Shown here: positions 1 to 58,291 of the stretch, in pieces
Layout of the letters: every line of letters starts with the position of its first letter
Numbering within the stretch: the stretch's first letter is position 1
Source: Saccoglossus kowalevskii
Lineage: Eukaryota > Hemichordata > Enteropneusta > Harrimaniidae
Direction of reading: 5' to 3'
DNA length: 58,291 bases
Assembly (NCBI RefSeq): GCF_000003605.2
Contig: NW_003122411.1
Location: 700,795-759,085 of the forward strand
Notes under the pieces: model-generated
Databases searched by the model: none
What the model was told of the DNA's origin: nothing
Seen by the model: only the letters and a program-made list of their open reading frames with translations
Made by a program: the position numbers and the translations under genes

Positions 1-320
1 AAATAATCAAATCTGCGCATATGTTCAGAGCATATATGTACCAAGTTTCATCAAAATCAATGAGTGGTTCTTTAGATATCAGTGGAACAGTCATAGAACA
101 GCTAAAAATTAGCTAATTATCATGCAAATTAGGTAATTAACGAGCATGGATTTTTACCAAAACCTAATCAAATCTGCGCATTGGCCCAGAGCATCTATGC
201 ACCAAGTTTCATCAAAAACCGATGTATGGTTCTTGAGATAGCAGTGGAACAGTCGGACACACATACACACACACATACACACATACACACATACACACAT
301 ACAGACACACTAACTGCAAA

Positions 321-352
321 GACTCCCATTTTGTGCTTCGCACATGGGAGTC
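321..352. repeat. Hairpin GACTCCCAT...ATGGGAGTC
   Basis: Arms GACTCCCAT and ATGGGAGTC with an inner GTGC/GCAC step and a TTC loop, directly after a CA-rich simple repeat. It looks like the structured 3' end of the octamer-bearing repeat; related but decayed ends lie near 1635 and 2330. Confidence 0.55.
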
Positions 353-470
353 AAAAATTGAAGCAAGATGTAATGGGGTTAGAGAAATAAAAATCTGTTC
401 ATATAAATGCTACTTATAATTGAACATGTACTTTTTTCAGTGAGAACTCAAATTAATGATGCTTTCGTAG

Positions 471-686
471 GTACTGTGAAATACTTTATTTTCGCTGGAA
501 TTAATTATTGCTGAGAAGGCTTTTTGGTTGTTTTGTATGGAATTTATTTTTACTGATTTTTGATGAGTTTAATGTGAAATATAGGAAAAAAAAGTATATT
601 CACTGGATTCTATTTTCACAAAATTATCCCTTCAGCAAAAATAGCGAAAATAAATTCCAAGCGAAAATAAAGTATTCTACAGTATT
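471..686. mobile_element. Foldback MITE, family 1 (copy a)
   Basis: Starts TACTGTGAAATACTTTATTT and ends in the reverse complement AAAGTATTCTACAGTA; TA flanks both ends, as for Tc1/mariner-type MITEs. Internal TTTTCGC/GCGAAAA repeats are also inverted. Same family as 26285-26496, 28437-28645 and 49030-49246. Confidence 0.7.
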
Positions 687-1203
687 CTTGAGTTGACAGT
701 TTGGCTTTGAACTAACGTGACACAAGATGACGGAGAGTTTTCCAAACTGCAAGAAAACGATCAGCTTAGAAGAAAAATTAAAGAAGGAGGGAAGAAATTG
801 AGGAACAAAAATGATGGATGGATGGATGGATGGGATGGATGGGATGGATGGATGGAATAACTGACAAATATAACTTTCGCTTTGCTTAATTGACAGTCTT
901 TAAAAAAAACAAAAATCAAGGACAGCTCAAAAAGTGCTGAAAGTATTGGAGGAAAACAAAGCAGAATTAGAAAATATTTGAAACTAGTATTTTAAACAAG
1001 AAACCTGTTGTCTAATACATTTTTTCAATGTGATCCACAGTATAATAACAAAAAAATTCTTATTATAAAAGCAAAACGAATAAATCTGAATATACACATA
1101 TCTGGTGTGTCATTTATTCCAGAGAAGCTATACACCAAGTTTAATTGAAATAGAAAATGTTTCCTGTTATCAGAAAACTGTTCATGCAAATTGAGATACT
1201 AAA

Positions 1204-1345
1204 TTATTTTCACTGATTTTTGACGAGTTAAATGTAAAATATAGGAAAAAAGGTACATTTGCTAGATTGTTTTCACTTGATCATTCCTACAGCGAAAATA
1301 GCCAAAATTCATTTGAAGCGAAAATAAAGTATTTTACAGTAATCA
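1204..1345. mobile_element. Foldback MITE, family 1 (truncated copy b)
   Basis: Shares the internal CACTGATTTTTGACGAGTTA and AATATAGGAAAAAAGGTACA text and the right end GCGAAAATAAAGTATTTTAC with the full copies; left end missing. Confidence 0.6.
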
Positions 1346-4300
1346 CCTATATGGATTATTCCTGAGCACCTATGTATTAAGTTTCATTGAAATCTGATGA
1401 CAGATATTAAGACACTTTTTGACAAAGAAAAAAAAAGAATAATTTATGCAAATTAGATGATTAAAATGCACAGATTTCATTCCAAAACTATTCAGGTCTG
1501 TGTATTATCTCAGAGCAACTATGTACCAAGTTCCACTGAAATCCCAAAAGTGTTTCTTGAGATATATACATACAAACTTACATACATACAAACATACATA
1601 CAGACAGACATACAGACAGAGTAATCACAATGATGCCCACAGTGTACTTCACAAAGGGTAAACTGTACTAAACATCATACAATATATGCTGGCATAATTA
1701 TTGAGGTCACATGACCAAAAAAATTCATCTGATATATTAGTCACACACACTTATCTCACTTATCCTTAAACAGATATTAGAATTGTGCATATTTATGAGA
1801 TTTATATGACCATATATGGTCATTTGATATATTAGTGACGTCTCTTGTTCGATGGCTGCATGTCCCTATTTGTGAAAGTGCTTGAGATATTACAGTCTTT
1901 TTTATTATTGTAAATTATTATGCAAATTAATATACACAGATTTTTATCCAAAACTAAGTAGGTCTTTGATTTATCCCAGGGCATCTATGAACCAATGAAA
2001 GTGCCATAGTCGACGACATTGTGTTTGACATGTGACCCCTAGCGACGTATGCATCGCATGTAGAATACATGGTTTTTCTACGCTAAGTTAGAACACACAC
2101 TTTGTGATGAGTGTAGCCCTTGAAATGGGATGATTATTACCTGAGATATCAGTGGAAAAGCTGAAAATGATTATGCAAATTAGATCATTATTATGCACAG
2201 ATTTTTAACTCAAAATGAATCAGGTCTGTACATTGTCCTCATATGCATTTATATTATCAAAGTTTCTGTGAAATGCAATTATTGGCTATTGAGATACTGA
2301 TCGAACATACACAGGGACTGGGTAACCACAAAAACACCCATGATGTGCAACGCATAAATGAGTGAAAAAAATACAGGTAGCTACGTGATGCACAAGAGAT
2401 TAAGATACATTCACACAATGTTGGAAGCCATATGCCCCCATTATGGCTTAAAGAATCCCAATTAAAAAAATATTTGTTTTTCAGCCTTGCATTTTTGTTG
2501 TTGTCTTCCATGTAACTACACACAGCATAGACAGGAGGACTTCTGACAACATATTGAATGGACGGATGGCATCGTGAGAGTTTACGAAAGTTTGTCTAAC
2601 AGGCACACCATAGAAGTGTGTGTATTTTGTAATTTCTGCTGGTGGAGTTATGTCGGACCTCCAACGGAATATTATTGTGCGCTCAATCAACACAAGAAGG
2701 GGAAAACATACGAGGTTGTTAACAAAAAATGTGCTGGTTGGAAATTGATTAGTGACCAAAAAAAACATCTTTTATATTTTCATTTTCAGGCAATTGTAAA
2801 GAATGAGGTTAAACACTTGCGTACGTTTTTCACGAAATGACACATCAAAACTCAAAAATTTGTACAAAACGCGAGAGAGTGAGAGTGAGAGAGAGAGGTG
2901 CAGACTTTTAATAGAGGTAATGAGAACATTATTTTGTTTTCAAAGTTGATCATTATAGTTTTCATGTGACAAAATCCCCAAAGTGCTGAGATGAGGCTGT
3001 GTATTGCCCTAGTAACATATTCGTGAAAATAAGGTACACCTCAGTTTAAATAAATCTTTGCACAAACAATTTGTTTTAAAACAAAAACCGTATGTTAATA
3101 ATGATAATAATAACACTGGGAAATGTTTTATTTTATAGTACATGTACATGTTGTTTGGAAAGTATTCAGATTGATGTCATTTATTATTGCATAATTAGTC
3201 CTAAATTCGATGATAACATTTTCTGTATTGTAAGTGTATACTCCTTAAGTGACAGAAGGGATCAAATTACGGTAATTCATAGCAATATATCAAAACTTTC
3301 AGAATGTGTACACACTGCCATTACAATAAGTCGCATTTTGGAGCAATACCTAAATATTTCTCTTTACTACATAAATGTACAGGCTGTGTGAAGGAGATTA
3401 AAATGTCATTAGAAATTAGATACATATGCACTGTCATTCAAGAAACCCGCTCTGATCTTTTAGCTTTCCTTCTAGGAAATGAACTGCTCCCATCGTTTCT
3501 AGTTTTCGTCCTATTTTGTCACGTTAACAGCCCTATAACAGTCTCCTAGTATATATTCTACTATTAGTTATCTTGCTGCCTTATAGACTGACAGGAAACC
3601 ATTTCTTATATGGCTCAACTTAGTCACGATCAGAAGAAGGTGGCTAAATTTACTGAGATGTACTGTAAATTGGGGACAAGAACATGAAAAAATAGGACAA
3701 CGGCCTAACGATCAACAGTGTTACAGTTTTTTTACAAGGAACAAATGATTCTTATTGTAGCTATGGTATTACATTGGGTGTATACATGTCTGGTTTTCAT
3801 GTCTGTGATTTACTTAGAGAACTCATTGTCTAATTGAAAAAAAAAATGCCTAATTTATGCAAATTTAGATAATTAACATGCATGGTTACAATTGATATCT
3901 GTGAATATGATATTCTGGCATAATTAATGAGATCACATGGCCATATATAATAATCTGATTGGTTATTAGACATGTTTCATGTTCTGCATAAGCGCTTAAT
4001 ATTACAGTTATGCCTAATGAGTTATATTAGTGATATCTCTCTGTCTGTTGCGTTCATTAGAGCATTCGTTACACGTCACTTTCTGAAACAGTACTTGAGA
4101 TATTAATGAGATCACATGACCATGCATGCATAGCCATTTGTAATTTAGTCATATTAGAGAAAAGAGATTCACTAAATCAACATATCGCTATTACGCCATT
4201 TTAACACAATTCGCGAAAATTGCATGCCGCTTTTTCAACATGTTTTACAGTATATACACGTATTGAGAAGAAATTATACGTCAGTTGTCTCGCAGGACGA

Positions 4301-4677
4301 GCACCGAAGATAGGAGCAATATATTGAACCGACAACCCTATGTCCATTCCTGAAGATGCCAATCTCCTAAGTACAAATGCCACAAGCCTGGCATGAGAAG
4401 AATACAAGTCAAATCTAACTTAGGCGGACATACTAACCGATATGGCAAATATCAGACATGATATGTGATATGTTAGTCGTGTCTACTATCTGTTTTCAAC
4501 CCTAAACTGATCATTAATATTGGATTACCGGTACCCCAAGGCATGTATCAAGTCTCATTCAGAGAGGTTATTGAGATATTTGTGACGAAGACAGAAAATA
4601 TATTTTTTCTTATGCAAATTATAAAATTACAAGCCATGCATGGCACAGTCCCCGTTAGTTATCAAATCTAAGTTACA

Positions 4678-5029
4678 TACTGTAAAACTTGTTGTTTTCG
4701 CAAGCATTTCTTTTTAGTGAATTTAGTGAGAGAACTGATTCGCTAATTCAAGATGTCGCTAATGACTTTATTATAAATTCAAAATGGCCAAGGCTTGGGT
4801 AATTCGGAACATACAAATCTGGGGCACTTCTCAATTACACTTGACAGTTTTTCTTTGTTTTTATGGAGGTGATAACTACGTATCTGCTTTGGCATGCGAC
4901 AGAGAAGTATTGAGAAAACAGGGAATCAACAATGACAGAAGAGATTGGCTAAATCAATATTTCGCTATTATGTCATTTTACCACAATTCACTAAATTTGC
5001 ATGTCGCTTTTTCAACAAGTTTTACAGTA
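4678..5029. mobile_element. 352-bp non-autonomous element, family 2
   Basis: TA-flanked ends TACTGTAAAAC and GTTTTACAGTA form short terminal inverted repeats. A second copy at about 22090-22454 is alignable through most of its length (for example TTACACTTGACAGTTTTTCT at 4837 and 22260). A right-end fragment lies at about 4140-4252. No coding capacity recognised. Confidence 0.65.
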
Positions 5030-5107
5030 CTTTTGTTTATAGTAACACAGTACGAGTACTTGTCCATATTGAGAGATATTGCTCTGGAACAGCATTATTT
5101 AAAACAA

Positions 5108-5515
5108 ATTGGCCACCAATCGGCCATTTTGAATACATCTGTATATCTATGATGTATAAGGAACATATAAAATTTGAACATCAGTCGAAGCATGTCAGAG
5201 ATATGGTTCTAGAACCGTATTCATTAAAACAAAATGGCCACCAAAAACAAAATGACGTTCATCAGTAACCCAAAATGTCTAATGTATGTACCAAGTTTGA
5301 ACGAAATCTATCCATAAACGACCAAGATCAAGTTCTGGAATGCCAGAAATGCTTGATTTTTGATGATTTTTAGCTCAAAAATGGCCACCATTTGGCCATT
5401 TCGAATTGGATTGCCATACCAATATACCTGCATATCTATAAGATGATGTATAATGAATATATAAAATTTGAACATAATCATTCAAAGCATGTCAGAGATA
5501 TGGCTCTAGAACTAT
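5108..5515 (+). repeat. Two diverged direct copies of a ~120-bp segment
   Basis: AATTGGCCACCAATCGGCCA... to ...GTCAGAGATATGGTTCTAGA (5108-5220) recurs as ATGGCCACCATTTGGCCATT... to ...GTCAGAGATATGGCTCTAGA (5383-5510). Repeat-derived; the ORFs over it are not convincing. Confidence 0.5.
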
Positions 5516-7171
5516 GGACCTTGATGTATGTCATTTTGTTTTCTGGATCACGTTTCACATTCAAACTAGTGGCAATTTTGTTTTAATGAAACTTTATATA
5601 TTTCCTAAACTTGATAACTCACAGAGACTATGTAACAGTAAGTAAACAAAAACAGACACTGTTGGTTCCTAGTTTCTACTCCACAAAAAAGACATCTGGG
5701 GAAAGAATATGGTTACATTTTTCAGCTACAACATTTTCACCAATATCTCCCAGAAAAAAAAAAGATGAGCTAGTCACTCTAAAATTGAACTGCACCAACG
5801 GTACACATTGTTTCATAACATAACACAGTTTGAGTAAGATTGAACAAAAATTATCTTGGCGACTAGACGGCAACAACAACAACAACAAACGTGGTACATG
5901 TAATCACTATACCTCTCTACTTCATTATCATTATCATTATAATTATGGTCAATTACTGCTTACAATATGTTTTTCGTGGACATTTTTCACTAGAGTCAGA
6001 CTTTAAGACCCTCGACTCACTGGGGAGAGCCACAAAATCTTGTCCCTGCATGAACCTTTTAATAGTGAACATTACTTTTTAATCTGTTTTGTTTTTGTGT
6101 TTAAATTTTGTCTAAAGAAACCATATCTTTTTCACTCATTTTATTCATCTCTATGGGACCCACAACCATTTACAATTTGGGTATTCCAGTCAACTTCTTA
6201 TTTTTAAAGTGACAGAGATAATGGTGAAGACAGTATTCAAACTTGGTAAAGCGGGAAAAATTCTTAAAAATTGTTGGTGCCCACACTCTTCAATACAGCC
6301 TAATTTGCATACAAATAGCATGTTAATTGCATGTCCAAAGAAAGAAGATGCGTGGTGCAGTTTTTAGAAAAAAAAAATGAAAAATTTATTGTTTTTATCT
6401 TCCTTTCTTGAATTGTAATCCAAAGACACATGAATCCATGGCAGGTGATAGGGTTGGTTGTCAAATGATTCAGACATTGGACGTAATTGTGAAATGCATA
6501 TTCTATTGATTAGATAGAATCAGTGCCGAATGCAATAAGCAACCAATTAAAATAGGCCCAAAATTACCTTTTTCAGAAAACTAACTAACACTAGTTTAAG
6601 TAAACGCAAGCTTATTTTTCTTTTCTTCTGACTGATATAAACATGGTAAATCAAAATCCCGTTATCGGAATCAATCATTGGGGAGCTCAGAACTTATAAG
6701 AAATACGGGTGTATACAAACACGTTATGAAATCTGATAACAGTAGAGGTGTGTGGATAATGCGATCACATGGTTGCTGGTCATTGCACTCAACCAACATG
6801 GGGATCGATATACTTTAAAGTATTTTATCAGGTTTTCCCTCTTGCCTCACATCCACATTCTGGAAACGGAAACTAACTCTTTCGTCACGCACCTTCTGAG
6901 TGGCAGTGCATGTCAGCAAACTTAAAACGTGTATATTTTTTCTTCTTCATGAAATGAAATATACCACGTATGCATGTCCAAATAACAAACGTCTTCCTGT
7001 AGCCTTGTCAGCGAAATATTTGGCCTTCAAGGTGTGTGTACGTACCTAAGCCTAGTTGTGTCTATCGTTCTAAGTAGGTATCAGCGACATGTTTTGACAA
7101 ACGAAATTTAATATCACATTCAAGGTTCCAATGCATTCTAATTTCTTTGCATTTTTTTTTGTCATACTTGC

Positions 7172-7266
7172 CTGTAATAGACACTCAATGTCTGCAGCTC
7201 ATCTTCAAGTTTTCGGGCTTTCGCCAACGCGACATTTCTCTCTTGCTGAGTGGCCTGCAATTGCGC
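7172..7266 (-). CDS. MIPOL1: MIPOL1 exon 9, with a GC-AG intron after it
   Basis: 95 nt; acceptor TTCAACAG, phase 0 in, phase 2 out. Residues 537-567: AQLQATQQERNVALAKARKL followed by EDELQTLSVYY, equivalent to vertebrate LLSMQQARETAVQQYKKLEEEIQTLRVYY. The donor is CAG followed by GCAAGT, a typical GC-type 5' splice site. Reading through instead would stop within three codons (AGG CAA GTA TGA). The next exon is outside the window. Confidence 0.88.
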
Positions 7267-10200
7267 CTGTTGAAAAAAAAATAAAAAAAATAAAATAAAT
7301 AAATATGCGTATACATAGGTAGGCGGACTAGGTCAAACACGGGATGGGGCGGTGTGAGAGAAGTCAAGCACAAAAGACCGAACACAAACGACTTTTGTTT
7401 ACCGTCAACACACTATATGAATGAATTGCACAAGGGAGTTTTAATGATATCACAGTTTCCTTGGAAACGCACCTTTTTATCAGGCATGCGTGTGAAAGTG
7501 ATTACTCATGACCATTACCATGCGAAAATTAGGAGTCACCTCGGTAAACACTGCGAAGTCTGCAGCCCGAGCCAGTGCAACTCGGCGATGGCACCGTGAT
7601 GGATGAGTGTCGGCGACAAGGCTGTCACAAGCCAGCATTCTGCCGATGTACTCATTGTAGAAATGATGTTGTCGGTGCGGAATAGAGTGAAAGTTCACAA
7701 AGCCATGATAGATTTTGATTTAAGACAAAGACAACTCTCGTCTCAGTGCGGTACACATATCCTACTCAAGATATGGCCATGGCTATACTTAGTAATCCAT
7801 TAGGTAAGAGACAAGGGCAAGTGAGAGTAAACAACGCAAAGAACAACTCCAAATATCACCAGAACCAAATGAAGTCAGTTCTAAAAAATTCAATATTTGC
7901 TTCAAAGTGTCAAAAGTCTATATACACCTTACATTCACCGTGTTCATGCTGCGAACACAACATTCTATCCAAGTTTATACAAACTGATCAAGAAGAAAAA
8001 AAAAGTGCAGAGAAGGAAGGAGGGTATTCCACAATTTATAATTTCATAAAATATAACTTAGGAAATTCAAGCAACTTTTATTAACAGAGTAACTTGTAGA
8101 TATACATTGTCATCACTCAGCTGCATGTTTTAGGGAAAAAAATGAAGGAAAACTTCCACAATCTAAATAGCAAAGTGATACAGTAAATTGTTTCAATACT
8201 TCACTATATTCACTAGCGTAAAATTTCTGTTGAAAAGTTATTAGCACTATTTGTTTGATACTAGAAAATCTGACCAAACCATCATATTTTTTATGCAATC
8301 TACTTGAATTTTTTTTCAAATATACTACATATGACACATTCAAAATATTTTAAATCATCTGAAATTGACAATTTTTAACATCTGCGAAATTGACGCAACT
8401 GCTGGTATAACAACTGAAACTGCCCAATGATCTAGAATTGACAGTAATGTCAACTTCTAAATTCTACAGTGCATTGGCTAATGGGGCATTTCAGCCGCTG
8501 GCATCGCTCGGGGCGATTTTTTTAAGTGACAATTACACTATTTACATAAAGTGAGTATTTGCTTGAAATATAGCATTTAGTGGTACAGTGAATACCGTGG
8601 GGGAAGAAGAAAAGTCAATTGCGCACCATTTGATTGACGGGTGTTTAATAACATTAAATACGCAGCGATGAAGCACCAAACATTTCAAGAAACTGAGAAA
8701 GAGAAATTGCACAAATATAGAGGGCACACAGACATACATCCCAATTGCATGAACCGAGCCGAGTTAACGATTCATCATTTTGCTGAAGAGGAAGTTACAG
8801 CCGCTACAAACAGTATTATCACCACAGAGTATACATGCTAAGAAGGGGGGAGGGGGTCAGCGAAAAAAAAAAAAACACACAAAAAAAAACAACAATTATT
8901 GAATTGTATGAATGCATATAAATAGTAAGAAGCATAATGTAAACAACTGATGTATAGATATAGTGTCGTGCACATATATGCGAACATGGTAGATACAAAC
9001 TCTGCTATATATATATACATTAGGAAAACCAAACCAAAACTATCAGTCTGGAGTGAAAATATACACTCTTGCAAAAAAACAAATTGACTATGAGGATGAA
9101 ATGTACACAACATTTGCATATATTGTTTATTTCCAGGCTTGTACGTTTCTTGCAATTTTCGGGGGTAGGAATCTATACCATCAAAGCGTATTCTCTGCGT
9201 CTCTGTTTGCGGCTGTCGAACGTGGTCGATACTGAAGGGGAAGGGGAAGTCTTTCCGCAAAAAAAATAAATAAATAATAACTGACGGAGGTCCTTGAGAG
9301 CATTACAAGGCACAGGATAAATAATCAGGTGATGTATTAGAAATGCAGGTTAATGAAAAATGAGTCGATTGTTTGTCATATTTTTGCAGCATGGAATTAA
9401 CAAACAAATCACTCAAGTTACGCTGTGACAGGCTGATTGACAAGCGATATGGTACAAAGCTGTTACCAATGGAGTCACGCGAGAGACACTGGAACAAAGT
9501 ACACGACAGTGATTCTCATTGAGGATTATTTTACTGTTGTATGAAATTTCTTTTTTTTGCGAAGCAAACTTGTCAATCAATAGATTTCATACCAATGCAT
9601 TGTTTTTTTCCAATTTTACTTTTTTTATTTATAAAATGGGGGGGGGGGGCATTATATAATTTAGATCACTAATTACAAGTGCGCATAATCGTTAATGAGG
9701 TTTGTTTCAGGGGGAACTTACTGAAACATGCACGTAAAACATGCATATGCATCCAGCATTGTATATTTATAAAGATTAGAGAAAGTTGGACATTATGACT
9801 GATCATTTTTTGGGGACGTTTCTGCATCTGCATTGAAGTTTGTGAGGAGGTGAGGGAGGGTGGGTCATCCCTGCAGGACAATGAAAGGTCGGTCGTCATC
9901 ATCATCATATTGATTATTACAGAATTTTATTTTCACTGCCATCAAATTTCAGTGACCCCTGAAGGTCACTACGACTGCCCATTGTCTTGAAGATCCTACT
10001 TGAAAGATTGTCTACTACAAAAATCCTGACTGGTGTAAAAAAAATCCACAGTATTTTTTTTCATAAAAGGATGTAATTTTCTCTCCGCTGACACAGAACT
10101 AAATATCAACACCCTGAGCGAGAAGTACTTCGCTTGGTAGATGAAGGTGGATCATCATCTATTATTTACTTCTCTATGGATTCGGGAGGATGTAATGAAG

Positions 10201-13200
10201 AGGAGGAAGAGGTAGTGATGGGTGAGATCGGATGCAGGTAGGAGTGGGGGAGAAAGGTATTATTTTTATTAGATGGCATGGAAAAACTCTATTTTGAACA
10301 TGATTTTGTTGATACTGTGTTTATGGTAATTGCATCACGATCACATTTCACATTCTAACATGCAAGCTTACACTGCCCTGTAATGGCAAACAAACCATTG
10401 TCCCTTTAAATTCAGAATCTTGAGAAGCTGAAAATTCAGCTACATATATACTTTCAGATATATGTGGATTTTCCTCTCATCAATATATTCACTGATGTGT
10501 ATGTGAACCTTCCGCCAAAGATTTACAACTGCGTTTCTTATCACCGGGAATGATCACATTATAGTGTTCTAATGATACGTCTACTACCTGTTCGCCAGTA
10601 AACAATTTTATGTGCCAGTCGACAAAAATAAAATGGTGCATAAAAATGACTCTTTATAAATTTTGATCACCTTGCAGAAATTATGAAATATAAAAAGCGA
10701 TAAAATTAGGGAAAGCCCAATTCTAAACATCCACCGCACAAAGGGCAACAGCACATCTGATTGTGTGTATTAAACTATAGACCTCAGAGTCTAAAACACG
10801 GCAAACAGAGACACAGATGACAGATAGGTCATAGTTTTGCCGATGACAGTTCAGTCGTACTCACTACTTAGTGAAGGGAAATGATACATCTATCATAGAG
10901 CAGGCAGGAGATGCGATGGTTGCTTGTTTGTATAAAAATGTTTTAACTTCTGTTAGCTTTTCATTTATCAGCTCATCTATCTTTTTTTTCCCTCCCCGTA
11001 TACTCGTAGAATTGAACACAGCGGGGCTTTTAGTTGATGGTATGATGAATTTTATCCCAGGGAAATTATTGCACTCAAATCTGAAGGCACCTGACGAGTG
11101 TATTTTTATGGTTTTTTTTCTTTCTAAATGAATTTATATAGTTCAGATCATTTAAAGCAGCATTTTGACCTGACTGACATCGACTGGCAATTTTGTGATA
11201 ATTCAACTGAAATGGTAAACTATTTAGTCAATAAGCTGATGCAAAATATTACAATTTACTGTAATAAAATGCGTCGAAAATATTGTGAAAAAAATAGACA
11301 TTAATTGAAATCATGTGAACATATCTGAAGAGAAAGATCTTTGCGCATAGTATCGTTCAATTCAGGTTTCACAAAGCCAGGGAGAATACTTTCAAGCTAA
11401 AATGTAATATTTCTGAACAAATGCACATAATTGACTAAAAACAGAGAATTTCAGATACCGATGCAGTTACAAGAAATCAGAAAAAAGTCCACCTTAGTTT
11501 GTTACTAATGAAATGAGGCTGAGAATGTTGATGAAAGAAGAAAAAACATCGGACGTTACCATAATTAGAAATGGACGCACGACCTTCCGATAATGATCAG
11601 TATAAATACGTCAACTGACACACAAAATAATTGAACATTAGAACAATGTGTGTACATAAAAATAAATTGAAACACAGGAAAAATGAAACATTTCCACCTG
11701 TTCAGATTTCGATTTTCAACAAAAAAAATACGTATGTAACAACCCAGTTTCCGAAAGAACTATGTCACAAGCGCAGGCAAAATAAAGAGCCATTAGCGAC
11801 GGAAAAGACAAACGTCACCAACTCGTTTAGAATGAAAATGACAAATGGTTATGAAAAATGTAGTACATTTCAATGTCAAGCAAGATTTTCTTTTAAAATG
11901 CCAACATTAATCGGTTTAAATAGAGCAATGATATAAACGCAGATTGTTTGATTGCTGGTAATTCTATTATAGACAAATAGCGAGCTGTCAAAATGCTACG
12001 ACATGTCAAAACACTCAGCGCTTTATTAGAGGCAGGGTCATTCGTTCGTAAGCAGGAGGGAGTTGTTGGCGGTCAGGTTGGGGGTTGTGTGTCAAGTTTG
12101 TTTTTTACTTGTGAAATTAAGTTATGCTTTTAAGTACAGCGAGTCAATGTAGGAATAATAATGAAACAAAATAACGAATGATATGGTGCACGAAGAGGGG
12201 AGGGGGCTTAGTTCAGCATCTAAGTTTAAAACATGTCCCAGATAATCAATAGTTTGACCCATACTGATGGCAAAAAGTATTGCACACCTGAGACGCTCAC
12301 ACAATGCTCCAAGATCAGAAACATGTGAAATGCTGAGGATGCACTCAGAGTTTCAGAGATAAGATAATTGAAAATAAGTCTAATTTTTAAGCCGGGTTTA
12401 TCCCTGAACACAATTAAAAAAGAATAAAAACATGTTTGTTCAGCCCAGGCAACTTCTTGACCATTTAACCTCGTCAAACCGAATTTTGCCGGTTTCGTGC
12501 AGTTATCATAATTCATGAACAATGGGCACTATCATACGATGATAACGCAAATGTCGGACGGCTATGTCAGATGGCCTCACAACATCATCTCAATATAGAT
12601 ATGTATTGTTTGTGGCAATTTAGAGTCAACATCTCAAGGGTTGGGGCTGGCAATGTATAGCCATTTTTTTTCCGAAGATATGACAATAATTTATAAAACT
12701 AAAGTAACAGTAAAGGTAAACTGATTAACTAATAGTAGAATGTTTTGATCCACAGCGAATGTGTACAAACAATCGTACCTGCGCAAAAAAGATACAAGTA
12801 CATTACATAGAGCAAAGTGACACCATGTCAATATTAGAGTTATAAAAACTACATTTACTATTTCGCTATGCATGACCCAATATCATATGCCAAAGGTCAC
12901 CGTATTGGGTTAACAATCTGGATAAAAATACTACACACAAAAATTGTGGGATGGTGAAAATTTAAAAAAAAAAAAAAAATCATTAGTGATAGAATCTAGT
13001 ATCCCAATTATCATCATTGAAAATTTTTTCGCAAAAAAAATTGTGTAACACTTAAAACATTTTTATTATACATTCTACGTTAATTTTAGATCGTAATTCC
13101 TGATAACAATTTTGGTGAAAAAAATACAGATAAAATGAATCATGATTATTTTGTCAAATGACGTACACTATATCGGAAGCAACATGAACTAAAGAGCTGA

Positions 13201-16200
13201 CCAATTGCACTCTAAAAATGATCCCAATTAAAATATCTCAAGAAATCGTAAATTATGTACATTTCATTTTAAAAATGCAAAAACAAGTCAATCAACACAT
13301 TGCAAATTTCTTTGGCGGGAATATTTTAATACCAAACTTAGTCAACAAACACTAATAATAATTCATGTTTAATTAATCTTTTTCCTAAGAACAGAACATC
13401 TGGGAAGAAACTTGAGAATGAAACCTACCGATTCACGTGAATGTTAAAACAAAAACTAAAAGTAAAGAAAGAACAAATAACCTTAGCAAAAAACATCATG
13501 TGATAGAAAAAAACTATCATTTCCATTTCCTCTATATCACATCAGTAGATTTTCACAGGAAAGAATATGTGATCATAGCCAGCAAACCGTTTAGAAGCAC
13601 GTACCCTCACAGCTATTATGTGGCAATAAATTTAAGGAGGGAAATTTAACCTATCAATGATCAGTTATTTTAATCACTATTTTGTTCTTAATGCCTCATA
13701 ATCGAAGTAATCAAACTTGACATGACTTTAAAAAAAAAAAATCAGATACAAAATGGACATTCAGTAATATATTAAGTAGTTATATATCACTACAATCTCA
13801 AATTTACCAATTGGAAAGAAAAAAAATGCATAATAATTTTAAAAGAGATGTTAAACTCTTATATCATATTTTGACAGAATGGGCAAATGTAAATGGATAT
13901 TTTATCTACCGGATTCCCGAAAAATTTAAAATCATCGGTCTATTTTTGTACTGATCTATACCTAGCATGTATTTATGAGATGGTTGCCGTTATACCTAGG
14001 CGGTCCTGAATTAAAAGGTCGCAATGAGGGTTACAACCTTTAACCTACCGTCCATAACTCCCGTCAGATCTGCTGGGACTCCTTTATTTAAACAGTAATG
14101 ATCAATGCGATTAAGCATGAGAAAAGTGTCTAAAAATGTTGGTGAATTATTGAACCCGAAGGCTGATACACATCTATTAGCCAATCAAATGCATCGACAT
14201 GTGTATACACAATATCAGTCAATGTATTCAAATTATTGGTTAGCCAATCAGATGCATCGATATGTATGTACACAATATCAGTCAATGTATTCACATTATT
14301 GATTAGCCAATCAGATGCACCGATATGTATGTACACAATATCAATCAATGTATTCAAATTATTGATTAGCCAATCAGATGCACCAATTTGTATGTAGACA
14401 ATATCAGTCAATGTATTCAAATTATTGATTAGCCAATCAGATGCACCGATATGTATGTAGACAATATCAGTCAATTATTGATTAGCCAATCAGATGCACC
14501 GATATGTATGTAGACAATATCAGTCAATGTGTTCAAATTATTGATTAGCCAATCAGATGCACTGATATGTATGTAGACAATATCAGTCAATGTGTACAAA
14601 TTATTGATTAGCCAATCAGATGCACCGATATGTATGTACACAATATCGGTCAATGTATTCAAATTATTGATTAGCCAATCAGATGCACTGATATGTATGT
14701 AGACAATATCAGTCAATGTATTCAAATTATTATTTAGCCAATCAGATGCACCGATATGTATGTACACAATATCAGTCAATTCAATCAAATTATTGATCAG
14801 CCAATCAGATGCACCGATATGTATGTACACAATATCAGTCAATTTATTCAAATTATTGATTAGCCAATCAGATGCACCGATATGTATGTACACAATATCA
14901 GTCAATGTATTCAAATTATTGATTAGCCAATCAGATGCACTGATATGTAATTAGACAATATCAGTCCATGTATTCAAATTATTATTTAGCCAATCAGATG
15001 CACCGATATGTATGTACACAATATCAGTCAATTCATACAAATTATTGATCAGCCAATCAGATGCACCGATATGTATGTACACAATATCAGTCAATTTATT
15101 CAAATTATTGATTAGCCAATCAAATGCACCGATATGTATATACACAATATTAGTCAATTTATTCAAATTATTATTTAGCCAATCAGATGCACCGAAATGC
15201 ATGTACACAATATCAATGTATTCAAATTATTGGTTAGCGAATCAGATGCACCGATATGTATGTACACAATATCAATGTATTCAAATTATTGATTAGCCAA
15301 TCAGATGGCCCCTATTAGTGATTGTAGCATGCTGGCATAAAATAAAATGTATGGTTTTATTTGGTAAAATTTAATTGTTTCCACTTGAAAAGAACTAAAA
15401 CTTTATTACAAAATATGGAATAATGATCATCTTGAAACGCTAGTGTAAAATGAAAAGCAGTCGCTTGATATGGGGCATTGAATAAATATAGGAGTGGCAC
15501 AGGAGGAAGAAGAAGAGAGGAGGGAGAGGAAAGACATTTAACAAAAAGGCTTAGATACTGCAAGCTCAATTACAAGGCTAGGTAAAACCATAGTACAGTG
15601 TAAGTCAAGCAAACAACTCGGCATAATCCATCATACATAGCTGACACATCACAAGTGTGTACTTTAGCAGAGTGAACTTCTGCCGGTATCAGGACACATG
15701 GTCAGAGTGAGAGAGTGTAGAGAAGAAAAAAAAACAAAAAAAAAAACGTCCCACTCCACTCCTTTCATTCCAGCATGATACATCACCCAACTGCCCCTGG
15801 TGACGCATTTCCCCTTTTCTGAAGTAGCAAACGAGCGAGTCCGAACCCATCCCTTCCTGGTATCAATAAAAAATAACCCCTACTTAGGGACACTTATTAT
15901 CATGGACTTGAACTGTGTGGTTACTTGGGACAACCGTTATCCGGCCAAATATGTTCATTCCACCTGCCAAGTTTCAGCTACTAAATCTTCATTAATATTT
16001 AATCTCCTTATTAAAGGTCATTTTCAAGTTTAGATGGCATTGATAATAAAGATATAGAGAGGGTCAACACACACACAAAAAAAAACCCAAGGTTGACAAC
16101 AGTGCAAAAATATAACAACACATAGCAATGATCATACGCGGCTTAAAGTGGTTTGGAAAACGACGTTATATCATATGGCCCTGTGAATGCTGTGGCATGT

Positions 16201-19200
16201 CTATTTCACTATTATTAAACATACTCATTCATTCTGCGGGTAGTTTAATTTCCATAGGTAAATTAAAACAATGACATGTGGTTGGATTTGAGACTATAAC
16301 ATACTGGGGAATAAAAAACCATCACTGACAGCAGGTCTACGAATATTATTTAAAGTCGGATGCCAATGTTGGCAAGTTATTAGAAGAGGGATAACGACAA
16401 GTGGGATAACGACATCTTTTTCTTTTTTATATTGATGAGCGATGAGAGCAATATGAACAGAATACGACAATTCCCCAAAGCTGAGGAATTTGACACGCTG
16501 CTGTGACGAAAAAAGAAATTAGTTTTATTCTCTCAAGAGATTGAGAATGGTAAAATAAAAACGAGGAATGATGCCGAGGTGCAATTCTTGTACATGATAG
16601 ACCAAAATGTACCCTACCATGATCTGCCACCACACCCACTCCCTCCCTTCTTCCACTCGACTAAAAATCAACTAAAAAGATGTCTATTTTAAAGTCAACA
16701 ACGTTCGACTGAAGCATCCAAAATGGAGAAACAGTGACGTCACTTCAAAAACATGAGCGGGTCAAGTTTGTCGCTACTTCCACTGTTGATCAAAAAACAG
16801 ATGTGTTTCCAAGCGTTGCAGTTTCAATGACATCATTAGACTGAATAAACAATGTCGAAAAAAAAAAGAGAAAAAAAAAACAAGCAGCCTCTCGGCTGAG
16901 ATAGCTCCGCTGTTAGCAATGCACATTTCAATTAAAGAACTGAAGACATCATTAGAAAATGAACAATATGAATAGTATCAAAGCAATCGGACTTACAGTT
17001 TTTAACAAGAAGTCGAAAATATCACTTTCTACCAAAAATGACAAAAATATTCACCAAAATTAGAGAATTGAAGATATCACAAAATGAACAAATCTGAGAA
17101 AGGTCTACATGTAGTATCTATATATGTAATATCAAAGCAATTGAACTATTGGTTTTTAACAAGAAGTCGAAAATATCACTTTTTACCAAAAATGACAAAA
17201 ATATTCACCAAAATTAGAGAATTAAAGATATCATTACAAAATGAACAAATCTGAGAGAGGTCCACATGTAGTACCTATATATGTAATATCAAAGCAATTG
17301 GACTTGCGGTTTTTAACAAGAAGTCGAAAATATCACTTTTTACCAAAAATGACAAAAATATTCACCAAAATTAGAGAATTAAAGATATCATTACAAAATG
17401 AACAAATCTGAGAGAGGTCCACATGTAGAACCTATATATGTAATATCAAAGCANNNNNNNNNNNNNNNNNNNNNNNNNNNNNNNNNNNNNNNNNNNNNNN
17501 NNNTATATGTAATATCAAAGCAATTGGACTTGCGGTTTTTAACAAGAAGTCGAAAATATCACTTTTTACCAAAAATGACAAAAATATTCACCAAAATTAG
17601 AGAATTGAAGATATCAACATGAAATGAACAAGCCTAAGAGAGGTCTACCCAAGGTACATATACACCAAGTATCAAAGCATTCAGGCTTGTAGTTTTCAAG
17701 AAGAAGTCGAAAAAGTTAAATATTGACATGGACGACGACGGACAAAGTCGACAGCGGAGCTAAAAAAAGAAGACGGCAAATGTTGAGACACACTTATAAA
17801 AGACAAAAAAAAAAAATGTTAACACAGTGTGTATGCGTTGAAACTGATATTGGATTGTTTCTTTTTATTGGAGAGGAAGTAAACACCGATATGAACTTGA
17901 TAAAACTGAATAGGTTTCACCACTGTCATAAAAATGCAAAAGTTAATTGATTTGTGTGACTGGGAGAGTGTCTTAATGCATGATTGTCCGCTTAGTGGAC
18001 GTTTCTCAACACAGACTCTTGGCTTTGAGAAACAAGGTAAACTAATTTGTGTCTCATAGCTTAGGTAATACAAACATCTCATGAGTGAAGTATGTGTAAG
18101 ACAGCACACTGAGCCCATGATTAGTCCCCTGAACAGATCAAAATGTTGCATTTCTCGACAACTGGTCGGCCTCTAGAGTCGGACAGGCTGCAAATGGGTG
18201 TTGTCGCCGACTCGGCCACGCTGCACACATAAACTGTGATAACTGCACACACTTCAAGATGAAGGAAAAAATAATCGCTCATGTTTTATCAAAACAGTAC
18301 ATGTCATCACCATGACGACCGGCATCAGTGTGACAAAGATGGATAGGGGACGCTGGGACCTGGCAGCCATCTTTGTTCACTTGCAATCCTCTTATTTTCA
18401 GGGCTACGCTGGATACAATCCATTAAAATACAACGCTGACCCTCCCCCCACCTAAAGTCTTGTTGCGATGAAGCACCACAAAGAGCGAAAAATTTGGTTC
18501 ACTAAATGAAACGGTCATGATGCCTAACGGTGTATCGAATTAAAAAAGTAGAGGGGGTGGGTGACAAATGTAATTAGAATGAAAGCGAGTAATGCAGTTA
18601 AGTGGGAAAACAAGCAGTTAAAGGAATCTGACCTCGTGATAATAGCACTGCCAATCAGAGCAACGGCCGCGGGACATAGTCTTGTTTTGTAAAGAGACAA
18701 AAACAAAAGGACAGGTTAAACATATTTTGTTGGTACACAAACTGTGTTAGCCTATCTGTAGAAATGAAGCATACTACCGTTGAAAGGGGCCACCCACAAC
18801 AGACTAACAATAGCGAGGTGTCAACCTCGTCTTTTCAGACCTCATGCTACAATATCCTGGGGGAGCGAATTTGAACACTGGAATGTTGGTTTTAAAAGTA
18901 AAAAAAAAATGAAAAAAAAAAGAAAGAAAAATAAGGAATTTACAATAACTCGGTTTTGTATTCAGTTAACTTAATTTCAATGACATGAAATGAAAAAAAA
19001 CATTTACTCCTGGCATTATATTTATCCGTAGCAACATTTTCAAAGCTCAATGTCGAGTCAAGTACTTGAAACAAACATACAGCTAGTGTTAGTGCTAAAT
19101 TAAAGACAAGCAGTTCTGATAAATCAGATAGCATTGGTAACTTGAATAATACCTGTCAATCACACCTCTTGCTTCGAACCCTACCCTTTTTAATTGGTTC

Positions 19201-22200
19201 TGCAAGTTGACCCTAGAATATTTACAGGACAACAGACCCTGGATCTAGAGGGTACAGGGATCAGTCCCCCCCCCTCCCTCCCCCCTGAGCGAAACCTTGG
19301 TAATTCGTTACTTTTCAATATTTTTGGATCAGTTATGTAACAAAGGGATTTATCTGAGCTTTAAGTGAAGTGAAGTGAAGAGCAGTTTGGTGGAAAGCTG
19401 AAAGAATAACCGCTGAACGCAATGATATTTGAGCCGATTGGGAAGGCAGCTAATTATAGCTCCCTGCTCGTGTCTAAGAGCACCCTGCCGCAGTGAGACA
19501 GCAACAGGTGAAATGGACATTTAATCTGTCCCGCTTTAATGGCTTGCAATACATGAAAACTTAATCCTGTTATTGGACAGAGAGTAATGTTCCAGCGCTT
19601 GTTTTTTTTATTTCCAGATACAATTTACCCATGGCCGCGAATGCAGCGAAGGGGGATTGCCACCTACTCTGATGGATGAATGTCCTCCCTCCCCAACGAA
19701 CTCATCTGCAATGCACATGCTAATTTCACATCAATTTCACAACCTCCATTGACAAACACAGGTGCCTTGAAATGCCTAATTACCTAGGTTACGACAAACA
19801 AAAGAAGGCATGTACGTGCAGCCGATTTAGCGCTGACAAAAAAAATAAGCAGAACAAAAACACCTCGAAATAGTAGCCTCTTATACCATACGGGAATGAA
19901 AAAAAAAATAAGACAGAATCACTTTTCACTAAATCACCCCATAACAATTTGTATTTCGCAGTAGCTCTGGAGTAGGAAAGCTCAATAAAACTCATTTTAC
20001 GTCACGTTCACAGCATGCCACACACGTACGCGATTGAAAACGCAGACAATATGGTCTGTTTCACAACATGCATGCCTGCATGTAACCCATTTATAGGAAG
20101 ACTTAGTTAAAAAAAAGAAGCCTTATAGCAGTTATAGCTCAAACTGAACCTACGTAATCAATGTTGATGTCTAACAAGGTGTTCCCCCTAAACAACAAGC
20201 TGCCATTCCATATTGACAGTAGTTGTTTACAGGGTCACTTTGAAATGCTTTGGTACACACAATTTAACAGACTTCAACGGGTCCATATCTGTAGTAGGTA
20301 AACTGGAGTGATTTAGGGCATTGATCAGTTTGTACACTCTCTCAACTCTAGCAATCCCCTCTGGGGAATTGAAAATAAATGGTTAGAAACGTCGCAATAG
20401 CAAAGCAGGCAGTTGAGGCAAAATAAAAAGGCTTGTTCTATGTGGGTAACTAGACCACGCAGACATTTTAGCATGATCGGAAAGATTTATTACTTTTCAA
20501 ACCGATCGGAAAACAACAATGTTTACTCTCGACCAAGTATCACACGTTTTTAAATATTTGACGATCCACCTGAACTTACTGACCTCCAAAAATCCATCGT
20601 ACTTCACATGGCTTTAAAATATACTATCAATATGGAGAATAGAAAAAAAAAAAATACACCCAGCCATAGACGAATTTATTCAGCTCGGTTGCGAGTAGAC
20701 TTAACATAAACATTGAAGAGTCCGTCTAAGTTTGACTAAGACTCGTAGGCAAGTTTGACTACGATTTGCAGATAAAGATGTGGACAGAGAACACAATCCA
20801 TGTATATTCAAACACAGACTGCAAATTTACAACAATCGCTCTGGTAAACATTTACCACGAGCTCACATGCGATGATAAATTAACCACCAATAGAAGTCAA
20901 TTTACGAGGATAACCCGATTTTTTAGTCAGTCGTACCATGGTGTGAGGCATTGATGTAGGGTAGTTTTAGGAGCGAACGGATTACAAATGAAATGATTTG
21001 TGTGTCTACAAGCTCAGTAACACGAAATTGTTAATTCTATGGTGTACCAGCAAACAGCCCCCTCACAGGTCAGGAAATAAAACTTTCTAAATGTTACCAA
21101 TAGGTGGCGCTATGACAACCATTCCGCATCAACCACCTGTTGGAGTCCACTTACCCGCAATGCCATCTCATTATTGTTTTTGGAAGACGTTCCTTCACTG
21201 GTTTTTCGCAGAAAAGCAAGCTCCTGTTCAAGTTTCCGACACTGAAAAAAACAAAGAGAAATAAACGCATATTTTTAAAAACATGATCATTAGGTTTTTC
21301 ATCACTCGGTGGCAGCATAAAATCCGAATTTCCAAGAACTGTGCAAAACAGGATGACTACATCAAATATATACATAGAAAGAATTTTAACAAACCACATA
21401 TTCTTAAGACATCTAGTAATATTAACAGAATCAAGATAAAAAAATGTTGCTACATTGTTTCGTTTCTATCACAGTACCCCCCCCCCCCCCACACACACAC
21501 AGTGGTAAAAAATTTACTGAGTTCTAGAAGCTACCAAAACTTGTAGCCCTTTCAATGATACACATCAAAATATTTCATAGCTATGAGGAGAATGTTCATT
21601 CAGGGTGAACTACTGGGATGACGAACATGTTTGGCAGGCTTAATCGTAGTAATCCGGCAGCAATGATGACTTCAGGATGTCTGGAGATCGTTATCAGATT
21701 GGATGCCTGACTCATGCAATTGTCAAGAGGGTGACGCATGCCGGTTGCTGAACGTGGGATGGGCATAAGGGTGGTTGTTCATTCCGTAATTGCAAATAAA
21801 CAAAAGGCTTGCGTTTATTTAAAAATGACATATATATACATTTTTTTTATATATACACATGTGACTTGTATAGCAACAATCAAAGTTCATCATAAAGACC
21901 TCTATTGCTTACATCACATGCGTACTGTAGGCAAATCAGCTGACAGCGTTGTTGTTCAGCACAGGTTTGCATGAAAACTTTGACAAGTTGTGTCACATGA
22001 TCAGGTGCAATATGTTTTTTTTTCAACAATTATGAATGAACAACGTTGAATTACTAGACATTTTCACACAAATAAAAACATTAACACTATGTCTTTTTCA
22101 CGAGCATGTCTTTTTAGCGAATTTAGCGAAAGAACTAATTTAAAATGTCGCTAATAACTTCATTATAAATTCAAAATGGTGGCCAAACAACGTCTTTTTC

Positions 22201-25200
22201 TCCACACACACACTTTGTAAACAACACAGAAAACGTAATAATCAGGAGCGCCTCCTTATTACACTTGACAGTTTTTCTTTGTTTTTATGGAGGTGATAAC
22301 TGCGCATTTGTTTTGGCAGGCGACAGACAAGTATTGTGAAAACAGGAAATCAACAAAGACAAGAGAGATTATCTAAATCAATATTTCGCTAATACGTCAT
22401 TTTTACCACAATTTGCTAAAATAGTATGTCGCTTTTTCGACATGTTTTACAGTAGTTGGGGTTTAACAAGAGCTTTATGTGTTGCACTTTGTGTTCGTAT
22501 TTGATCTGTTCCACGTGTTTCATGCACAAGTTGATCACAGAGGTGCGTCTGAGGTCAAAATAATTCGTAATATAATGATCTAGCAAATAAAAAGTTAGTT
22601 TATACCCACTTCTATTAATTGGGGATGCAACTTCTAATGGAGCAAATGTGGTATGTCAGTTCAGATATCGTAATTTTGACAATTGCTATTCAGCAGTAGC
22701 CACTAATGAAGAATATGTTTATAGATAAGAAAGTTAGAAGTAAAAAAAAAACAGTTGAGGTGACTATATCAAGTTATACCTTAGCCAAAGCGACATCTCT
22801 CTCATCTAAAATTGCTCTCATCTCTTCAGACGTGATGCGTCTCTTTCTGTCTCGAGTTAGTTCAATTTTACTCATGATGACATGGCCGTACTTATCGACG
22901 TCCTCACTGCCCTCTGCCTTGGTAAGTCTGCACAATAATTCACTTAAACTCTGTAAAAATAATAAGTCAAGATTATATATAAATGTATGATCTATATTTA
23001 GTGTGTAGGTTCAGAGTGAGGGTTAATGCCACTACAGGCGTGTCTACACCCGGTAATTCCATGAATGACAAAGCCTTGCAAGATATAATGCAGATATAGT
23101 GCAAGGATTCTTGCATAATATCTACACAACACATGATGTGTTTACCAATAAATGATGGTGAAACGATAATAAACAACAATATGGCAGACAAACGTGATAT
23201 ACTGTACTTCCCCGGTCATAAGACACCCAGCCCCACCCTTTTATTTTTTGCCATTTAATGAGTTGAAGACTTCCTTGGTTCTGTGTTCTGATATTACTCA
23301 CGATGAACCCAATGTTGCAATACTTAAGTAATCTCTCTCTAACGACTGGAAGCAGGTAGCTTGTGAAACAGTCAAGCCATGAAACCTGATCATTGTTTTT
23401 TCTTTTCCAAATAGCGTCCGTGAATGGTGTGAGTTAAACTACATGTACCATGAATGGAGTGTGAATGGATAAATATGCTTTAAGGTGAACTTGTTGATGC
23501 TGTGACAGGTGTTAAACACTTCCTGCACACTCAATTGTGAATCGCCATTTTTTGTTTTTTAAAATGTTATCATTTTTTTCATCAAAATCAGTGCTAATAG
23601 AACATATTTTAATATCATGGTAATTCACTTTCGCACTTCGTTAAAAAATGCTCATTGTATATTTCCAGAGAAAGAATCAGTACGACAAAGTATTTTGATT
23701 GGTTAATAGCGGACTTGACCCAGAGGAAGTAATGCTTTCTGCAATACGTTCTAATATAAACAAAAAATGAAGAGAAATATCTACCGTATCCACAGGATTC
23801 AGGTCTTCGTCTTTGGAATGTATTTCAGTGAAAGAATCAGTAGCGTCTCTAGCTTCCTCAAGTCTCCTCAGCCTCAATATGGCTTCATCTCTCTCCTCAT
23901 TTGCCAGCCGTAACCTGGCCATCACCGCCTCCTCCCTCACTTTAGCTGCTCTGTACAGTTCCTCGATTAGGGCTGCAGGTAAAAATGACATTGACATTAT
24001 AGCCAGAATATTTCCAACAAATCCTACACCTATTTATTACAGTCCAAAAAAAAAAATCACTAACAGACTAGAAACATGAAATACCATGTCTCTAATTGCT
24101 GTTCCTTTAAAAGTACAAACAAGTTATAGGGACATAAAATGTATACATAGATTTATTGCATACAATAAACAAAAGAATAGATTACATCTATCTGAGAGGG
24201 CGCTATACACACTTGTCAAAGTAAAATTGACATACCTGCACTTTTAGCATTTATCTCAGCTTCATTGGAAACCTCTGACAAACTCTTAGCAATCTTCAAG
24301 CTTTGGATCTCTTTTTCAGCTTCCATCAATTGTTCTGAGAGCTGTAGAAAAATCAGATTTATCTGTTAAATTAAGATGCATATATTTGATGCTTATTTAT
24401 ATTTCGACATGCAAATATCAGGGAGGGACAAAGATGATATTTAGAAAACTTTGCACAAAAGATATAAAAGGGTTATAATCATTTTAGTTATAAGTATCAG
24501 CAATGTATAGACACAGTGCCTGTTGAATTCCGTTGTTTTTTCCCATGGTGCAACATTTTACACATTTTAATGAATTTTTCTATAATTTCCTTGTTAATTT
24601 TGGATCAAATGGACATAATTTTCCATTACTTACAGAATTTGATCAAAAATTTTGAAGAAACAACTGGGAGGAAAAAAATGGGTGTATTTTGTGAATGACA
24701 ACACAGTTGACTTAGGCACTCAACAGCTTTGAAACAAGGCAAACAAAATGTTAGTGGGGTTACATAAATGACACAGACTGAAATGTGTTACAGAACAAGT
24801 AAATTAGATTACTGTCAAAACAAAATTGTTTCTCATTATAGGAGAAATGTCTGTTTCAGTTAAGGACACCTTTACCTTTCTATTGAGTTCTTTAGCAGCA
24901 TCTAGCTCCTCCACCAGGAACGGTAGTGTGGTCTCCAAATCTGACACCTGAATAACATTTACACTTGGGGTGGACTTTTCGTGAGGTTTTTCGGGAGAAC
25001 ATTCAGCAGTGGCTGGGGACTTCTGAGTGCTTTCCATTGGTCCACCTTGAGGTCTGAACTCCCCTTCTGGGAAGCTTCTGTTGGGAGACTGGTTTTGCCA
25101 CGTTCGGGAATCGTGCATGTGGCTCACCTCCGGTGGACTATGAAACGGACCAGGGATTGTTTGATGCATGGGACCTCCTCTATTATAGTAATGCTTGGGG

Positions 25201-28200
25201 TAGTAGAAAACAGGAGCTGGCATGGGCATGAGGTACCGGCTATCTCGTGGATCATCACAGCTGTGTCGGCGGTGACGGCGCCCACTATGGTGACCTTTCC
25301 GTCGACTTCGGTGACCATGACTTTTCGGAGTTTCTTCGCTTGAGTAAAATTCACCATCAGTAAAACTGTAGTCACTTGTATAGCTGCTGGCTTCATCATC
25401 TGTGGGAAAAAAAAAATTATTTCAAAGAACTCAGATAATATACAAAAGTGATAAAACACGGTTCACTAGACTGAAAATATTTATATTTGTTAACAATGAC
25501 AATAATGATTAGGACAGAATTTGTTCAACTAGATTAAAATACTTTATTTTAGCTGGAATTAATTTTCACCAGAAAGACATCTAGGGTGTTTTTATGTATT
25601 TGAAGAAAATAAAATTGTGAAATGGGTTCAGTCACTATTGACTTCCTAAACACTTAATACAATGAAGAAATAGAAATGGTCAAAAAAATATATTATTAAA
25701 AAAATATTCATATATTTATGTATTTATATTATTATGGAAATAAAAAAAAAATTATCAGTGTCTGTGGGAAAACAGTCAAAGTTGAAATCTTCGTCATTAT
25801 CTTCATTGTCTAATGTGTTTGATCACGTGCAAATTCATGATGAAAAGCATGATATTTTTTGCATAATTTGACTGCAACAATGTACCAGTACTTTGACCTG
25901 ATAGGTCAAGTGTGTTATTGTCTGATGAATCTGTATTGTACCAACGCAATCCTCCACAAATTCTCAATGGCTTTCTGGGTAACGTCACATAGAAAATGAA
26001 TGATCAATATCAGAGTACGATCGATCTGTTGGAGCTGATTTCGGCAAAAAAAAAAAGACAAACATTTTTTTCCACACCATATTTATGGCAATCATATCCA
26101 CAATGTTTAATGATTAGACAGTCAAATTTGGGATATTTGAGAAGAGATGTAATGGCCCAAAAGTAAGGGGTTGGGGGTTAATTGAACTAGTACAGTAACC
26201 TATGTTTAACCTTATTACTTTAAACTATAGTCCACAACATTCAGACTCTATCAGAGCAGAGATATTTCTGCTAAAAATGTATCATACTGTAGAATACTTT
26301 ATTTTCGCTTGGAATTTATTTTCGCTATTTTCGCTGAAGGGATGATTCCGTGAAAATAAAATCCAGCGAATATACTTTTTTTCCTATATTTCCCATTAAA
26401 CTCATCAAAAATCAGTGAAAATAAATTCCATACAAAATGCCAAAAAAGTATTTTCAGTGAAAATTAATTCCAGCGAAAATAAAGTATTCCACAGTATACT
26501 ATACCTCTGGAATGTTTTTTTCTATCATCTGAATGAGATCTTTTATTTCTACTACTACCGACTCCATCCCTGTGAACAGCAGCTTGCTCGGCTCCATCTA
26601 ATGACGCCAGATCATCTTCCTCCGATGGTGATGGGGTTGGATGTTGTCTGTATGACTGACCTGATTTCCTGTTCTCTGTAGGACAATCAGAGATAACTGT
26701 TATATTCGGGGATATGATTTCACAGTATGTCGGAATCACAGAGTCATGTTGGTAATGCAATAAGGAAGGAAGGAAAGATTGGTCACACTAACAGCCTTTC
26801 CAGCACACTCACTTAATCTAAACCCAACCATTGTATTTCATCTAAATGACATAAACAATTATTTACACCCTTTAAAAGTACCCCCTTGTGCAACAGGTAA
26901 ACATTTACATTATACATTGGTAACAATTTCAAATACATGTGTGCTCAATGCAACTGTTTTACACAATCAAGCTGCACTATTTATGACATTATTTTGGTTT
27001 GTGATTTTAACTGAAATTTAGCTGAAAACCACAAACATGTAACATCAAATGATCTGTCATAAATTATACAAATCTCTGTGGTTTTTTTATTTGTATTTTC
27101 CTTCTTGATTTACTTACGCTGTAGGAAAAATATCGAAAATATATTCAAAGAGAAATTGTAAAGCACTGAGCAATATAACATTAGCTTTGGTAAGTTTATA
27201 TTTTTAAGAAGTTTATTAATATTAAAACAAACTGTGATCATTTCATTTATATGTAAATGAACAACTGTGACTGATGGAAGCTGGGTAGAGACAAGTACTG
27301 CAGAAGCCTCAATTCAATGAAAACAGAATTTGGGTGAACATGCAAGATGTATTCACTGGTGACTGATTCAGTTGTGCGTGATGAATACAGAAAAAATTCC
27401 AAGTGAGCATCGAGGGTAAAATTATTTGGTAGTTCAGAGACAGGTCATGACACTAAACCTACGGATCATAAAGAGAGCTTAAACTATTATTTGTAAACTC
27501 CTGTGGTCACAAAATAATGCCAGTTAACAGATCAAGTGAAAGTAAGCACACACCAGCTGTGTTCAAGTACTAATTAAATTACGAAGAACTGAACTGAGTA
27601 ACATTACACGGAAGCTGGCAAAATGGAAATATGTACTACGTAAACATTCACTCACACTACCAAAAGACAAACATTAAAGAGACAATTTAATTTTATAAAT
27701 TTAATAGCGCAGTACATCTCCGACTACATCCGCATAATTTTTATACAATCATCACCGATAGCGAGGACTGAAGTATATTTCATAGAAATTAACACAACAA
27801 TGTTAATTGACAGTATTTTAGAGGTCATGGAAACTACATTCAAACATATCTATATTGGCCACCAGGGGAACATTTTGGCCTTTAAAAAAAGTTGGCCTAG
27901 AAATGGACACTAATTTATTCATGAATATTAATCAGACCATGGACCCTAATGTGTATGATTAGACGGTGCAATGTACATCTCTCAATTAGTTCACACTCAT
28001 ATGATGCACAAAGTGTCCAATACATTTTGAGAATCTGAAAATTATTTTTATTTCAGTAAAATGATACATGTGTTTTTTTTCATATATCCTTCTACTAGTT
28101 TTAATCATACATTCAATACAGTTTTTTTTTGCAAATTCTTCCAACATAACAGTGGTGCATCTCTACTGACTTATTCAGTATATAAATATGTGCTGAAAGC

Positions 28201-31200
28201 GGGCCAAAACAAATTGAAAACTATTGGTTATGATCTGGAGTCAGTTGAATAATTTTGATACAACCATGCCATAATGCATGTGAAAGGCTCAATTAGCATA
28301 ATGTCTATTATGGGATGTGTAAACAACAACATCGCCTCTTCAAACTATTGCGACTGATCATTGTTGGATTATCGGTCAAAGTGGTTTACGTTCACGCAAA
28401 TTATTATGGTATTAATTGTATGATTTTGATTCTGTTTACTGTAGAATACTTTATTTTCGCTTGGAATTTATTTTCGCTATTTTCGCTGAAGGGATGATTC
28501 AGTGAAAATAAAATCCAGCGAATATACTTTTTTTCCTATGTTTCACATTAAATTTATCAAAAATCAGTGAAAATAAATTCCATACAAAACGCCCTAAAAG
28601 CCTTTTCAGCGAAAATTAATTCCAGCGAAAATATTCCACAGTATTTAATTTTTTTAACATGTAACTTATAGGTTAACTTTCATACATAAAAGTCTACCAG
28701 CATTCACAGGAATCTGATCTATTTATAAGTCAACATAAGTAGATTAAAACATGGCACAGACCATGAGTGGAAGTAAATGTTTGTGTGGATGTAAAACCAT
28801 TGAATCAAGAAATCTTATATTAAAACCATTAAGACTATTTTGTACCTAAAATGGCACATATTTCCTGTATTAAAAAGCACTATTAAAAATTGTTTTCATA
28901 CAGGAAAAAACTGCACCTGGATAACAATTTTATTTGCTTGTCATTGAAAAAAATATAATTTCCATAAAAAATTAAATTTTCATTACATTTGAAGGACATG
29001 CTCAAGTCTTGGTTGAAACTGTCAATGAACTGATTAATTCAGCAAAACAAAACAGAAAAATGTTTGTTCCACTGTGACAAACTTGTTTACATAGTAATAG
29101 ATTATGTTAATTAGATACATAGTAATCATTGTGATGGTAGTTTTAATTGTATTGTTTGTTATTGTAATTACAGAACCTTTTTCTGTTATTGGGACATCGT
29201 GTGAATAAAAGTTCATTTGATACTACTACATAGCAGGAATCTGCCCGCGCTGGTCAGCGTCGGTTGTTAGCGACCAGCACTCAGAATATCCAACCAGGAC
29301 AAAAAGTTGGCGACTGGCACTATTCTGTTTGTTTATGATACACACAGGATGTCGGCCACTGGACCATCATTCTATTGTCCTTGTTGGTTTCAACCAAAGA
29401 CCCTAATAAAAGGTCTATGTTTTAACATACAACAACACAATGAAAAAAATTAACACACAACAAAACCTGAAAGAAGACACCGCTGTTCAAAATCAACGTA
29501 CACGTGTGACATCGGCCTAATGTGTTTTTGTTTTAACCTTCTCCGATTGACATTCTGTTAGTTTTAACAAACGAACCAGATCGGAATAAGTCGTACATCA
29601 AGATAATGGAAGGGAAGACAATGATAAATAAACAGAAGAAAGGATTCCCATTGCAAGTTTAGTTGTGTGTAGGATTTGTTGAGTTGAACAATAACTTGTG
29701 ATGCATCAAGCTGTCGTTCGTTTAATCTGCACTTGCACTCGAGTGTAGTAACCTTCATTGATGTTTTTGGCTTCATGACTCGTTCATAAAATTAAATTCA
29801 TCAGATATATTCAGTCAGCGATACAAGGAATACTTATTTTTCACTATTAATGTGATTTACCAGCATTCCACCGGAAAAGAAAACAATTAAATTCTTGTTT
29901 CCACTTTGGCTGTAACAAACGGACGACATGCTTTGAAAAAAATGCCTGCCAGGTCAGAAGTCAATATCTCAAAATATGTATTTTAGGCGTGATTGCGAAA
30001 ATAAAGTGTATATATTTTTTCACTTTTATCAATTCAGATTAATTTTACATTGAAATATTTAAAATAATTAAAGTAGTTAAATCGTAGCTAGTAGAATGGA
30101 AAAATGAATATTAATTAGCTCATGAATATTAATAAGCGACCGGCACTCAAATCAGGCTGGGCAGAACCCTGATGATCATTTATCATCATCAATCAGAAGC
30201 CTTTTATGCACAATTTAACAAATAAAGAAATAAGGGATCGATGCAAGTCATGAAACACCAAAAACCGAAACCAAGTAATGGGTAAAAGTAATTTGCATGC
30301 AGAGAGAAAAGTGAAGAACAGTGACGCTTAACAAAAACTGAAAATTAAAAGGAATAAGGATAAGGTTCAGTCGCAGAGATTTTTTTTAAATTTACGGAAA
30401 GTACGAGAGCTATCGTCAGTTTGTGCCGAGAACATGATGGGAGCAGGTGTTAAACGTACAGGGCACACCACTGCAAGCAGTCGCAGGGTAGATTTTAGTG
30501 ATCGAGTCCTTACCCCTCATTACTCGCCGACGGGATGCGGGTGCTAGCCTTTGTTTCAGTTCTTCATTGACTGACGGATCAGAGCCTGCATATAGATCAA
30601 CAAATTTACCTGATGTATCCAGTTGTCTCTTCTCGGCTGCCCTTCGCATAGCGGTCTCTCTGCGCAGGTTCCTGTCCCTGTAACATTAAAAATGCGAGTA
30701 AATCAACATAAATAAGGTTTTCCCCCATTTATATAATGGTTACACAATGTGTATAACGATTGGTAAAAATGAGAATATTTCAATGTCATAAATCCAGTAT
30801 GGTAACATTGAGAATGGACTTGAGTCATTTGACCTCTCTTCGTATGAATGTCAGCTGACTTTTATTTGGTCAAGATATGTATAGACAAAATGTATCAAAA
30901 TACAACCATCCAATGCACAACTCTTTTGAAACATGTATATAATTTTTTAATCAATGTTTGACTGTTTTACTTTAAGTAAGCGCAACTTACAAATAAATTA
31001 AAAACCAATAATAATGGTAATATTGAGAAATGTACACATTGAGCAAAGTCTTCCATAATACAATCTAAGTGCATGTTTTTTTAGCTTTATACTGTAGTCG
31101 CAAATTGTATTGCAGATATAGAATGAATGAATGAATAAATGAATGAATGAATACAGTGAATTTCATAACATGAATTTTTTTATAAATAAATATATATAAT

Positions 31201-32419
31201 ATTTCATAAATTTCAAATGATAGTCAATGAAACATGATGCATGACAGTAAATCAGTCAATGATTGAAAGAAACCCACAAAGATTCATGGGAAATTTGCAT
31301 TACTAAATAAATAAATAGTGGTTTTGCAAAAAAACAAGACTACCAGTAATATGCAAATTATGTCACTACAGTAATAATTAAAAGCACAAAATGAATAAAA
31401 AATTCAAATTAAATTTATGTGGTAAGATTACTTTTTGAGATTATCGATAAATTGATACAAATTATTGTTTTAATAATGGATATATTGTTGGAACAAAAAA
31501 AAATATTATTTTAGAACTCCACCCATTTCATCCAGTACGACTATATATTTATTATTTCGGTGAGTCATCCCACAATGTTAGATTTTGAACAATCCATATA
31601 TTTAATTAAATTTTTTTCTTTTTTTTTTTCTAAATAAAGAATCACCATAGTGTCACAGGACAATTCCGGTGATACAATAACGAGAAGCACGGAGCAACGG
31701 CAAAGAATGTCAATTCTGTTTTGTTCGAATTTTTAAAGGGCTGGCCATAATGCGTTGGCTGGTGTGCATGCAACCAGTGTCATTTTTAACGACTTGTACC
31801 CTAGGTAATAAAGTTTATGTTTCTCGTGAGCTGGGTGATATTTCTACAATTAAAGCTAATTCACGAAGACACAAGCAAGGATTACGAAATTCATGCAGCC
31901 GCCCTACTACTATATACAGCAACACACCACACAGAAGCCACAGACAGGGATGTAAACAAACACCGCCACGCACGACTTGCGGCAAGCACACCGAAAAATA
32001 ACAACACCCAAAACGTACCTTTCCTGTCGTTCCCTTTGAAGATAGGAATCAAAGGAATGCGAGAGGGAAGGAAGAAGATACAACAGGGTTAAGCAGGATA
32101 TCATGAAAAAAGTTGCATTAAATCACTAGTGCAAAGAATTAGCTCAAGTGCAAGTCCGAAAAAAGCTAGCATAATAAAAAAAAATGCATCAGCCCCACTA
32201 CGACCGATAATTGCGACCTTACTTTGACTCCAAACGTTGCCTCAGATCGGCGATTGTCTCTTTGGTTTCACCCACTTTCGCGTGTATCTTGTCAAACTTC
32301 CTCTGCACCGCTGGCGTCAATTTATCTGATCGGGCACTTCTTCGCGGAGATCGGCTTTTTAAAATGTGCGGAGACAGGGTATCCGCGACCAGCCCAGTTG
32401 GCGTCTGTTTCTCCGCCAT
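7172..32419 (-). CDS. MIPOL1: MIPOL1 orthologue, 3'-incomplete (nine exons plus a probable microexon)
   Basis: Coiled-coil protein of the mirror-image-polydactyly-1 family; its molecular role is poorly known even in vertebrates. Coding exons read on the minus strand: 32419-32223, 30677-30514, 26675-26505, 25399-24876, 24341-24236, 23972-23785, 22950-22780, 21241-21155, 7266-7172 (1703 nt, 567 codons plus 2 nt). All junctions keep phase. Family recognition rests on the C-terminal half: EERDEAI after EEAVMARLRLANEERDEA-like text, SLSELLCRLTKAEG, RITSEEMRAILDERDVALAK and QTLSVYY line up with vertebrate MIPOL1 as I recall it. The N-terminal ~350 residues are longer than in vertebrates (human total about 440 aa) and are Ser/Arg/Pro-rich. 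The remaining C-terminal coiled coil, roughly 95 residues in human, is not visible at 1-7171 and must lie off the left edge. Head to head with SLC25A21, as in vertebrates. Confidence 0.9.
7267..14159. other. MIPOL1 intron 8, first part in genome order: no gene seen
   Basis: AT-rich with homopolymer runs (poly-G near 9640, poly-A near 8866 and 12964). No exon with plausible splice sites and no strong repeat family recognised; the ORFs here are short and low in complexity. Confidence 0.6.
14160..15310. repeat. 63-bp minisatellite, about 19 units, each with a CCAAT box
   Basis: Unit around TTGATTAGCCAATCAGATGC then ACCGATATGTATGTACACAA. AGCCAATCA starts at 14179, 14241, 14304, 14367, 14431, 14483, 14546, 14609, 14672, 14735, 14799, 14862, 14924, 14988, 15051, 15114, 15177 and 15294; one unit near 15235 has AGCGAATCA. 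Because 63 is divisible by three, open frames run through it on both strands, but these are by-products, not genes. Units 14735-14987 and 14988-15234 share the same order of variants (ATTTAGCC, GATCAGCC, GATTAGCC), a higher-order repeat of about 250 bp. Confidence 0.95.
16880..17766 (-). mobile_element. Family 3 element with internal ~156-bp tandem repeats (reverse orientation)
   Basis: Ends carry AGCTCCGCTGT inverted repeats (GATAGCTCCGCTGTTA near 16899, ACAGCGGAGCT at 17751-17761) and an AGCCTCTCGGCT hairpin at the left. Between them a ~156-bp unit (ATCAAAGCAATTGGACTTGC ... CTATATATGTAAT) repeats at 16977, 17131, 17289, 17445 and 17513. The same element lies in plus orientation at 37224-37656 and 54983-55673. 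Confidence 0.75.
17454..17503. other. Assembly gap of 50 N inside a tandem repeat
   Basis: The run of N interrupts the 156-bp tandem units. The flanks are GCA (start of one unit) and TATATGTAATATC (end of a unit), so at least about 135 bp must be missing and 50 is a placeholder. The predicted protein crossing it is meaningless. Confidence 0.95.
19390..19800. promoter_or_regulatory. Candidate cis-regulatory block in the MIPOL1 intron
   Basis: Balanced, non-repetitive sequence in an otherwise AT-rich repeat-filled intron, with homeodomain-type TAATTA (19451 and 19777) and E-box CAGGTG (19505 and 19759) occurring as two pairs about 50 and 20 bp apart. Not coding in any frame that I can read. 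Introns of the MIPOL1/SLC25A21 pair host distal enhancers for neighbouring genes in vertebrates; whether this block is conserved cannot be seen here. Confidence 0.35.
21155..21241 (-). CDS. MIPOL1: MIPOL1 exon 8
   Basis: 87 nt, phase 0 both ends; acceptor TTTTTTTCAG, donor GTAAGT. Residues 508-536: CRKLEQELAFLRKTSEGTSS and a short Asn-rich stretch. KLEQEL is shared with vertebrate MIPOL1 at the same place. Confidence 0.9.
21242..22779. other. MIPOL1 intron 7
   Basis: Holds a poly-C/CA simple repeat (about 21476-21500) and the second family-2 element (22090-22454). Nothing else recognised. Confidence 0.6.
22090..22454. mobile_element. Family 2 element, second copy
   Basis: Alignable with 4678-5029 over most of its length; right end GTTTTACAGTA intact, left end decayed. 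Shared blocks include TTTATGGAGGTGATAACT and CTAAATCAATATTTCGCTA. Confidence 0.6.
22780..22950 (-). CDS. MIPOL1: MIPOL1 exon 7 (family-diagnostic)
   Basis: 171 nt, phase 0 both ends; acceptor TTTTTACAG, donor GTATAA. Residues 451-507: SLSELLCRLTKAEG, DKYGHVIMSKIE, then RKRRITSEEMRAILDERD. Vertebrate MIPOL1 has the same succession (LQELLNRI, KNGAIIVDRI, CKMRITAEEMSALIEERD). Confidence 0.93.
23785..23972 (-). CDS. MIPOL1: MIPOL1 exon 6 (family-diagnostic)
   Basis: 188 nt, phase 1 to phase 0; acceptor CTGCAG, donor GTAGAT. Residues 388-450. The segment LYRAAKVREEAVMARLRLAN followed by EERDEAI is the clearest match to vertebrate MIPOL1 (VYFAQKERDEAVMSRLQLAIEERDEAI). Ends in an acidic linker (HSKDEDLNPVDT). 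Confidence 0.93.
24236..24341 (-). CDS. MIPOL1: MIPOL1 exon 5 (coiled coil)
   Basis: 106 nt, phase 0 to phase 1; acceptor TTCTACAG, donor GTATGT. Residues 353-387 read LSEQLMEAEKEIQSLKIAK and onward, a heptad-like coiled-coil segment in register with the neighbouring exons and equivalent to the vertebrate KFKLELQEKETEAKIAEK region. Confidence 0.85.
24876..25399 (-). CDS. MIPOL1: MIPOL1 exon 4 (large, 524 nt)
   Basis: Residues 178-352. Enters in phase 1 after a TTTTTCCCACAG acceptor and leaves in phase 0 at AAG followed by GTAAAG. Order of content: an acidic, Ser/Tyr-rich start (DDEASSYTSDYS); an Arg/His-rich block (SRRKGHHSGRRHRRHS); a Pro/Tyr-rich block (MPMPAPVFYYPKHYY); a long polar linker; then LPFLVEELDAAKELNRK, which matches the vertebrate IAFLLKELDILR segment where the MIPOL1 coiled coil begins. 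The first three blocks have no vertebrate counterpart that I recognise. Confidence 0.85.
25400..26504. other. MIPOL1 intron 3
   Basis: Contains a fragment of foldback family 1 (about 25535-25640) and a full copy (26285-26496). A possible 54-nt exon at 25898-25951 was considered and rejected. Confidence 0.6.
26285..26496. mobile_element. Foldback MITE, family 1 (copy d), at a splice donor
   Basis: Ends TACTGTAGAATACTTTATTT and AAAGTATTCCACAGTA, TA-flanked, with inverted TTTTCGC internal repeats; 212 bp. Its right edge is eight bases from the 3' edge (genome coordinates 26505) of MIPOL1 exon 3. Confidence 0.8.
26505..26675 (-). CDS. MIPOL1: MIPOL1 exon 3
   Basis: 171 nt, phase 1 in and phase 1 out; acceptor CCTACAG, donor GTATAG. 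Encodes a disordered-looking segment (residues 121-177): HPTPSPSEEDDLASLDGAEQ, then GSSRNKRSHSDDRKKHSR. Polar, low-complexity composition with acidic and basic patches; no recognised domain. The donor is followed within nine bases by a foldback MITE at 26285-26496, so that element begins almost at the 5' splice site. Confidence 0.72.
28437..28645. mobile_element. Foldback MITE, family 1 (copy e)
   Basis: Nearly identical to copy d over its left half (TACTGTAGAATACTTTATTT, then GAAGGGATGATTC), with a shortened right end (ATATTCCACAGTA). High similarity between d and e suggests recent activity. Confidence 0.8.
29234..30171. mobile_element. Possible ~940-bp TIR element
   Basis: Left end CAGGAATCTGCCC and right end GGGCAGAACCCTG are inverted repeats with two mismatches, and GCGACCAGCACTC / GCGACCGGCACTC lies near each end. 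I see no target duplication and no transposase frame. Confidence 0.4.
30514..30677 (-). CDS. MIPOL1: MIPOL1 exon 2
   Basis: Residues 67-120 of the form lacking the microexon; acceptor TTACAG, donor GTAAGG, entering in phase 2 and leaving in phase 1. Strongly charged: DRNLRRETAMRRAAEKRQ, then VDLYAGSDPSVNEELKQRL and a basic cluster SRRRVMR. No recognised domain beyond a likely helix; it belongs to the N-terminal part that is diverged from vertebrate MIPOL1. Confidence 0.8.
30678..32222. other. MIPOL1 intron 1, hosting the probable microexon
   Basis: Apart from the microexon at 32019-32033 it contains (GAAT)n near 31122-31153 and AT-rich sequence. The opposite-strand ORFs around 31750-32092 are not convincing. 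Confidence 0.5.
32019..32033 (-). CDS. MIPOL1: Probable 15-nt in-frame microexon of MIPOL1
   Basis: On the minus strand a long pyrimidine-rich tract (about 32078-32038) ends in an AG, then 15 bases (GGAACGACAGGAAAG), then the donor GTACGT. Exon 1 ends in phase 2 and the 15 bases return to phase 2, so inclusion adds five residues (ERQER after the shared Lys) and skipping keeps the frame. The added residues suit the charged helix on either side (...LRQRLESK / DRNLRRE...). Splice-site strength plus frame compatibility is the only evidence; no transcript is available here. Confidence 0.5.
32223..32419 (-). CDS. MIPOL1: MIPOL1 exon 1 (start codon)
   Basis: Encodes residues 1-65 plus two bases of codon 66. 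The ATG at 32419-32417 sits in CAAGATGGCGG, a good initiation context and a YY1-type motif. Translation starts MAEKQTPTGLV and then becomes basic (KSRSPRRSARSDK), followed by a charged helix ending LRQRLESK. The exon ends ...TCAAA followed by GTAAGG (phase 2). No upstream in-frame ATG was sought beyond the first kilobase, so a longer 5' exon cannot be excluded. Confidence 0.85.
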
Positions 32420-32423
32420 CTTG
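32413..32423 (-). promoter_or_regulatory. YY1-type motif over the MIPOL1 start codon
   Basis: CAAGATGGCGG on the minus strand, with the initiator ATG inside it. Such motifs are common just downstream of transcription starts of broadly expressed metazoan genes, where they act both as a YY1 site and as a translation-initiator context. Match by eye only. Confidence 0.45.
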
Positions 32424-32628
32424 CCGAGATCAATTGGTGTGTTCTGCTATGGAATTGTGGGTAATCACTTTAGTACAAAAGGCATTTAAAAAACATAACC
32501 GGTAACATACAATTTAGCTGGAATTGTGTAAACGGAATTAAATAATGTAAAACGTTTAGATATTCGGAGGAGGTAATTAAACTACCCGAATATACATTAT
32601 CTAGCTCAGAGAATTTATTGCAAATAAC

Positions 32629-32636
32629 ACTTCCGG
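32629..32636 (+). promoter_or_regulatory. ETS/GABP-like ACTTCCGG
   Basis: ACACTTCCGGAAAAG, 210 bp upstream of the MIPOL1 start. A very similar ATACTTCCGGAAAAGCG lies at 47062, about 155 bp upstream of the SLC25A21 copy B start. ETS sites of this form are common in promoters of mitochondrial and housekeeping genes. Confidence 0.4.
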
Positions 32637-33102
32637 AAAAGAGCGCCTGAATTGACCCTTGACCCAATAATGGGGGTATGATGACTGATGCTGTTTGGCG
32701 AACGTAAAACATCAAACGGGAAAAATGTATTTTGACAATGAAGTTTGAACGATAAAACTAATTACTGAAATTAAACAAAAAAAATCCATAAGGAATCAAC
32801 ATCTGAACAGTTAATAATGACTTCATTAACATTGTTTTTCTTTGTTCTTGTGAAACTTTACTTCGATGTTGACAATACTGGTATTTTGACAATACTGGTA
32901 AACATTAGTTGGAAGCATTGTTTAATTTTCTCTCAGCCTCCTAAGCTAGAAGCCAGGAAACAGTCCCTGAAATACCTCGTACAACCTACGCACTCATTAA
33001 TATCTATAACAGGTGGGAAAGATATTCATGAGCGTTCAGTAGCAAAACAAAATACGCAGACATAATTGTTTCACAACGAAAAAAACATAAAAAAAACAGT
33101 AA

Positions 33103-33119
33103 GGCAAGGCATGCTGGGG
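33103..33119 (-). promoter_or_regulatory. ZNF143/Staf-like motif
   Basis: Minus strand CCCCAGCATGCCTTGCC matches the core of the Staf/ZNF143 site. Distance about 690 bp upstream of the MIPOL1 start. Confidence 0.35.
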
Positions 33120-33908
33120 AAAGAAATAGTCACTGCTGTCTCTTGTTTTTTCAGTACGTGTTTTTCCAAAAATATAATCTTTCCCCATCCAATCAATAAA
33201 TACACAAATACCGCAACGACAACAAAACAAATTTACAAAGTCCCATACATACTTCCGTATGGCAAGCCAGATAGGCCAAAAACATTTTTTTTTAACACAT
33301 ACATTTTTTTTAAATTTTCTATTTTTTTTATTTTCTACGATTTTTGAAAATTTTCTATGATTTTTTTTTCATTTTCTTGAAAAAAAATTAGCTTTTTTTC
33401 AATTGTCCCCTAAATATTTTCTCGTTTGATATTTTTTTTTGTTACTTTTTTCCGACAATGTATTACTGTGATATTTTTAGTTTTGTTTCGCTTTTTAGTA
33501 AAAGTTGCTTGAACAACTATGTACAATTCGGATACGTAAGCACTGTCTAAAAATGGACGTCACACATTTTCTGGAACCCCAGTTGAGTGCAGAATCTGAG
33601 TACAATGTAATACATATTAAATTGAAGACAAACTGCTTTTCATTGTGTCATTCTCATTCAACAATCAACAAAGATGTGTTATTTGAAGAAATAACCAAAC
33701 ACAATAGCAATTTTACCAATATTTTGCCGGATGAAAAAAACAAAATTGAAGAGTGAAGCTGTTTAGCTATCCCAGTAGCAATCTGATTGAAATCCAATGT
33801 AGATATAGGCCCCGAATCCTTTATTTTTATTTTTATATATTTTATTTTTATTTTTTGTTTATTTATGAATATGTTTTGGTTTTACTCGCCGTTATTATGT
33901 TTTGTTTA

Positions 33909-33955
33909 TATATATATATCGTATCTTGGTCGCCGTAAGATACGATATATATATA
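33909..33955. repeat. Perfect 19-bp-stem hairpin
   Basis: Arms 33909-33927 and 33937-33955 pair without mismatch (TATATATATATCGTATCTT-type arm), loop GGTCGCCGT. The core CGTATCTT/AAGATACG is not simple sequence, so it is not explained by TA slippage alone. Confidence 0.8.
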
Positions 33956-34697
33956 AAAAATAACAATAACAAATATCATAATTAAAAAAAAACGGAGGCA
34001 ATATCTACATCTGATTTTAAACAGATTGTCCCAGTAGCAGACTTTATACAAAACTTCTTTAGTGCGAAACCTCAACTACAACACAAGTGATTATTTTCCC
34101 TCTATTGTTACTCTATGATTGTTTGTGTGTTTTTTTTTTTATCATTTTTCCCTTTACATTTATTTTTGCTTTGTAATTTATGTAAGCTCAATTTTTGAAA
34201 TAATTTATTTTGGGGAATAAAAGGTCATATAGCGCAAACAACACAACGTGAAAAACATTTTTCTCTCTGCCTGTCCATGAGCATGAAATACACCAAACTA
34301 TAACATTTTGCACTGAAATACTTAATTGTGCATAAAAGTATGTTCATTGCATTATGTGTTATAATATTATTATAGAAGTTTACGTTGAATGGTCGATGGA
34401 TGAAAGGCGTAGCCACTCGTAATTTTGGAGTTTATGCGCAATTTACTAGAGAATAACCATGATGCTCTGCTTCATTTTATAATTTGCCTATTAGAAAAGT
34501 TATAATAAAACTATTTTTAATGTAGAATATATGAGTTATTTTGGGGGTTTTGCAGCACGGAGCTCCATTTGTGAAGCTCGCTGACATGGCAGTGAATGAC
34601 ATGTTTGTTTGTTCCCGGTATTATAATGATGGACATCGCGCAAATATCAAGCACTCTGCGTTGCAATCATAGTTACCTCGGTCGGAACACTTTTTAT

Positions 34698-34712
34698 TAC
34701 CCAGCATGCATC
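34698..34712 (+). promoter_or_regulatory. ZNF143/Staf-like motif
   Basis: TACCCAGCATGCATC matches the Staf/ZNF143 core, in plus orientation 1.7 kb upstream of SLC25A21 copy A. Confidence 0.35.
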
Positions 34713-36017
34713 AGTCGCAATGTCAAAAAGTGAGTCGTACGCCCATGGTCTGTGTTGTCCTGCACTAAGGCACTCTGTGAATGTGGTATTTCTAGAGGCC
34801 AGGGTTCGTCTCACTTATATCGGCCTTATCGTCTTCAGCTGGATAAAACCTGCTTCGATTTACAGTAGTGACTTTATGTATTTGATAATTTGCGTCGCCA
34901 GTGATTGAGTAGAAAAAAACTGCAAATAGCCGTTAGGTAAATCGAAATAGATCTCCATGACGTACGTTGCGTTGTCGCGTTATAGTGTTGCCGCTAATAT
35001 CCGAATATGCACTCGTACATTACAGCATATACCTTAGAAAAAGTCTATGATTAGAGGAGCCGCATTCCTGAAAGTCACGGTAAATTGCTTTCTAGTACTT
35101 TCCCAGGTCAGTGTTGTGTCAATAAATATTATCCTATTCTTATGTTTTACCCTTTGTTTATTAGTTTGTGGCGTCTAAAGACGAGAATTCAGTAAAAGGG
35201 CCGGTGTTTCTTACAATTTTTCGTCAAATTTTGCGGTATCTTTAAAAACTATCAAAAGGTAGCAATACATACAAATTTGTGGCTTGTAATGTTGAAGAAA
35301 AAAACGGCAAAAGTTTTTTTGTGAAAAGGTGACCTTGAGTTTGTTTATGTTTGGCCTTAGGCTTCAATGATGACGTCACATATTTAAACAAAAAATGCTT
35401 AATCAGTAATGTCTATCCACAGCCCCTATATCTCCCCAGTCGGGAACGCTTCACATGGAAACGCTTGACAATCAGCTGGATTAGCGGGACAGCGCTTGTA
35501 ATGGCAATCCGCGACGTGTGGTGACATGTGGGTCGGGTTATACCATGAAGGTAAAATGGATTTTTTAGCTCCATGGTCATACGGTCACAATGGTTTGGTC
35601 GAGATTTGAAAGTTTGTGGCAAGAATGAAACCAATTTTACGATTAAGTTTCAATTATTTCACATTTTGAAAGTACGCTATTCTGCGTAATGTTTCTCCCT
35701 GCTAACTATGGGCTATTTCTTTTCAATACGTTCAAACACAGCCCCTCTATCTAACTTCTGTATTTTTTTAAGTTAATATTGATATTATACTTCATAAAAT
35801 AAAGTTAAAGTCAAGAATAATTTCGTCCTTTTCATTTCGTACTTTGTCCATTACAAGTTTCTACAACGGACGCATAAATGTAGCGCACAATTTCTGCCAA
35901 ATTACGAGAGAATGGCGTAACTCGGTTATGCAAATTGTGTTTGGTGGTTAGAAAAACCCGTTTCGGAATTGGCATTTTAGATTACTAAATCGACAAATAA
36001 CTTCTGTGTGTGTTTCT

Positions 36018-36060
36018 TGATTTTGGCATAGACCTCTCTTTCTAAGGTCTATGATTTTGG
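36018..36060. mobile_element. Micro-palindrome A with 9-bp direct repeats
   Basis: TGATTTTGG at 36018-36026 and again at 36052-36060 flank a 25-bp insert beginning CATAGACCT; with the next two bases it pairs with AGGTCTATG (36045-36053). Confidence 0.75.
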
Positions 36061-36063
36061 TAC

Positions 36064-36104
36064 GGCTGATCATGGAACTATAGTTTATAGTTCCATGGGC
36101 TGAT
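36064..36104. mobile_element. Micro-palindrome B with 7-bp direct repeats
   Basis: GGCTGAT at 36064-36070 and 36098-36104 flank a 27-bp perfect palindrome with arms CATGGAACTATA and TATAGTTCCATG and a 3-base loop. Only three bases separate it from A. Confidence 0.8.
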
Positions 36105-36110
36105 GAAACC

Positions 36111-36122
36111 TACGCATGCGCA
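36111..36122 (+). promoter_or_regulatory. NRF1-like TACGCATGCGCA
   Basis: About 280 bp upstream of the SLC25A21 copy A start. NRF1 commonly drives genes for mitochondrial proteins. A related CGCGCATGCG lies at 45644, between the two carrier copies. Confidence 0.4.
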
Positions 36123-36402
36123 CTGATACTGGAGTCTGTATGCACGCTTATGTTGGGTCACGTCACATATGGTATAACTTCCGAAATACTTATCGTCGAA
36201 AGGTGTCAAAAGTTGATTTACCCGCTGCGAGCGTCGGTACAGCAGATTGCATTTCGTCTCCAGATTGGGGATAGAGGAATTGTGGTCTTTCTGTAACGGT
36301 AACCAAGTTATGAGGTTATCCCTTGATCTCATGGTCACGTTACCCTATTTATACAATTTGCGGCATGTATTTATAGAAGCTAAGATTTTGGATTGAACAA
36401 CG

Positions 36403-36460
36403 ATGACAGCGAACAAGGCTAGAGAGGCTGCTCAACAGATGACTGCAGGAGCACTTACCG
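36403..36460 (+). CDS. SLC25A21: SLC25A21 copy A exon 1
   Basis: Start ATG in CGATGACAGC; residues 1-19 MTANKAREAAQQMTAGALT and the first base of Gly20, then GTAAGC. Short hydrophilic N terminus and start of transmembrane helix 1. 8 of 20 residues differ from copy B, the most divergent exon relative to its length. Confidence 0.9.
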
Positions 36461-39400
36461 GTAAGCACGACTCAATGCATGCCACTTTTCGGACGGTCAC
36501 ATTTTTTGGACCGGCACTTTAATGGCCAATAAAACCGCTTCTTACGACGAGATATATCGGAATATCACGGGCGACCGCGGCAATCATAGACCTCCTTTCA
36601 GGGGGTCTATGTCGCAATCAACTGAATATCAGCCTTTTTCCGAATGTGTTATACTGCTGCCGTTTACGAGACTTTGAATTGCTATATGCACTCGCAGAGT
36701 TAAGAACAAAATGCTAAACAGTCGACCATTCTTTCTTACTTAGCGAAAATAATTTACAGGAAGCCGGTTAAGGGGCCGACCATTCGATATATGAGGGGGT
36801 CAGTTGGGCACATGACATTTAAAAAATGCCGTGCCTTGGTGTTTGTTTTTTTTTGGAGTGATAGTCACATTTCTTTTTTATCTTACATCTTCTTACATTT
36901 TTATGTTTTGTTTATCACAACTAATTATTGTAACTAGTCCATAATTATGTTACTCTCGGTGTATATACGCATCTATTGATATAAAACATGTTATTAAGGC
37001 GCATTTGATATACTGGTATTTACAGTGTCCACTCCTTGATGGGAGATCACGTGTGGCCAACGATAAACTATCGATGCCCCACGATATGTTGACCTATAAA
37101 CGTATGTCATTTTGCATAACAATGTCCGTACTTTGTTGACCCGTCGAGCTGGTATTGTATGCATTACTTGCTGTACAATGAAGTGAAAACAAACAGGCTC
37201 GGCTCTAGTAATTATCTGTTCAGTTTTTTAGCTCCGCTGTCGACTTTGTCGAGCGGAGCTTATCATATGAGTGATTGTCCGTCGTCGTCCGTCGTCCGTG
37301 TCAATGTTTTACTTTTTCGACTTCTTCTTGAAAACTACAAGCCTGAATGCTTTGATACTTGGTGTATATGTACCTTGACCTTGGGTAGACCATGGAGCTA
37401 AAATCTTATTTTAGCTCCATGGGTAGACCTCTCTCAGATTAGTTCATTTCATAATGATATCTTCAATTCTCTAATTTTGGTGAATTTTTTTGTAATTTTT
37501 GGTAAAAAGTGATATTTTCCACATCTTGTTGAAAACTGCAAGTCTGATTGTTTTGATACTATACATATTGTTTATTTTTTAATGATACTTTCTGTTCTTT
37601 AATTGAAATGTGCATTGCTAACAGCGGAGCTATCTCAGCCGAGAGGCTGCTTGTTTTACTTAGTACCTCCATAGTACTGCGAACTATAGCATGTTTCACG
37701 TCAAAAGTGTGACAGATCTCAACTTGTTTTTCCTCGGAGTTTACTTCTGTTTTCACGTAGCAGACCTCGGCGAAGACGTAGTTTGTACATTGGAACACGG
37801 TTACTAGAAGAATTTTGTGCCATAAATCGTCTTCGATTTCGTGAATAGCGGGGAGATTTAGTAAAAACGAATAGTTCAATTTGATTTGACATATGGGTCG
37901 TTTTGAACTGTTATACGCAAAATCGGCGACAGTGGCGAAATTTTCTTTTTCGGATTATTGTCCACAAATAGTCTCAACTTTTTTTTCACTTGTATTGCCG
38001 TTCTTTCTTTTTCAGTATCCCCTAGCCGGTCCACATACGGATCAATTATTTTATTTTCTTGGCAGTCAAATTGACTTCTTTCACATTCACAGCCATTCTT
38101 ACAGACGGACCGGAACATGAAGTCAGTGGAAAACAAAAGTTTTTCTCGTTAGCGTGGGGGAAATTTGGTTAGCGTGGGGGAAAACAGTGGTGTTAATCGG
38201 AAAATTCATTGTCTTTTCCTGTATGTGACCATGGAGGTAGACCATGATGTGACATAGCTCCGACTGTGAGAATCGTTGCGAAAAGGCTCACGAACCTGAT
38301 TTGCATAGTTGGTCAACCATGGTGGCGATTACGTAATCGCTTGTTCGCTTACCCGTGACCTGGCCTACTTAACTTGGGGATTAAAATTAGGTTCTGCCGC
38401 TGGCACCCTTTCTATTTTCATAAATATATGAACCGCGTTTTGTGCGAAAAAAAAGTTCAGTGACCATATATTTCTATCTGGGTGTTGTGAAAAACATCAT
38501 AAAACAAATCTATTTGCCGAACTACACCATTACGATGTGGAATCCAACACAGCCTACCCAATTCTGTAATTGTATTTTCCAAAACATAGTTTCGTGGTAC
38601 AATGTAGTAGAAATAAGAATTTACCATGTCCAAAATCCGTCAGCGAAACCCAAACAACTATAAATATGTATATACTAGTATTAAAATATGAGTTAACAGG
38701 AAATTTGTATAAATCAATAAAACATATGTACAGTAATGTTACAATCAATTCAGGAGCAAAACAGACTATCTGGCGATTACGTATAAACGATCTGTCTGAC
38801 AGTGATATCTTTGATCCCAGACATGTGACACCCCAACTCTGCAGGAAACTCCGGGCAGCTGTCTTCTCTATACAGATGATACTGTTCTAATATCTGAAAC
38901 AAAAATGGCTTTCAATTCTGTTTAGATCATCTGGCAGCATATACACGACATTGGAAACTTAAAGTTAATATTCAGAAAACAAAAGTCATGATCTTCAATA
39001 AATGCAACTGGCTTTTAAACGATATTCCTTTTGAAGGCAGCGAAATAAACCTGACGAAACATTTAATTATCTCGGAGTCACACTGAGCATGGAGCTCGAA
39101 TACTCCATGCTCTGAGCTATAATGGAAAATTCAAAGAAGCACTAGTCAATCTAAAAAGAAAAAGATAAAAGGGCCTTATTTTCACTGAAAGTAAAACTAG
39201 GATATGAAACAATATATAACTACATTACTTTACCTGTTTGATAAATTAATCCGACCAATCCTAGTAACGGTAGCGATGTCTGGGGCATGAATGCTCGCAC
39301 AAGTCTGCCATTGAAGGGAATCATAGCAGCTACCTCAGATATTTTCTCGGTGGTACTAAAATATACAAAAATACACAAATAATGGGTATTTATGGAGGAT

Positions 39401-42400
39401 TACGCTGGGCACATTCATAAAACGCATCTAATTAAATATTAGAGTCGTGTATTAAAGCGAGGTGGTCGTCGCGCAGCGCGTGTTCGAATTTCCTGTAAAT
39501 AAACAATGTATTTGACACGCGTTGTATACGTCGTTATGAGTCCCATATCGAACAGAACGCAGCACCAGTGGCAGATCCAGAGGGGGGGGGCAGGGGGAGG
39601 GGGGCATGGCCCCCTTCAAACGCATGTCGATTCATATCATCTGGATTACGCATAGTTTCTCTGCGATTTACGCTCCGTAATATTAAGCGTAGCTTGGCCC
39701 CTCCCAATACATTTTGCTGGATCTGCCACTGCGCAGCACGACGACTACCGCCCTTTAACTACCGAAAACGTACTACTCAAAGAAGCAACACATGTGAATA
39801 AACAAATACCGTAAACAACAAATAGTTTGTCGAAGCGAAAATCCAACTAACAAAAATATATCAAACTGTAATTATAAACACTGATTCAAAAATTTCAAAC
39901 GCTCACTTCACGGGGAAAATAAATTAAGAACACAAAAATACGTGACAGATATTGACAATATTGAACTGCCTGAACAGCTAAGGGAACCACAATTCAAAGC
40001 AGGAGGGTCGTCTCCTTCGCACTCGCGGGAATTGAGTACCCAAGCGACGATAACAACACACGCTAAAAAGCAACGGCTCATGGGTAGACGCTTGTTTGTA
40101 AACAATGACACGCTATGGCCAACTGTCGCATGCGTAGGAGACGATTCCCCCGCTTTAAAAATTGAATCTGCCTGGCACATGAATCCAAAAACGCCGGGTG
40201 AAAAGCGAAAGTGTCATCTATATAATACAGCGGAAATACAGATTAACCAAAGTAAGGAACAAAATACAACGTCTGAAGATACGAGAAAACACATAAATAA
40301 TTTCGGTTCATAGTAAATGTATTTCTATAATGAGTTTTCGCAGTACACAGATCAATACGACACAATTTATAAGACAGCAGCACTTTATAGTAGAAGTATA
40401 ATTATAAATATATATATTTTTTGATTTGGGCGATTTTGTATTCATATATATTAATATTAAAAGTGATTGTGATAATACTAATTTTCTGCTTTTTAGGTAT
40501 TGTTGAAGTTAGCCTTATGCAGCCATTGGATTTGATCAAAACAAGGTAAGGGCGCTGACGCTATACAATCTGTAATTTACCAATTCACATTTGTAAAAGC
40601 TACAGTACTAATTACTTCATTACAAAATTCTAAAAATAATATGTAATACAGGTATACCACATGATCACAACACGGTGGTCAGGATCACGAAGTATCGTAA
40701 ACTTGGTATGCTAATGCCACCTAACACAACACTAGCAGCTATACTACTCCAGAAGAAATCTCATTAAAATCTGATGTATCGTACTGCTTGAATTTAATTT
40801 TATTTTGACTATATATTTACTATATATTTTTATTATTTTTTGTTTTTACTATTATTACGTACATCTTATTTTGTATTACTTTCGCGATTACCAAAAGTTT
40901 AAAAAAACTGCCAGCAAATAAATAATAAAGTAAGTAAAAGAAAGTGTATGATGGGAATGAATAATTTAAAACATATCTTTAAAAAAATGAAGAAAAAAAA
41001 AAAAAGTCCAAACTAGGATCATATTTGACATTTTTTTCAAATGAGGGAACATGTGTAATTTCGTATAATTAATTTATATGAAATATGTTTAAATTCCTAT
41101 TGGACGATTCATGATCTCCTCAGTGTGAAAATGGGGAAATTCTTTTTTTTCGTTCACGCCAGATCAATATAATAGTACATGTATATTCTTATGTCGATTC
41201 GCTTCGAAAAAAATAACTATGTGTCACGTTGACATGTGACAGAGCGCCCCCAGTGTCCACGTGCGGCTATTTATTTATTTCATGATGGTGCGCTACGAGA
41301 CCACAGTGATTGATCGTCGACATATATATTTGACACACGTCATAAGATCACCATATATATGCTTCCCGTAGCGGGGGAGCCTGATTTAAATAATTCACTA
41401 TAAGACATTTTGCAACACAGAAGCGCGTTTTTCTTCTGTCCTATTGTGACTTATCACTCCCGCACCTTGTAGTACAGAATTTCTAATTTGAGAAGGAGAG
41501 TAAAAAACAACAACAATTTAATTTAATAAATCATTATTTTTCTGGCTAATGGCATCAAAGAACGCAATGGATGCTGGGAAAAATCGAACATAAATGAGGC
41601 AGAAACTCGAAATACACTCTCTGTGACGACCGTGGCAAGGACACCAGCAAAAACATTCTGAAATGGAAATGGACCCATTTATCCACAGAGCTCACTCATT
41701 TGCATTGGTATTTCTAGAAATGTACACTTATTTTGCGAATTTGTTATTATCTCACAATTCGCGTGACTTACTTGATGCAAATCTTAAAACTTTTTCATCT
41801 ATCATAATAATATTGTGTGATTTTGTTTTCCAACACTGGTTTCCGATTTTCTTGACACCGTACAGATTTCAAATTCAAGGTAGTACAAATGACCCAACAG
41901 CGTACAAATCACTGGCAGACTGCTTCCGAACTATTTACAGATTAGAAGGGTAAGTGCAAATGTGCCTGTGAGGGCGCTGTTTGATACTATGCATAGTCAG
42001 TTTTGTAATATCCGTAATCACAAATGTAAACCTGCGGGTGATCTAATAAAAGTTGAAGAAAAAAATCACAAAAAGAGCCAATTACTTATATAGGTGAGTT
42101 CCTAAATAATTTCGACATCCGACACAGTCGAGTTTAACAAGTATTAATGATGGAATATGTGATAGAAATACTAGTACTGTTGTAACTATGGTGACAGATA
42201 AACTTTCAGTAGTTTAAATATTTTGTTTTCCTTTCATAATTTTTAAATATCGTTTATTTCAGTATCACCTCCTTCTACAAGGGCATCTTGCCAGCAATTT
42301 TGGCCGAAACGTCCAAGAGGGCCGTCAGATTTTTCACCTTTGAACAGTACAAGAATATTTTCCTTTTCGGAGCCGCTGAACCAAATGTCCTGGTACGTGA

Positions 42401-45193
42401 TGTGGGGAGTCTGTCTATTAACTGAGTAATGTGTTATCGATAAAACATAAAGTGTTCTAGTGTACCTAGCCTATTTATGAGCTAGTAACTGTTACATGCA
42501 CCATACAGTTCAGGAAATTTGGGTTACTCGTTTGAGACTTTTTCGCACCCGACATTCATTCAACCAGTTTGTAAATTTCAGTCTAATAAAGGGAAAGTGG
42601 AGTAAAGGGGTAAAGCTTTATGGCGTCGCCGATTTAATACATCGCGGAAGAAGATGTGAATTCAATATCAACCCTTGAGTGCCAGATATTTTCCCCGCCA
42701 ACAATTTTTGTGCAAATATGTTCACATTTTGTAAAATTGTCATTAAATTTCATCATCATTTTGGACCATACAGACAGTTGCAAATTTTGCTTTTAGTTTT
42801 TGATCACAATGAGTGCAATTTGAAATGACGCCAGTTGAAAACTGTTATTCGGTCGGACAATTCTAACATCTAGTTTCAGTTTTAATTTTAAAACTAACAA
42901 ACATTTATAAAGATTGAGGGAATGGGTTTGTTGTATCGGGAATACTCCTTTATAAAAAAAAAAATAATTTCCTTTATTTGCAGACGTTTATTACGGCAGG
43001 TCTTGGATCAGGTCTAACAGAAGCGTTTATTATCAACCCACTCGAAGTTGTCAAGGTCAAGTTACAAGCTGAAAGGGCAACTATTTTAGCAGAAGTAAAG
43101 TATGATTTATTTATTTATAAAGTGAAATTGTTTGTAATTAAAATTAGTATAAAAATTATAAAATTCTAGGTATGGTTATTATGCCTTTTGTATTCACATA
43201 CTACCACGACGATTGACCAATTTGATCAGGGTAAGCAATTTGTGGCAATACATGCTAGTTTGCCGATGAGAATTATAATTGTACGTTAATACACGAATAA
43301 CAAACCCAAAATATGAAAAATGCAGTGTATAATTATAGTCTTGCATGTCTTCATACAGCAACAATCGGCCTTTACCGTCGCTCGTATCATTGCCAGAGAA
43401 CACAGTCTTGGACTTAAAGGCTTGAATAAAGGTTTGACTGCAACGTTGGGAAGACACGGCGCATTCAACTGTGTGTATTTCAGTTTCTATCACAGTGTGA
43501 AAGGATGGATCCCCGCTGCGGAGGTGAGGATACTGAATTCATAGTACTATTCAAACTTTAATGTATCTGTCATTTGTTCAAAGCGACTAATGACTACACC
43601 ATCTGTGATGATATTGATTCTGAGTGCCATTTCCGTCAGCTCCAAATAGTGTTTCAAGAAATTCAGATTTTTTTTTTAGCTCGAATTGAGCTCGAGATTT
43701 TTAACACCAACGACACTATTTCAGAACCTAATTTGTTTTCATGAAAACTGACTTGGTTTCTTATATTAATGATTGTAGTTTTAAAAACAAACAAACAAAC
43801 AAACAAACAAAAAAATTGAAATTGATCATATAATAATACTCATTACACCATTCAGTAAAGACAACAGTGAAATTTAGTGTCCATGATTCTGCTCGGCGTT
43901 TGGAACGTGAATAGCGTGGCAAGAACACCAGAACGTACACTAAGTTTGCATGTTATAGTATAATGTCATGAGTATATCAGTAATAACACAGTTGTACTTT
44001 CAATGGCCGAAGCCTGGAAATACTACTGCTGGCCTCCGAATCCAGAGTGACCAATTCAGACACACATGGCATTTTCTACATTAAAAAAAAAAATCTGCTT
44101 AATCGAAAATGAATTGAACATTAGATTTATATTCACTGTGATATCCCCCGGGGTTTCATTTTATCTTTTTCAACGTAGAATTCTAAACTAGAGTTTTGTC
44201 GGAGGTTTGCGATAGGACTCGTCTCAGGAACGTTAGCCACTATGATTAACATACCGTTTGATGTAGCGAAAAGCAGAATACAGGGACCACAGCCTGTGCC
44301 TGGTGAAGTCAAATACCGAGCATGTTTTAAAACCATGGCAACCATCTACAGGGAAGAAGGGTATGTATATGATCGATGATGTCGTCTATTGAGTTTTAAA
44401 ATAATGCGGTCTACCCGACAACTACGACAGAATTGTAGAGTAGAAATACGAGTGAATCGTTTGTTGTTATCTGGCGTACCTAAAAGCTTAGACTACACCC
44501 CAACTATCCATGATGATACGTTGTTATGCAAACCGGGGCGTGATGACGAGAAGTATTTAATACTAGTATTTACCAGCACGTTTTTATTTATATACATTCT
44601 GACCAATAACGACGTGGAATGCTAAAACTGGAAGCTGTTCTGCAACTATGGCAACAGTCAAGGTTTGACTGTGGTAACATAAACGCTCAATGATTTTTCA
44701 GGCATGCAATCAACAACAAAAAAATCAAATGCAATACATGCTTTAAAAAATAGGCAAAGATGAGCTACAGTAATTGACCTGATGCGTTTTTAATCATAAT
44801 TTTATACTAGTATGTCTAGCAACGTATTTGATGCCGTGTAATGTCTCATAAAGTGTGTGAGTTGATTGCGTGATGTAATTGAAATTTTAATTACACGTAA
44901 CCCCAGTTGCAAAGCCTTATCTTTATCCGCCCTTGACCCCGTTTCAATTTATTGTTTTCCTCACTGGCATCTAATGGTCACATGGTTGCCATGGTGCCTT
45001 TTAGGCCCCTCTGACTATGCAATGACACAATTCAATATATCTTTTGGCAGTGATTATATTTATGTTATTTTTTTTCAGATTTTTTGCGCTGTACAAAGGA
45101 TTTATACCGAAAGTGATGCGCCTAGGACCGGGTGGTGCCATCGCGATGCTGGTGTTTGAGTATTCATATGAATGGCTGAAAAAAAATACATGA
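36403..45193 (+). CDS. SLC25A21: SLC25A21 copy A, mitochondrial 2-oxodicarboxylate carrier
   Basis: Inner-mitochondrial-membrane antiporter that exchanges 2-oxoadipate and related C5-C7 2-oxodicarboxylates, linking lysine, hydroxylysine and tryptophan breakdown to the matrix. Eight exons: 36403-36460, 40497-40545, 41866-41949, 42263-42392, 42984-43094, 43359-43523, 44179-44360, 45079-45193; 894 nt, 297 residues (human about 299). Three carrier signatures are intact: P29-L-D-L-I-K34, P126-L-E-V-V-K131, P225-F-D-V-A-K230. Six transmembrane helices are expected. Relative to copy B and to the vertebrate protein it carries more substitutions, e.g. ETSKRAVRFF for ETPKRAVKFF, NPLEVV for NPFEVV and GAIAML for GAVMLL. 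No frameshift or stop. First intron is 4036 bp and full of repeats. Tandem with copy B, 2.0 kb apart. Confidence 0.95.
36580..36620. mobile_element. Micro-palindrome C with 7-bp direct repeats
   Basis: GCAATCA at 36580-36586 and 36614-36620 flank an insert whose arms CATAGACC (36585-36592) and GGTCTATG (36604-36611) pair. In the first intron of SLC25A21 copy A. Confidence 0.65.
37224..37656 (+). mobile_element. Family 3 element, plus-strand copy
   Basis: Begins TTTTTTAGCTCCGCTGTCGA with a terminal hairpin (AGCTCCGCT...GCGGAGCT) and ends ACAGCGGAGCTATCTCAGCC then the GCCGAGAGGCTGC hairpin. Same layout as 54983-55673 but with fewer internal units, and with micro-palindrome D inserted. Confidence 0.75.
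37383..37429. mobile_element. Micro-palindrome D inside a family 3 element
   Basis: Arms CATGGAGCTAAAAT and ATTTTAGCTCCATG with a CTT loop, flanked by GGGTAGACC (37383-37391 and 37421-37429). The sister element at 55129 reads straight through (GGGTAGACCTCTCTCAG), showing the insertion and its target duplication. Confidence 0.85.
38223..38253. mobile_element. Micro-palindrome E with 7-bp direct repeats
   Basis: ATGTGAC at 38223-38229 and 38247-38253 flank CATGGAGGTAGACCATG (17 bp; 5-bp arms CATGG/CCATG). Confidence 0.65.
38760..39300 (+). pseudogene. Non-LTR retrotransposon reverse-transcriptase relic
   Basis: Broken frames read INDLSD, then LYTDDTVLIS (the Y-x-D-D box region, Ala replaced by Thr), then WKLKVNIQKTKVMIFNK, YLGVTLS and, after frameshifts, LFDKLIRPIL and SDVWG. 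This series is characteristic of the palm/thumb of non-LTR (LINE-type) reverse transcriptases. Multiple stops and frameshifts; the ends of the element are not visible. Lies in SLC25A21 copy A intron 1. Confidence 0.8.
39083..39117. mobile_element. Micro-palindrome F inside the reverse-transcriptase relic
   Basis: CTGAGC at 39083-39088 and 39112-39117 flank a 23-bp insert; with the preceding GC the arms are GCATGGAG and CTCCATGC. It splits the conserved YLGVTLS / YNGKF text of the relic. Confidence 0.8.
39558..39739. mobile_element. 166-bp hAT-like MITE with perfect 8-bp target duplication
   Basis: Element 39566-39731; 15-bp perfect terminal inverted repeats CAGTGGCAGATCCAG / CTGGATCTGCCACTG. 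CGCAGCAC flanks it on both sides (39558-39565 and 39732-39739). The 8-bp duplication and CAG...CTG ends fit the hAT superfamily. G-rich inside; no coding capacity. Confidence 0.9.
39990..40164. mobile_element. Imperfect foldback segment
   Basis: CAATTCAAAGCAGGAGGGTC then GTCTCCTTCGCA near 39990-40021 is inverted at about 40130-40164 (TGCGTAGGAGACGATTCCCC then CGCTTTAAAAATTG). Overlapping ORFs on both strands arise from this symmetry. No target duplication seen. Confidence 0.5.
40497..40545 (+). CDS. SLC25A21: SLC25A21 copy A exon 2
   Basis: 49 nt between TTTTTTAG and GTAAGG, phase 1 to 2. Encodes IVEVSLMQPLDLIKT, the end of helix 1 with the first carrier signature (P-x-D-x-x-K). Copy B and human have His where this has Gln before the Pro. 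Confidence 0.95.
41866..41949 (+). CDS. SLC25A21: SLC25A21 copy A exon 3
   Basis: 84 nt, acceptor CGTACAG, donor GTAAGT. Matrix loop 1: RFQIQGSTNDPTAYKSLADC and FRTIYRLEG, typical of the 2-oxodicarboxylate carrier (human RFQIQR..DPNSYKSLVDSFR). Confidence 0.95.
42263..42392 (+). CDS. SLC25A21: SLC25A21 copy A exon 4
   Basis: 130 nt, acceptor TATTTCAG, donor GTACGT. ITSFYKGILPAILAETSKRA then VRFFTFEQYK: short matrix helix and transmembrane helix 2 with the cytoplasmic-gate motif F-E-x-x-K. The family Pro in ETPKRA is Ser here, and the following Lys is Arg. Confidence 0.95.
42984..43094 (+). CDS. SLC25A21: SLC25A21 copy A exon 5
   Basis: 111 nt, phase 0 both ends; acceptor TTTGCAG, donor GTAAAG. 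GLGSGLTEAFIINPLEVVKV: transmembrane helix 3 with the second signature (P126, E128, K131). Confidence 0.95.
43359..43523 (+). CDS. SLC25A21: SLC25A21 copy A exon 6
   Basis: 165 nt, phase 0 both ends; acceptor ATACAG, donor GTGAGG. Matrix loop 2 and helix 4: LGLKGLNKGLTATLGRHGAF then NCVYFSFYHSVKGWIP. GLNKGLTATLGRHG is identical to human. Confidence 0.95.
43665..43702. repeat. Possible further micro-palindrome (H)
   Basis: AGATTTTT at 43665-43672 and 43695-43702 flank a segment with AGCTC/GAGCT arms (43678-43692). The T-rich direct repeat is weak evidence because it can arise by slippage. Confidence 0.35.
44179..44360 (+). CDS. SLC25A21: SLC25A21 copy A exon 7
   Basis: 182 nt, acceptor CAACGTAG, donor GTATGT. 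Helix 5 with the third signature (IPFDVAKSR) and matrix loop 3 (IQGPQPVPGEVKYRACFKTM). QGPQPVPGE is invariant between both copies and human. Begins NSKLEFCRRF where copy B has DPKLEFCRKF. Confidence 0.95.
45079..45193 (+). CDS. SLC25A21: SLC25A21 copy A exon 8 and stop
   Basis: 115 nt after TTTTTTCAG, ending ...AATACATGA. FFALYKGFIPKVMRLGPGGA then IAMLVFEYSYEWLKKNT: matrix helix and helix 6. Poly(A) signal candidates AATAAA occur in the downstream repeats near 45470 and at 45572. Confidence 0.95.
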
Positions 45194-45289
45194 TGATACT
45201 TGAAGTTGTTCTATACTCAGCGCCGCGGTTGAGCTTGTTGTCGTTGGATTATTACTTCTTAGTACTTGTATATATTTTCAAAGTAGTTC

Positions 45290-45625
45290 AATTGCAGGGA
45301 TGAATGGAAATATACATCGAAGTGATACAACTTAATTAAAGTCAATATTACAACGGTGAAAAGGTGAAATACATTCAAGCTCTACAACTTAATTAAAGTT
45401 AATATTGCAGCGATGAAAAGGAAATATTCATCGAAGTGATACAACTTAATTAAAGTTAATATTGCTGCAATAAAAATGACTTATACATCAAATTAATACA
45501 ACCTCATTAACTTTAATTTACATGTCTGTCACATATTTATAGACGTATTTTTTTTGGTTTCAGAAGCTTCAAATAAATAAATAAATAAATTGAATATGTA
45601 AATGTTTAAATCTATTTATTTGAAG
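45290..45625 (+). repeat. 3' flank of copy A with ~60-bp tandem units, shared with 54490-54705
   Basis: ATACAACTTAATTAAAGTTA recurs at about 45325, 45382, 45440 (and decayed near 45500). This is followed by GTCTGTCACATATTTATAGA, AAATAAATAAATAAATTGAA and ATGTTTAAATCTATTTATTT. The order is repeated at 54490-54705 downstream of copy B, so this block was part of the duplicated segment. Confidence 0.75.
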
Positions 45626-46458
45626 CGGGGGAGTCGTCACCCGCGCATGCGTCAGATGGCCATAGCGTGCCAAGAGCACGAGCATTTGCGTTTTTATCGT
45701 CGCTTGGGTGTTTGGCTTACACTGAATCACCTCAAATATTGTGGTTTTTCATATCTTCAACGTAAAACAAATCTGATATTCTCTTTTCTACACGCCGCTG
45801 TAGACGATATACCATACACTATGTTTCTTGTTTTTCATTACATGCTGTGTTCAAGTTTTACGTAAACTGACGACTTGTAGTACAATGTAACTACAAGTTA
45901 CCGTATCATTTAGACTGTCGACAGTCGGTCGTACCTATTATTAATCTGTTATTATTAATAAATATTGTGTTTAAACGTAATTGGCGTGAATAAATTGCGA
46001 ACGCCAGGACAGGAAGTATGGAGTGCCGTTCCGCAAGATTTATTACCGTTAAAGGGGCACCTTCCAGTTAGGCTTAATTTCACAACAAATTTACTTTCTG
46101 GATTAAAATAACAATGGATAACAAAAGATAGATGAACATTGTAAACAACATAAACAATAGTGTCCCATGATTCTTTGGTGCAATCCATGGGATTGAGCGG
46201 TTCCCCTTTAAGTAAGATTTCTTACCAGATCCGGGTACTTTCAAATGCAAATGAAATAGTCGCGATGATGTCTGTCATTTTATCGTAGCCAATCGTGAAA
46301 AAGGTCAGGGTTTGCTTGATACTCGGATCGCCCACGAGTTACGCGAAGTTTGTTTTGACTGTACTATACGCGACTGCGACACCTCCCACAGTAGACGAAT
46401 TTCTACAATGTAAATTGTAATAGCAGTTTTTGATATCATAACACAAACAAATCTTGAC

Positions 46459-46497
46459 GAAATGCTTCGCATTTCATATCAAGCGCCTTTGGCGTTT
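46459..46497. repeat. Two adjacent short hairpins
   Basis: GAAATGC-TTC-GCATTTC (46459-46475) and CAAGCGCC-TTT-GGCGTTTG (46480-46497, one mismatch), five bases apart. Purpose unknown. Confidence 0.6.
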
Positions 46498-47097
46498 GAA
46501 TGTTTAGGATGCACAATAGGCCCGAGGACAGTCGACAGTCTACGTATCATAATCAGAAATGATATTCCACGCTCAAAATATATTTTATAAACTGATGCAC
46601 TGTTAATGTAACTTTAGCTAAAAAGTATGTAATTACCGGGTTCAAGCCATGGCGCCTGCTCCGGCCAGCAAACTGTCTCCACCCTCTATTAATACGTCAA
46701 GAGGGGTTGTTCAAATAGAAGGGAAAATTCGTCAAAATTATTTATTTCAAGAGTGCAGTCGGCGTTTTGCCCAGTTATTATTGTTTTGAAAAAAAAAAAA
46801 CTGTTTTGAAAAAAAATCGTGACAACCATCAGTACTTAGAATCTTATAACTACTTTATTTTTCAATATACATGTAATAACCCTTTTACTTTTAACACCAA
46901 ATGGTAAATGACTCATGGATGTTTACCCTTCCTTGGTGCGAAAAATCAGTTGGGTTTACCATATATTTTTTTTTATCAGTGCTTTGCGAAGAACTACAGC
47001 CCCGTAAACTGTAGTAGCTTGTTATGCACGCAGGCGCAGTTGTGACGACCGTACAAATAAAATACTTCCGGAAAAGCGAATGACCTCCCGACCTAGG

Positions 47098-47119
47098 TAT
47101 AGACCTCCATGATATAGAC
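47098..47119. repeat. TATAGAC direct repeat around CTCCATGA (possible half micro-palindrome)
   Basis: TATAGAC at 47098-47104 and 47113-47119 flank CTCCATGA, which equals one arm end of the CATGGAG-type palindromes. About 105 bp upstream of the copy B start. Confidence 0.4.
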
Positions 47120-47222
47120 GGCTTGTGGTTGCAGTTACTTTATGAACTCGCGCTGCACTGTGTCATAATTAGGCCAGTTTTAGTTGACGACACATGCATA
47201 GAAGCGAAGAAGGTACACCACG

Positions 47223-47280
47223 ATGACAGAAAGCAAGGCTAAACAGGCTGCTCAACAACTTGCCGCTGGAGGACTCGCCG
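47223..47280 (+). CDS. SLC25A21: SLC25A21 copy B exon 1
   Basis: MTESKAKQAAQQLAAGGLA plus one base of Gly20, then GTAAGC. The bases just before the ATG (ACCACGATGACAG) resemble those of copy A (ACAACGATGACAG), so the duplication includes the start region. Confidence 0.92.
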
Positions 47281-50200
47281 GTAAGCATGTACACCATTCC
47301 CTCTATCATAGATCATAGGCCAGCTGTGTTTTGAATAGCTGTGGTTCTGTCCGAGGGTTCTGTCGCTCAAAACTGTGGTAGACGGCTGATCTTTACTTAT
47401 CTGATCTGTTCTTAATCTAATGTCGATAGTCGCTATATCGCCTCCATGCATCTACACAGTGTACACACCGAATAACAATAAAGTAAAGACCGACACAGAA
47501 GGGCAATGAACCGCAATTAAACTAGAGCATGGTTTGGGTGAAATGCGAATACATCCAACAAATCGTCAATACTGACCAACATATCCCATGAATTTCTATT
47601 TAATATATATCTATGATTAAATGTTGATTTAGTTTTAACACTTTTCGCGCCATACTCTGAACCCCCCCCCCCCCCCCTTCTTGCTGCAGTTTATGCAGCT
47701 CTCTTAGTCGTGGTATACGTTGCGGGGCGACCAGAGTAATATGGCCGCAGCGTAATATCAAAATAGCTTAAGCAGCCAATAAGAGCTGCTAAACTGCAGC
47801 AACCCCCTATCTTACTATATATATACTATATGACATATATTACCACTGCAACCAAGCAAACTTTGATTTTGAACATGGAACATTTTGTACGTCCTAGGCT
47901 AGCTGTGCTTAGTGTGTTCTGAAGTAGGATTCAAAATCTTGTTGATTGGCGTAATTTTAAGTTGTTGTGATACAAAATTAGTTAGCCGCTGAACGACAAG
48001 TTCTGATACGTATAACTCATAAACGGCATAACAACTGATTTGCATCCAGCAATACAGCAGATATACAACTTTATTGCATTCTATTTGATAGGCATTGTTG
48101 AAGTTAGTCTGATGCATCCGTTGGATTTGATTAAAACCAGGTAAGGACATCGAGAAATCTAAAATGCACCACTACACATCACCAGAATGCCTCGTTTGGT
48201 ACAATTCCATTAGCAAACATGCATTTTATGTCAGATTTTGCCAATTGACGTCAATATATGTGCCTTGGTGCACTCAGTACATGTAAAATGTAAAAAAAAG
48301 ATCATATTAGAATTATGCTACTGTTTTTATGTAAAAACCTTTCCTGGTATGGCATTTACTTTAGCACATGCTATTTTATACAGAAATGACTTCTTAGTGT
48401 GATTGTACTTTATTTGCAATATAGAAGCATGTTTGATTTTCCTTAGTTGTACTTTCAGGTCAGTCTCTCTTGCATCTTGATTACTTGTATCAGTAAAACT
48501 CATTCGACAGTGATGGGTCATAATTATCATGTCTCTATCAAAAGCAAAAGCATAGTTTTTATTTCCAACACTTGTTTCTGATTTTTCCGACACCGTACAG
48601 ATTTCAAATTCAAGGTGGTGCAAATGATCCAACCGCGTACAAATCGCTGGCTGACTGCTTCCGAACTATATACAGGTCAGAAGGGTAAGTGCAGAGTTGC
48701 ATGTGAGGACGCTGTTTATTGTTGTTTTATACCTTGAGGCTGGCCACAATCTATCAGTAATCTATTTGCTGTTTATTAGAGGTATGGTCAGTTATATATG
48801 ATGTGTGTATGTATATGTTCATGTCACATGACAAATGAGTGACAGTTGTTAATTATTCATGCCCAATCAATATGCTGTAGTATTCATATTTATATATCGT
48901 ATTTGCTCTATTGGAAGTGCATCTCTGATAGAAGTACACTTTTTGCATTCTGTATAACTTGTTTTGACCATAGAAATACCTCTGTAATTTATGTGAGTGC
49001 ATGATGATACTAATAGAGCAAATACAGTATACTGTAGAATACTTTATTTTTCTTTGGAATTAATTTTTCCCTGAAGGAACGATTAAGTGAAAATACAATC
49101 CAGCGAATATACTGTTGTTCCTGTATTTTATATTCAACTCGTCAAAAATCAAGGAAAATAAGCTCCATACAAAACACCCAAAATGTCTTTTTAGTGGGAA
49201 TTAATTGCACCTAAAATAAAATATTTTAGGTTAATCAATACTGTAATATTCATACTCACAAATATCCATTTTTCGGTAACGAAACAACAAAAGTTGAAGA
49301 AAAAAACAATTTGTTTTTAACAGTTAACCTCGCAAAAAACTTATTTCCTGATAAAAAAAATATGGTACTGGTTATTATAAAATATGCAAATAGCAGGTGA
49401 CCCAGATAGAGAACCCACTGTAACTATTGACTACTGATAAATGTAGTTATATTTCTTATAATTGTGTTTACCTTTGATTGTATTTGTGTAACTTTGAAAA
49501 AAACAAAAAAAACAATTCTTTTCAGGATCGCCTCTTTCTACAAGGGTATCTTGCCACCAATTATGGCTGAAACACCCAAAAGAGCTGTCAAGTTTTTCAC
49601 CTTTGAGCAATACAAGAAAATATTCCTTTTTGGAGCAGTGGAGCCGAACGCCCTGGTACGTGGTGTCGAGAGCTTAAGTGACTCATGATAAATTATGTCC
49701 GTATTTGTTATAAGAAAAGTAATATTTACGAACTTTCCTGCTTGATGGTCGATGTTTCTTATAAGCCATAAACATTTTTAAAATGTCTTATTTTATGGGA
49801 TTCAACTATCAAAGCTGAAAGAAGGAAAAATAAAAATATCATAACAATTCTTAATATGTCATGATTGATCCAATTTGAAAAAAAGGAAAGTAAAAATTCA
49901 CATTTATCAGATTTTCTTTTTTTTTTTGCAGACGTTTACTTTGGCAGGACTGGGTTCAGGTCTGACAGAAGCGTTTGTTATCAACCCATTTGAAGTTGTC
50001 AAGGTTAAACTGCAAGCTGAAAGGGCAACCGTTCTAGCAGAGGTAAAGTAATCCTATGTATAAATTGTTAACTATGAGGGCAGTGTAGGGATTCTGTTTT
50101 CTATTTTGTTGTGATATATAAGCACATGTGGCTGATGCATTTCATTATTTAGTTTAGAGAACGCTATAAAAACAAGTGGGCAAACGGTACTGATATGTAC

Positions 50201-52322
50201 TAACTCGGTCCTGCATCTGAGAATGCAGTCACTGGTCAGGGGTATACAGAAGCATGTCATTGTTATAGCTCAGTCATTGTTAACCTGTGATACACTGCAC
50301 ACATTTAGCCGAATAGTGCCCCCCTCAAAAATGGTTTGATGTAACAATAAGTAATAATTACATAACAATCTTGGGATGTTCAAACCATGTAGTATGCAAC
50401 TTAGCTGATGATTAATGTTGTTGTTTTGGTGGTCCAAACACTATCATGGTTTCAGTAAATTTAACAAAAACCTGAAAACAATTGTGTCTTGCCCTTGTAC
50501 CAAATTGAAACCAAATTGGTAAAAGTTTATTCCAATAGTGGATAGGATACGTGAGAAAAAGTTGAGTGGCCTTCAATTGACCATTTTGAATCAAAACAAA
50601 ATGACGTGAGTGTTGTCAATATCAAGTTTGAAAAAAAAAATGTGCCTAGGATTGCCTAAAGATTGGTTGGCAACATTAACATATCTTTTAGTGTGTTTTT
50701 TGATCAAACAAAAAGCAATTTTACGGGTTTATATAGAATATTCTGTCTTATCTTTGTAAAAACTGAAGAAAATAATCGGTGCATGCCTGAGAAATGACGA
50801 TTGATGAACAGAACCCAAAAAAAATAGGTACCAGTTTTGAATTACATTGGATGGAGGCTTAAAAGGTGAGGTAGAGGAACATTGAAATGTTTTATTAAAT
50901 TGTTTCCTATTGTTTATCTACCTCAGCAACCGTCAGCCTTTGCCACAGCTCGAATCATTGTTAGAGAGAACGGTTTTGGATTGAAAGGTTTAAATAAAGG
51001 TTTAACTGCAACATTGGGAAGACATGGTGTATTCAACTGTGTGTATTTCAGTTTCTACCACAATGTGAAAGGATGGATCCCCGCTGCAGAGGTAAGAATA
51101 ATGAATTTATGGTCTTTCTTTCTTTCTTCCTCATTTTGCTGAGGCAGACCAATGAGAACAGGAGAAAATAACATTTAAAATGGTTATCAAACTAGCTGAC
51201 GACCTGAATTGAGGTGCACAATGTTATGTACCGGTACTATTCAAGCAACATTTCGGCTCAATTTGTTCAAACGATTTTGAGGAGAAGTCACTCAAAGGAT
51301 CTGATTATGATGCATTGTGGTTAATTTTTTTTTAGAATGTAGCTGGGCTAAAAATATGCATATATGTTTTATCAAGAATCTATCGAGAAGTGTGTTCTGG
51401 CACTTTACTAGCTTATGAAAGTGACTCCATTCTGTATGCCTCAATCAAACCAATATATAACCAATAGCATCACAGAACACAGTGGATGCTGGCATATCAC
51501 ACCGCTTGCATACCTCTATCTTTTGTGTTTTTATTTACTCAGGATCCTAAACTAGAATTTTGTCGGAAGTTCGCGATCGGCCTCGTCTCAGGTACATTAT
51601 CTTCTGTCATGAATATACCGTTTGATGTAGCGAAAAGTCGAATACAGGGACCACAGCCTGTCCCTGGAGAAATTAAATACCGAACATGTTTTAAAACCAT
51701 GGCAACTGTGTACAGGGAAGAAGGGTATGTATGATCAAAGATGGTATTGGTATCTTTTTAATAAAGGCATACATAAATTCATTATGATTTTTTTTCAGCA
51801 ACCAAACCAAAACAAAACAACCATTTAGCAAGTATCAGTGTTTTGTTCAGACAATAATCTTTGTTGAGGTTCACATTTGATTCATTTCACACACTCGTGG
51901 GATATCATGGTTATTTCATTTGCATTATGACATCGCAAATGTGACAAATTAGAATGATTCCTGATCTACGATTTTATAGTAAACAGTGTAATTTATTTAA
52001 ATGCTGTTACTTTGCTACATCTTCATGAATCAAATAATCAAAACATGAGGACTGTGTCATCTATTCCAACTTTGTAGAGAAGCAAATTCAATTTTTTTGG
52101 AATAGTAAGTACCGTATGTATGTACATTGTATATTGAATGAACTGGTTCATATTTCTGCATTCCAAGAGATTTTGTAAAAGTGATCATGTTTCTGTATTT
52201 TTTTCAGGTTCTTCGCTCTATACAAAGGACTTTTACCGAAAGTAATGCGTCTAGGACCTGGTGGTGCTATTATGCTGCTGGTGTTTGAATATTCATATGA
52301 ATGGCTGAAAAAAAATACATGA
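47223..52322 (+). CDS. SLC25A21: SLC25A21 copy B, mitochondrial 2-oxodicarboxylate carrier
   Basis: Second, complete copy of the carrier with exactly the same exon sizes and phases: 47223-47280, 48092-48140, 48601-48684, 49526-49655, 49932-50042, 50927-51091, 51543-51724, 52208-52322; 297 residues. All three carrier signatures are intact (HPLDLIK, NPFEVVK, IPFDVAK). It keeps the vertebrate-like residues where copy A departs (ETPKRAVKFF, NPFEVV, DPKLEF, MLLV), so it is probably the more constrained copy. By manual comparison 48 of 297 residues differ from copy A. Introns are compact (276-884 bp). Same substrate class expected; divided expression or substrate preference between the copies is possible but not visible here. 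Confidence 0.96.
48092..48140 (+). CDS. SLC25A21: SLC25A21 copy B exon 2
   Basis: Acceptor TTTGATAG, donor GTAAGG. IVEVSLMHPLDLIKT, first carrier signature, with the vertebrate-like MHPLD. Confidence 0.95.
48601..48684 (+). CDS. SLC25A21: SLC25A21 copy B exon 3
   Basis: Acceptor CGTACAG, donor GTAAGT. RFQIQGGANDPTAYKSLADC then FRTIYRSEG. About 60 bp of upstream intron (from about 48560, TTTCCAACACTTGTTTCTGA) is also similar to copy A near 41827. Confidence 0.95.
48899..49025. mobile_element. Small TIR element, family 4
   Basis: GTATTTGCTCTATT at 48899 and its reverse complement AATAGAGCAAATAC at 49012-49025. A relative with the same ends lies at about 53520-53660. Confidence 0.6.
49030..49246. 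mobile_element. Foldback MITE, family 1 (copy f)
   Basis: Left end TACTGTAGAATACTTTATTT; internal CAGCGAATATACTGTTGTTC and CTCGTCAAAAATCAAGGAAA as in copies a, d and e. Starts four bases after the family 4 element. Confidence 0.65.
49526..49655 (+). CDS. SLC25A21: SLC25A21 copy B exon 4
   Basis: Acceptor TTTTCAG, donor GTACGT. IASFYKGILPPIMAETPKRA then VKFFTFEQYKKIFLFG; matches human at ETPKRAVKFFTFEQYKK. Confidence 0.95.
49932..50042 (+). CDS. SLC25A21: SLC25A21 copy B exon 5
   Basis: Acceptor TTTTTGCAG, donor GTAAAG. GLGSGLTEAFVINPFEVVKV; helix 3 with the second carrier signature. Confidence 0.95.
50927..51091 (+). CDS. SLC25A21: SLC25A21 copy B exon 6
   Basis: Acceptor ACCTCAG, donor GTAAGA. 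FGLKGLNKGLTATLGRHGVF then NCVYFSFYHNVKGWIP; Val and Asn as in human (GRHGVFN, FYYNVK) where copy A has Ala and Ser. Confidence 0.95.
51543..51724 (+). CDS. SLC25A21: SLC25A21 copy B exon 7
   Basis: Acceptor TTACTCAG, donor GTATGT. DPKLEFCRKFAIGLVSGTLS, IPFDVAKSR, then IQGPQPVPGEIKYRTCFKTM; helix 5, third signature and matrix loop 3. Confidence 0.95.
52208..52322 (+). CDS. SLC25A21: SLC25A21 copy B exon 8 and stop
   Basis: Acceptor TTTTTTTCAG. FFALYKGLLPKVMRLGPGGA then IMLLVFEYSYEWLKKNT and TGA. No AATAAA is seen in the first 700 bases after the stop; the downstream block homologous to copy A's 3' flank is displaced to about 54490. Confidence 0.95.
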
Positions 52323-53519
52323 TGATATTTTATAGTATTTTATATGTATTTTTGCCAATGTTTTATTTAAAGTTTTTGAAAATTGGAGTAATCTGTACCA
52401 TTTACCAAATGCACCTGCTATGGTATTCGCAAGATATGCAGATCATAATCTTTTTGTCAATATCCCCAAATCACAGAGCATTCACATAATAATTTTTGTG
52501 ATTGTGTTCTAAAATTTTACGGGACTTTACAAATCGTAGAATCGCTTTTGAAGATGATAATATCTCAAAAACAAAATTTTAAAAAGTACACCACACTCTT
52601 GCTGTGTTTCCAGTACAACCTTACATAATTCACAGAATTTTACTCATGGAAACTACTAACTACGAAATTACTAACATCAAATATCACATACCACTTAGGT
52701 TAGTTGTTTTTAGCATGCACCAGGTTATGCAGTATATATAACTGGATATAATAGTGTAATGTAAATAATAATAACCTAGTGAAATATGCCATAACATTGT
52801 CATTCGTTTTTTGTCCCAAGTTTATAGTCAACGTTTAAAGGGTTTTCAAAAAATGTTTCTGACAATACAACTTTAAGATTTGCACTGTGAAATTTACCAA
52901 CCATTTCAATCACATGACCATGGTGCTTATTATTCACATAGAACAGGCTAATATGCATGATGAACGTCATCAGTCTGTGCATGCTCCAGTAGTATGCAGA
53001 GAGTACAAAACGTGCGATGATGCGGTTTTTATCATTCCAATATGAGTATTTCAGACTGGATAACAACAATTACTCAAATGATGATGAAATGACAATAAAT
53101 CGTGATGATATCAACTTATTAATAAAAATATTGAAGGGAAGGAAAGAAAGCTAATACTTCTGCCAATTTCGAAAACCATCGACAGCTGTAACGGCAAGTG
53201 CCTAATTAGCATAAATTAGCATATCATTCGTAAGCATAGTTTCCTAAAATCAAGGTTTGACACTTGGAGTTGGTCATGTGATGAAAAGGTCATCATGATA
53301 TCACTAATTCATAGACCTGGGTGATATTCGTGCTATCCTGGGCTGTATTTACCACTCGCCATTACCATTCATGAAGTCACTTCTACCAGCTCTATGAACA
53401 CGTGATCCCCTCATGTGAATATCTTGAACATATTTTTGATAAATTCTTCATAATAATTGTCTAGTTTTAAAATATCCTAAAATCCTACAATTTGTGTATA
53501 TTTTTAAAATGCAGTACTT

Positions 53520-53660
53520 GTATTGCTCTATTAATAGCACATGGACTTAGGTAAATGACTGAGTTGTGTCTATGATCAAAAAAGTCGTATTTTCAATAAA
53601 TTGAATTATTGGTTTATGTGCATTTCTATTGGAAACGCCCTTTACTAATAGAGCAAATAT
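53520..53660. mobile_element. Small TIR element, family 4 (second copy)
   Basis: TATTGCTCTATTAA at 53521 and TTACTAATAGAGCAAATA at 53642 are inverted; same ends as 48899-49025 but different interior. Confidence 0.5.
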
Positions 53661-54307
53661 GGTAGTTTTATTACAGCTGTGAATCAAAATTAAACTCCAA
53701 AGCTCCCGTTTGAGTACAGAATATATGCAATCATTGTTGTTATAAAAAGATTTATCTAGGAAATGAAAATTGCCAACATTTAGTAAAGGAGCAATGTCAG
53801 AGGTTAGGATCAACCGTCAGCAGATGTTCAGCACAATATACAGCAAATTTGGCTTGCACAAAAAAGTTTTTAGATTTTCTTACACACCTCACCTCCAACC
53901 TACACCCCTCTGGTACTGTAAATTGCCTAATTCTCATTGCTAGGAATTTACGCAATCTAATAATTTCGAAGACAACATTTTGGGAAAGCTGTTGACACTT
54001 TGTTGTAGAACCCCAAATGAATTTTTTCACAGCTACAAAATGTCACGATTTACACTGTTTAAAGCAGTTTATAATATTTAACATGTATGCCTCACAATTG
54101 CGAATGTTTTTTTAGTGACAATTAAAATATCTGATTTTACTATAAATAAATCGATTTGGAAAGGTTTTAATTTATTTAAAATGTTTACCTCATCCCATAG
54201 AAAATCTTTTGCCTATAACCTGAATTGCAAGAATTTGCTCATCACAACTTGGATTTTTCATTCCTTTAATATTGTGCCTTATCTGAAGTAATATTTCACT
54301 GTGAATG

Positions 54308-54462
54308 ATTTGTACCATGACTGTTTTGAATTGGTCAATGGATATTTTGAAATTTCTTTAGGTATACACCGTAATTTTGCATTGTATATTCAATCAAAAT
54401 ACTGACATTGTTTGAAAGCAAAGATTTGATTGGCCAAAACATGTTACAGTCATGGTACAAAT
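54308..54462. mobile_element. 155-bp element with 17-bp perfect terminal inverted repeats
   Basis: ATTTGTACCATGACTGT (54308-54324) and its exact reverse complement (54446-54462), with a further partly inverted stretch inside (TTGGTCAAT / GATTGGCCAA). No duplication clearly seen. Confidence 0.75.
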
Positions 54463-54489
54463 TAGTTAAATCATGGTAAATATTCACAT

Positions 54490-54705
54490 TCAAATGAAAA
54501 GGAAATGTACATCGAAGTGACTTAAATTTAATTAAGTTAATATTTCTCCAATAAAATAGAAATGTACATTGGAGTGATACAACTTAATTAATTTAAATTA
54601 TATTTAGTATTATGTCTGCCACATATTTATGAATGTATTTTTAGTTACAAAAGACTTTAAATAAATAATTTGAATATGGAAATGTTTGACCTATTTATTT
54701 TAACA
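54490..54705 (+). repeat. Displaced 3' flank of copy B
   Basis: GTACATCGAAGTGACTTAAA, ATACAACTTAATTAATTTAA, ATGTCTGCCACATATTTATG, then AAATAAATAATTTGAATATG and CTATTTATTTTAA follow the same order as 45290-45625. In copy A this block begins about 100 bp after the stop codon, in copy B about 2.2 kb after it. Confidence 0.7.
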
Positions 54706-54982
54706 TGTTTGCCACCATGGATGGAATAATATTGATTATAACAGATCTGATCATTACATGGCAAATAGCTCAATCGTAATGTTGTTGTAACTGGAAACGT
54801 GTACTGCTGCATATTTTTTACTCATCTGTGTTGGTTGAAATGTTACAGCAGATTGCTTTCACATATCATTGTTTAGGATGACTAAATTGGCACGCGTTTC
54901 AAATAATCATTAAATCACACTGTCAATCAGGAAATAAGTTTAGAACATCTTGAGATGCTTTAGTCATTGCAGCAACGCCACT

Positions 54983-55673
54983 TTTTAGCTCTGTTGTCGA
55001 CTTTGTCGAGCGGAGCTTATCATATGAGTGATTGTCCGTCGTCGTCCGTGTCAATGTTTTACTTTTTCGACTTCTTCTTGAAAACTACAAGCCTGAATGC
55101 GTTGATACTTGGTGTATATACTTTGGGTAGACCTCTCTCAGATTTGTTCATTTCATGATCATATCTTCAATTCTTTAATTTTGGTGAATATTTTTGTCAT
55201 TTTTGGTAAAAAGTGACATTTTCGACTTCTTGTTAAAAACCGCAAGTCCAATTGCTTTCATATTACATATATAGGTACTACATGTGGACCTCTCTCAGAT
55301 TTGTTCATTTTGTAATGATATCTTTAATTCTCTAATTTTTGTGAATGTTTTTGTCATTTTTGGTAAAAAGTGATATTTTCGACTTCTTGTTAAAAACCGC
55401 AAGTCCGATTGCTTTTATATTATATATCACAGTCCCTCTATATATAGGTACTACATGTGGACCTCTTTCAGATTTGTTAATTTCGTGGTGATATCTTCAA
55501 TTATCTAATTTTGATGATTATTTTTGTCATTTTTGGTGAAAAGTGATATTTTTGAATTCTTGTTAAAAACAGCAAGTCTACATATTGTTCATTTTCTAAT
55601 GATATCTTCTGTTCTTTAATTGAAATGTGCACTGGTAACAGCGGAGCTATCTCAGCCGACAGGCTGCTTGTTA
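54983..55673 (+). mobile_element. Family 3 element, plus-strand copy with three internal units
   Basis: Same start (AGCTCTGTTGTCGACTTTGT, GAGCGGAGCTTATCATATGA) and end (ACAGCGGAGCTATCTCAGCC, hairpin) as 37224-37656, with extra copies of the internal tandem unit (AAAAAGTGATATTTTCGACT, AAAACCGCAAGTCC). Confidence 0.8.
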
Positions 55674-58291
55674 TCTATTGATATGCAAATTGGTGTATAT
55701 CTTTGTTTCATTTCTGACATAAAAATGATCAACCAAATGAGTATACTTAACAAGTACTCATCGGGTCTTTCCACTTTTTCAGAGATTGTAGGTGTGGTAT
55801 ATGTGAACAATCCCTCGTCGATTTCAGTTAAATTTACGCATCCTAAAGATTTCACGATATGAATGTAAAAGAAAAACGTTTGGAAAAATCGCTGCGATTA
55901 TGTTGCTCATGTTTTATTGTACATTTTGCGTGTAGATCAAATTTAATTATTTATTTATTTACTTAGCATTCACGTGAAGATTGCATCCAACGAAAAATTA
56001 ATTTTTAATTGGTGTTTTTTTCATAAAATAAATACGTTTAATATGATACAAAACAATTCTTCTATGAAAATAATCAGTGTGAATTTCACTTCCTGAAAAC
56101 TTCAAATTTAAATGAGAGCTGAAGATCAGTATTTATATTTTTATACAAATACGTGTATGAGCTCAGACACGAGTGCATGCACTTCACTGTAAATACTATC
56201 GTGTTTGACTTTTGTACATTTCTATACGTATATACAAAAATCTAAGAACTTGTTTCGTGGTAGCATTTCATGGAAATTGACACCTTATTTCCATAATAAC
56301 AATTTAATACTGTATATTTTAATGGACAGGTATGTAATGTTACATAATATTAGTAAAGTAATGTATTTAAGTAACTACAGTGTCCAAGCCATCTCCATGT
56401 CTCCAGTCGGCGAACTTTCCACTCAATAATACGGCAAGGGTCTGAGGATTTGTTAGGGAAGTGCAAGCCTCGTGGGCATTCGACCTAAAAAAGTAGAGGG
56501 AATTTATCACTATTATTTATTTCAAAAGTGTTTCAGAGTTATTGATTTAGATAAAAAGTTTTAAAGAAAAACGTTCTGAGAAATGTGCAGAAATGAACTA
56601 TTTATTTTTTTTCTGTTTATTTTACATTCCGTGTCCATAGAATCCAATTCATTGACCAGCTGGGAAAAGAAAACGGATGACTATACAAGTTTTGTCTGAT
56701 AATTTTGGATATTTCGCTTGTCATGACAATTGTTTGTTTTTTTGCGTATGGTGTGCGATTTATGATGCAGTAGCGAATAGTTTTAAATGGCAATCATTAT
56801 TACACTCCACAAACACTCGTATATTACGTGACCTGTGTACTTTTATTTTTAAGGCACTACATATAACAAAAACATTCATCATGATTATCCTTTCTGTAAT
56901 TTTCACAGTGTTTTAATGTAATTGAATATTTGTAAATATTTATTTCTAACATATTTAGTGTCATAGTTTGTGTATGGACCGGAGTCTTTGTAATACAGTA
57001 GCGTTTCGAAGAAATGTAAGAACTAAAGCTTAAACTTAGATAATTGCTTGAATGTTCAGGCACACTTGTATGATAGATTGTCACAGTAATAAAATGTTTT
57101 CAGGGTATGTATAAATCACTATAACGTTATCGCAAATACAAATGACGGAAATCAATTTTAGCCAATACTCAACTTACAGTGAAAGTATTACTCTGTACCC
57201 ACATTGTTTATTATTCACTATAGTTTAAAAGTTTTTTGGATTGCAACTTTTTTGAAAAGTATTTGTTTGCTAAAGGGCCTTGCAACAAAATGTGCAATAA
57301 CTTGAAAACTATTATACATATTGTTTTATGCGTGTAGCAAATCAGAGTAATACTGTCGCTTGAAGTTGAGTACTGGTCAAAAGGCGCAGGTATATTTGGA
57401 ATTCACCCAACCCGAGATTCTAAAAATAAAATATATACTTAAGTACTAGCTATATTGCCCTCATATTAAGGTGAATAAATCAACTCAAATTTGACTTTTG
57501 AGCAAATTACATTTCTTTCAGAGCTAATGCTGGGGAAATCCTGCCTGTCGCAGTTTTTTTTTTTTTTGTATTGACCAACTTCCATACACCTAGGTTTAAC
57601 TGGCAACAACACACAAACTAAACAATCAATATGAACAATCGTATTTTTTAATTTTATTTTGAGCACACGTACTAATTTCATTTTGTATGATTTAGTTGGT
57701 ATTGGGAGGGGGGGGGGAGTATTTAATTTTTCCACCGAAAATTCCATTACGATTTCAGTCACGGTCGACTGGTCGGGCGGCTTTACGTCGTTTCGGCAGA
57801 ATTCTATAAATTCTGGACAAATTCGTGAGAGAAAAGAAAAATAAACGTCTGGTTGACCGCCGTCACGGGAAACATAACGTATTTTTTCAACTAAAATATA
57901 ACAAATATAACAAATAACACCCTCCAAACCAACAGAATATTAACGACCGTTACCCCAGTTTCGATAACTCAATATGAGGTCGAAACTGAATAGGGGCCTC
58001 CACATGGGTAAAAAACGAAGTGCGAAGTAACCGTTTCAAAAGGTTTAAGAATCGAAGTGATGCTTTTTAAAAACTGTAAAAAACGAGGGAAAATCTTATA
58101 AAAATTGTAAAAGTGACCTGTTTGAGTTATAGAAAGTGAATATCGATGTGATTATTTTATAAAATTAGGAAACTGAAGTGAATTTCTTATAAATATGGAA
58201 GCGAGACAAATATCATACATGGCATACATTGCCGAACATCGCCGAATCTTGCGCAACAGAATCTGGCTTGGTAATAAAAGGGACTAAAAGC

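Follow-up and report, generated by a model that had tools for sequence, protein, structure and literature searches.

Clustered palindromes between 7-bp duplications in Saccoglossus kowalevskii: very probable excision footprints of P-type transposons

DNA transposons of the P superfamily have inverted repeats that start with CA (the CANRG motif, a term that our literature search did not return), and excision of the Drosophila P element leaves both copies of the target duplication together with parts of the inverted repeats. In the sections cited here, the Drosophila P transposase is described as cutting the second strand 17 bp into the 31-bp inverted repeat, so that the transposon carries 3' extensions of 17 nt (PMC7776569), a stagger that is also given in passages of PMC10983969 and PMC11368186, and P elements are described as preferring promoters for insertion (PMC7776569). 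From this cut geometry it follows that, for tips like those treated below, both donor ends read 5'-CATRGA..., so that their joining gives a palindrome between the two duplications. For Galileo, a member of the P superfamily in Drosophila, 7-bp duplications with the palindromic consensus GTAGTAC and inverted repeats of ~575 bp, up to 1.2 kb, are given in the relevant sections of PMC2775673. The inverted repeat of zebrafish Pdre2/THAP9 starts with CATACCTG and is 13 bp long, with an 8-bp duplication, according to the part of PMC10983969 cited here, whereas the P elements and P-MITEs of Anopheles gambiae have inverted repeats of 27-31 bp and 8-bp duplications in the corresponding part of PMC1562414, in the main text of which the word "footprint" is absent. 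No genome-wide survey of P footprints was recognised in our literature search, which covered titles and the beginnings of abstracts and included few subscription journals.

Here we describe a stretch of 58,291 nt from Saccoglossus kowalevskii (GCF_000003605.2, an assembly of 572,110,611 bases or 572 Mb; NW_003122411.1, 700,795-759,085, forward strand), called the window below, in which eight palindromes of varying quality lie within 4.1 kb. They are 17-32 bp long and flanked by 7-bp duplications. The cluster very probably consists of P-type excision footprints, and to the explanation that a DNA transposon of the P superfamily was excised at each palindrome, leaving it as a scar, we assign a probability of about 0.92. 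An earlier note on this DNA had listed six palindromic sites, A to F, all of which were found in the window; its positions hold for B and E, and the ends of A, C, D and F had to be shifted by 1-2 bases. The perfect duplications of 6-9 bp that it had described are present, but with CAT and ATG taken as the insert ends their length is 7 bp, and two of them are imperfect, F with 6/7 and C with 5/7 matching positions; the other lengths arose from bases that the duplication and the insert ends have in common.

Site A (36020-36060; like the other palindromic sites not assigned to a strand) has a 27-bp insert at 36027-36053 between two copies of ATTTTGG (7/7). On the minus strand, one of its arms is identical to the CATAGACCTTAGAAAGAGAGG end over 21 nt and the other arm over 9 nt, and as the arms overlap by 3 bases, every split from 18+9 up to 21+6 is possible; matching full elements of 1406 bp (L107) and 3370 bp (L114) exist. 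The 27-bp insert of site B (36064-36104; insert 36071-36097) lies between copies of GGCTGAT (7/7), 12 nt of one arm and 15 nt of the other agree with the CATGGAACTATAAACCCC end, and full elements of 740 and 544 bp correspond to it. Site D (37384-37428) is located in a dispersed repeat and has a 31-bp insert at 37391-37421 between copies of GGTAGAC (7/7), with arms that follow the CATGGAGCTAAAATAAGA end over 14 and 18 nt. At site C (36578-36618) the 27-bp insert at 36585-36611 is flanked by CGGCAAT and TCGCAAT, respectively, which agree in only 5/7 positions; read by eye, its minus strand can be divided into 18+9 like A. Site E (38223-38253) has a 17-bp insert at 38230-38246 between copies of ATGTGAC (7/7), but its arms of 7 and 5 nt are too short or too mutated for assignment to a family, and site F (39081-39116) has a 22-bp insert at 39088-39109 between CACTGAG and CTCTGAG (6/7). 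By eye, site F lies within an apparent reverse-transcriptase remnant. Two older candidates precede these sites: 35019-35056, with a 24-bp insert at 35026-35049, ATTACAG/ATTAGAG (6/7) and an A-like centre, and 35537-35582, with a 32-bp insert at 35544-35575 and GTTATAC/GTCATAC (6/7), the right arm of which equals the D end for 13 nt. C, E and both older candidates are degraded.

A scan for perfect 6-9-bp duplications around palindromes, which needs no tip motif, gave four sites in the window, namely A, B, D and a site of low complexity, TATATATA, vs a mean of 0.35 in 20 shuffles. A second rule, demanding CAT...ATG ends, five or more pairs among the first 8 and a duplication of 6/7 or better, was satisfied by nine sites of the actual window (A, B, D, E, F, 27938, 35026, 35544 and 38585) vs 1.12 on average over 100 shuffles that were made block-wise from dinucleotides, so that about one of the weaker sites may be due to chance. 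For two sites the empty state can be inferred, each with a single copy of the duplication. Four sister stretches of site D in the window have no insert and only one copy of the duplicated stretch, which reads GGGTAGACC in two of them and has variants in the other two, and when the insert and one duplication are taken out of site F, the text reads NYLGVTLSYNGKFKEALVNLK in one frame. These are insertions with a target duplication, as had been supposed, and the inferred empty sites at D and F speak against direct repeats that predate the palindromes.

As expected from the earlier note, the pattern CATRGA-N5-20-TCYATG is more frequent in the whole genome than in the reversed control (3134 vs 660 matches). 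A 7-bp duplication with 6-7 of 7 matching positions was present in 24 of the 49 places examined among the matches listed (50 places, one of them a second start of another) and lacking in the other 25, from which we estimate that about half of the 3134 matches are footprints. At 7 bp, 17 of 48 scored places have 7/7 and seven have 6/7; the 49th (L044, at a contig end) scores 3/7 and counts as having no duplication. Other lengths are near chance among these 48: full-score duplications did not occur at 5, 6 or 9 bp, and at 8 bp only at L015, by a one-base shift. Inserts of 33-38 bp gave raw counts of 1918 vs 383 in the control, a number inflated by unrelated interspersed repeats, which also make 3134 an overstatement of the footprints; since repeats inflate such counts, the limit of arm length described below is based on the family arms and not on them. 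Many of the listed 33-38-bp places are copies of CATAGATTATACATG....

Four tip families were followed: G (CATGGAAGGTACTAAC), A (CATAGACCTTAGAAA), D (CATGGAGCTAAAAT) and B (CATGGAACTATAAACC), the last three being those of the window sites A, D and B, respectively. Their arm patterns are almost absent from the reversed control (G, 154+161 vs 3+2; A, 126+115 vs 1+0; D, 32+27 vs 1+1; B, 130+117 vs 0+0). The palindrome tips match the terminal inverted repeats of elements of 0.5-3.4 kb with the same kind of 7-bp duplication, and longer elements with matching tips, which the earlier note had proposed to look for, exist accordingly. For G, the matches listed (30 loci; 315 matches in total) comprise 22 distinct sites, namely 15 footprints, two full elements (927 and 915 bp, duplications 7/7) and five others. 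For A, the matches listed (30 loci; 241 in total) comprise 24 distinct sites with nine footprints, five full elements (660, 1406, 530, 662 and 655 bp, duplications 7/7) and ten others, which include a 527-bp pair of A tips on C167 with unlike flanks; the 3370-bp A element L114 has a 7/7 duplication and contains tandem repeats and an N gap. Of D, 19 sites were fetched (59 matches; 13 footprints, six others), and of B, besides the ends of four elements, 12 arm sites (247 matches; ten footprints and two others, L151, a one-arm scar missed by the rule, and L155, which continues into an element); the D and B sites were partly picked for two arms listed close together, which biases their footprint share upward. 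Altogether, 47 of the 77 distinct sites in the four families are footprints with 6-7 of 7 duplication positions matching, and 23 are neither footprint nor full element by the rule. The rule for full A and G elements itself demanded a 7/7 duplication, which is no independent evidence there; a perfect duplication is also present in three of the four B elements examined, and the fourth has the unlike flanks ATTAGCC and AGCAAAG. The inverted repeats of full A, B and G elements agree for ~26-30 nt, that of B being CATGGAACTATAAACCCCAGGAAGAACAAC at both ends. This length is similar to the 27-31 bp of Anopheles gambiae, whose non-autonomous relatives with P-like ends, described in the sections cited, are comparable to the 0.5-0.9-kb elements found here, but the duplications there are 8 bp instead of 7 bp. 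It is more than the 13 bp given for Pdre2/THAP9, a P-type element with an 8-bp duplication, and none of the A, B and G elements that were read has very long inverted repeats as in the Galileo description.

The arms of the footprints are shorter than these inverted repeats. In all 47 footprints of the four families the longer arm matches the element end exactly for 14-19 nt and never for 20 or more, a limit of 19 nt that lies below the repeat length of 26-30 nt. For a 19-nt match, the additional base may derive from the other arm or from chance. Two sites do not keep strictly to 18 nt, namely L096, which agrees over 20 nt with one mismatch, and window site A, in which 21 nt agree and 3 of these also belong to the other arm. 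The limit refers to exact matches, and mutation can hide a longer arm. We read the excision offset here as ~18 nt, as seen in repair products and not in cleaved DNA. An arm stop near one offset is explained by a transposase cutting there, whereas random deletion would not stop in this way. It is therefore hardly probable that the palindromes are terminal remnants of longer elements after internal deletion, e.g., by abortive gap repair, as the earlier note had considered: the tips do match longer elements with 7-bp duplications, but any arm length would be expected, while exact matches to the element end stop at 19 nt or before in all 47 footprints and blunt joins of 18+18 occur more than once.

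The composition of the scars is consistent with different joins of two such ends. Without extra bases, joins reach at most 18+18, giving 36 bp (B scars L146 and L147); further B scars have 34 bp, i.e., 17+17 (L148 and L149), and 22 bp, in which 18 nt meet 4 nt (L153). Most G scars have 32 bp, which fits 17-nt arms overlapping at CG, and further ones fit 18+13 and 18+10. The 27-bp A scars at four sites equal 18+9. One-arm scars lie between intact duplications at L060 and L151; in the G family such a scar is a single arm of 17 nt with a copy of GAATTAC on either side. The 59-bp G scar L080 holds repeated pieces. Insert lengths range within families from 17 to 59 bp (G), 15 to 36 bp (D), 23 to 38 bp (A) and 22 to 36 bp (B). 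A second origin put forward before, ultra-short foldback elements (17-36 bp) moved as such by a transposase for which the tips suffice, can explain that identical sequences of 32 bp (G) and 27 bp (A) occur at several sites with different duplications. It is nevertheless very unlikely, as lengths varying within families (17-59 bp in G, 15-36 bp in D) reveal no constant unit, the one-arm scars L060 and L151 could not move, arm length is limited near the P-type offset, and full elements with the same tips are available as a source of scars. For annotation this means that such palindromes resemble tiny mobile elements but are not.

Template switching in break repair can yield palindromes and short direct repeats, and the repeated pieces in L080 would agree with such an event. 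However, template switching, the third origin considered before, or hairpin copying, in each case without any transposon, does not lead one to expect shared tips, an exact 7-bp spacing, a palindromic target preference and matching full elements, and we regard it as extremely improbable. Footprints of the hAT type, the duplications of which are 8 bp and the hairpins of which form on the flanks, do not fit and were set aside.

We propose instead that P-type elements inserted and left. Insertion duplicates 7 bp of the target, as shown by the duplications. At excision, the transposase would cut one strand at the element boundary and the other ~18 nt inside the inverted repeat, so that identical single strands, 5'-CATRGA..., would remain at both chromosome ends, a strand geometry taken over from Drosophila P. 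End joining would then seal the gap, presumably by fill-in and joining with microhomology pairing, and since the element ends are inverted repeats, the scar is palindromic. Full fill-in would give the 18+18 scars, pairing of a few shared bases the frequent 32-bp G scar with its CG overlap, trimming on one side the 18+9 and 18+4 scars, and sealing with repeated pieces the 59-bp scar. Drosophila melanogaster P is likewise a cut-and-paste element, with the second strand cut, according to the sections cited, well inside the inverted repeat, but it has an 8-bp duplication and a 17-nt offset instead of 7 bp and ~18 nt, and the evidence here consists of fossils of four tip families in one genome and not of an excision assay. 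The principle is known; this case is set apart as a variant by its offset of ~18 nt, its 7-bp duplications, how many families take part and how large the record is.

Several features connect these elements to the P superfamily. The tips CATAG and CATGG start with CA as P-superfamily inverted repeats do, the 7-bp duplication falls within the 7-8 bp of the superfamily, and the second cut appears, indirectly from repair products, to lie well inside the inverted repeat. The 44 distinct duplications prefer the palindromic target GTNNNAC (symmetric logo G0.49 T0.73 T0.50 W A0.50 A0.73 C0.49). Compared with the Galileo consensus in the part of the source cited, the 7-bp length and the GT...AC frame are shared and the centre differs. 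Moreover, the P-type RNase H domain (PF21787) has 13 matches in the genome, one of which lies beside a D-family tip. At this locus (L134, on C4066) the stretch is bordered by a D-family end that has CTATAAT as its flank and faces the transposase, and frames with PF21787 (3.5e-19) and PF21789 (4.4e-6) follow 2.7-6.3 kb from that end; with 59 tips and 13 matches, ~0.01 D tips would be expected within 5 kb of a transposase by chance. The other (right) end of the element is hidden in an N run, and the stretch beyond consists entirely of N. The link to the transposase comes from one family (D) and one locus, and no CATRGA ends with a matching duplication were found in 15.8 kb searched around the transposase on C1630 or in 9 kb around that on C2039; by eye, the frames of the A element L114 contain no RNase H transposase domain. 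Around the C1630 transposase there is only a weak CATACAG/CATAAAC pair with TTTTTAT.

The GTP-binding insertion domain (PF21788) matches at two other loci and is absent from the pieces of L134 scanned. The N-terminal piece of L134 gave zf-AD (0.0032) and RAG1_imp_bd (0.014), both under the cut-off, and no THAP domain, and as it stops at an N run, an earlier domain could be hidden. It is unlikely, though conceivable, that the palindromes are excision footprints of a superfamily other than P with a long stagger and 7-bp duplications. For this speaks that the P-type transposase is tied to the D family at one locus and that the scanned pieces of L134 contain no THAP domain, but the long stagger, the CAT tips, the 7-bp GT...AC duplications and the adjoining P-type transposase all agree with P. 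Membership of the source elements in the P superfamily is well supported, although not closed, as the other end lies in the N run. Near the transposase, a PHD reading frame is present at two loci (44% identity over 63 aa), facing the transposase at one locus and on the same strand at the other. A PHD and transposase pair is reminiscent of the RAG1-like/RAG2-like pair of RAG-like transposons. That the source is a two-gene P-type element with an 18-nt stagger, in which a transposase with a RAG1-like (Chapa-type) zinc N-terminus faces a PHD-finger gene, is a speculative and rather improbable suggestion.

If the palindromes are excision scars of this kind, they constitute a genomic record of the enzyme's cut that can be read from sequence alone, without an assay. 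They provide the stagger of ~18 nt, the preference for 7-bp targets of the form GTNNNAC and, for several families, the spectrum of repair outcomes, and departed elements can be mapped, since among the matches listed scars outnumber full elements within 1.5 kb in G (15 vs 2) and A (9 vs 5).

The palindrome cluster surrounds a short open reading frame on the plus strand at 36403-36460, which, from reading the frame, is a probable first coding exon of a mitochondrial-carrier gene. The frame from 36403 reads MTANKAREAAQQMTAGALT and is followed by the splice-donor-like GGTAAG, and a profile search found Mito_carr matches in four pieces at 42.9-51.7 kb, from which we infer that it is the first exon of a gene whose later exon pieces span this region. 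The gene may be SLC25A21-like. The footprints span ~1.4 kb before to 2.7 kb after the exon start at 36403. Such clustering at a gene start would fit the promoter preference of P elements and suggests, at the one locus examined, repeated strikes on a promoter region. By the pattern and at least 6/7 duplication, four sites of the window (A, B, D and F) lie within 3.1 kb, where an even spread of half of the 3134 matches would lead to 0.0085.

Clustering is also visible elsewhere in the genome. The 25 duplication-supported places, with L015 counted in, lie closer together than random within 50 kb (11 pairs vs a mean of 3.9, p 0.0008) and 15 kb (five pairs vs 1.6, p 0.009) and less clearly within 5 kb (two pairs vs 0.6, p 0.10), and the remaining 23 unsupported places form four pairs within 50 kb vs 2.0 (p 0.11). 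One close pair, on C38, looks like a duplicated segment.

P-type transposases at two loci each have a PHD-finger reading frame nearby. On contig C4066 (fetched stretch L134) this frame lies at 339-653 on the plus strand (PF00628, 1.7e-6) and is oriented tail to tail with the transposase, and on C1630 (stretch L048) it lies at 5206-5772 on the plus strand (PF00628, 2.2e-4, under the cut-off), with frame and transposase on one strand. The two PHD-finger frames share 44% identity across 63 amino acids. At its N-terminal end the transposase on C4066 has a piece (L134 5536-6369, minus strand) that resembles a zinc domain, the matches to zf-AD (0.0032) and to the RAG1 importin-binding domain (0.014) both being weak and below the cut-off.

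Within the window, the insertion target of footprint D, one of the palindromic scars very probably left by excised P-type transposons, is a member of a dispersed repeat family (16956-17737, 37241-37578, and 54998-55579), which is in part arranged in tandem, with unit lengths of 157 and 173 bp. A further CATAG...CCATG stretch of 44 bp at 38585-38628, which is flanked by perfect copies of TCCAAAA and forms a poor palindrome, could represent a decayed scar of greater length, or it could be a chance occurrence. Genome-wide counts of the palindrome pattern are inflated by an interspersed repeat with CATAGATTATACATGTTAGGATACATGTCCATG, found in many places among the matches listed with inserts of 33-38 bp, and this repeat looks unrelated to the footprints. 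Part of a mitochondrial-carrier gene seems to be duplicated inside the window, since two similar exon pieces are present at 43317-43541 and 50870-51139.
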